Part shown: positions 1 to 45,493 of the stretch, in pieces | Layout of the letters: each line of letters starts with the position of its first letter | Position numbering within the stretch: position 1 is the stretch's first letter | Assembly: GCA_018657845.1 (NCBI GenBank) | Contig: JABHWJ010000017.1 | Location: forward strand, 1 to 45,493 | DNA from: Candidatus Woesearchaeota archaeon | GTDB lineage: Archaea; Nanobdellota; Nanobdellia; Woesearchaeales; GW2011-AR9 | Reading direction: 5' to 3' | DNA length: 45,493 bases | Position numbers and translations under genes: made by a program | Notes under the pieces: model-generated | The model's input: the letters and a program-made list of their open reading frames with translations, nothing else | Told to the model about the DNA's origin: nothing | Database searches by the model: none

Positions 1-746
<746 letters not shown>

Positions 747-867
747 TAAGAATTTGCGTTTGTTGGTCACAATTTATCCGAAACTTATATCGAAACAATT
801 TTAATTGGATCACCTATTTCGTACTCAAGATTAATTGAATACACATGTGCTCTACTCTAAGAAAAGT

Positions 868-886
868 GGTTGTTTATAAAGGTTTC
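868..886 (-). promoter_or_regulatory. Possible archaeal BRE/TATA promoter for pre-16S transcript
   Basis: Minus strand AGAAACCTTTATAAACAACC about 125 nt upstream of the 16S 5' end; a second weaker candidate (CGATATAAG) lies closer. Confidence 0.4.
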
Positions 887-935
887 TATGGGTTTAATAA
901 ATATAGTGTCTTTAAGTTATTATATATTAAAGAAT

Positions 936-1766
936 TTAATTAAAATATCCTTCCAACAAAGTAAATATTTTTATGGCATGATCTTTATTACGTGCATTAC
1001 CAAGCTTTATTTCTTCCAATGGTGGATGAACAAAGTTAATTGAAACTCCTTTCTCTTTTAGGTAAAGCAAAGTTTCAATCTGCTTTTTGTCCTTAAATTG
1101 TTGTTGTTCTGGAAGAGGCCAATGGTGCCATAAGAAAAAACTTTTTCCATCCATTGTAAAAAAAGTTACTTTCATAATAATATCTTCAGTGCTTCTGCTA
1201 CCAACAATTTCAATTCTGTTTAAATTATAAAAATTATACTCCTTTTCTTGTAAACTCCAAAACTCATTCTTAATTATTTTATTCTCTGTAACGACATCAT
1301 AAGTACCATACATTAATATTGTAAATGGCAAAGTAAGAACAATAATAATTAGGGAAACATAAACACATCCTTTGTACTTCCTTCGTTTTTGTTTTTTGGT
1401 TAATCTTTTTTTAAACAGCTCAAACTCCATAAGATAATAAGGAAATGACATTAAGGCCAAGATAGAGAATAATTGTAATATTCCCCCAACATAAGCAAGG
1501 CTAATGTCATGATAGAACAGTTCATTTATCGGCAGAGTTATTCTTCGGAGATAATTAAGAAAAATTGCTAAAGAGAATGTTAATACTGCCCATAAAATAG
1601 ACACAACCACATAAATAAAAGAAATCTTCGACTTCTCTTTACGGGTACCTCTTTCCATTACTTCAAAATAAACTTCTTTTTCACCTCTCTTGTCCAAATA
1701 TCTTTTGTAAAGATACAAGGCCACAGCAGCAGAAATCAAAGATATAAATATAACTATTCCAAACAT
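936..1766 (-). CDS. Multi-pass membrane protein, unknown function
   Basis: 276-aa ORF with several hydrophobic segments; TATA (TTTATATT) centre about 26.5 nt before ATG. Confidence 0.75.
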   Translation of the reverse strand: MFGIVIFISLISAAVALYLYKRYLDKRGEKEVYFEVMERGTRKEKSKISFIYVVVSILWAVLTFSLAIFLNYLRRITLPINELFYHDISLAYVGGILQLFSILALMSFPYYLMEFELFKKRLTKKQKRRKYKGCVYVSLIIIVLTLPFTILMYGTYDVVTENKIIKNEFWSLQEKEYNFYNLNRIEIVGSRSTEDIIMKVTFFTMDGKSFFLWHHWPLPEQQQFKDKKQIETLLYLKEKGVSINFVHPPLEEIKLGNARNKDHAIKIFTLLEGYFN

Positions 1767-1886
1767 ACAAAATTATAATAGCTTTTAGAATATAAACTTA
1801 TTGTTTTAAAGAATAATACTAAAATGGAACAACAAGAATTAAAAATAGAAATAAAAAAAAGAAATAAAATAAAAAGTAAAAAAAAT

Positions 1887-3785
1887 TTAATAACTCAACA
1901 GAACTTCTATGTCCTTACCAAAGATTCCTTTAAGGTCTTCAAATACTGGTGCTTTGATGAAAACTCTTTGTGGAAATTTGATCTTTGCTAAAGCCTTTTC
2001 AAATTCTTCCAATGAACTTTCTTCACTAGGTCCTAAGCTTCCATCAGAGTTAATTGGAGCCCTTTCAACTCGTTGTTCTTTGGCATCAATGTCATGGATA
2101 ATAAAAGCTTCCGTATCAAGCATGTAAACCTCTCCATACTTTTCTCCATGTTTGATTTTAATTTTGGCCCTTTCCAACTCTCTTCCTCTTTTCCTCTGCA
2201 TGTGCTCAATCAAGAATTTAATCAAAGGACCACTATTCTTTCTCGTCTTCTCAATTTCAGATTTAGTTAATTTTCCTTTGTCAAAATCTTTTTTAGCTTC
2301 GATAATTTCATTAAGATCTCTTAAATATCTGGATGGAACTTTTCCAGTAGAGATTAATTCATTCTCAAAGATCTTAACAATGTCTTCGTCTTTAGCCCGT
2401 TCTATTCCTTCTAATCTTAGCACATCTCTGATGATGGTTATGACTTCATCATAAAGCTTAACCACACTCAACTCTTCGTGGCTTTTCTCAATCTGCTTGA
2501 ACAACCTATCAATTCTTTTCAGATACTTTTCTGCATCTCCCAATAGTTTGTCTACTTCCTTTCCAGATAATTCTTTTTTAGTGCCATGTTCAATCTCTTT
2601 TCTTAGTTGAACATTAGTTTCTAAGATTTTTATGTACTCTGGTTCCAACAGTTTTTCCTTCTTGACAAAAATATTGTTCATCACTTCTGGAGTTTCCCTT
2701 GGCGTCGGAGGAGGAATTCCATATAACATTAATGCTGCCTGGCTCGGGGTCAAAATAGAATAATAAACATCTTCCATTCCGATCTCTTTGAGTTTATGCT
2801 TTACTCTTTTGATCATCTGTTCTCCAGTGCTCATGAAGATATCAATTGCTTCTCTTGATGGCTTAATCTTACCCATCTTCAACATTAATTTCCAAGGCAT
2901 AAATGTTCCTTTGTCGTGGAAAGGAACTCCATCTCTTAGTAATGTAAAAATTACTGGATTTGCTTCTCTCAAAGAATCCCAGAAGTCTGTCAAAATATAA
3001 ACTTGGATATTTAATTTATTCTTAATCCCAGTCATCTCTCCAGCTTCGATTCCCATCCCAATAATAATTGCTCTTAACTTATCCTTCAACTCTACCCTGG
3101 TCATTTTCTTGACATCCGTATCGTCAATAACAATCCATACATCAATGTCTGAAGTTTCGGTTGCTCTTCCTTGGGTTAAGGATCCAGCCAGAACATAACT
3201 CACAATATATTTCTCAAATTTTTTGAGAATCATTGATTTGTGAATCTCTGAAATCTTAATCGCTTGTAACATCCCTTTATCAAAAACAGGAGCTCCCATT
3301 GCAATCGCTCTCAATAAATCATACTTGGCATCATAACAGTTCTGCCACAATTCACTAAGAATCACAGTTTGGGCATTAATATTAGGATCTATTTCCTTAC
3401 CCATCTTTTCAATTATAACTGCTAATTTCTCCTTTAGCTCTTCTTTAGACATCTTTTGACTAGTAGAATCATCAACCAACACCATCAATCTAATTTTCTT
3501 TTCTTCTTCTCCTTTTTTCTCTGGAGTTTTATCTTTTTCTTGTGGCTGTTTCTCCGGAGGCAACAAAGTTATCCCCATAATATATTCGCCAAATTTCTCA
3601 GTCACGTTTTTCTTAAACTTGTCTAATTTACTCTTCAATTCCTTCAATTTCTTTTCTAATTCAGGAGGTAATTTTTGTTGTGCTTGTGCCGGAACTCCTG
3701 CTTTAGGTTCTTCTTTTTTAGTTGTTTTTTTAGTAACTTTCTTAGTTTGTTTTTTAGTCATTTTTTTAATCGTCACCTGTGACAT
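1887..3785 (-). CDS. Nucleotidyltransferase-fold protein with basic N-terminal tail and internal duplication
   Basis: 632-aa ORF; motif AGSLTQGRATETSDIDVWIVIDD (minimal NTase GS-x(n)-DxD); Lys/Thr-rich N-terminus. Confidence 0.8.
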   Translation of the reverse strand: MSQVTIKKMTKKQTKKVTKKTTKKEEPKAGVPAQAQQKLPPELEKKLKELKSKLDKFKKNVTEKFGEYIMGITLLPPEKQPQEKDKTPEKKGEEEKKIRLMVLVDDSTSQKMSKEELKEKLAVIIEKMGKEIDPNINAQTVILSELWQNCYDAKYDLLRAIAMGAPVFDKGMLQAIKISEIHKSMILKKFEKYIVSYVLAGSLTQGRATETSDIDVWIVIDDTDVKKMTRVELKDKLRAIIIGMGIEAGEMTGIKNKLNIQVYILTDFWDSLREANPVIFTLLRDGVPFHDKGTFMPWKLMLKMGKIKPSREAIDIFMSTGEQMIKRVKHKLKEIGMEDVYYSILTPSQAALMLYGIPPPTPRETPEVMNNIFVKKEKLLEPEYIKILETNVQLRKEIEHGTKKELSGKEVDKLLGDAEKYLKRIDRLFKQIEKSHEELSVVKLYDEVITIIRDVLRLEGIERAKDEDIVKIFENELISTGKVPSRYLRDLNEIIEAKKDFDKGKLTKSEIEKTRKNSGPLIKFLIEHMQRKRGRELERAKIKIKHGEKYGEVYMLDTEAFIIHDIDAKEQRVERAPINSDGSLGPSEESSLEEFEKALAKIKFPQRVFIKAPVFEDLKGIFGKDIEVLLSY

Positions 3786-3805
3786 TTATATTCTTAAGAA
3801 TATAA
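3786..3805. promoter_or_regulatory. 20-bp perfect palindrome TTATATTCTTAAGAATATAA
   Basis: Directly abuts the start codon of the NTase gene; self-complementary over all 20 bp. Confidence 0.7.
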
Positions 3806-3876
3806 TATCTTTTCTCAACATTTAAACCTTTGTATGGGGGGTGTGACTTTTTGGTCAAGTCCAATTAAGGTTTTCA

Positions 3877-3896
3877 ACCGAAAGGTTTATATATCA
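3877..3896 (+). promoter_or_regulatory. Consensus BRE/TATA promoter (ACCGAAAGGTTTATATAT)
   Basis: BRE-like CGAAA followed by TTTATATA; same 18-nt string occurs before the PRTase operon. Confidence 0.7.
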
Positions 3897-3938
3897 AGTA
3901 CCACTATTTAGTTACAATAACTTAAATGAGGTAATAAA

Positions 3939-4547
3939 ATGACTGATTTAACCCAAAAAAATAGAGATTTATTAGATACAGAAAAAAAGATGGATCGTAG
4001 TTCTTTACAACCTGCGATCATGGACGCTTATGTTAGCGAAGCTAAGTATGTTGAACATGGAGTTGTTAGATACAGAACCAAATTAGATGAAGCAGCTGCA
4101 GGAAACGTCGCCGATAAGGTAATGAGAGAAGCAAGCTACCAAATCGCAAAAAGACAATTTAATATGCATGACGATAATATGTCTGCTGTACAGATGTCTA
4201 CAGATGCTAATGGAACCAGATATGGAGATGTAGTAGTTGAACAGATGATGGGCATTGGAAAAGGCCAGATTTTAAAGATTCTTAAAGATGCACCAAACAC
4301 TTATGATGCAACAACCCAATTATCTGCAAAAATGACTGAAACTTATGGTCAAAGAACAGATGTTACCGGAATTACCAATAAATACACAACCGTTCCTGAA
4401 CTGAGGAATGCAGTAGTTAATACCAACGAAGCATTAGGACTAAACGCATTAGGAACTGTAAAAGTTGACGAAATGGGCTTAGATGAATTAATCAGAACCC
4501 AACTACAACTAATGGGAATGGGTAGACAAAAAGAAGCTAGTGAATAA
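3939..4547 (+). CDS. Unknown protein, paralogue A of a tandem pair
   Basis: 202-aa ORF with GAGGT Shine-Dalgarno 7 nt upstream and strong BRE/TATA; similar to the next ORF (PAIMDAYV...GVVRY...DANGTRYGDVV). Confidence 0.85.
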   Translation: MTDLTQKNRDLLDTEKKMDRSSLQPAIMDAYVSEAKYVEHGVVRYRTKLDEAAAGNVADKVMREASYQIAKRQFNMHDDNMSAVQMSTDANGTRYGDVVVEQMMGIGKGQILKILKDAPNTYDATTQLSAKMTETYGQRTDVTGITNKYTTVPELRNAVVNTNEALGLNALGTVKVDEMGLDELIRTQLQLMGMGRQKEASE

Positions 4548-4634
4548 ACCTTCTTTTTTTCTTTTTATTCTTTATTTTATTCTTATTCTTAACTTTAGAA
4601 AAGTATTTATACCCTAACTTATTAATACCCAATT

Positions 4635-5279
4635 ATGAGTAAGAAAAAAGGGGAACCAAAATTAGATTTTGAGAAGATTTCTAAAGAATTAGGTAATATT
4701 CGTCAAAAGCAACACATGGATCAACTTTCTCCTGCGTTAACTGATGTTTATATTAAACATTCTGGATACACTGATGAAAAAGGAGTAAAAAGATTCAAAG
4801 AAGAATTTAATGATAAAGAAGCCAAAGGTTTAGCCAATGATCTTTACGATGCCTTAGGTTATCATTCTCATCGAAGAGTATTTAGTATGGATAAAAAAAC
4901 TTTTGGTAAATTAAAAGAATTCAAAGATGCCAATGGAACTCCTTATATGGATGGAGTTATCAATCATCATTATGATATAACTCGTAAGATTTTAGAAAAA
5001 ACAATTGATAAACACAAAACAGAACTTGATGTGGGCAGACTACAACAGATTTTACAAGAACCAATAACTCATCATGCAAATCTTTTACATCAGGGATTGA
5101 TTTCTAAACATGGATTAGATGATCCCAAACATGCCAATTCAGTTAAGAAAGCAATTGATAATATTGTGGGTAAATATAATTTATCTAAGAAAAAATATGA
5201 TACTTCTAAGTTACATTCTCCTCAAGAGATTCTACAAACTTATTCAAAACTAGCCCAAGAACATTATAAAAAAGATTAA
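4635..5279 (+). CDS. Unknown protein, paralogue B of a tandem pair
   Basis: 214-aa ORF; PALTDVYI...GVKRF...DANGTPYMDGV matches paralogue A; TATA (TATTTATA) centre about 27.5 nt before ATG. Confidence 0.85.
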   Translation: MSKKKGEPKLDFEKISKELGNIRQKQHMDQLSPALTDVYIKHSGYTDEKGVKRFKEEFNDKEAKGLANDLYDALGYHSHRRVFSMDKKTFGKLKEFKDANGTPYMDGVINHHYDITRKILEKTIDKHKTELDVGRLQQILQEPITHHANLLHQGLISKHGLDDPKHANSVKKAIDNIVGKYNLSKKKYDTSKLHSPQEILQTYSKLAQEHYKKD

Positions 5280-5359
5280 CTTTCTCTTATTTTCTTATCC
5301 ATATCATGTTACTACCCCGAGGTAAACCTTTTAAAGTTGGACTAATTTCTATTTTAAAT

Positions 5360-6739
5360 ATGACTAAATCCTCTAAGCCAGAGTTCCCGTATTCATTGGC
5401 AGATAACGTTCGTTTGTACTTCCATCAATCCCAGCACACACTTTTAACCAGGGAACAAGAGTATCAACTTGGAGAGCGCATGAAACAAAGCCATTGTGCT
5501 TTGACCGAGCTTCTATTATCTTACCAAGACCAAAAAACTTCTGAACACACCGGAAGAACAGTCATTCGGGGAAGATTAGAAAATCCTCCTAAATATAATC
5601 GCATGGAACGAACATCTTACCACTCTAAGAACATTCATGAAAAATATTTAACTCTGGAAGAAACTTTAGTTAATATTGAACAAGAAGAAGAACAAACTCA
5701 ACAAGATAAACAAGAAGAAAAACAAACTATTGTAACAGAAATTTTCAATTTTATTTATGATAATTCCAGAAGAAGTGCCCTTAGGCTCGCTGCTAAAGAT
5801 TTATTAGACCATGTTAATGGGAGAATCTCTAAATATAAAAAAGGACCAGAAACAGAAGACCCACCTACAAAAGAAGATTACGATTCTCTATTAATCAAGG
5901 AAATAGAATTTCAACAGGATTTAGCAAAACAATATCGCATCGCCAAAGAAACTTCTCAATCTTTTGTTAGAAAGAATCTCAAACTTGCAGTTTCAATTGC
6001 TAAACATTGGACAACCCAAGATTATGGGTCTTTTTTAGACTTAATTGAAGAAGCCAATATTGGCCTTATGAAAGTAGTAGATAAATTTGACCACACTCGC
6101 GGAAATAAATTCTCAACATATGCCACTTATTGGATTAAACAGAATATAACCCGTTCATTATCTGAAGGAAACTTTGTTCATGTGGGTACAACAGATACGG
6201 ATAAACACGACGAATGTTATGTGGAAGCAGAAGATATATTCACTGAAAGAATTAAACAAGGAATTTCTGTAGTACCCAATGATATCGATAAAATTGCCGC
6301 GGAAGTAGCCAAAGAAAAAGGATATGACCATTTAAGAATTAGGGCAATCGAAGAATCCAGACTTCCTCCAAGATCTATAGATTTCATATACCCAGATCGT
6401 AGTGGGGGGAGTTTTGCTGAAATTAATGATATAGACCCCAATCAAGAAAAGACCCCAGAAACCTTTATGTTCACAGAATTATCTTGTTTATTAAGAAGAG
6501 TGTTAACACAATTAGAACCAAGAGAAGAAAAAGTTGTTCGGATGAGAACTGGTTTTGGAGAGGCTAGAGATTATACTCTCGAAGAAACCGGCCAGTTCTT
6601 TGGTGTTACCAGGGAAAGAGCTAGACAATTAGAATCAGGTGCATATAAAAAGATGATGAAAAAACCCATTGCCCATAGATTAATTCCTTTTTTAGAAGAT
6701 TTAGAAAGTCTTTGTGAGATTAGCATCCCTGTAGACTAA
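5360..6739 (+). CDS. Bacterial-type RNA polymerase sigma-70 family factor
   Basis: Region 1.2-like DNVRLYFHQSQHTLLTREQEYQLGERM; region 2 FVRKNLKLAVSIAKHW...DLIEEANIGLMKVVDKFDHTRGNKFSTYATYWIKQNITRSLSE; region 4 LEPREEKVVRMRTGFGEARDYTLEETGQFFGVTRERARQLESGAYKKM. Start moved from 5306 to ATG 5360 because TTTTAAAG lies about 27.5 nt upstream. Confidence 0.95.
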   Translation: MTKSSKPEFPYSLADNVRLYFHQSQHTLLTREQEYQLGERMKQSHCALTELLLSYQDQKTSEHTGRTVIRGRLENPPKYNRMERTSYHSKNIHEKYLTLEETLVNIEQEEEQTQQDKQEEKQTIVTEIFNFIYDNSRRSALRLAAKDLLDHVNGRISKYKKGPETEDPPTKEDYDSLLIKEIEFQQDLAKQYRIAKETSQSFVRKNLKLAVSIAKHWTTQDYGSFLDLIEEANIGLMKVVDKFDHTRGNKFSTYATYWIKQNITRSLSEGNFVHVGTTDTDKHDECYVEAEDIFTERIKQGISVVPNDIDKIAAEVAKEKGYDHLRIRAIEESRLPPRSIDFIYPDRSGGSFAEINDIDPNQEKTPETFMFTELSCLLRRVLTQLEPREEKVVRMRTGFGEARDYTLEETGQFFGVTRERARQLESGAYKKMMKKPIAHRLIPFLEDLESLCEISIPVD

Positions 6740-6787
6740 ATACCTTATTCTAAACAAATAATTTTATAAAATACTTCTCTTTCCTCA

Positions 6788-9700
6788 ATGTCTATGAGAT
6801 TTCCATTATTTAATCCTCAAGAAATTGAACCCAAGATTCTTAGATACTGGAACAATGAAAAGATCATTGAACAAACAAGAGAAAGAAACAAAAAAGGAAA
6901 AAAATTCTATTTCCTTGACGGTCCACCTTATACTTCTGGAAGACTTCACTTAGGTCACGCTTGGAACTATGCCCTAAAAGATACTATCATTCGTTATAAA
7001 AGAATGACTGGACACAACGTCTGGGATAGAAATGGTTTTGATATGCATGGTCTTCCAACTGCTCACAAAGTTATGGCCAAACATAAGTTAGAAACTAAAG
7101 AAGACATTATTAAATTTGGTTTAGCTAAGTTCATTCAAGAATGTATTGACTTCTCTAAAGAAATGGCCGACCTTATGGTTAAAGATCTCCAACGGATGGG
7201 GATATCCTTAAAATTAGATGATCCCTATATGCCCATCACTCCAGAATTTATCGAAGGAGAATGGCAGTTTTTCAAAAAAGCAGACCAACAAAAAAGATTA
7301 TACTATGGGGAAAAAGTTCTCACTTGGTGTTCTTCTTGTGAAACTGCTTTAGCAAAACACGAATGTGAATATCAAACTGTAAATGACAATTCTATCTTTG
7401 TAAAATTTCCAGTCAAAGGAAAAAAGAACGAGTTCCTCATTATTTGGACCACCACTCCTTGGACAATTCCTTTTAATCTTGCTGTAATGGTTAATCCTAC
7501 AATTGATTATGTAAGAGCCAAAGTTGAAGGAGAAACTTGGATTGTTGCTAAAGTTTTAGCTGGACCTGTAATTCAAGCAGTAGCCGATAAGAAATACAAA
7601 ATTATCGAAGAATTCAAAGGAAAAAAATTAGAAGGATTAGAATACACCCATCCCTGGGAAGATGAAATCTCCCAACACAAAGAAATCAAAAAAGAAGCAC
7701 CTAACGCTCATACTGTAATTCTTACAGAACAATATGCTGATACTTCTGCAGGATCAGGTTTAGTTCATTCTGCTCCAGGTTGCGGACCAGAAGATCAAGA
7801 AGCTTGTAAACCATATAAAATTCCTCCATTCAACAATCTCAATGAAAAGGGAATCTTCCCTAACAATATGGGTAAGTTCTCAGGACTAACTGCAAAGAAA
7901 GATGATAAGAAATTTATCACTGCCCTCGAAGAGGCTAACGCTTTAATCGCAACAACTCAAGTTGAGCATGAATATCCTCATTGCTGGAGATGCAAACATC
8001 CAGTAATTTTTAGAATAACTTATCAATGGTTCCTTAAGATTGAAGATATCAAAGAAAAGATGCTTCTTGATAATGCCAAAACTAAGTGGGTGCCAGAAAC
8101 CGCCAATAATTCCTTTAAATCTTGGGTCTCTAACTTAAGAGATAATTCTGTTTCCAGACAAAGATTCTGGGGAACTCCATTACCAATTTGGAAATGTGAA
8201 AAATGTGAGAAATACGATGTCCTCGGATCAAGAGAGGAAATAAAAAAACTAGCCGGCACAGTGCCTAAAAATCTCCACATGCCTTGGATTGATGAAGTGA
8301 AATATGATTGTAAGTGCGGCGGAACTAAATCTCGTGTCTCAGATGTTATTGATGTTTGGGTAGATGCTGGAACAACCGCTTGGAATTGTTTAAGAAATGA
8401 TCCCAAATTAATCAAAGAGTGGTTCCCTGCAGATTTAATTCTTGAAGCAAAAGAACAAACCAGACTTTGGTTTAGTATGCTTTCTATTTGTTCACAAATT
8501 ATGTATGGAAAAAATTGTTATAACAACGTTTACGTTTATGGGATGTTAACTGACATCAAAGGAGTTAAGATGTCTAAATCTCTTGGAAATATCATCTCTC
8601 CTTATGAATTAATTGATAAGCATGGTGTAGATACTTTAAGATATTACATGTGTCAAAATAATGCTGGACAAGACATTAACTTTAGTTGGGATGAATGTGC
8701 GCTTAAACAAAGATACCTTAACATTCTATGGAACACTCATAAATTCCTAATCAATTTAGCCAATGAAAACAAAGTCAACCCCTTCAAATTAGATGCCCAA
8801 TTAATGGAAGACGTTCTTGACACTGAAGAGAAATACATCTTTTCTAGATTACACCATACTATCAAAGAAGTAAAAGAACACTTTGAAGCTTATCAATTAG
8901 ATGAAACCTTAGTCCCTATAGAAAATCTATTTCTAGATTTAAGTAGAACTTACATCCAAATGATTAGGGATAAAGCTTCTAGTGGAGAAAAAATTGACAA
9001 AGAGGTTTGCATATATACTATTACTCAAGTGTTGATGGAAACTCTGAAGATTTTTGCTCCTTTGGCCCCTTTTGTTACTGAAGCAATTTACCTCAACTTA
9101 AAGGAAGAATTCAAACTAAAAGAAAAATCTATTCACCATCACGCTTTCCCTGAAGCCAACAAGAAAAGAATTAATGTAAAGCTAGAAGAAAAGATTGATG
9201 TTGCTAATCAAATTATTCAATCTGTTCTCAATCTAAGAGAAAAATTGGGTTATGGGGTAAGATGGCCCCTTCGAGAGATTGTAGTAACCAGCGATGATAA
9301 AACAATCCTCAAAGCAGTAGAAGAACTTAGAGATATTATTAAGAAACAAACCAATCTTAAAGATATCTCTGTAATGGAATCTCTTCCAGGAGTGGAAACC
9401 ACAGTCAAACCAGATTTCAAGAAACTGGCTCCAATTTACAAAGAATTAACCACACAAATCATTACCAAGTTATCTATGGATTCTCCTCAGACAATCTTAG
9501 GCCACCTAGAAAAAAGCAATAGTTATGATTTCAAGGTAAGTAATAAGAAAGTTTCCATTACCAAAGAACATGTAATTATTGAAAACAAAGTTCCCGAAAA
9601 ATATCTAGAAGGTTCTTTCAGAAAAGGATTTGTTTACTTAACCAAAGCTTTAACTTCAGAATTAGAAGGTGAAGGTTTCTCCAGAGAAATTATTAGAAAT

Positions 9701-9934
9701 GTTCAACAGTTAAGAAAAGAAGCGGGTTTACAGAAACTCGACCGGATAATTCTTTACATAAAATTAGATGAAGATCTTTTAGAGAAAGTAAAAAAACACC
9801 AGAATGAAATTAAAGAAAAAGTAGGTGCAGATAAATTTGAGTTATCTGCAGTCCCTCCAGTAAAAAAACATCCCCATCACAGTAAGAAAAAAATCAAGAA
9901 AGAAGAGATTGAAGTCTGGCTAGATAAAATTTAG
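6788..9934 (+). CDS. ileS: Isoleucyl-tRNA synthetase
   Basis: 1048 aa; class I HLGH motif, NGFDMHGLPTAHKV, KMSKSLGN, Zn-binding CxxC pairs. Confidence 0.96.
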   Translation: MSMRFPLFNPQEIEPKILRYWNNEKIIEQTRERNKKGKKFYFLDGPPYTSGRLHLGHAWNYALKDTIIRYKRMTGHNVWDRNGFDMHGLPTAHKVMAKHKLETKEDIIKFGLAKFIQECIDFSKEMADLMVKDLQRMGISLKLDDPYMPITPEFIEGEWQFFKKADQQKRLYYGEKVLTWCSSCETALAKHECEYQTVNDNSIFVKFPVKGKKNEFLIIWTTTPWTIPFNLAVMVNPTIDYVRAKVEGETWIVAKVLAGPVIQAVADKKYKIIEEFKGKKLEGLEYTHPWEDEISQHKEIKKEAPNAHTVILTEQYADTSAGSGLVHSAPGCGPEDQEACKPYKIPPFNNLNEKGIFPNNMGKFSGLTAKKDDKKFITALEEANALIATTQVEHEYPHCWRCKHPVIFRITYQWFLKIEDIKEKMLLDNAKTKWVPETANNSFKSWVSNLRDNSVSRQRFWGTPLPIWKCEKCEKYDVLGSREEIKKLAGTVPKNLHMPWIDEVKYDCKCGGTKSRVSDVIDVWVDAGTTAWNCLRNDPKLIKEWFPADLILEAKEQTRLWFSMLSICSQIMYGKNCYNNVYVYGMLTDIKGVKMSKSLGNIISPYELIDKHGVDTLRYYMCQNNAGQDINFSWDECALKQRYLNILWNTHKFLINLANENKVNPFKLDAQLMEDVLDTEEKYIFSRLHHTIKEVKEHFEAYQLDETLVPIENLFLDLSRTYIQMIRDKASSGEKIDKEVCIYTITQVLMETLKIFAPLAPFVTEAIYLNLKEEFKLKEKSIHHHAFPEANKKRINVKLEEKIDVANQIIQSVLNLREKLGYGVRWPLREIVVTSDDKTILKAVEELRDIIKKQTNLKDISVMESLPGVETTVKPDFKKLAPIYKELTTQIITKLSMDSPQTILGHLEKSNSYDFKVSNKKVSITKEHVIIENKVPEKYLEGSFRKGFVYLTKALTSELEGEGFSREIIRNVQQLRKEAGLQKLDRIILYIKLDEDLLEKVKKHQNEIKEKVGADKFELSAVPPVKKHPHHSKKKIKKEEIEVWLDKI

Positions 9935-9944
9935 TTTTTTACTC

Positions 9945-10442
9945 ATGGCGTTTTATATTATCATTCGTGGACCTTTGGGATGTGGAAAATCAACAATAGC
10001 AGAAAGACTTTCTAAAAAATTAAATGCCAAATCTTTTTCTATTGACAAAATTCTCGATAAACACAATCTGCTAACAGAATGGGAAGAAGGATACATTTCT
10101 CAGAAAAGTTTCAAGAAAGCAAATGAAATAATTTCTTCAGAAGCAAGAGAACATTTAGAGAAAGGAATCTCAGTTATCTTTGATGGAAATTTCTATTGGA
10201 AATCACAAATTGAAGATTTGATTAGTAAGTTAAATTTTCCCCACCACGTTTTTACTCTAAAAGTTCCCTTAGAAGTTTGTATTAAAAGAGACCAGCAAAG
10301 GGAAAAACCTCTTGGCGAAGTTGCTACTAAAGAAGTTTATAAAAAATCAACAGAATTTGATTATGGCATTATCATTGATGCATCAAAATCATTAAATGAA
10401 ACAACCCTAGAGATAATTTCCCATTTACCAAAACCCAAATAA
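9945..10442 (+). CDS. P-loop predicted kinase (AAA_33-like)
   Basis: GPLGCGKSTIAERL Walker A; follows ileS by 10 nt. Confidence 0.8.
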   Translation: MAFYIIIRGPLGCGKSTIAERLSKKLNAKSFSIDKILDKHNLLTEWEEGYISQKSFKKANEIISSEAREHLEKGISVIFDGNFYWKSQIEDLISKLNFPHHVFTLKVPLEVCIKRDQQREKPLGEVATKEVYKKSTEFDYGIIIDASKSLNETTLEIISHLPKPK

Positions 10443-10509
10443 ATTTACAAATTCTATATCTCTTCATTTATCAGAAACCTTTAAATAACTAAAAAATTTA
10501 GTTCTCAAT

Positions 10510-11043
10510 ATGGCTTCAAATAAGTATCCACCAATTCGTGTACGTTACAATGGTCTTTTTGATTTTGATGGACTTTATGCGGCCATGACCGATTGGGCTA
10601 AGAATTATGGTTATCTCTGGGAGGAAGAATCTTACAAACATAAAGTTCCTTCTCCAAAAGGAGCCGAACAGGAATGGCTTTGGTTTGCTGAAAAAAATGT
10701 AACTGATTACATTCATTACAAACTTATGATTCTTGGCCACATTTGGGATATGACTGAAGTTGAAGTAGAAAAAGAGGGTAAACGAAAGAAACTCACTAAT
10801 GGGAGATTTGAGATTATTATTATTGGAACCCTCACCACAGATTGGCAAAAGAAATGGGGTCAGAATAAATTCTCTCGTTTCTTGGGCAGGATGTATGAAA
10901 AGTATGTGATGGTTAAAGAAATCGAAACTATTTATGGAGACCAACTATGGTACAGAATGTGGAACCTCCAAGCAGTCCTTAAGAAATTCTTTGATATGCA
11001 AACCAAGTGGCATGAATACAAGCGTTACTTGGGAGAGAATTAA
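10510..11043 (+). CDS. Unknown protein, member 1 of a three-member dispersed family
   Basis: 177 aa; leaderless TATA (TTTAAATA) 26.5 nt upstream; pattern shared with 26117 and 26623 (YxGLFDxxxLY...TDYxxxxI...VEVEKEG...W). Confidence 0.85.
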   Translation: MASNKYPPIRVRYNGLFDFDGLYAAMTDWAKNYGYLWEEESYKHKVPSPKGAEQEWLWFAEKNVTDYIHYKLMILGHIWDMTEVEVEKEGKRKKLTNGRFEIIIIGTLTTDWQKKWGQNKFSRFLGRMYEKYVMVKEIETIYGDQLWYRMWNLQAVLKKFFDMQTKWHEYKRYLGEN

Positions 11044-11068
11044 TTTTTACTTCTTCTTTTTACAAAAC

Positions 11069-11078
11069 TTTTAAATAA
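11069..11078 (+). promoter_or_regulatory. TATA box for Thr-rich leader ORF / thrS operon
   Basis: CTTTTAAATAA; centre of TTTAAATA at 11073.5, 26.5 nt before ATG 11100, same spacing as the 10510 gene. Confidence 0.65.
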
Positions 11079-11099
11079 AATCTCTTCTTCTAAACAACT

Positions 11100-11159
11100 A
11101 TGGCTCTTACCAAACAAAGTGTTGGTACCACAACAACTACAACAGTTACAACAGCGTAA
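11100..11159 (+). CDS. Candidate Thr-rich leader peptide MALTKQSVGTTTTTTVTTA (not in ORF track)
   Basis: 19 codons, 9 of them Thr, ATG at leaderless position; upstream of thrS. Confidence 0.6.
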   Translation: MALTKQSVGTTTTTTVTTA

Positions 11160-11207
11160 GCTGTCTGGTTGTTCAGGGCTATTTCTTCTCAAAATTGGTT
11201 CTGAACA
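11149..11207 (+). promoter_or_regulatory. Leader hairpins downstream of Thr codons
   Basis: ACAGC-GTAA-GCTGT (11151-11164) spans the stop codon; TGTTCAGGGCTATTT (11170-11184) pairs with AAATTGGTTCTGAACA (11192-11207), about 15 pairs including G-U and one bulge. Confidence 0.5.
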
Positions 11208-11266
11208 GAGAGATAGATTATAAGATAAATGATAAAAATACCAAAATCAATTTAAAGAAAGAAAAA

Positions 11267-11563
11267 ATGACTATTAAAATGGAAAAGCTTTGGTTCATGA
11301 AAATAAAAGACAAAATAGAAATTAGTGACAATCGTTTTTGTCCACCTCATCATTTGCCCCACAAATTACCTTGGGGTGAAAAAGTGACTACAGAACATTG
11401 TCACATTCATAACACCCGGTGGAGAATGTTACATCACTCTCCTTTTTGTCGTTATTTAAAGTGTCCCAATTATCCATTTATGATAAAAAAATATAAAGAA
11501 TTCAAACAGAGAGGTTCACCAGAACGAGTTTCAGGTGCTTCTCGTTTACTCGGAGGTAAATAA
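11267..11563 (+). CDS. Small Cys/His-rich, probably Zn-binding protein
   Basis: CPPHHLPHKLPWGEKVTTEHCHIHNTRWRMLHHSPFCRYLKCPNY; ATG 11267 preferred over the TTG of the track; ends 2 nt before thrS. Confidence 0.65.
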   Translation: MTIKMEKLWFMKIKDKIEISDNRFCPPHHLPHKLPWGEKVTTEHCHIHNTRWRMLHHSPFCRYLKCPNYPFMIKKYKEFKQRGSPERVSGASRLLGGK

Positions 11564-11565
11564 AA

Positions 11566-13275
11566 ATGAAAATACTCGCAATCCATGCAGACTTTATTGA
11601 ATTTGAGGCTAAAAAGAAAGCCTTCAAGGCAGCTCCAGAAGCTGACAAAGAAAGAAAAAGAGTAGAAGAATGCTTAGTCATTTTTTCAGCAGTAGAAAGT
11701 AGGGATGAAAGCAATCTTAAAGAAGTAATTAAAAAATATGTAGAACAAATTAAAGACATTGCTAAACAAGTCAACACCCAAACTGTTGTCCTTTATCCCT
11801 ATGCTCATCTTTCTTCTGCATTATCAAATCCTAAGGCCGCAGAAGAAGTCTTACAAGAAGCCGAAAAGATTCTCAAGAAAGAAAAGTTCAATGTAACTAG
11901 GGCACCGTTTGGTTGGTATAAATCATTTAACATTAGTTGTAAGGGCCATCCATTATCAGAACTCTCTAGAGAGTTTTCTGCAGAAGGAGGAACCATAGAC
12001 AAAGAACTCTCCGAAGATGAAATTAAAAATCTCTTACAACAAATTTCTAGATCAAGATTAGATACTTCTAAACTAAAAGAAAATGATCACCGAATCCTCG
12101 GAAAAGATCTTGACCTCTGGAGCTTCAACGAAGTAGCACCAGGAATGGTCTTCTGGCACAACAAAGGATTAATCATTAAAAATCTATTAACTGATTATTG
12201 GAGGGAAGTTCATAGAAGAAATGGTTACGAAGAAATTTCTACTCCCCAAATCATGGATAAGAAACTCTGGCTCTTATCTGGTCATTGGAATAAGTTTAAA
12301 GAAAACATGTTTATTACCAAATATGAAAAAAGAGACTTCGCTGTAAAACCAATGAATTGTCCAGGAGGGATGTTAGTTTACAAGGCCTCATCCAAATCTT
12401 ACAAAGACCTTCCTTTAAGGACCGGAGAATTAGGTTTAGTACACAGACAAGAACTTTCTGGAACTTTAGCCGGACTATTCCGAGTAATCCAATTCACTCA
12501 AGATGATGCCCATATTTTCTGTACTGAAAAACAACTTGAGCAAGAAGTAGGATACATCATTGATATCATCAAAGAAATGTTTGCTACTTTTAATTTAGAT
12601 TTCCATCACATTGAGCTATCTACTCGTCCAAAGAAAAGAATTGGTAGTGACAAAGTTTGGGACTTCACTGAGAAATCTTTAGAGAATGTTCTCAAGAAAA
12701 AGAAAATAAATTTTAAAGTCAACAAAGGAGATGGTGCTTTCTACGGACCTAAGATTGACTTCCACTTAAAGGATTCTTTAGATCGAACTTGGCAATGTTC
12801 AACTATTCAGCTAGACATGTCTCTTCCAGAGAGATTTGATTTAACTTACGCAGATAGTGATGGTAAGGAAAAAAGACCTGTAATTTTACACAGAGTGATC
12901 TATGGGGCAGTTGAAAGATTCATTGGAATTGTAACTGAACACTTAAATGGAAGATTTCCGCTTTGGTTAAATCCCACCCAAGTAAAGCTTATCACAGTTA
13001 GTGAAAAGAATACTAAGTTTGCTGAAGAAGTTCTTTCCAAAATGAAGACAGTTGGACTAAGAGCAGAATTAGATGACCGTGCAGAATCTATTGGTAAGAA
13101 AGTCAGAGATGGTCAATTACAGAAAGCAAACTACATCGTAACTATTGGCGATAAAGAAGTAGAAAAGAAAACTCTGGCCGTTAGAGACCGATCTGGAAAA
13201 ACCAAATTTGGAGTAAACATAGAAGAATTCATTTCCCAACTCCAAGAAGAGATCGAAAAGAAGGAATTGAAATAA
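11566..13275 (+). CDS. thrS: Threonyl-tRNA synthetase, archaeal type
   Basis: 569 aa; archaeal N-terminal editing-like domain (MKILAIHADFIEFEAKKK), class II motifs (PMNCPGGMLVYK, HRQELSGTLAGLFRVIQFTQDDAHIFC). Confidence 0.95.
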   Translation: MKILAIHADFIEFEAKKKAFKAAPEADKERKRVEECLVIFSAVESRDESNLKEVIKKYVEQIKDIAKQVNTQTVVLYPYAHLSSALSNPKAAEEVLQEAEKILKKEKFNVTRAPFGWYKSFNISCKGHPLSELSREFSAEGGTIDKELSEDEIKNLLQQISRSRLDTSKLKENDHRILGKDLDLWSFNEVAPGMVFWHNKGLIIKNLLTDYWREVHRRNGYEEISTPQIMDKKLWLLSGHWNKFKENMFITKYEKRDFAVKPMNCPGGMLVYKASSKSYKDLPLRTGELGLVHRQELSGTLAGLFRVIQFTQDDAHIFCTEKQLEQEVGYIIDIIKEMFATFNLDFHHIELSTRPKKRIGSDKVWDFTEKSLENVLKKKKINFKVNKGDGAFYGPKIDFHLKDSLDRTWQCSTIQLDMSLPERFDLTYADSDGKEKRPVILHRVIYGAVERFIGIVTEHLNGRFPLWLNPTQVKLITVSEKNTKFAEEVLSKMKTVGLRAELDDRAESIGKKVRDGQLQKANYIVTIGDKEVEKKTLAVRDRSGKTKFGVNIEEFISQLQEEIEKKELK

Positions 13276-13376
13276 TTCTTTTTTTATTTTTGTTTTCCTT
13301 TTTTCTTATTAAATTTTTTATTGTTTCAATAATTTTTATAAACACACAAAATATCCTTCTCTAAAAGAGGCTAATC

Positions 13377-15089
13377 ATGAAAAACCTAGAAATAGTAAGA
13401 ATTCTTAACAACATTGCCGATATTCTTGAACTAAAAAATGTAGAATTTAAACCAATGGCTTATCGGAAAGCTGCCCAAGGAGTAGAATTTCTTTCTGAAG
13501 ACATCGAAGAGGTTTACAAAAGAGGAGAATTACAAGAAATTCCTGGAGTCGGAGAGCACATTGCCAAAAAGATAGAAGAAATCATTAAAACTGGAAAATT
13601 AAAATATTACAACAAACTAAAAAAGGAAGTTAAAATCGATATTGAGGGATTAAAATCAATTCCTGGACTGGGTCCAAAAAAAATCATTCAACTCTACAAA
13701 AAGCTAAAAATAAAAAACCTTAAAGACTTAGAAAAAGCAATCAAAAAGAACAAACTTCAAACCATTTCTGGATTTGGAAAAGAAACAGAAAAACTTCTTC
13801 TCAAAGGAATAATCTTCATCAAATCTCAACCAAAAAGATTACTTTACTCCCATGCCATCCCAATTGTAAAAGAAATAAAAGAAACATTTCAAAAATTTAA
13901 TTTCGTAAAAAGAATCGAAGTTGCCGGTTCCTTTAGAAGGGGGAAAGAAACAGTAGGCGACTTAGATTTCCTCATTCTCTCTAACCAACCAGAGAAAGTG
14001 ATGAAACTCTTCACCTCCCTCCCAGACATTAAACAAATCCTCGCCAAAGGAACCACTCGCGGATCCATCAGATTAAACAATGGCCTCCAAATTGACTTAA
14101 GAATACTCAAAGAAAAAGAGTTTGGCTCTGCCCTATTATATTTCACTGGCAACAAACAACATAACATCGAGTTAAGAAAAATTGCTCTCAGAAAAGGTTA
14201 CACTCTTAGCGAATATGGCCTTTTTAACTTAAAAACAAAAAAACTCATTGCCGGAAAAACAGAAGAAGAGATTTACAAAAAACTCAACCTACAATACATC
14301 CCTCCAGAATTAAGAACCAATCTTGGAGAACTACAAGCAGCCCAAAATAATTCTCTCCCTAAATTAGTAACTGAAAAAGACATTAAAGGAATTTTCCACA
14401 ACCACACTAACTATTCGGATGGTAATTACTCCATTCTAGAAATGGCTCAACAGGCTCAAAAACTTGGTTTCAAATTCATTTCTTTTAATGATCACGTTGG
14501 AGATATAGCCCTTGCTAATCCTTTGGATGAGAAACGTCTCAAGAAATATCTTCAGGACATTGAAAAAACAAAAAAGAAATTAAAAATAACTCTCCTCAAT
14601 GGGATAGAAATTGATATTCTTAAAGATGGCACCCTTTTATTAAAACCGACCCTTCTCAAAAAACTTGATGTAGTAATTGCATCCACCCATATGGCTCTCA
14701 AAATGCCCCAAAAGAAAATGACTGAAAGAATTTGCCATGCCTTAGAAAACTATCCAATAAATATCCTTGCCCACCCTACCACTCGCCTTATCAACGAACG
14801 TCCACCAATAAACGTTAATCTAGAAAAAGTATTTCAAACTGCTAAAAAGAATAACACTTTCCTAGAAATAAATGGTTCTCCTAAAAGAAGAGATCTCAAC
14901 TCTACCCATATCCGAATGGCAAAAAAAATAGGTTGTAAATTTGCCATCTCTACCGATGCCCACACTTTATCTCATATCAAAGATGATTATAACTATGCGC
15001 TACTAGAAGCTAGGCGAGGTGGGTTAGAAACTAAAGATATTATCAACTGCTGGAATCTTTCTAAGATCAAAAAAGAGTTAGAGAAATGA
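13377..15089 (+). CDS. polX: DNA polymerase X family with C-terminal PHP domain
   Basis: HhH motifs (IPGVGEHIAKKI, IPGLGPKKI), GSFRRGKETVGDLDFLI, PHP motif HNHTNYSDGNYS, HPTTR. Confidence 0.95.
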   Translation: MKNLEIVRILNNIADILELKNVEFKPMAYRKAAQGVEFLSEDIEEVYKRGELQEIPGVGEHIAKKIEEIIKTGKLKYYNKLKKEVKIDIEGLKSIPGLGPKKIIQLYKKLKIKNLKDLEKAIKKNKLQTISGFGKETEKLLLKGIIFIKSQPKRLLYSHAIPIVKEIKETFQKFNFVKRIEVAGSFRRGKETVGDLDFLILSNQPEKVMKLFTSLPDIKQILAKGTTRGSIRLNNGLQIDLRILKEKEFGSALLYFTGNKQHNIELRKIALRKGYTLSEYGLFNLKTKKLIAGKTEEEIYKKLNLQYIPPELRTNLGELQAAQNNSLPKLVTEKDIKGIFHNHTNYSDGNYSILEMAQQAQKLGFKFISFNDHVGDIALANPLDEKRLKKYLQDIEKTKKKLKITLLNGIEIDILKDGTLLLKPTLLKKLDVVIASTHMALKMPQKKMTERICHALENYPINILAHPTTRLINERPPINVNLEKVFQTAKKNNTFLEINGSPKRRDLNSTHIRMAKKIGCKFAISTDAHTLSHIKDDYNYALLEARRGGLETKDIINCWNLSKIKKELEK

Positions 15090-15332
15090 TTAAACTGATC
15101 CTTCTGCGAATTCTTTAGCACAATCTTCACAACAGAAACGATAAGATTCTCCACCTATATCTTTAATTACCTTTTTTTCCTTTATTGTGGATCCACACTC
15201 ATCGCACTCAGCCGCATCTTCATCGCCAGAGTATCCTCTCATAAAAGCTTCTTCTTCAGGAGAGATTCCGCCTTCTTCTAGCAACTGTGCTTCTGATGGG
15301 TCTGTTCCTTCTTCAAATACCATACTATTCAT
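15090..15332 (-). CDS. Small Zn-binding protein, TRASH-like
   Basis: 80 aa; CDECGSTIKEKKVIKDIGGESYRFCCEDCAKEF; convergent with and abutting polX. Confidence 0.75.
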   Translation of the reverse strand: MNSMVFEEGTDPSEAQLLEEGGISPEEEAFMRGYSGDEDAAECDECGSTIKEKKVIKDIGGESYRFCCEDCAKEFAEGSV

Positions 15333-15421
15333 TGTAATTCAGATATTTTGCCAATGGTTTTTAAATATTTCCATTATATCCCATATACCCCCATAATTTT
15401 TATCCACTAAGAAATAACAAA

Positions 15422-16564
15422 TTACGAGTAATATAAATTTAAAATAACTCTTTTAATTTTATTTATACTTCGTTCCCAAGAAAAGGAATAAGAAATAGTT
15501 TTTCTAGCATTATGGCCCAATCTCTCACCTAACTCTTCATTTCTCAACAATTTATCCAACTTTAAAGCTAGTAATGAGGGATTAGCTCTTGGAAAAAACA
15601 CCCCATTGTAATCCTTCACAATATAATGTTGCATAAAACCTACTTTTGTTACCACTACTGGCAAACCAGAACTCATCGCTTCTAAAGTAGCCAAAGATGT
15701 GGTTTCTGTTAGACTAGGCATCACAAAAACATCCATTGCCCGGTAATAATCTTCAACATCCCTCGTAAATCCAGTCACTTTACATCGTTTATTATTTTTA
15801 AAATCTTCCACCATTTCTTTAGTACCATCTCCAACCATCAACAGCAAAACATTTTTTTCCCCAATCTTATCAAGGGCCTTCAATAAAACAGAAGCATTCT
15901 TCTCTTTAGAAATCCTTCCCACATAACCAATAACTTTTTTTCTAGGGTCAATCTTCACTTTCTTTTTACTTTCTTCTTTATTTTCAGAAGGATAAAATCT
16001 GTCAATATCTACTCCCAATCTAGCTACTTGTGTTTTTGTTTTTATTCCCTCTTTCCTAATCTTTTCCTCTAAATCATTATATGGAATCATTAACAAATCA
16101 CATTTATTGTAAATCATAATAGAAAATTTCTTAATTAATCCACGAAACATCGTATTCACCAAAGGAGGTAAGAACTGTTCTAATAATTCCCAAGTAAGGG
16201 TATGTAAAAAGAAAATTGTTTTTTTCTTTTGTTTTTTAGCAAAATATGCTGCTAAATAACTAATCAATGCTGGCCCCTGAACAAAAACTATGTCTGTTTC
16301 CTTAATTGATTTTTTTATAATTTTCAGATTACTCCAGGATAATTTCATGGAAGGATAACCAGAAAGTTTAAAGATTTTAGAAACTTTCAAAGCCTCAGTC
16401 TTAATTCCCTTAATTCTTTTACTACTTAAATTAGGAATAAGCAAACTAAGATCAAAATTAATTCTCGCCTTTTTAATAAATTCTTCCATAAATATTAAAG
16501 TACCATCTATCTGAGGATAATAGGTGTCTGCCACCAATAATACTTTAGGTTTAGTTTGATCCAT
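15422..16564 (-). CDS. Glycosyltransferase, GT-B family 4 type
   Basis: VLLVADTYYPQIDGT N-terminus, VIGYVGRISKEKN, MPSLTETTSLATLEAMSSGLPVV. Confidence 0.9.
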   Translation of the reverse strand: MDQTKPKVLLVADTYYPQIDGTLIFMEEFIKKARINFDLSLLIPNLSSKRIKGIKTEALKVSKIFKLSGYPSMKLSWSNLKIIKKSIKETDIVFVQGPALISYLAAYFAKKQKKKTIFFLHTLTWELLEQFLPPLVNTMFRGLIKKFSIMIYNKCDLLMIPYNDLEEKIRKEGIKTKTQVARLGVDIDRFYPSENKEESKKKVKIDPRKKVIGYVGRISKEKNASVLLKALDKIGEKNVLLLMVGDGTKEMVEDFKNNKRCKVTGFTRDVEDYYRAMDVFVMPSLTETTSLATLEAMSSGLPVVVTKVGFMQHYIVKDYNGVFFPRANPSLLALKLDKLLRNEELGERLGHNARKTISYSFSWERSINKIKRVILNLYYS

Positions 16565-16567
16565 CTT

Positions 16568-17323
16568 TTATTTTACTCGGTAAAAAGTCTCCGCCATTCT
16601 TTTTCTAATCTTTAACCCATTCTTAAATGCTCTCCAAAATACAAACACCATTAATGGATATATTGCTTGAAATCTTTGACTAGGATATTCTTTTAACGCT
16701 TTCAATTTTTTTGAAAAACTCTTAGTTATATCTACATACATCTTAGGCCAACTTGTTTTAATCGAAACCGGATTCCAGATCGAATAAACATACAGCTCTG
16801 GTTTTTTCCCAGAAATCTGAGCATAAATCTCTTTGGTTATTTTATGAACTGCTCGATGGTCTGGATGAGGATCTTCAATAGAATGAGTAAAAACCTTAGT
16901 TGGTTTATTTTTCTTAATTAATTCTAATAATTTATTCTCAATACCTTTATTTTTATAATCTTCATAAACCCCTTGATCCTTTAAACCAAAGTATTTTACC
17001 CTACAACCCAAAACCTTTCCTGCTTTATGTGCTTCCTCTTCCCTTATCTTAACTACTTCTTCTTTCTTCATCCAAGGATGAGACAATTCTCCATAAGAAA
17101 AAACAACACATAAAACTCGTTTCCCTTCTCTAGAATATTCTGCAATAGTTCCACCTGCTCCAATCACAAAATCATCTGAATGGGCACCTAAAACCAACAC
17201 AAATTCCCTCTTTTTCTTCCCCATCTTAACTAGAATATGTTTTTGCTTTATTAATTTTGTCACTTTAATGAGGCCATATGGCGTATGGCCTTTAATAATG
17301 GGTTGAGTCTTTTTTGTATTCAC
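16568..17323 (-). CDS. PIG-L/LmbE family deacetylase
   Basis: LGAHSDDFVIGAGGTIAEYSREGKRVLCVVFSYGE and HSIEDPHPDHRAVH; GTG start at 17323 or ATG at 17224. Confidence 0.88.
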   Translation of the reverse strand: MNTKKTQPIIKGHTPYGLIKVTKLIKQKHILVKMGKKKREFVLVLGAHSDDFVIGAGGTIAEYSREGKRVLCVVFSYGELSHPWMKKEEVVKIREEEAHKAGKVLGCRVKYFGLKDQGVYEDYKNKGIENKLLELIKKNKPTKVFTHSIEDPHPDHRAVHKITKEIYAQISGKKPELYVYSIWNPVSIKTSWPKMYVDITKSFSKKLKALKEYPSQRFQAIYPLMVFVFWRAFKNGLKIRKRMAETFYRVK

Positions 17324-17338
17324 TAATCAATAGCAAAG

Positions 17339-17348
17339 ATTTATAAAT
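17339..17348. promoter_or_regulatory. Palindromic TATA box ATTTATAAAT in divergent intergenic region
   Basis: Single perfect palindrome between the LmbE gene (-) and the 17373 gene (+). Confidence 0.5.
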
Positions 17349-17372
17349 ATGGGTCATTATTAATTTATTGTA

Positions 17373-17771
17373 ATGAAAATTAAAATACCAGAAAAAGGTT
17401 TAGTTGGATGCTTTGATAGTTCAGACGAATTTGTTACATCTTTATCTAGTTCTTCAAGGAAATTTAGACAATATCAAAAAGAAACGGATTTCATCGATAG
17501 AATAGTATTGGGAGATCCAGAACTAGGAAAACAAGGATTGTATGCCGGTGAAGTTAGAAGAGAAGATATTGTTGATGCCATGGTTGAAGCAGGCCTTGTA
17601 AAAAATCCAGATTCTTATTGGGGCAAATTTCAAGTACAAAGAAATTTATCTAAAGTTCACCAAACAAACTATTGGAAAGGATATTCTTTCGTTCAATTAA
17701 CAGAAGGCAATTTTGATTTTACACTTTACAAGGTAAGAGTAGATGATGTATCTGGATTACCTCCGTTCTAA
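17373..17771 (+). CDS. Hypothetical protein
   Basis: 132-aa ORF with TATA about 29 nt upstream of ATG. Confidence 0.75.
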   Translation: MKIKIPEKGLVGCFDSSDEFVTSLSSSSRKFRQYQKETDFIDRIVLGDPELGKQGLYAGEVRREDIVDAMVEAGLVKNPDSYWGKFQVQRNLSKVHQTNYWKGYSFVQLTEGNFDFTLYKVRVDDVSGLPPF

Positions 17772-17796
17772 AATAAATCCCTTGGTTTTTTAACAA

Positions 17797-18504
17797 CTAT
17801 TTTAACAAAATAACTTTTCCCCTTCCCTTCTTAACTCGCTCTACTTTCCCTTTATGTTCTAGTTCTGTAACAACCAAACTAACTTTCGCTTCAGATAAAG
17901 GCAGCATCTCCTTCCTCAATTCCTTTTGAGAAATCCTTCCATCATGTTTCTTAATAATCTCCAAAGCTCTATCTAAATAACCAGGTTCTTTGACAATATC
18001 TTTTTTATGCTGCTTAACACTTTTCTTACTATCTTCTCTGACCTTTCTCCTAAATACCCTCAAGGAACCATGCTTCTTTCTCATCCAAATTATCCTTCCA
18101 ATTGCATAAACAAAGATTATCACTGCTGCAATATATTGCCAAATCTTCATCCCTTCTTCCTCTTCTTCAAAAAGATCTTCTCCGGTATCCTTCCACAAAT
18201 CATCTTCATCTCCAAAACCTGGCAACAAAAATAGATCAAAAACATTTACCCCCGTTTTTACCACTACCTTCTCCTGCACTTCAATCTCTCCATTCCTTGC
18301 CGAAATAACATAATTTCCTGGTGAAAGTTCAAAAGAATAACCTCCTTCTTTAACCAACAACTTCTGCGTTCCAATCTCTACTAAAACATCACTTTCAACT
18401 TCCAGAAATTCATTGTAAACATTCCCTTTTAATGTTGCTCCCAATACCAAAGAACCACATAATAAGAATAAAATTAAACAAACACAAAACATACCTCTTT
18501 TCAT
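17797..18504 (-). CDS. Membrane-anchored protein with extracytoplasmic beta-sandwich domain and C-terminal winged helix
   Basis: Signal peptide, carboxypeptidase-regulatory-like region (KLLVKEGGYSFELSPGNYVISARNGE), TM (IAAVIIFVYAIGRIIWM), wHTH-like YLDRALEIIKKHDGRISQKELRKEMLPLSEAKVSLVVTELEHKGKVERVKKGRGKVI. Confidence 0.8.
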   Translation of the reverse strand: MKRGMFCVCLILFLLCGSLVLGATLKGNVYNEFLEVESDVLVEIGTQKLLVKEGGYSFELSPGNYVISARNGEIEVQEKVVVKTGVNVFDLFLLPGFGDEDDLWKDTGEDLFEEEEEGMKIWQYIAAVIIFVYAIGRIIWMRKKHGSLRVFRRKVREDSKKSVKQHKKDIVKEPGYLDRALEIIKKHDGRISQKELRKEMLPLSEAKVSLVVTELEHKGKVERVKKGRGKVILLK

Positions 18505-18541
18505 AACTAAAACTAAATCTTTTTCTTATAAAAAGTTATCG

Positions 18542-18682
18542 TTAGAACTTCATCTCTTCTATTAACTTTTTTACAGCATATTCAAATAAGTGGGATTTAT
18601 TTCTAAACAAACCATCTTCTAACACCAGATCTAATTTGGCCAGAAGTTCCTTGTCCACAGTTATACTCACTGGATCTTTCAT
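18542..18682 (-). CDS. Ribbon-helix-helix small DNA-binding protein (not in ORF track)
   Basis: 46 aa MKDPVSITVDKELLAKLDLVLEDGLFRNKSHLFEYAVKKLIEEMKF; ATGA overlap with upstream PRTase gene. Confidence 0.85.
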   Translation of the reverse strand: MKDPVSITVDKELLAKLDLVLEDGLFRNKSHLFEYAVKKLIEEMKF

Positions 18683-19569
18683 TCTTTTACTTGCCTCCAA
18701 ACATGTGGTTGACACTCAGTCAATCTTTTAAATGAGTAAATCTCAGTTAATTTAGAGTTACCTCCCATCATTGAGGAAATGTATAATCCTTTGGGGTCGT
18801 GTTGAAGTGCATAATCCATACATTGAAGAATACTACGACCCGATAAAATTACATCATCTACTAACAAAACACTTTTACCTTTAATGGCTGCAGCATAATT
18901 TTCTGGAGCCAAAGCAGGAGTCTTAACTCCCAAGTCATGTCTAGAAACATGAGAATAACGAATTGGCAAGAACTCATCAACACCTAAAATATTCATTGCT
19001 AAATAAGCAGGTTCAAAACCACCGGAAGCTACTGCCACCACCATATCTACTCCAGGAATCTTTCTTTCTCTTGCCCTTCGCAATGCCCAAAAAACTCCCT
19101 TACCTTCTTCACTAATTGTCTTTTCACGATATGTTTTTTGCAATGTTGATCCAAAATCTAAATTAGATCCGCCATCCGTCACCCACCGTACCTTAGACCT
19201 TCTATCATTCAAAAAATATTGCCCAATTAAACAATCAACATGAGTTAATACTAATTCTTTAACTTTATCAAGATCGATCTCTCCGCTTTGGTAATAAGAA
19301 CCCACTGCAGTTTTACCCGCTTCAACTAAAGTAGAAAAAACTTTTTCTTGCTCTTCCCAATTTCCTTTCTCACTTTCCACCATACTATCAAAAAATAATT
19401 GAGTTATGGCCAAAAGCTCATCTTTAAAATCAACCGGGTGTATTTCAGCTTCTAATTCATTCAATAATTCTAACAATGTTTTAATTTCTCCAGCATTCTG
19501 AAGGGTAGAATCAAGAGCAGAATTCTTTAACAATTTGTACTGAGAGTTCATTTTCTTACTTGTCTCCAC
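18679..19569 (-). CDS. Type I phosphoribosyltransferase-like protein (paralogue 2)
   Basis: PRPP-binding loop GKSVLLVDDVILSGRS; near-identical N-terminal segment to neighbouring ORF. Confidence 0.8.
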   Translation of the reverse strand: METSKKMNSQYKLLKNSALDSTLQNAGEIKTLLELLNELEAEIHPVDFKDELLAITQLFFDSMVESEKGNWEEQEKVFSTLVEAGKTAVGSYYQSGEIDLDKVKELVLTHVDCLIGQYFLNDRRSKVRWVTDGGSNLDFGSTLQKTYREKTISEEGKGVFWALRRARERKIPGVDMVVAVASGGFEPAYLAMNILGVDEFLPIRYSHVSRHDLGVKTPALAPENYAAAIKGKSVLLVDDVILSGRSILQCMDYALQHDPKGLYISSMMGGNSKLTEIYSFKRLTECQPHVWRQVKE

Positions 19570-20513
19570 ACACTTGGTCCCTTTATTGACAGATTCTCCA
19601 ATTGAAGATCTTCTCTTGGCATCCTCCGACCATCCAAAACTGTGGAAACAAACAATTCTTTTGGATTCTTTCCCATTACATATTTTGTCCCTTCGCGGAT
19701 AGTTTTTCCTGATCCAATGATGTCATCTATTAACAACACACTTTTCCCTTCAATTGCTGCCCCATCATCTTCGGGAGCTAACTTAGGAAATCTAACTTCT
19801 GAATCATCTCTAGATTCATGAGAATAACGAAAAGGCATTAAATTATCAACACCCAAAATATTCATTGCTAAATAAGCAGCTTCAAATCCACCAGAAGCAA
19901 TAGTGGCAATCGTTTCAATTTTTGGAAGATCTTTCACCATTTTATATTGGTTTTCCATTTCTTGAGGTATCGATCTCCATTTTTTCATATGTTCAAAATA
20001 GTTACCAAGCGCTACATTTAATTCCCTTCCAAAATCTGTATATGAAGAATAATGAGTAACCCATCTTTCTTTAGATTCTCTATCTCCCAAAAAATACTGA
20101 CTCATTAACATATTGGCACTAGGGAAGATTAACTCCTTAACTTTATCAAAATTAATCTCTCCCGGAGGAGCAGGTTCTTCATCAAAATTACTGGGATTAA
20201 ACGGTTCTTCCTGATAATAAGAACCCACAGTCAGTTTACCCGCTTCAACCAAAGCAGAAAAAACTTTTTCTTGTTCTTCCCAATTTCCTTTCTCACTTTC
20301 CACTATACTATCAAAAAATAATTGAGTTATGCCAAGGAGTTGATCTTTAAAATTACGAGGGTGTTTTTCTTGTTCTAATTTTTTTAACAACACTGGTAAA
20401 GATTTATTCTCGCCTGCATGGGTCTGGCCAGTATCATTTACACTGTATAGAAGCCAAGGTCTAATCAAAGTATAATTCTCATTCTCTTTTTGGCTATTTG
20501 TTGAAACTATCAT
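19548..20513 (-). CDS. Type I phosphoribosyltransferase-like protein (paralogue 1)
   Basis: PRPP-binding loop GKSVLLIDDIIGSGKT; overlaps paralogue 2 by 22 nt. Confidence 0.8.
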   Translation of the reverse strand: MIVSTNSQKENENYTLIRPWLLYSVNDTGQTHAGENKSLPVLLKKLEQEKHPRNFKDQLLGITQLFFDSIVESEKGNWEEQEKVFSALVEAGKLTVGSYYQEEPFNPSNFDEEPAPPGEINFDKVKELIFPSANMLMSQYFLGDRESKERWVTHYSSYTDFGRELNVALGNYFEHMKKWRSIPQEMENQYKMVKDLPKIETIATIASGGFEAAYLAMNILGVDNLMPFRYSHESRDDSEVRFPKLAPEDDGAAIEGKSVLLIDDIIGSGKTIREGTKYVMGKNPKELFVSTVLDGRRMPREDLQLENLSIKGPSVWRQVRK

Positions 20514-20531
20514 AGTTTATATTATAAAATA

Positions 20532-20556
20532 AGATATATATAAACCTTTCGGTATT
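20532..20556 (-). promoter_or_regulatory. BRE/TATA promoter of the PRTase-RHH operon
   Basis: Minus strand ACCGAAAGGTTTATATATATC. Confidence 0.65.
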
Positions 20557-20559
20557 TTC

Positions 20560-20575
20560 ACTACTTAAAAGTAGT
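20560..20575. promoter_or_regulatory. Inverted repeat ACTACTT-AA-AAGTAGT, candidate operator
   Basis: 7-bp perfect arms immediately upstream of the BRE of the PRTase-RHH operon. Confidence 0.5.
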
Positions 20576-20743
20576 ATAATCGATAAGAATAAGAACTGCT
20601 TTTAAAAAGTAAACCAGCCCAATATCAAGCTTTGTAAAGCTTTAAACCTCTATAATTCCTTTTATTGAAACCTTCCCAGAAAGTATGTTTATAAAGAAAT
20701 TATCCAACTTAAACTACAACAAAAACTACGAGGTGCAAAAAAC

Positions 20744-21727
20744 ATGAAATATACTAACAAGTTGATGGCCATTTTGATGCTGACTATCTTTCTCATAAGT
20801 CTAGCCCCATTGGCCTTGGCAGAAGATTCGGAAGACCAACTTCCAACGAAACCTTTGCCTAAAACCAAAGAACTCAAGAAAGTCGTTGAAAACACCAAAG
20901 AGAAATTAATCAAAACTAGAGAACAATATCAGCAGCTTAAGGAAAGACATGAACAAGCCAAAGAGAAATTTGCAGAACAAAAAGAAAGGATTATCCAATT
21001 TGGTGAAAAAATCAAAGACTGCAAAGAAGATACTGAACAATGCAAGGGATTAAAGTCAGAACTTAAGGTTGGAGTTAAAACCCATTTACTAAGAACTGCT
21101 GATGTAATCCTTAAATCTTTAGAGAAATTAGAAGATCGGATTGAAAACTCTGAAAATCTTTCTGAAGAAGAAAAACAAGAAGCATTAAGCAAACTTGCTG
21201 AAGATAAAGCAGAACTAGAAGCAAAAATCGCTGAAGTTGAAGCATTATCTGAAGACGCTTCTGCAGAAGAATTAAGAGAAGCAATAAAAGAATTAAAAGA
21301 CCTATGGCAAAACCTCAAACAATCTCAACAATTCTACATTACTCAACTAACTAACCACAAAATGGAGAATCTAGTTGGAAAACACAGAGATATCCTTGTT
21401 GCCATGGATAATCGAATTGCAACCATAGAAGAACAAGGTGTAGAAAATTTAGAAGAATTAAAAGCAATCAGAGAAGAATTCTCTGAATCAGTTAATAAGT
21501 TAGAAGAAGACTTTGCTGATTCTGAAGAAGCTTGGAAAAATGCTAAAGATTCACCTAGTAGAGAATCTGTTGAAGCTGCTCACCAAGCTCAGAAGCTAGT
21601 GCGTGAAGATCTTAAAGAAACTAAGGATCTATTAAGAGAGTTTGTTCAAGAATTCAACGTCAAGTATCAAGAAATTAAGTCAGATGAAATTCCGGCTGAG
21701 GTGAATGAAGATGAAGAGAACAACTAA
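20744..21727 (+). CDS. Secreted coiled-coil protein
   Basis: Signal peptide (LMAILMLTIFLISLAPLALAED) followed by Glu/Lys heptad-rich sequence; GAGGTG SD upstream. Confidence 0.85.
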   Translation: MKYTNKLMAILMLTIFLISLAPLALAEDSEDQLPTKPLPKTKELKKVVENTKEKLIKTREQYQQLKERHEQAKEKFAEQKERIIQFGEKIKDCKEDTEQCKGLKSELKVGVKTHLLRTADVILKSLEKLEDRIENSENLSEEEKQEALSKLAEDKAELEAKIAEVEALSEDASAEELREAIKELKDLWQNLKQSQQFYITQLTNHKMENLVGKHRDILVAMDNRIATIEEQGVENLEELKAIREEFSESVNKLEEDFADSEEAWKNAKDSPSRESVEAAHQAQKLVREDLKETKDLLREFVQEFNVKYQEIKSDEIPAEVNEDEENN

Positions 21728-21929
21728 AGTAGCTTTACTATTGATCGTGGTTGGTCTAGTGTTTTTAGCTAGCTGTAAACAGTTAGTTGAAGAGAAAGCT
21801 GCCGAGGAGTCTCCAGAAGAAGCCGAGTTATCAGCAGGATTAGAAGAACTTGACGAACTAGAAGTTTTGATGGAAGAATTAAACGATGAAATCGACTTCG
21901 AAGAACTTGAGAATCTTGATCTCGAGTAA
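21705..21929 (+). CDS. Small acidic lipoprotein
   Basis: Lipobox LASC after hydrophobic stretch; acidic C-terminus; overlaps previous gene by 23 nt. Confidence 0.75.
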   Translation: MKMKRTTKVALLLIVVGLVFLASCKQLVEEKAAEESPEEAELSAGLEELDELEVLMEELNDEIDFEELENLDLE

Positions 21930-21974
21930 TTTTTTTCTTTTTTTTCTTTCTTAAATTCTCTAAAAAATAAAGAA

Positions 21975-22082
21975 GTACCATCCAAGACTTTCGAGACAAG
22001 GTTTTACGACCTCATATAGACTAAAAGGCTAACCAATTGGATTTTCTAAGCTAAACCCTTTTCTTTCGAACTCGGATGGTAC
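21975..22082. ncRNA. Candidate structured RNA / long inverted element of unknown class
   Basis: GTACCATCC (21975-21983) complementary to GGATGGTAC (22074-22082), inner CGAG/CTCG and AAGGTTT/AAACCcTT; no ORF; between convergent genes. Confidence 0.45.
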
Positions 22083-22120
22083 AATAAGTAAACTTTTCTG
22101 AATTAAAAGCTTTTCGCTTC

Positions 22121-22954
22121 TCAACCAGATAGATCCACCGTTTTTATAGTTGATGCCATCAATTTTCCACTAGCATCATACATACTTACTGTAATCTGTA
22201 CTCCAGTTATATCTCCTAAAGTTATTTCACTATATGCAAATCCACCTACAACCGTTGCCGAAGATGAACCTTTAACTTTAGATTTTATTGTTTTTGAACT
22301 TGGTGGCAAAGAAACTTGCTTTTCAAGTTCATATTTCTCTACTTCTAAAAGGAAATAATCTGGTTTAATAGTTCCACTCTCTTGATTTGAGATTGAATAA
22401 TCAATTCCAATTATTTTTCCCCAATTACCTTTCCAATCCACAGCAACTCCTTTGATTTCCAACGCCACATTGTTATATGAAGTAATTACTTCTTCTGCCA
22501 CTGCTTCAACAGTTTCCTTCACTTCTGGTTCGGGAGTTTCTTCAACTTCTTCTGGGGGAGTCTCTTCCTCAACAGGTTCTTCCACTACTGGTTCTTCCAC
22601 CACATCTTCATCTCCAGAAAATAACTCTGAAGTCACTCCAGTTACCCATCCAGAAAGACTAAATGAACTACTATTATCTGTATCGACGGATCCACAAGCT
22701 ACACTTGCTCTACCCAAATAAAATATTCCCAATAATACTACAATAATTAATATAAAATGAAGTATTGTTTTTGGTTTAAGTTTAATATTAATTTCATCCT
22801 TTAAAATCTTAGAATGCTTGGCAGGTTTTGATTTCTCTTCTTTATACCCTCTTACTTGTTCTTCTTGAGGTTCCTCTTCCTTCATCTCCTCTTCTTTTGT
22901 TTCTTCTTCTTCATCGCCCTTTAAATCTAAATGTTTTTCTTCCATACTTGTCAA
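22121..22954 (-). CDS. Single-pass membrane protein with Glu/Pro-rich linker and extracytoplasmic domain
   Basis: Acidic N-terminus, TM ILHFILIIVVLLGIFYLGRASVACG, repeated VEEPVEEE linker, C-terminal beta-rich domain. Confidence 0.8.
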   Translation of the reverse strand: MTSMEEKHLDLKGDEEEETKEEEMKEEEPQEEQVRGYKEEKSKPAKHSKILKDEINIKLKPKTILHFILIIVVLLGIFYLGRASVACGSVDTDNSSSFSLSGWVTGVTSELFSGDEDVVEEPVVEEPVEEETPPEEVEETPEPEVKETVEAVAEEVITSYNNVALEIKGVAVDWKGNWGKIIGIDYSISNQESGTIKPDYFLLEVEKYELEKQVSLPPSSKTIKSKVKGSSSATVVGGFAYSEITLGDITGVQITVSMYDASGKLMASTIKTVDLSG

Positions 22955-23025
22955 CCTCTTTGATATTATTTAATTAAGAGAATACTTTTTTATTTTTAAG
23001 TTTTTTGTTACTTGAGAACAGATAT

Positions 23026-23096
23026 GCACCGGCCGGGATTCGAACCCGGATGTCCGGCTTGGAAGGCCGGGATACTAACCATTATACTACCGGTGC
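23026..23096 (-). tRNA. tRNA-Gly (anticodon TCC)
   Basis: Minus strand GCACCGGTAGTATAATGGTTAGTATCCCGGCCTTCCAAGCCGGACATCCGGGTTCGAATCCCGGCCGGTGC; full cloverleaf, no encoded CCA. Confidence 0.97.
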
Positions 23097-23202
23097 TTAA
23101 TCACTAAGAATTCCTAACTCTTTTATAAACTTTTTTCTATTAATCTCCACTATCTCTTCCCCAACCAAAATCTTTTTAAACCTCTTCTTTATTTACAAGG
23201 AT

Positions 23203-23715
23203 ATGTCAGAAATCAAAGGACAAAAATGTACCATTTGTGGAAAGAACGAACTAACTCTTCGTGAAGAAATAGTCGAAGTACCTCATTTTGGTAGGGTATT
23301 TATCCTTTCTATGGAATGTGTTGGTTGTGGTTATCGAAAATCTGACCTAGAACCCGCAGAAAAGAAAGAACCTTGTAAATTCACTTTAGAAGTGTCTTCA
23401 GATGATGACTTAAACATCAAGATCGTAAAATCTGGAGAAGCCACGGTTAAGATTCCCCATATTATCACTATGGAATCGGGCCCTGCTTCTAATGGTTACA
23501 TCACTAATGTAGAAGGATTATTAGAAAAAGTCAAAAAAATAATTGAATCTGCTGCAGAAAATGAAGAAGACTCTTCAACAAAGAAGAAATCTAGAAACCT
23601 GATCAAAAAACTAAATAAAGTTCTTGTTGGCAGAGAAAAACTAAAAATCATCATTGAAGATTCTACCGGACATTCTGCAATTATCAGTGATAAAGCACAA
23701 AAAAGTAAGCTTTAA
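23203..23715 (+). CDS. ZPR1-type zinc finger protein
   Basis: CTICGKNELTLREEIVEVPHFGRVFILSMECVGCGYRKSDLEP; TATA 26.5 nt upstream of ATG. Confidence 0.88.
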   Translation: MSEIKGQKCTICGKNELTLREEIVEVPHFGRVFILSMECVGCGYRKSDLEPAEKKEPCKFTLEVSSDDDLNIKIVKSGEATVKIPHIITMESGPASNGYITNVEGLLEKVKKIIESAAENEEDSSTKKKSRNLIKKLNKVLVGREKLKIIIEDSTGHSAIISDKAQKSKL

Positions 23716-24392
23716 ATTATTCCTTTTTTTCTTAAGTAATCTAACCCTACTTTTCTATTGTTCCTTAATTCACCAAGCATATGGGCATCACTATTCACAT
23801 AAATCCTATCTGCCTTTTCTAACATAAGATCTAAATTACTCCTGATGGTTTTTCCATTTATAAAATTAGTACAGTTAAATTCTAAAGGGATCTTATAATA
23901 ATTTGCTGCTTCAATCACGGGTTCAAGATCTAAGTGGGCCTTAAAGTAATAAATACAGGGATGGCCAATAAAATCAATCTGTTTATGGTGCCTTCTAATG
24001 GCATGTAAATATGCTTCAGTTATTTTTTCTGGATCTCCTTTACCTCCGTACACTCCTCCATGAGCAGACAAGATTACAAAATCTTCTTTCTTATCTTGTT
24101 CGATTTTATCACAAATATCTCCTTTTTCGTTCAACAAATCTGCTTCCACACCAAAAATAACTTTCACATCATTATGGATATTTCTCCATCTTCTAACCAA
24201 GCCCCTCCAATTAACTCTAGAAAAACCAAACGCTTCTTGAGTAGCTAGGCTATGGTCTGTAATGGCTAATTCTTTTAATCCAATCTCTCCAGCCATCTTA
24301 ACCATCTCATCAATAGAATTAAGCCCGTCAGAAAAATTAGAACTGTGGCAATGATAATCTCCATCTTCAAGATTTGGATTTATTACTATCAT
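23712..24392 (-). CDS. PHP domain phosphoesterase
   Basis: DYHCHSSNFSDGLNSIDEMV, ITDHSLAT, FIGHPCIYYF, VNSDAH. Confidence 0.9.
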   Translation of the reverse strand: MIVINPNLEDGDYHCHSSNFSDGLNSIDEMVKMAGEIGLKELAITDHSLATQEAFGFSRVNWRGLVRRWRNIHNDVKVIFGVEADLLNEKGDICDKIEQDKKEDFVILSAHGGVYGGKGDPEKITEAYLHAIRRHHKQIDFIGHPCIYYFKAHLDLEPVIEAANYYKIPLEFNCTNFINGKTIRSNLDLMLEKADRIYVNSDAHMLGELRNNRKVGLDYLRKKGII

Positions 24393-24444
24393 CTTCTCTC
24401 CTCAAAATAAATAATATTTAAAATTATCGCAAATCTAGAAAAAA

Positions 24445-24828
24445 TCACTCTTGATCTTCATTCTTCTTAAACGCCTGAGGCAAATCAATTATGTACTTTC
24501 CTTCTTCTAACTTGAACACCAAAGGATCTTTCTTAAACAAATGCACCAAATCTAATTCGTATTTTCCCGGCTTCAAGATCCTAATTGACTCTAAATCCAA
24601 GATCACTGGTCTTTCTTTATCTTCATCTTTAACTCCCGCTAAATCCAGTACATCCTTTTCTATTTGTTCCCGATCAACTTCAGTTAACTTAGTAAGGATC
24701 TTTTTCCCTTCTTCCAATTGTTTTTTCTTAATATAAAAAAATAAACGTGCACCACAACTACAACCTTTTAGAATTTCGCTAGCTCCATCTGAGTAGATGG
24801 TGTTACAACGCACACATTGGTGGGGCAT
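24445..24828 (-). CDS. OapC/ArvC-like zinc-ribbon protein
   Basis: HQCVRCNTIYSDGASEILKGCSCGARLFFYIKK; downstream of OapB-like gene. Confidence 0.8.
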   Translation of the reverse strand: MPHQCVRCNTIYSDGASEILKGCSCGARLFFYIKKKQLEEGKKILTKLTEVDREQIEKDVLDLAGVKDEDKERPVILDLESIRILKPGKYELDLVHLFKKDPLVFKLEEGKYIIDLPQAFKKNEDQE

Positions 24829-24833
24829 GACTC

Positions 24834-25214
24834 TTACCTCCTTCTTTTCTTACTATCCCGAGTAAACAACTCGATTTTGTCTGGGTTCTGCTCTATTTTT
24901 CTTACAACATTAGCGGGACCAATTATGGTCATCCCTCTTCTGTCTCCCAAAAGAGCATTCATCACATGAGTTTTCACTTTTTTCATTCCGTCATGTTTAT
25001 TATCTGGATAAATAACGCTCAACTCAATCCCTCTGAACTTGCTATTAATCTCTTCCATGGTAATTTCAATTAAATCAGCTTCTTCCTGCTTCTTTAACCT
25101 TCCTTCCATTAATACAATCTTATTCTCTTTAACAATATTAAGAAGTCTATTGATTCTTTTCGCTGAGCTAAGATACTCAACTTCCCCATAAGGTATAAAT
25201 TGAAATGTTACCAT
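24834..25214 (-). CDS. DUF2073 / OapB/ArvB-like protein
   Basis: FIPYGEVEYLSSAKRINRLLNIVKENKIVLMEGRLKKQEEADLIEITMEEI...GDRRGMTIIGPANVVRKIEQ; operon context. Confidence 0.82.
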   Translation of the reverse strand: MVTFQFIPYGEVEYLSSAKRINRLLNIVKENKIVLMEGRLKKQEEADLIEITMEEINSKFRGIELSVIYPDNKHDGMKKVKTHVMNALLGDRRGMTIIGPANVVRKIEQNPDKIELFTRDSKKRRR

Positions 25215-25257
25215 CTTTTTTTGTTATCGTTTAGTAATCTTTTGACCTTTTTAAACT

Positions 25258-25893
25258 TTACTTTACAACCTTAAACAATTCTTCATAAAATTCATCTACA
25301 TTTTTACCGTATTTTGCACTAATCCCCACAACATTATATTGTGGAAAAGCCGCTTTAATCCGGTCCATGTTAGATCTTTTAAGGTCAACTTTATTTGCTG
25401 CAATTAAAACAGGAATATCTCTTGCCACTAGATTTCCCATAATTGTAATGTTAACTTGTGAATAAGGGTCTTGGGTAGAATCTAACACCACAACCACTGC
25501 TTCCATTGTATCTAACCATTTTATAGAATCAATAACTCCTTTGGTCGCTTCTTTGGCTCTCTTTTTTGCCATAGTATTCTTCATTCCCCTTTTAATAAAA
25601 TCTTCATAATCAATCCGGGTAGCAATCCCCGGAGTATCTACCAAAGAAAAACTTAATTCCTTACCTTTTTTATTTTTAATACTAATTTGTTCTTTGATTA
25701 CAATCTCTCTTGTTTCGTGAGCAATATGAGAAACTGAAGACATTGATTCTCCTAACCAATCTTCACAAATCTTGTTAGCTAAAGTACTTTTTCCTCCATT
25801 CGGAGGACCATATAATCCCAACTTAACATGACTTTTTCTCTTAAAGAGATTCCTTAAGAATTTATTCATTAATTTTTTCCAGACAGATACCAT
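25258..25893 (-). CDS. Era-like small GTPase (OapA/ArvA-like)
   Basis: G1 GPPNGGKSTLANKI, G3 DTPGI, G4 NKVD, in cluster with OapB/OapC. Confidence 0.88.
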   Translation of the reverse strand: MVSVWKKLMNKFLRNLFKRKSHVKLGLYGPPNGGKSTLANKICEDWLGESMSSVSHIAHETREIVIKEQISIKNKKGKELSFSLVDTPGIATRIDYEDFIKRGMKNTMAKKRAKEATKGVIDSIKWLDTMEAVVVVLDSTQDPYSQVNITIMGNLVARDIPVLIAANKVDLKRSNMDRIKAAFPQYNVVGISAKYGKNVDEFYEELFKVVK

Positions 25894-26027
25894 GGTACAC
25901 CCTTTTTAATTTCCTCTAACCATCAAGATTCCAAAATACTACTTAAATGTTTCTATTGAGTAGAATATATAACTTAACCAAGCTATCCAACACAAAAATA
26001 TATAAACCCTCCACTATTATCAACCAC

Positions 26028-26135
26028 ATGAAAACAGCACTCCTATTAATCATGATTGTCCTAGGAAATCTTAGTTTATACTGGTTATTTTCTGGAAGAA
26101 AGAGGTTTGAACAAAAGTGGCAGAAAAACACTTAA
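26028..26135 (+). CDS. 35-aa single-TM protein (start corrected from track)
   Basis: MKTALLLIMIVLGNLSLYWLFSGRKRFEQKWQKNT; ATATATAA centre 26.5 nt before ATG 26028; overlaps next CDS by 19 nt. Confidence 0.65.
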   Translation: MKTALLLIMIVLGNLSLYWLFSGRKRFEQKWQKNT

Positions 26136-26620
26136 TTGTTGACCAACTTAAGTTTGGCTATGAAGGACTTTTTGATGTTAAGGAACTCTACCGTTTAATT
26201 GATTCTTGGTTTTATGAAAAAGGTTGGGATAAATATGAACACACCAACCAAGAACAAATTACTCCGGAAGGTAGGCAAATCCGAATTGTACTCGAACCTT
26301 GGAAAAGTATTACTGATTATTATAAAATAATTATCCGAATAAAAGCAATTTTTACTGATGTCAAAGATGTTGAGATCGAAAAAGAAGGAGCAACTATTAA
26401 AATAAATCAAGGAATTGTTAGAATAATTTTCGATGGTTACGTTTTAACGGATCGAAAAAACAGATGGACCTCTACCCCCTTTATGTGGTTCCTCCACATT
26501 ATCTTTAATAAATACATTTTCAAACAACATTTCAACAAGGCTGAACGCTGGCTCAAATCAGACTTAGATGACATTTACCAAAAGATAAAAACTCTCTTTA
26601 ATGTTTACAAATATCGTTAA
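26117..26620 (+). CDS. Unknown protein, member 2 of the dispersed family
   Basis: 167 aa, GTG start; YEGLFDVKELYRLIDSW...ITDYYKIIIRIKAIFTDVKDVEIEKEG. Confidence 0.82.
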   Translation: MAEKHLIVDQLKFGYEGLFDVKELYRLIDSWFYEKGWDKYEHTNQEQITPEGRQIRIVLEPWKSITDYYKIIIRIKAIFTDVKDVEIEKEGATIKINQGIVRIIFDGYVLTDRKNRWTSTPFMWFLHIIFNKYIFKQHFNKAERWLKSDLDDIYQKIKTLFNVYKYR

Positions 26621-26622
26621 AA

Positions 26623-27216
26623 ATGGCAGAAAAAAACTTACTCATTAACAATCGGACTGTCACTTACAAAGGCATCTTCAAGGTAGATGAACTTTTTAAT
26701 ATTATTAATCAATTAATTGAAGAAAGGGGCTATCGAAAAAACGAGAAAAAAACCGAAGAGAAAGTAACTCCTACTGGTAGAAGAACTTACGTAGAACTAA
26801 GACCTCTCAAGGTAAAAACCAATTACGTTAAATTTATGCTTAAAATAAAAATAACCCTTTCTAACATCACTGAATCAATCAAAGAAGTTCAAGGAGTAAA
26901 GAAGAAATTTGAACAAGGAGATATTGAGGTAATTTTTGATGCCTGGTCCATTACAGATTACGCTTCTCGATGGGGAATGAAACCATTGGCTTTCTTCTTC
27001 AAAGCATTCATTAACAAATTTATTTACACGTTGCCTTTAGAAACAGGATTTACTGGAGAATTAGTTAGCGACACAGATTACATCTCTGAACAACTAAGAG
27101 CTTTCTTTAACTTATACAAATTCCAATCCCGAGACGCTTTAAATCCACAAGAAAAGCCATTAGAATCAGATAATCAAGAATCACTTACTCCAGAACCACA
27201 CAGAGAATTACCTTAA
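26623..27216 (+). CDS. Unknown protein, member 3 of the dispersed family
   Basis: 197 aa; YKGIFKVDELFNIINQ...TNYVKFMLKIKITLSNITESIKEVQG; tandem to member 2. Confidence 0.82.
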   Translation: MAEKNLLINNRTVTYKGIFKVDELFNIINQLIEERGYRKNEKKTEEKVTPTGRRTYVELRPLKVKTNYVKFMLKIKITLSNITESIKEVQGVKKKFEQGDIEVIFDAWSITDYASRWGMKPLAFFFKAFINKFIYTLPLETGFTGELVSDTDYISEQLRAFFNLYKFQSRDALNPQEKPLESDNQESLTPEPHRELP

Positions 27217-27227
27217 ATTAAATTTTC

Positions 27228-28502
27228 TCAATCAACAACATCTCCCCTTAAATCCCAGGGGCCAATATTCTTAACTCTAACTTTAACTCTTTGACCTAAT
27301 GTAAATTCTCCTTTCAACACCACTTGCTTATATTCATTAGTTCTTCCAATCCAACTTTCTTCCTTTCCGCGATCATCAATTAATACAGAAACTTCATGAC
27401 CCAAAAATTTCTCATTCTGCATCTGAGCAATGTTGTTAAAAATATCTGCTAACACTCTTGACCTTCTCTTAATTTCGCCCCCTTCTACTTGATTCTTCAT
27501 CTCAGCAGCGGGCGTCTTTGGTCGAGGCCAGAATCTAGAAATATTAATCGCATCAGGAGTAGTTCGTTTTACCATACTCAATGTGTCCCAGTATTGTTGT
27601 TCAGTCTCTCCAGGAAAACCTACAATAATATCTGTAGCAATAGTTATTCTTGGGAAATATCTTCTAAAATCTTTAATTAAATCTTCAAAATCTTTAGCTT
27701 TATACGGACGTTTCATGTCTTCCAAAACTTGATCATTCCCAGCTTGCAATGGCAGATGTAAAAATTTAAAGATTTTTTCACTCTTAAACACTTTCAACAA
27801 CTTATCTTTTATTTTTAGTAAATGATCTGGATTCATCATCCCAATCCTAATCCGATAATTTCCTTCAACTCTAACTAACTCTTCCAACAAGTCAGCTAAA
27901 TCTGTACCAATATCAAAACCATAACAACCACAATCTTGTGAAGTCAACCATACTTCTTTTACACCTTGCATAAGAGCTTTCCTTAATTGTAATTTTATCT
28001 CTTCGATAGAATAAGAAACCAAGTTTCCGCGAGCTGACCTAGTTTTACAAAAAGTACAATATCCCAAACAACCTCTAGAAATTGGAATTATTTCTACAAT
28101 TGGATTCTTTCTTACCCTTGGCAATTTTAATGGAGGCATCTCTCCCATTTCTAACATTTTTACTACATTATCATTCAATGTTTCTTCTACAACTTCCACA
28201 ATATTGTGGATTTGTTTAGTTCCAATTAGAGAATATTTTTTTAACAATTTCCTTTCTGTTTGTGCAATACAACCAGCAATAATAATCATTTTGTAAGGAT
28301 ATTCTTCTTTTATTTCTTCTAATTGTTTAAAGAAAGCATTTTCCGTAGGACTCTTAACAGTACACGAATTAATAATTACCACATCAGCTTCTTCTAGATT
28401 ATCAATTATCTCAAATTTCGCTTCCTTCAATAGTCCTGCCATCTGCTCACTATCTGCCCGATTAGCAGAACAACCTTGAGTAATAAAGTGTACTTTAGTC
28501 AT
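27228..28502 (-). CDS. Threonylcarbamoyladenosine tRNA methylthiotransferase (e-MtaB/CDKAL1-like)
   Basis: MTTase NTD, radical SAM SRGCLGYCTFCKTRSARG, TRAM tail; TATA 26.5 nt upstream. Confidence 0.92.
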   Translation of the reverse strand: MTKVHFITQGCSANRADSEQMAGLLKEAKFEIIDNLEEADVVIINSCTVKSPTENAFFKQLEEIKEEYPYKMIIIAGCIAQTERKLLKKYSLIGTKQIHNIVEVVEETLNDNVVKMLEMGEMPPLKLPRVRKNPIVEIIPISRGCLGYCTFCKTRSARGNLVSYSIEEIKLQLRKALMQGVKEVWLTSQDCGCYGFDIGTDLADLLEELVRVEGNYRIRIGMMNPDHLLKIKDKLLKVFKSEKIFKFLHLPLQAGNDQVLEDMKRPYKAKDFEDLIKDFRRYFPRITIATDIIVGFPGETEQQYWDTLSMVKRTTPDAINISRFWPRPKTPAAEMKNQVEGGEIKRRSRVLADIFNNIAQMQNEKFLGHEVSVLIDDRGKEESWIGRTNEYKQVVLKGEFTLGQRVKVRVKNIGPWDLRGDVVD

Positions 28503-28577
28503 AAACCTTTCAGAAGCTACTTGCTTTATAAATATTATCTAGAAAGATATATAAAATAAAAATATATCCATTTATCT

Positions 28578-29333
28578 ATGCAAAAAAGAGGACAATTAAC
28601 AGTTTTCATAATTGTAGGATTCATCTTGATAGCCATTGTTGCTTCTTTAATTTTTATTCTTTCTCAAGAAGATAAAATCACTAATTCTACTGAAGTAATT
28701 GATCTTGTAGATATAACCCATTATGTCGAACAATGTTTAAAACAAACCACCAAAGAATCCCTCTTAGATATAAGTTCTAAGGGAGGATATTTTATTCTTC
28801 CAGAAAAAGCCACTAAAGACCTAACCGAAAATGTTCCTATCTTAATTGAGGATGGAAAAACTTTCTTCTTTTCTAATTCGGCAGTTAGCAAGGAGATTAG
28901 TTTATATGTTGACTCTCTTGTAGGTTTATGTTTAAAGGATTTCGCCATCTTTGAAGATCAAGGATACTTTGTAACCCAAAATCCACCACAAACAGAATCT
29001 ACCCTAACTCCTGAATTCTTAATTGTAGAAACAACACTTCCTCTTAAGATAACCAAAAACCAAGAGGCCACTGAAATTTCCAAATTCCAAGTTGAAATCC
29101 CCATAAAAAGATTTTACCAAATCCTTACATCATCAGAAAAAATAGTTTTAGCAATAAAAGATAATCTTTGCTTAAGTTGCATCTCAAAAATAACTTCAGA
29201 AAATAATCTCTTCATAGAAACTATGCCTTTAGAAAAAGGTCTTTATTTATTTGAAATAAGAGATAGTAACTATTTCATTAACAATCAAGAGTACGAATTT
29301 AGATTTGCCGCCAAATATGAACTTGAAGAATAA
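28578..29333 (+). CDS. Membrane-anchored extracytoplasmic protein with pilin-like N-terminus
   Basis: MQKRGQLTVFIIVGFILIAIVASLIFIL; TATA 26.5 nt upstream. Confidence 0.8.
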   Translation: MQKRGQLTVFIIVGFILIAIVASLIFILSQEDKITNSTEVIDLVDITHYVEQCLKQTTKESLLDISSKGGYFILPEKATKDLTENVPILIEDGKTFFFSNSAVSKEISLYVDSLVGLCLKDFAIFEDQGYFVTQNPPQTESTLTPEFLIVETTLPLKITKNQEATEISKFQVEIPIKRFYQILTSSEKIVLAIKDNLCLSCISKITSENNLFIETMPLEKGLYLFEIRDSNYFINNQEYEFRFAAKYELEE

Positions 29334-31851
29334 AATAATTGTCTGCACCTTATTCACATTACTACTTGTTCCTTTAGCTCTAGCAGAATGCCCTCCAGAT
29401 TGTCAAGAAGATATAACTATTCCCGAACAAGAATATGATCCCTATCAAGATCCAGGTTTTTACACTTCGTCTAATCCTTCAGATTGGGATTGGGATCAAG
29501 TAGATTGGAATTTTGTTGATTTTGGAAGGGCAGAACTTTATACCAATAACCAATTTTACCAAAATCTACCAGAACAGAAATATTCAAATCTTGATTACCA
29601 ACAAACAGATTATAATAATGAATTCTTCAATCATGATTTGGTCGATCCAGTAAAATATCTGGCCGATCTTAAATGTAAAGACTGTACTCTTTATATTAAA
29701 GGTATGCAAACAATTGTTTATTCAGATAAAAGCCAATCTTATCAACAAGGAGAAATAAAAGTCACTTACTCTAAAGAAGGTATTCGCCATATGAATGGAA
29801 AAGACTTCGCCCCTATTCCGGGAGGATATCCCATTGGAATCTCATTTGAAGCAAATGCAAAGGAGCTCCTTGCTAAATTCCCAGAAAAGGACTATGATTT
29901 CCGGAGATTCAAGGCCTATAATAATTACAACCTCGAAGAAATAAAAAAAGTTGGAGATGTTTATGTTTTCCCCGATGGAACAGAGATGGCACAAGTGGAT
30001 TACATAACTAATGGTTACGACCTTGAACCCAGTTTGTTGGGAACTGTAACTATAGATACTGGCAACCAATACTTATTCTTAAAAGACGGAAAAAGGATTA
30101 AAGGCAAGGTAAGTTTCGCAGATAATCAATTTTACATTAAATCAGGATACGAAGCCACAATCATTCCGGTTAATTATCCTCTCCAATTAAAACACCAAGG
30201 AGGATACAAAATTAGTCCAGAAAATAAAGATACTTATGTTTATTTCTCCAAACCTTTAGAACCCCAACCCAACCATCTAGTTATCACTGACACCTACTTA
30301 AGCATGCAAGCAGATAAAGACTCCTCTGTAGTCATCGAACCCCAACCAGGAAACAAATTCTTTTGGATGGTCAAAAATTCTTATGTTCAAACAGAATCAG
30401 GAGAAGAAATTATAAGCGATTTTTATTCAATGGCAAACAATGACAAATTAACCATTTACCTCTCTGGAGATCAGGAACCTCAAACGTTAGAATTTTCCTC
30501 TCGAGAAGAAGAAGGAAAAACCCCTCTGGTAAAACATGAAGGAACTTCTGGAACCACCATAATTAACTCTGGAAGAATCTCTTTATTTGCAGAAAATGGA
30601 CAAGTGAACATAATTCCTCCAGAACCATTAACAGAAAAAACAGCTACCCTAAATAATCCCAATAGCGTCGCTTTTGAATTCACTTCCTCTTCAATGGAGG
30701 AAAATGAGAAAATTAGATTGAGTTCATCTAATCGTTACTTATATTTAGTTGATAATAAACCAATTATGGGAAATAATCTTGGCTTAAGAGTTTCCGACCA
30801 GATTTCTGACAATATGGTTAAAACTGTTTATGATCTTAGGTACAAGTATCCAAAGATAGAATTCTCCGCTTCTTACACCTCAACCAATACAATTCAAGTA
30901 CTAAATGAATGGTTTGAAGACAAGCCTGGCTTAGAAAAACATTTGGATTTAAGTGTTGGGGGGACAGATATATTTTATAATGTTTTTACAAATCAACTTC
31001 TAGTAGATAATTTAATGACAGATCCATCAACCTTAGCTAAAAAAGAACTTCGAGATATTGATTCTCCTTTAGAGTTACTTGACCATGAATTAACCCATAA
31101 TTTTGATGCCGAAGTTTTCCGTAGAGAAAATAAATTAAATCCCCAGATCGGCCAAGGGATTGCCCACCCCGAAAGTCTTCTCTCTAAATATCAAGAAATA
31201 GTCCTCGGATCATCTGACCGTCTTTATGTTGATCAAGAATTTAGAAATATGATTAAAAGAACTGATGAACTATTTTCTGAAATCCCATCAGATATAACCA
31301 TAAACTTAGAAACTACCGGAGGAAAGACCTTTTCAGCTTTCATTTCTAAGGATCTTCAAGCAGCAGAGCAACAAGGTCCTGAAAAATTAAGAGAAGAACA
31401 AGCTGCCCAAATAAAATTAATTGACTTACGTCTTAGTGTATTGGCTGATCGTTTAGAATCCCCCGAACTTAGGGAAGAAGCTAAACTTCTACGAGAAAAA
31501 TTTAACAAAAAAGTTTTTCAAGACACCGGCCAATATCCCTATGCGTATTATCAATCTGGGCCAGGAACACAATTTAATACAAATAATCAAGAACAATCGA
31601 ATATTATTGACTTTCCCCCTAGCTATTGGGAATATTCTTCCACAGTCGCAGAAAGAAAAGTTGAAGAACTCCCCCATACTGATGAATCAGAATATGCCAT
31701 CCGTCTAGAAGTAGATCGCGCCCACAGCCTAGGAATAAATGAAGGTGACCCAGATTATTGGATTATAGAAAAAGCCGAATCTCGTTGCGAGCAATACACT
31801 GGAGCTGTTTGTGCTCCCTGTACCATTTACACTCTAACCTGTAAACCATAA
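29317..31851 (+). CDS. Large secreted protein with HExxH metallopeptidase-like motif
   Basis: Signal peptide MNLKNKIIVCTLFTLLLVPLALAECP; LLDHELTHNFDAE. Confidence 0.82.
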   Translation: MNLKNKIIVCTLFTLLLVPLALAECPPDCQEDITIPEQEYDPYQDPGFYTSSNPSDWDWDQVDWNFVDFGRAELYTNNQFYQNLPEQKYSNLDYQQTDYNNEFFNHDLVDPVKYLADLKCKDCTLYIKGMQTIVYSDKSQSYQQGEIKVTYSKEGIRHMNGKDFAPIPGGYPIGISFEANAKELLAKFPEKDYDFRRFKAYNNYNLEEIKKVGDVYVFPDGTEMAQVDYITNGYDLEPSLLGTVTIDTGNQYLFLKDGKRIKGKVSFADNQFYIKSGYEATIIPVNYPLQLKHQGGYKISPENKDTYVYFSKPLEPQPNHLVITDTYLSMQADKDSSVVIEPQPGNKFFWMVKNSYVQTESGEEIISDFYSMANNDKLTIYLSGDQEPQTLEFSSREEEGKTPLVKHEGTSGTTIINSGRISLFAENGQVNIIPPEPLTEKTATLNNPNSVAFEFTSSSMEENEKIRLSSSNRYLYLVDNKPIMGNNLGLRVSDQISDNMVKTVYDLRYKYPKIEFSASYTSTNTIQVLNEWFEDKPGLEKHLDLSVGGTDIFYNVFTNQLLVDNLMTDPSTLAKKELRDIDSPLELLDHELTHNFDAEVFRRENKLNPQIGQGIAHPESLLSKYQEIVLGSSDRLYVDQEFRNMIKRTDELFSEIPSDITINLETTGGKTFSAFISKDLQAAEQQGPEKLREEQAAQIKLIDLRLSVLADRLESPELREEAKLLREKFNKKVFQDTGQYPYAYYQSGPGTQFNTNNQEQSNIIDFPPSYWEYSSTVAERKVEELPHTDESEYAIRLEVDRAHSLGINEGDPDYWIIEKAESRCEQYTGAVCAPCTIYTLTCKP

Positions 31852-31869
31852 CAACAATCTTCTTAATTC

Positions 31870-32715
31870 TCAAACACTTTTCTTAATAACATAAAAAATC
31901 TCATTACTTTCTTTAATAACTTTAAACTCCCACTTAAGCCGTTTACACATCATTTCTATCCATCCCCTACGCGGATAATTCATTCTTTTACCTGTAACTG
32001 TATAAGTTGGAAAACTAACTACTAGAAACTTAGCAGGAACTCTAGTCATCACTTCCTCACTAGCCTTATGTCCTTTCCCTTTGTCTAAAACATCTGTGAC
32101 CTTAAACATCAGACAAACATCTACTTTTCCCATCTCTTCAATCTTTGCCCAATGCAACATATCTAAAACTTCTGCTTCACCAAGAGCCCCCAGAAAATCC
32201 AAATACTTTCTAATCATCCAAATCTCTTCATCAGAAATATCATAGGCATAATACTTTCCTTTAAAATCCATAAATGGAATAGAAAACGGATTTAAACCAC
32301 ATCCTAAATCCAAGATTCGTTTAGGCTTTCCTGTAATCTTAAACAATTTCTTATACAAGTCTGGATAAAAATCTACCCTTTCCTTAGTAGAAGCATGGGT
32401 TTCTAATATTTTCTTACTTCCTTCTAAAATCTCTTTTTTCTTCAACAATTCTTCAAGATAAGCCCTTCTCTTCTCTACATTAGTATGGACCTGAAATAAC
32501 CCATGAACCTTACGCAACTCCTCCCGCACTCTTTTCACAACTTCCTTATACAAAGAATTTCTCTCACTAAATTCTCCTTGTAAAAACTTCTTCATATCCT
32601 GATTCTTCTTCAAATAAGTATTCAAATTTTTCAAAACAAAAGAATCATCAATTAACTGAAACTCTTTCTTCTTTTTAATATCTTTAATCAACTTCTCAGT
32701 TACTTCTTTATCCAT
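31870..32715 (-). CDS. FmrO/Arm-type 16S rRNA (guanine-N7) methyltransferase homologue
   Basis: THASTKERVDFYPDLYKKLF...KRILDLGCGLNPFSIPFM...KYYAYDISDEEI...LVVSFPTYTVTGKRMNY; ATG at 32715 preferred over TTG 32724 from TATA spacing. Confidence 0.72.
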   Translation of the reverse strand: MDKEVTEKLIKDIKKKKEFQLIDDSFVLKNLNTYLKKNQDMKKFLQGEFSERNSLYKEVVKRVREELRKVHGLFQVHTNVEKRRAYLEELLKKKEILEGSKKILETHASTKERVDFYPDLYKKLFKITGKPKRILDLGCGLNPFSIPFMDFKGKYYAYDISDEEIWMIRKYLDFLGALGEAEVLDMLHWAKIEEMGKVDVCLMFKVTDVLDKGKGHKASEEVMTRVPAKFLVVSFPTYTVTGKRMNYPRRGWIEMMCKRLKWEFKVIKESNEIFYVIKKSV

Positions 32716-32778
32716 ATCTAACAATTAAATCAACTACATATAAAAACCTTTTTAAACAACTAAAAAAACATAACTTCA

Positions 32779-33438
32779 ATGAAAAATAAATGGGAGAAAA
32801 CCAAACAGTACGGTAAGAAAACTTGGCACTTTATTTGGCATGATGATTCTGCAGGGAGTTGGATAGCAAACATCATTATCGCGTTCTTAATTATTCGTTT
32901 CTTAGTCTACCCACTTTTAGGAGTTATTTTCGGAACATCTTTTCCTATAGTTGCAGTAATCTCAGAATCAATGGAACACGGTTTACATAACCAACAAATC
33001 TGTGGCCAAACTTTAGAAGAATTCCAAGAATCTTTTGATAATTATTGGGAACAATGTGGCCAATGGTATGAAGAACACAATATTACTAAAGAACAATTCC
33101 AAAAATTTCCTTTAAAAAAAGGTTTTAGAAAAGGAGACATAATTATCATCTGGCGTTCCACTTCCAAAAACACAGACATAGGAGATGTATTAGTATTCCA
33201 AGGAAATAAACCTCAGCCAATTATCCATCGGGTTGTCAACAAATGGGAAGAAGAAACTACTTATTACCAAACTAAAGGAGACCACAATGCTGGCAGTATC
33301 ACTGGAAACTTTGGAGAAACTAAAATCAACCAACAAAGAATCTATGGGAAAGGAATTCTCAGAGTCCCTTATTTTGGCTACATCAAAATATTATTTGTTG
33401 ATGCTGTCAAACCATTGGGCATTAATATTCAGAGATAG
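32779..33438 (+). CDS. Signal peptidase I, archaeal/S26 type
   Basis: VAVISESMEHG, KGDIIIIW, GDVLVFQ, PIIHRVV, KGDHN; TATA 26.5 nt upstream. Confidence 0.9.
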   Translation: MKNKWEKTKQYGKKTWHFIWHDDSAGSWIANIIIAFLIIRFLVYPLLGVIFGTSFPIVAVISESMEHGLHNQQICGQTLEEFQESFDNYWEQCGQWYEEHNITKEQFQKFPLKKGFRKGDIIIIWRSTSKNTDIGDVLVFQGNKPQPIIHRVVNKWEEETTYYQTKGDHNAGSITGNFGETKINQQRIYGKGILRVPYFGYIKILFVDAVKPLGINIQR

Positions 33439-33576
33439 GGCTTCATTTTTCCAATAACTAAAGAAGACAAAGGCTTCAGAAGTATCAAAATTTTCAAAAA
33501 AATTTCAGATACCTTTTTAAACAAACCCTTTAATCTAATAGAAATTAAATAACTAATAGACGTAGGTAATGAAAAA

Positions 33577-33888
33577 ATGTTTTGTCCGAAATGTAAATCA
33601 ATTTTAAGACCAAAAGAAAAAGCTGGAAAGAGAATTCTCTGGTGTTCTTGTGGCCATAATTCTGAACCGGGAGAAGAATCTCCTGAACTTAGAGAGAAAA
33701 TAGCAAAAACTGCCAAGATCGAAGTCATGGAAAACGTGGAAACCAATCCCAGAGTAGAAGCTGATTGTGCTAAATGCGATAACAAAGAAGCTTTTTATTG
33801 GACTCGTCAAACCCGCGGAGCAGATGAACCAGAAACTAGATTTTTCAAATGCACCAAATGTAATCATACTTGGAGAGAATATTCATGA
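33577..33888 (+). CDS. Transcription factor S (TFIIS/RPB9-like)
   Basis: MFCPKCKSILRPKE...CAKCDNKEAFYWTRQTRGADEPETRFFKCTKCNHTWREYS. Confidence 0.95.
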   Translation: MFCPKCKSILRPKEKAGKRILWCSCGHNSEPGEESPELREKIAKTAKIEVMENVETNPRVEADCAKCDNKEAFYWTRQTRGADEPETRFFKCTKCNHTWREYS

Positions 33889-34388
33889 TTTCGTTTCATG
33901 AAGCTCACCAACAATTGTTAAAAAGTATTATCTTCAAAGATTGGAAAAGTAATCACGATTCCAGTTACTTATCTCACTTCTATTGTCAAGTTGATTCTAA
34001 ATTAAACCAGACCACTTCTTGGGAACTTGGTTTTTATCTTCCCAAAGAAGATAAAATAACTACTTTTATTGTTGCTCAAGAAGTAGCCATCAAAGCAGAA
34101 GATGAAGTATTTAAGAAAGAAGGCACTGTGGATGAACTTCCTTTAGAAGAAGTCAAAACTACTTTAACTGAAATTTCCCCAATTATCCAAGAACTTCTCC
34201 AAAAGGAATATTCTAAAGAGATCTTTCTCACTGGATTCTTAATCCTTCAAAAATATCAAGGACAAACTATGTGGAATGTTTCCTTTGCCACCAAATCATT
34301 AAATATTGTCAACATAAAAGTAAACACTCAAAATAAAGAAGTCATTTCTCACCAATCCATCAACTTCATTGAGCAAAAAGCCTCATAA
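33885..34388 (+). CDS. Hypothetical protein
   Basis: ATG at 33885 overlaps the tfs stop (ATGA); 167 aa. Confidence 0.75.
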   Translation: MISFHEAHQQLLKSIIFKDWKSNHDSSYLSHFYCQVDSKLNQTTSWELGFYLPKEDKITTFIVAQEVAIKAEDEVFKKEGTVDELPLEEVKTTLTEISPIIQELLQKEYSKEIFLTGFLILQKYQGQTMWNVSFATKSLNIVNIKVNTQNKEVISHQSINFIEQKAS

Positions 34389-34491
34389 ACCCTTTCTTTT
34401 CACTATTGAAAATTAAACAACCAGTAGTAAAACTGTTTTCCATTTCTGGAGTGGTATCGGCTTGGAGACTATATTTTCCAATTCAACATTA

Positions 34492-34499
34492 TTTATATA
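34492..34499 (+). promoter_or_regulatory. TATA box for small ORF at 34554
   Basis: TTTATATA, predicted TSS about 34522. Confidence 0.5.
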
Positions 34500-34535
34500 C
34501 TCGTTCGTTTTCTCTTTTAACATCGGTAGATGTTT

Positions 34536-34586
34536 GTTAAAAAGAGGTGATAGATGACTTTCTTTTGAGCAAAACCTCTGTTTAAC
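34536..34586 (+). promoter_or_regulatory. Hairpin sequestering a Shine-Dalgarno sequence
   Basis: GTTAAAAAGAGGT (34536-34548) pairs with ACCTCTGTTTAAC (34574-34586), 12 of 13 positions; second AGAGGT at 34596-34601 can compete. Confidence 0.55.
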
Positions 34587-34698
34587 CGACGACAAAGAGG
34601 TGAAAAAAATTTCCAAAAAAATTTCCTACAAAGCTATGATATCTTCTAAAACACTTGATACTTTTTTCAAAAAAGAAAAAGTCGAAGAAGAAGAATAA
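34554..34698 (+). CDS. 47-aa PIP-box-like small protein requiring a +1 shift at TTT TGA (or frameshifted pseudogene)
   Basis: GAGGTGAT SD then ATG ACT TTC TTT TGA; +1 frame continues to TAA at 34698: MTFF/EQNLCLTDDKEVKKISKKISYKAMISSKTLDTFFKKEKVEEEE. Confidence 0.45.
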
Positions 34699-34721
34699 AG
34701 CTTAAAATTAAACATATTTTC

Positions 34722-35450
34722 TTAACTCAATAAAGTCCTATAAAATTCTCTCGCCTGTTCCTTAGAATGTTCTAACGTTTTCCCCGCATCCATTTCCTTG
34801 ATATCGGTTCCCACTCTTGTAAAGATGTTTCTAAACTCTTCACCATCATAAATCTGTTTAGCCTTCAATTGGAAATCCAAATTTTCAAATTGACAATCGT
34901 CATCTTTATCTCTAGCTTCTACTCTTCGAATAACTTCGCCCACATCCATAATTGTTGGCATAACCAAGAAATCAAAAGGATGTTGATAACAAAAAGCATT
35001 TCCAGGTATCTTCAAAATATCTTCCATAGAAAAATCTCTTCCTTCTTCTAAGGCCATTAATTTCTGATAAACTATACTTGTAGAAAAACTTCTACTTTGG
35101 TAAACATCAATCCCTGCATTCAAAACAGGCAATACTAATTGTTCATATAAAATTCTTCTATCCAAGGCATAGGCCTCTGCCACGGCCTCCGGACTATAAT
35201 GTTTTCCATTCTTAATCAATTCATCTCGAATATATTTTCCCACCCCTACAAAGGTAGGTTCAGAAGTAACAACAACCCCATAATTTCCAATAATCTCAGA
35301 AACATCAGGATACTCATTTTTTTCTTGCCAATATTTATTAGCATCAAAAACTCGCTTACCTTGCTTAATGGCCTCAGAAATAAATTCATCAAGAAATACT
35401 CCTTTGCCCACACCATCTAATCCATCAACAACAACAAACTTCCCCTTCAT
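34722..35450 (-). CDS. tmk: Thymidylate kinase-like
   Basis: VVDGLDGVGKG Walker A, TSEPTFVGVGKYIRDEL, YQSRSFSTSIVYQ. Confidence 0.85.
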   Translation of the reverse strand: MKGKFVVVDGLDGVGKGVFLDEFISEAIKQGKRVFDANKYWQEKNEYPDVSEIIGNYGVVVTSEPTFVGVGKYIRDELIKNGKHYSPEAVAEAYALDRRILYEQLVLPVLNAGIDVYQSRSFSTSIVYQKLMALEEGRDFSMEDILKIPGNAFCYQHPFDFLVMPTIMDVGEVIRRVEARDKDDDCQFENLDFQLKAKQIYDGEEFRNIFTRVGTDIKEMDAGKTLEHSKEQAREFYRTLLS

Positions 35451-36973
35451 CTATAAACTCTCTCTTTAATCTTATCAAACTCATGCTTCCCACCCAATAA
35501 CATTGTAGTTGCTGGAGCAAGTTCTTTAGCCCCAATAGACATCGCTTTAGCAGTCTCCCTAATATCCCACTGGGCATGTGCATCTTCTCTCAACCGTGAA
35601 AAATGATACAATTCTCTCATATTCATCCCCACCAATACTTGGCGTTGATGAGCATTAGTTAAACCATACTCTCCCAATCTCGGATTCTCTGGATGATTCT
35701 CTTGAATTTTTCTATAAAACTCACCAGTTTTTCCACCTACCAAATCCAAGAAATCTCCTTTTCTCCCTATTGCTTCAATAGATTCTGGAACCACCACTCC
35801 TAATTCTGGATTATAATCTCCTACTAATTGTGTACATAACCGGTGTCTTTTCAATTGCGCATAACAACTTGAAGATACAATTAAATCAAATACCATCTTC
35901 CCCATTTCAAACTCTCTTGGAACAGAATCAAACTTTCCTAAATTCTTCAACACATCTCCAATATATCCTTCTCTTTCGTGAGGAAAAGCTAAATCACTAA
36001 TCGCCATCGCTTCTGAATAACTAAATTTTGGTTTAGAACTTTCATAAATTAATGCTGCCATTATCGCTATGTCTGGATCATTTCCTTCAACATTAACAAC
36101 CCTTCCCTTCACCAACCTAGGAGACTTATTTCCAAAATCCATTCTCCTCAATAAATTCTCAGTAGCTTCAATTCTATCTGTTCTTCCTTTCTCAAAAAAC
36201 TTATCTTCTAAAGTTCCGCCCTGTGCTTCTAAAAACAATTCTTCATCAGCAAGAATAATTAATGAAGGGGCAACCTCTTTAGCCTTTTCATATAATCTCT
36301 CACCCAAATCACGAACCTCGGCCAAGTGATGATGTTTTAACCTTCTCAATGTATGCTCTAGTGCTCGAGCATTGGCAGTATATCCTAGTTGTCCTTCTGT
36401 GGCCAAACTAAGGACGTATCTTGCATCTTCTTTTGCCCAACCTTGTAAGGTTCTCCTTTCATTTCTATCCTTCCACATCTCTGGATTAGCTTCTCGTTGA
36501 TATCGCTCTAACTCAGGCAGAACTTTAAAATAAAAATCATTCTGTTCCCCAACTAATTGATTAAATAACTCTCTTTCATCAGCAGTAAACTCTGTAGGCA
36601 TTACATAATCTCCATCCAAAGTAATATATCTCTGAGACTTTTCTGTAAACCCCACTCCAATTCGATGTTGTTCTAACGCTTCAATTGCTAATCTAGAAAC
36701 ACCCAACACATCAAAATTAAAAACTGCATGTTCAGCAACAGAATGATGACCCAATCCAAATACAATTGTTTTGGCAGATTTCTTCGCTTTAGCCACATCT
36801 TCTCTAGCTACTGCCCTCAATTCATTTACTGGCCGAGAATCCCTACTAATTCTTGCGTAAGCTGCAGAAATAGTTTCTGGGGTCAAAGCTTCTGGAGAAA
36901 CCTCTTCTCCACTTACCAATTGATTGATAGTTTCATTATCTAAATTATATCCTGCGAGAATAATTTCCATCAT
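35447..36973 (-). CDS. thyX: Flavin-dependent thymidylate synthase, two ThyX-like halves
   Basis: HHSVAEHAVFNFDVLGVSRLAIEALEQHRIGVGFTEKSQRY (first half) and VSSSCYAQLKRHRLCTQLVGDY...NMRELYHFSRLREDAHAQWDIRETAKAM (second half). Confidence 0.88.
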   Translation of the reverse strand: MMEIILAGYNLDNETINQLVSGEEVSPEALTPETISAAYARISRDSRPVNELRAVAREDVAKAKKSAKTIVFGLGHHSVAEHAVFNFDVLGVSRLAIEALEQHRIGVGFTEKSQRYITLDGDYVMPTEFTADERELFNQLVGEQNDFYFKVLPELERYQREANPEMWKDRNERRTLQGWAKEDARYVLSLATEGQLGYTANARALEHTLRRLKHHHLAEVRDLGERLYEKAKEVAPSLIILADEELFLEAQGGTLEDKFFEKGRTDRIEATENLLRRMDFGNKSPRLVKGRVVNVEGNDPDIAIMAALIYESSKPKFSYSEAMAISDLAFPHEREGYIGDVLKNLGKFDSVPREFEMGKMVFDLIVSSSCYAQLKRHRLCTQLVGDYNPELGVVVPESIEAIGRKGDFLDLVGGKTGEFYRKIQENHPENPRLGEYGLTNAHQRQVLVGMNMRELYHFSRLREDAHAQWDIRETAKAMSIGAKELAPATTMLLGGKHEFDKIKERVYR

Positions 36974-37104
36974 ACCTACCTCCTTTCATCAACAAATATA
37001 ATTGTCCTTACATTTAAATTTATTTACTCACCCCAACCTAGCTATTCTAATATCTTCTTTTCCATCATCACAATCATTTTAAACATATTACTCTCCAAAT
37101 AAGT

Positions 37105-38112
37105 ATGATTATCGGAATCACTGGATTGTATGCTTCAGGAAAAGACGCCGTAGCAGAATTCCTTCAGAAGATGAACTTCTATCATGTTTCCTTTTCAGAT
37201 ATCCTAAGAGAAGAATTAAAGAAAAAAAGAAAAAGAATTACTCGAGATAATTTAATCAAAGTCGGTAATGAATTAAGAACTCAATACGGGTCTGATTTCT
37301 TATCTAGACTAGCTCTAGAAAAAGTAAAAGATGGAGAAAATCATGTTTTCACTTCTATCCGAAACCCTTCTGAAGTAGAAAGATTAACTGAAAGAGAAGA
37401 TTTTATTTTAGTAACTGTTGTTTCTCCTGAACGAACTCGCCTTAAAAGAATAATTAAAAGAAATCGTGAAAGCGATCCCAAAACGCTAAAAGAATTAAGA
37501 AAAAAAGAATCTCTAGAAAATTCTACTAGCCCTAATGGCCAACAATTAGAAAACGTAGGAAAGATGGCCAAAATTACTCTTAACAACGATTCTACTTTAG
37601 AAAAGCTAGAAATCAAAACAAAAAAACTTGTTGAAGATTGGCTTTTCAAATTACAAGACAACCGTCCTTCTTGGGATGATTATTTTATGAGTATCGCCGA
37701 AACCGTAAAACAAAGGTCTAATTGTATGTGTCCCAAAAAAGGAGCCCTCATTGTAAGAGACCGACAAATTCTTTCTACTGGTTATAATGGTACTCCCAAA
37801 GGAATAGATCATTGTACTGATGGCTCTTGTCAACGTTGCACTTCTAGACAATTAGGCAGGGTAAAATCTGGAGTATATTCTGAACCATGTATCTGTGCTC
37901 ATTCAGAAGAAAACGCCATCGTTCAGGCTGCATACAATGGCACCTCTACTAAGGATGCAATTATGTACACAACCTTCACTCCATGTATTAATTGTGCTAA
38001 GATGGTCATCAACGCAGGCATCAGAGAGGTTATTGTCAAAGTTACTTATCCAGATGATTTAGCAATTCAACTATTGAAAGAAGCCAACGTAAAATTAAGA
38101 ATTCTTGATTAA
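37105..38112 (+). CDS. Fusion of nucleotide-kinase-like P-loop domain and dCMP deaminase
   Basis: GITGLYASGKDAVAEFL N-terminus; CAHSEENAIVQA...TPCINCAKMVINAG C-terminus. Confidence 0.9.
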   Translation: MIIGITGLYASGKDAVAEFLQKMNFYHVSFSDILREELKKKRKRITRDNLIKVGNELRTQYGSDFLSRLALEKVKDGENHVFTSIRNPSEVERLTEREDFILVTVVSPERTRLKRIIKRNRESDPKTLKELRKKESLENSTSPNGQQLENVGKMAKITLNNDSTLEKLEIKTKKLVEDWLFKLQDNRPSWDDYFMSIAETVKQRSNCMCPKKGALIVRDRQILSTGYNGTPKGIDHCTDGSCQRCTSRQLGRVKSGVYSEPCICAHSEENAIVQAAYNGTSTKDAIMYTTFTPCINCAKMVINAGIREVIVKVTYPDDLAIQLLKEANVKLRILD

Positions 38113-38351
38113 ACCTTGTTTATAATTCTCAAAGTTTTATTTCTACTCCTCAACCCATATTTAATCTCCACTTCCATCCCGATCTTTTTCTTAAAGAATT
38201 TAACAATCTCTTTGTTTGCTTTCCCTTTCTCAGGAACTTCCTTCAAGTAGAGTTTCAACTCTCCATTAACTTCCTTCAACTCACTTTTACTAGAATTAGG
38301 AACAACTTTAATCTTCAATAATCCTTCTTTAATGTATCTTTCCATCTCCAA
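38109..38351 (-). CDS. DUF167 / YggU family protein
   Basis: LKIKVVPNSSKSELKEVNGELKLYLKEVPEKGKANKEIVKFFKKKI. Confidence 0.92.
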   Translation of the reverse strand: MEMERYIKEGLLKIKVVPNSSKSELKEVNGELKLYLKEVPEKGKANKEIVKFFKKKIGMEVEIKYGLRSRNKTLRIINKV

Positions 38352-39156
38352 ATAATACGTTTACCAAATAAAGCCTCATCCAAGCTAATAAAATGAGGGT
38401 TACAACAATGTTAATCACCAAACCCAACCCTTCATAAGTCCTAAAAAAGTCCTTAAAGAGTACAAATATTACTCCAATTAGAGTAATGGTTCCTACCTGT
38501 AATAGAAATACTTTATAAAAATCTCTAAACTTTTCTTTTATAATTCTTAACCCTGCACCAACACTCTCCCAAACCTTGTAACTCTTCACAAAATGCCAAT
38601 ACACTAGGAACAAGTAGTTTAAGAAAAAGAACAATCCAATTAAATTAATAATTAAATTAGCTGGTTCTAAGACATACAAATTAGTAGTAATCCATTCTAA
38701 TAGTCCCATCAAAGCCAACCTTATTATAACAAACCCAAAAAAATAAATGATTAATGGAAAAATTAAAAGCACATTCAAACCATTCCACTTCCAATAATTT
38801 TTATTAGAAAGTTTTCTATTAGTAATCTTATTCCAAATCAAAGATTTAGATAATGAATAAATGAACAAACTAATTAGTAATATTACTATAGTTCCAATCA
38901 AAAAAATTAATACAAAAGATTGCATACTTCCTGAAAGCGCTTGTAACTGATCTGCAGTAGAAGAAACTATCATTTGTTGGAACTGTTCTGGATCAATTCC
39001 TTTTGCTATAACATCTCCTTTAATTTCAACTAACCAATAAAACGCTTTAAATAAACCAGCGATAATTACAACTGCCAGAACATCAACTAATAAGGTATAA
39101 ACAAAGGTTCTCTTTAATTGAAATGAATTTAAATATTGTCTCCAGAACTTCTTCAT
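38329..39156 (-). CDS. Multi-pass membrane protein
   Basis: 275 aa with multiple hydrophobic helices; overlaps DUF167 gene. Confidence 0.8.
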   Translation of the reverse strand: MKKFWRQYLNSFQLKRTFVYTLLVDVLAVVIIAGLFKAFYWLVEIKGDVIAKGIDPEQFQQMIVSSTADQLQALSGSMQSFVLIFLIGTIVILLISLFIYSLSKSLIWNKITNRKLSNKNYWKWNGLNVLLIFPLIIYFFGFVIIRLALMGLLEWITTNLYVLEPANLIINLIGLFFFLNYLFLVYWHFVKSYKVWESVGAGLRIIKEKFRDFYKVFLLQVGTITLIGVIFVLFKDFFRTYEGLGLVINIVVTLILLAWMRLYLVNVLFGDGKIH

Positions 39157-39166
39157 TTTAACCCTC

Positions 39167-41194
39167 TTACTTTACACACTCTCCTTCTAATCCACAATAT
39201 TCTCCAGGTTGCTTTGGTGATACGCCCACAGTATCTCCTTGTTTCAATTCAGTAGCTTCTGATTTTTTAATATCTGTACAAATTGGTCCAATACTCCGGT
39301 GAGCACCTTCACCTTTCCAAAAATACCCAGTATTAACGGTTTGAGGTGCATCTCCCCAAACAATACATACTTCTTGATAGAAAATATCTCCAGTATAATC
39401 TACAATAATCTCAGGATAAAGTTCAGAACTAATATGGCCTACATTTAAACTCAAAGCATCTTTAGTTAACTCTTGTGTTGCTGCATCTTTATATACTAAT
39501 TGACCATCTTTATCTTTGATAGTTCTCAGTTCAATATTAAATGTAATTGCGTCTTCTCCACCTTCTTTCCTCATGGAGGTAAACTCTTCATCTCTTGGAG
39601 CAGTAACTCCCCAAGTAATCTTATAAAAATAACCATTGGCACCTTCAGTATAATCTTCATCTCCATAACATCTTAAATCATCTTCATTACAATATAATTC
39701 TCCTGGACAAACATAATCTCCAGTTTCTACTAACAATCCCTCATCATCCTCTTCTGTTTCTGCTTCACAAAACAAGAAACCTACTTTTGTTCTCTCTGCT
39801 TCTATATGCCCTACAAATTGATAGGTGTCTGAATCAGTTTTGATAATTCCTACACTTTCACTTCCATCAGCATCTTCTATTGGATAAGAAGCTTCACAAA
39901 TGGCCGAAGTCCAAGAATCTATTCCCAAATAATTCTGAGTAAAGAACGCATCTACATCATTTATCCAATCTTGATACCACTCAACTTGATAAGCTAAACC
40001 ATATGCATTATATTCTCTTAAACTAGCAGCAGCATCTGCAACCTTTGCCCAACCATAATCAGAATCCCAAAACTCTTCTTGTTTTGCATCTCTAATTTCT
40101 TTTGCTTTTATGATTTCATCCTCTGCACCTAAATCCTTAGCAGTTTTAAGTGTAGGATTATTTGAACTACAAGTTCCCACTTTACAATAATTATCACCTT
40201 TTGGAACCCAGGATCCTTCTTCAGATCCTGCATATACATTAATTTGATTTACTTCTCCTGTTTCATAATTAACTTCAGCAAATACCTCTGAGGTACCATA
40301 CCCTTTAGGCCTACCTTTTAACCCTTCCTGTCCAACATGATAAAAAATTGTCCCTTTATCACCATCTTTTTCAGAATACAAATAATCTTTATTATTAACG
40401 GTCTTATAAACAGCTGAATTCCCCTCTTTTCCATCTTTATCCCAACTTTTTATAGTTTTAGTTCCATCTTTATTGAAAACAGTTTCTGTTCTTGCACCAT
40501 CTAAACAATCTCCGTCACAACTATGGATCATGGTTGTTGTTCCATCGGCAGTTGGGGAAACAACTAATTGAATGTTTCCTTGTTCATCCTTTAACAGGAT
40601 TTCTGTAGGAGATCCTATACCTTGGGCATAATCCTTTCCATTATAATTAAATGACCCATCGGCATTTTCTATAACTTTATCCTTACCTAATGTCCAAGTT
40701 TTGATATATATTGGAGAAACCCCTGGTGTTGGAGAAGGAATCACTAACTCACTATATTCAAAACCATTTTCTTGTTTTTTCCAAGTAAGAGTTCCACCAT
40801 TTCTGTATGTTATTTTATACACACCCCCACTCTCACTCACTCCAGTGGGCTCATATTTCTCAGATCCTTGTAATGCTTGTGTTGGAAGAGTAATGGTCTT
40901 ACCATCACTACCTTTGAGTGTTGACTTACCTTTATTTGGCCCCTCAGTAAATTCCTCCCTCACCATTTCAGTGTCAGGATTAAAATAAACAGTTTTCGTT
41001 TCAGTTTTAGTACTCACTTCTAATTTTGTTGCATCTTTACTACCAGAAAGACTACATTCTGCATTAGTACACATAGATGTACAAGTAACTTTAAAGTCTT
41101 TATGGGCGTTATCACACGGCTCTTCTGCAATAACCATCCCACTAAACACAACCAAAAGTACAACCATTAAACTAATTAATCGTTTCATTTTCAT
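39167..41194 (-). CDS. Large secreted Cys-containing protein
   Basis: Signal peptide MKMKRLISLMVVLLVVFSGMVIAEEPCD; 675 aa; 4-nt overlap with upstream gene. Confidence 0.82.
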   Translation of the reverse strand: MKMKRLISLMVVLLVVFSGMVIAEEPCDNAHKDFKVTCTSMCTNAECSLSGSKDATKLEVSTKTETKTVYFNPDTEMVREEFTEGPNKGKSTLKGSDGKTITLPTQALQGSEKYEPTGVSESGGVYKITYRNGGTLTWKKQENGFEYSELVIPSPTPGVSPIYIKTWTLGKDKVIENADGSFNYNGKDYAQGIGSPTEILLKDEQGNIQLVVSPTADGTTTMIHSCDGDCLDGARTETVFNKDGTKTIKSWDKDGKEGNSAVYKTVNNKDYLYSEKDGDKGTIFYHVGQEGLKGRPKGYGTSEVFAEVNYETGEVNQINVYAGSEEGSWVPKGDNYCKVGTCSSNNPTLKTAKDLGAEDEIIKAKEIRDAKQEEFWDSDYGWAKVADAAASLREYNAYGLAYQVEWYQDWINDVDAFFTQNYLGIDSWTSAICEASYPIEDADGSESVGIIKTDSDTYQFVGHIEAERTKVGFLFCEAETEEDDEGLLVETGDYVCPGELYCNEDDLRCYGDEDYTEGANGYFYKITWGVTAPRDEEFTSMRKEGGEDAITFNIELRTIKDKDGQLVYKDAATQELTKDALSLNVGHISSELYPEIIVDYTGDIFYQEVCIVWGDAPQTVNTGYFWKGEGAHRSIGPICTDIKKSEATELKQGDTVGVSPKQPGEYCGLEGECVK

Positions 41195-44100
41195 TCCTCA
41201 ATTAACGCACAATAACTTTGACCTATTGTTTCTTGCTGAGCTAATGCGGCCACAATCCCATTATAAATATTCCACAACTTTGTTAATATCTTATATGCAC
41301 TACATATTCCTGCTAAGGTTGAATTCACATCACATAATTTTTTACAAAGGTAAGACAATAAACTTATCGCAGTTCCTATCCAATCAGATATCAAACCTTC
41401 TAACAATCCTAAGATTATATCTGCAGTTCTAAGGAATGGTGCCATCTCCATTAGTTCTCCAACGAAATATTTACACCACATTTGTGACTTTAATTCATCA
41501 CAAACAGTAGATGGAATTCCTGTAGCTACTTCATTTTCCAAACAATACACATACCTACATGTAATCTCTCTCATCTTGTGAATATTATAAATAATTCCAG
41601 GTAAACACAATCCCACTGTAGCAACCAATATATTGTCATTTAAATTACCTGCTTCATGTGGTTTCTTTCCCCCAACAGCAGTAGCACCCTCAAGAAAGTT
41701 AGTTTCAGTTTTATCAAAATTTAACAACAATAATGTATTGTACCAATCCAAAACCATCCCATGCCACGCTCCTAAGAAACTCAAGAATGTACCATCTCCT
41801 GCCTTTTCACTACAAGCTAAAATAGCTAAGATTCCATCAACCACATCTATTATTCCCCATAATGTTTCTTGGGCTTTAGTTCCAGTCTTACAAACTTTTT
41901 GTAATGACTTTTTAGTCGCCGGATTAGTATCTTCATAGAAACCAATCAAAACTTTAATTATATCTATAATCGCCAACAAATCTTTTATTGGCTGAACAAC
42001 TAAATTATTAATATTATTCACCCAATCAATTACAGTTTGTACTTCATCAATCCAACTCCAAGCCCCACTTTCAGCAATGTCCCGGGCATCTTTAATCTTC
42101 TGTTCTAAATCATCTTCAAAAGATCCTGATTGAGTAAAAGCAAAAGGAACTTGTATTTCCACATCCTTCTTCTCCGCTACAGGAACAACTTTCTTTCCTA
42201 CAGAAGAAAAGAATTTTAATTCACAAACATAATCTACGTAAACATAAGTAACACTTCCGTACTGTTGTTTTTCTTCAATCTGGTCTTCAAAATAACTTGC
42301 TCCATCAAACGGATCCATTTCTAATATTAATTCTGCATCTCCAGTATCTGGATTAAAAAACAAATATTCCTTGGAATGATAATTAAAATCATCAGTTTCA
42401 CATTTTCCAACTTCTACATTTTTTAATGTAGCAATATCAGAATCAAATTCTAAATCAAAATTAATTCTTGGTTTAATTAAATTTGTAACTCCTATATCAA
42501 TAAACCCACTAGTTTTAGGTTTACTCACTGTCCAGAAATCCGGATCAGTCTCTTCTTGTAAACCTAAAATCTCTAAATTACAAGTTATCTTAGCTCCGCC
42601 ATCAATCACAGCACAACTAGCAGCATTACTTTTCCCAAAAACTTTATCTTTCTCCTCACCAAAACTAGGAACACTTACCGGATTCCCCGCAGTATCCGTA
42701 ACCTCAAAAACAATTTCTGCTTTAGTCGGACCACTTCTTATCTGCTCTAATTCAACAGTACACTTCCACTTTAAATCCTCTTGTTGACAGTAATTACTTT
42801 CATCTGCTTCAAAGTAACCATCAACATATTGATCAGGAATCTCTGTGTACAAATCATTAACATCCATATTTAATATTAATCCATTATCTTCTTCAATATT
42901 CATCTGGATTTCTAAAATATCTCCACTATGGAAGAAATCCTGCGCCCCTAAATCAGAGATACCTCTAATCTCTAAACTTTTCAACTCTGGATCCATATCA
43001 TCTAAAAAAACCTCAATTTTTTCTACATAATCATTCTTATTTCCTACCTTATCTGCATAAAATGAATTCAAAAACACTTCTTGTCCTTCATCATCATTAA
43101 ACTTATTTGCTGAAACTGAAATCTCTTCCCAAGCACATTCCCATTCAGAACTCCCTTCGGAAGTTTGGTTACAAGAACTAGCCACCACTGAACTCCCACT
43201 ACCAATATTAGAAAAATCACCCTTAACACTATTGGCATCCATCCCACTCTCACTCTCAGTAAACACGGCTACAAATTCATTCTTTCCTTCACCAACTAAA
43301 TTCGCACCCAAATAATTTACTTTAGTTCCAAAAGAAACTAATTCAGGAGCAGTTTGATCTAAGGTTAAACTTTTACTTCCGGAATAAGTTGCCTTATTTC
43401 CACTATCATCAATAGCCACAATCTCAAAAGAAACTGATTCTTTGGTAGAAAACTCCACACTTTCTAATTCACAACTATAAACTCCTTCTTGGTCATCAAA
43501 ATCACAATCCATCTCTTCTTCATCAAGATCCATGTCGGCTGAATCAATGTAAACAATCTCCAAATCACTTTCCTCAGTAACATTAACCAAAACATCAACA
43601 TATTCTGTTTGTCCTACAAAACCTTCTTCCGCACCAACAAAAACAACACTATTTCCATCAATCTCTGGGGCAGTAAAATCAACACTTAAAGGCACTGAAT
43701 CACTAGTAGTAGTATGTCCAAAAACATCTTTAGCTCTTATCTTAAAATACTTCACTCCTGAATCTCCAGAATCATAATCCATAAGAATATTATCATTATG
43801 GCTGCACTTACTATCAAATTGAGTGATTGTTTCAATAACTGTAGCACCCTCAATTATCTCAATACTGCCTAATTCATAACAAGGGAAAGGATCAGTGATA
43901 GTAAAAACCACTTGTATTCCTTCACTTTTCTGAGCAAACAAGGCCGTTAAAATTTCCGGACCTTCTTTATCTATCTTAATACTATCTTTATCAGAAGTAA
44001 CTTGTTCATCGTTGTTATCAAATAATAAAACTTCAAAAATATGTTGACCGGAGTTAGCAAACCCTTGACTAAAATCTTTCTCGATCGAACATTCATGCCC

Positions 44101-44412
44101 CCCAATACTAGTGGCACAAGAAGAAAAATCAAATTTTTGCCCAGCAATCTTTAATTTAACCATTTCTGGAGAAACTTCTTCACCGTCATCTAAATTTGCT
44201 ATCGCTTTAACAGTCCAAACATCTCCTTCTCCATCTAAAAAACCACTTAATTTATCAGTACCATGACTTTGTGCTATATTTACATTCGCAGCATATACCT
44301 CTGCAGAATAAATAGGCAACATAATTATTAAGGCAGCAATAAAACAACCTATCACTTTCAAGTATTCTTGTTTGCCCCAATCCATTTTAAATTTATTAAA
44401 TTTCAATTTCAT
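41191..44412 (-). CDS. Large surface protein with repeated Ig-like segments and hydrophobic C-terminal region
   Basis: 1073 aa; recurrent D-x-x-x-PE segment starts (DKEGPEI, DFTAPEI, DQTAPEL, DDMDPEL). Confidence 0.82.
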   Translation of the reverse strand: MKLKFNKFKMDWGKQEYLKVIGCFIAALIIMLPIYSAEVYAANVNIAQSHGTDKLSGFLDGEGDVWTVKAIANLDDGEEVSPEMVKLKIAGQKFDFSSCATSIGGHECSIEKDFSQGFANSGQHIFEVLLFDNNDEQVTSDKDSIKIDKEGPEILTALFAQKSEGIQVVFTITDPFPCYELGSIEIIEGATVIETITQFDSKCSHNDNILMDYDSGDSGVKYFKIRAKDVFGHTTTSDSVPLSVDFTAPEIDGNSVVFVGAEEGFVGQTEYVDVLVNVTEESDLEIVYIDSADMDLDEEEMDCDFDDQEGVYSCELESVEFSTKESVSFEIVAIDDSGNKATYSGSKSLTLDQTAPELVSFGTKVNYLGANLVGEGKNEFVAVFTESESGMDANSVKGDFSNIGSGSSVVASSCNQTSEGSSEWECAWEEISVSANKFNDDEGQEVFLNSFYADKVGNKNDYVEKIEVFLDDMDPELKSLEIRGISDLGAQDFFHSGDILEIQMNIEEDNGLILNMDVNDLYTEIPDQYVDGYFEADESNYCQQEDLKWKCTVELEQIRSGPTKAEIVFEVTDTAGNPVSVPSFGEEKDKVFGKSNAASCAVIDGGAKITCNLEILGLQEETDPDFWTVSKPKTSGFIDIGVTNLIKPRINFDLEFDSDIATLKNVEVGKCETDDFNYHSKEYLFFNPDTGDAELILEMDPFDGASYFEDQIEEKQQYGSVTYVYVDYVCELKFFSSVGKKVVPVAEKKDVEIQVPFAFTQSGSFEDDLEQKIKDARDIAESGAWSWIDEVQTVIDWVNNINNLVVQPIKDLLAIIDIIKVLIGFYEDTNPATKKSLQKVCKTGTKAQETLWGIIDVVDGILAILACSEKAGDGTFLSFLGAWHGMVLDWYNTLLLLNFDKTETNFLEGATAVGGKKPHEAGNLNDNILVATVGLCLPGIIYNIHKMREITCRYVYCLENEVATGIPSTVCDELKSQMWCKYFVGELMEMAPFLRTADIILGLLEGLISDWIGTAISLLSYLCKKLCDVNSTLAGICSAYKILTKLWNIYNGIVAALAQQETIGQSYCALIEE

Positions 44413-44417
44413 TTTAA

Positions 44418-45493
44418 TCAGCTAAACTTTGGTTTCAATGCCAACCACATCTTTGGTGTTTGACTCATTTCCACAATATCTCCTAAAACTTGTAAATCTT
44501 CAATCACTCTTTTATGTTCCTCTTCAGGAACATCAAGGATATTATATCCCAATATATAAAATGTAACTTCTTCTGCACCATACACTTGTTCAGGTTTAAT
44601 CTTAAGATAATTAGCCTTTTCATCCCAGAGAACCTGCCCAGAAATACTATTTTCTATCCAAGTTGCATCTAAATTAAAACAAGTATTGTCATCACAACGT
44701 TTTTCTTTAGGAATTAAGAATCCTTCATCTAATTTAATGGTCCCAGTAACACTATATATTCCGGGGACCAATTCTATCTCAGAAACCACTACTTCTTCTC
44801 CTTCAACTTCGACCTCTCCTTTAACAGAACCATAAGTAAGAAAGTCATCATTAAATAACCCTTCTTCTAAATCTCCAACCCTCTTTAAAGTAATAGTTGC
44901 AGTTTCTGTTTCTAACAAATCTACTGGAGTATTAGTAAAGTACCAATTATGGTCCCCACCTAAAAATTTAGAAGTATATGAAAAAGAAGGATCATTATCT
45001 ACAAATAGGGAATTAACATAACACTCTGTTCCCTCGTAATAATCATATGTTCCATCATATGTCCCATCGTCAGAGTAAACATATGTTCCCTCGCCATAAT
45101 CAATACACTTCCCCATATTAACTTTTTTAACATTAACTTTTATCTTCTCTTTTTTATGCATCTCAATCGGTTCTCCAGCAGGATATAGCCTGGCCTTCTT
45201 CCCTCCTTTAAACAAATAAGTATCAATTGGGATTTGTATTCCCAAATATCCTTCTTTATCTAACCTTATTACTCCTCCATAAACTGCAGGATATTTACTC
45301 TTATGCACTCCACTTACAGAAGTCGCTCCCATCAAACAATTATCAAAACCAGGAATTGTAAACGTAACCTCGACCCCAGACAAAGGCGTCTTTGTATCAC
45401 TATTTACTATCTTTAATTCTAACTCCCCTGCATCAAATTTATCTTCGTCACAAACCATTGGCTCAGCAAATCCACCAATTGGTGGAAAGGCAA
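44418..45493 (-). CDS. Extracytoplasmic protein with carboxypeptidase-regulatory-like domain (partial)
   Basis: ELELKIVNSDTKTPLSGVEVTFTIPGFDNCLMGATSVSGVHKSKYPAVYGGVIRLDKEGYLG; frame stays open to the window edge (AFPPIGGFAEPMVCDE). Confidence 0.78.
   Translation of the reverse strand, partial: AFPPIGGFAEPMVCDEDKFDAGELELKIVNSDTKTPLSGVEVTFTIPGFDNCLMGATSVSGVHKSKYPAVYGGVIRLDKEGYLGIQIPIDTYLFKGGKKARLYPAGEPIEMHKKEKIKVNVKKVNMGKCIDYGEGTYVYSDDGTYDGTYDYYEGTECYVNSLFVDNDPSFSYTSKFLGGDHNWYFTNTPVDLLETETATITLKRVGDLEEGLFNDDFLTYGSVKGEVEVEGEEVVVSEIELVPGIYSVTGTIKLDEGFLIPKEKRCDDNTCFNLDATWIENSISGQVLWDEKANYLKIKPEQVYGAEEVTFYILGYNILDVPEEEHKRVIEDLQVLGDIVEMSQTPKMWLALKPKFS

Follow-up and report, generated by a model that had tools for sequence, protein, structure and literature searches.

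Short open reading frames (ORFs) rich in the codons of a single amino acid precede aminoacyl-tRNA synthetase genes for that same amino acid in genomes of Woesearchaeota. These ORFs are very probably cis-acting leader peptides that sense the cognate charged tRNA, a judgement that does not extend to the output step. The starting case is a threonine (Thr) leader upstream of thrS, the gene for threonyl-tRNA synthetase (ThrRS), in a stretch of 45,493 nucleotides referred to here as the window. The window's contig also carries an archaeal 16S rRNA (SSU_rRNA_archaea match). Judged from sequence, leuS, valS and ileS of related genomes rely on the same principle with other codons, as asnA and cysK probably do.

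An earlier note on this DNA had proposed a Thr-specific leader peptide as a candidate control of archaeal thrS. The proposal is now strongly supported by recurrence of the putative leader across families, by the spacing of its TATA box and, above all, by the switch of the codon run to Leu, Val or Ile before leuS, valS or ileS. The features of the region are the following.

11070–11077, + strand: perfect TATA box TTTAAATA, leader promoter P1, read from the sequence; its end lies 22 nt before the leader ATG
11100–11159, + strand: Thr leader ORF MALTKQSVGTTTTTTVTTA plus TAA, based on translation, recurrence and shuffle test; its mRNA start is probably leaderless
11132–11173, + strand: predicted pairing of Thr codons 11132–11139 with UGGUUGUU at 11166–11173 when no ribosome is present (minimum free energy fold, pair sums)
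11151–11164, + strand: stop-codon hairpin ACAGC-GTAA-GCTGT, arms 11151–11155 and 11160–11164; found in the same place in relatives with both arms changed
11161–11216, + strand: post-stop hairpin, mutually exclusive with the Thr-codon pairing and predicted to form when a ribosome is on the Thr codons
11217–11224, + strand: ATTATAAG, possible second (internal) promoter P2, a candidate from sequence
11267–11563, + strand: Cys/His-rich small protein of 98 codons from ATG 11267, the first gene after the leader
11566–13275, + strand: thrS, archaeal-type ThrRS with editing domain (TIGR00418 588 bits, PF08915, PF00587, PF03129)

Translation gives the ORF that the earlier note had read: 19 codons from ATG 11100 to a TAA stop at 11157–11159, with Thr at 9 of 19 positions. 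The 26.5 nt reported there between box and ATG is the distance from the centre of the box. The Cys/His protein–thrS unit after the leader is also as described, and its first member has no Pfam or NCBIfam match. Elsewhere the slot between leader and thrS is occupied by a different small gene; L007 and L071, for example, have one for a YHGG-containing protein there.

ThrRS was located in 327 of the 362 genomes of the order, most of them metagenome-assembled. Upstream regions of 600 nt were read for 148 loci, which are the best-matching ThrRS places and not a random sample. A Thr-rich short ORF at a set distance from a TATA box was found upstream of thrS at 22 of the 148 loci, namely the window and 21 other genomes of the order, spread over seven families (f1, f5, f10, f34, f39, f40 and f63). 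Both the archaeal editing-domain type of ThrRS and the TGS type are preceded by such leaders. Further examples are MLYDQLIVLKKYLSYLVATTTTTA, MVVNNIFETQVLTTTTTTA, MIIDFFETVVGFFILLTSSDTTTTTC and MENLILLSENKILSSALTTSTTTTTA, and MISDFFENIVDFVILLTTVTTTTTTS in JAFGRO010000017.1 of Candidatus Woesearchaeota archaeon Zod_Metabat.833. The layout is constant: usually 18–31 codons, with the Thr run terminal and followed by one more codon (mostly Ala, Cys or Ser) and the stop.

Repetitive short ORFs arise easily in AT-rich genomes, which makes chance or low-complexity sequence an explanation to be considered. The shuffle test speaks against it. At least six Thr within eight codons occur in 15 of the 148 upstream regions (600 nt each), the mean for dinucleotide shuffles being 0.0, and the same test on the same regions gave no comparable excess for any of the other nineteen amino acids. 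A search by DNA similarity with the leader region returned low-complexity matches only. A strict DNA pattern (Thr run, hairpin and CATTG) had zero matches in 382 genomes; the pattern was too rigid.

The element is patchy. No leader was found within 600 nt upstream at 126 of the 148 thrS loci, among them the one whose thrS is closest to that of the window, at 79% identity. The earlier note had named syntenic relatives that lack the element as grounds for refutation; some relatives, the closest included, are of this kind, so the element is not universal. In other orders of the class, about 28 usable loci contained no Thr leader. The bacterial and other archaeal thrS loci that were fetched also lacked one, except for one Woesearchaeota record.

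A sensor of this kind predicts matching leaders before other synthetase genes, each rich in the amino acid that its enzyme handles. Class I and class II synthetases were therefore read from eight leader-bearing genomes, and ValRS, LeuRS and IleRS then from 30–40 more. The Thr set is the discovery set; the Leu, Val and Ile sets are an independent test. LeuRS genes were found behind the Leu-rich leaders MNNLGLALLLLL, MIKGQLLLVLLL, MKTTILLLLL, MIKYKILVLLL, MILSQLKLLL, MKLNGLDLLLLLVL and others. ValRS genes follow the Val-rich leaders MICVVVVVA, MYLVSGIFSVVVA, MYSIWKTLSVVVAN, MYSLYQTLIVIVVS and MNRLLKVYMVLVV, and IleRS genes follow the Ile-rich leaders MFSDNIVVSIIII, MRQKNIAKVSIIIIS, MSIVARTIISAIIIIIII, MNQNATGIISIIII and others.

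A strict rule was applied, requiring an ATG, a perfect TATA box at 20–27 nt, a length of 7–45 codons and at least four of one residue in the last nine. The resulting gene-by-residue table, which counts loci, contains 17 thrS loci with a Thr ORF, 9 leuS with Leu, 8 ileS with Ile, 2 valS with Val and 1 asnA with Asn. Its sole off-diagonal cell is one thrS locus with an Ile ORF. There are 38 cognate ORFs by this rule, compared with at most 23 in 20,000 permutations of the labels. Three further ValRS leaders appear at a looser cut. With this diagonal and the amino-acid specificity of the shuffle test, the chance explanation is refuted at the level of sequence and is left with a negligible probability.

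The diagonal also bears on a Thr-rich functional micropeptide acting in trans. Such a peptide would account for a short ORF kept in place, yet no peptide sequence is shared outside the codon run, and the residue becomes Leu, Val or Ile according to the neighbouring gene. A role in trans is accordingly very unlikely.

One near-whole genome (G153, 1.51 Mb) contains 107 short ORFs behind a perfect TATA box. Five of them have a TCA[T/G]TG-like motif after the ORF, and four of these five precede thrS, leuS, valS and asnA as their Thr, Leu, Val and Asn leaders. An unbiased screen of the short ORFs with such boxes in this genome picked up its leaders for Thr, Ile, Leu and Val again, and it also brought out an Asn-rich ORF before asnA, MSYHIRYKTLVFCFVNSNSNNC. 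Among about 30 asnA loci, an Asn-rich leader is clear in one genome and weak in another, and asnA leaders are only suggestive on these sequences. The screen further yielded one case of a Cys-rich ORF, MSKPICCCCWNSSLA (C19 position 113335, minus strand; L377:13335), which has a perfect TATA box and lies 68 nt upstream of a cysK-like gene. Cognate leaders were absent from the few loci read for the Ser, Pro, Gly and Met synthetases in the eight leader-bearing genomes.

The window's own ileS (6788–9934; L193) has no Ile-rich leader, just a TATA-like box before its start. Two successive short ORFs, the Ile-rich MSIHNTIITPILII and then the Leu/Ile-rich MAIKKQDEKIRISCHSPLLMLLILLIIILI, occur in G153 (C11 position 38920, minus strand; L360:18920). 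A hairpin-like stretch follows each of them, and the downstream gene run includes several small multi-pass membrane proteins with no assigned function. These ORFs may be leaders of a non-synthetase operon.

The position of the promoter is as regular as the codon run. Of 49 leaders, 41 have a perfect TTTAWAWA box whose end lies 20–25 nt upstream of the ATG, with 22 or 23 nt the commonest distance. Archaeal transcription starts about 22–27 nt downstream of the TATA box. Taken together, the two distances would place the 5' end of the mRNA on or beside the leader ATG, and the leader mRNAs are thus probably leaderless.

A second promoter may exist at about a quarter of the loci. The earlier note had pointed to ATTATAAG near 11217 as a promoter that could bypass the leader. 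The box is present, and a bypass of this kind is possible in some loci: a perfect box lies 20–38 nt before the main gene at 12 of 45 leader loci, where 1.7 would be expected, which suggests that some have a P2. This raises the alternative that the leader is a separate short transcript ending in a U-rich stretch and that thrS is expressed from its own P2, the leader acting by transcriptional interference or having no role. Together with ATTATAAG in the window, the excess of second boxes favours such an arrangement, but 33 of the 45 leader loci are without one. A GGTGA-type ribosome-binding site, which a leadered mRNA should have, is found at many of the main genes downstream of leaders, and an inert leader would leave the choice of cognate codons unexplained. 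Separate transcription is improbable.

The stop codon of Thr, Val and Leu leaders often lies inside a short hairpin whose two arms change together. Arm pairs seen include ACCTGC/GCAGGT, ACCTCT/AGAGGT, ACAGCT/AGCTGT, CAGCC/GGCTG, GTGGC/GCCAC and TGCTC/GAGCA. The GTAA-loop hairpin described earlier over the window's stop codon is present (ACAGC 11151–11155, GCTGT 11160–11164); taken alone it is not significant (p=0.08). Covariation was assessed by comparing each arm with its own and with swapped partners, in place of MAFFT plus RNAalifold. The latter gave no pairs because the 3' arm was wrongly placed in the MAFFT alignment. Swapping the downstream arms among leaders shortens the stem (p<=5e-5 for Thr, p<=0.001 for Val/Leu/Asn). 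The covariation check suggested with the original proposal thus shows the stop-codon hairpin and the last codons of the ORF changing in step.

A second element follows the stop. A UUCAUUG-like motif is common to the Thr, Val and Leu leaders, and TCA[T/G]TG starting 2–9 nt after the stop is found in 21 of 49 leaders, where about 1.4 would be expected. The region 10–30 nt after the stop is U-rich in composition in the same three groups.

The Ile leaders have neither the stop-codon hairpin nor the UUCAUUG motif. In their place, a hairpin follows the stop, and a further segment is complementary to the run of Ile codons. This pairing between codon run and downstream segment is stronger than in shuffles; the swap test gave no significant difference (p=0.2), so that conservation and covariation are inseparable for the Ile leaders. 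Five IleRS leaders (L436, L441, L450, L452 and L191) share a conserved UUCUAU(C/U)AU within the Ile codons (Ser-Ile-Ile), and a complementary AUGAUAGA-like copy is found downstream of their stop.

The post-stop hairpin of the window (11161–11216) had been put at roughly 15 pairs. It is present and larger than that, with 21 pairs and -22.3 kcal/mol (z=-4.0); none of 200 shuffles reached this stability. In the predicted fold, blocking a ribosome onto the Thr run lowers the pairing between the Thr codons and UGGUUGUU from 8 expected pairs to about 1 and raises the post-stop hairpin from 0.7 to 14–18 pairs. Such a switch follows the logic of bacterial attenuators. Across the 49 leaders it is no stronger than in shuffles, and for this reason it is not claimed as a general device. 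The attenuation mechanism suggested in the earlier note is therefore partly supported, by the co-varying stop hairpin and the predicted fold switch of the window, and not as a switch that holds across leaders.

A mechanism can be proposed from these elements. Transcription from the TATA box at 11070 would begin at or next to the leader ATG, as the spacing implies, and a ribosome would load at once. When Thr-tRNA is plentiful, the ribosome would pass the Thr codons and terminate at the stop codon. When it is scarce, the ribosome would stall within the Thr run, shortly before reaching the stop. The stalled ribosome would leave the stop-codon hairpin and the post-stop segment free and would itself be kept on the transcript. 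The choice between stall and termination would then decide the expression of the Cys/His protein and thrS. A ribosome on the stop codon would have UUCAUUG at its leading edge, and a stall a few codons earlier would expose the motif.

The output of this choice is most likely transcriptional, acting through aCPSF1/FttA termination, a reading given about an even chance. Departure of the ribosome would expose the U-rich leader RNA to aCPSF1/FttA, and a stalled ribosome or an alternative fold would prevent this. Archaeal RNA polymerase terminates at U-rich sites with aCPSF1/FttA and does not strictly need a hairpin (PMC7515710), and according to one proposal aCPSF1/FttA is kept out when a ribosome occupies the transcript (PMC8116511). 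The hairpin plus U-run of an intrinsic terminator was not found, U5 and pyrimidine runs being near expectation with a weak excess if any. The earlier note had cautioned that no clear U-tract follows the hairpin; over all leaders, U-runs exceed composition weakly if at all.

A variant output step is translational attenuation, in which the stalled ribosome frees or blocks the downstream ribosome-binding site, or reinitiation occurs from the leader stop. The leader stop lies only about 28–104 nt before most main genes, the stop-codon hairpin is conserved and start regions are partly paired in several leaders, all of which would suit it. Accessibility of the start site, though, shows no consistent change among the stalled, terminating and free states of the ribosome, and sequestration of the ribosome-binding site was tested and is not supported. 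A translational output is the main alternative, with a probability of somewhat under one third, and transcriptional output through aCPSF1/FttA is preferred.

Leader peptides of this general kind are known from bacteria. The attenuators thrL, leuL, ilvL, trpL and hisL, and pheM before pheST, are ribosome-mediated and use leader peptides. They resemble the woesearchaeotal elements in having a short ORF of cognate codons just ahead of a synthesis or charging gene, with alternative folds possible. The woesearchaeotal elements differ in their archaeal promoter, in a probably leaderless leader mRNA and in having no canonical terminator. Their codon run touches the stop codon, the stop lies in a small hairpin, a UUCAUUG-type motif is present, and the targets are mainly the Thr, Leu, Val and Ile synthetases. 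Some actinobacterial attenuators with cognate-codon leader peptides (e.g. C. glutamicum ilvBNC) are leaderless as well; unlike the Woesearchaeota leaders, they have bacterial terminator hairpins and belong to another domain of life with other termination machinery. The leaders appear to work like bacterial leader-peptide control and are candidate members of that class.

Control of thrS from the 5' region is also found in E. coli, where ThrRS binds a tRNA-like RNA operator that has no leader ORF. Autoregulation of this type, with the ORF incidental, would fit the structured 5' region seen here. It would leave unexplained the ORF of cognate codons, the TATA-to-ATG spacing and the leaders before LeuRS, ValRS and IleRS genes, and no Rfam family matches; it is highly improbable. 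T-box riboswitches sense uncharged tRNA before synthetase genes by direct tRNA binding and without an ORF, whereas a leader ORF is present here. Searches for Rfam T-box and amino-acid leader families gave no match at gathering score in the window or at the leader loci, with a chance hit of E=2 only.

Full-text literature searches, with coverage mostly outside subscription journals, returned nothing relevant on archaeal leader-peptide attenuation. This agrees with the earlier note, to which no described leader-peptide control of an archaeal aminoacyl-tRNA synthetase was known. A 2021 study described promoter recruitment as the only known target of archaeal transcription regulation (PMC8448881). 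The fullest reading of the present data is a multi-gene system in Woesearchaeota in which ribosomes sense individual amino acids (at least Thr, Leu, Val and Ile; probably Asn and Cys). It would combine leaderless leader peptides with archaeal factor-dependent termination to control genes for synthetases and for biosynthesis, use the shared stop hairpin and UUCAUUG as its read-out, and represent the first archaeal translation-coupled attenuation. This full reading is tentative and is given slightly less than an even chance.

Leader-peptide control is a textbook bacterial mechanism. If the present interpretation of a family of cognate leaders is correct, sensing of charged tRNA by a translating ribosome regulates archaeal genes, which implies functional coupling of transcription and translation in DPANN archaea. 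It would also account for the way in which archaea that depend on a host, and whose biosynthetic genes are few, match their synthetases to amino-acid supply. Codon swaps would then be a ready handle on archaeal termination and coupling.

A separate observation concerns the ThrRS proteins themselves. In many relatives, among them G009, G011, G024 and other genomes of the same family, the ThrRS ORFs are about 640–944 aa long, and the N-terminal editing domain shows 56–72% identity, against only 29–55% for the catalytic domain. This difference suggests domain exchange in ThrRS.
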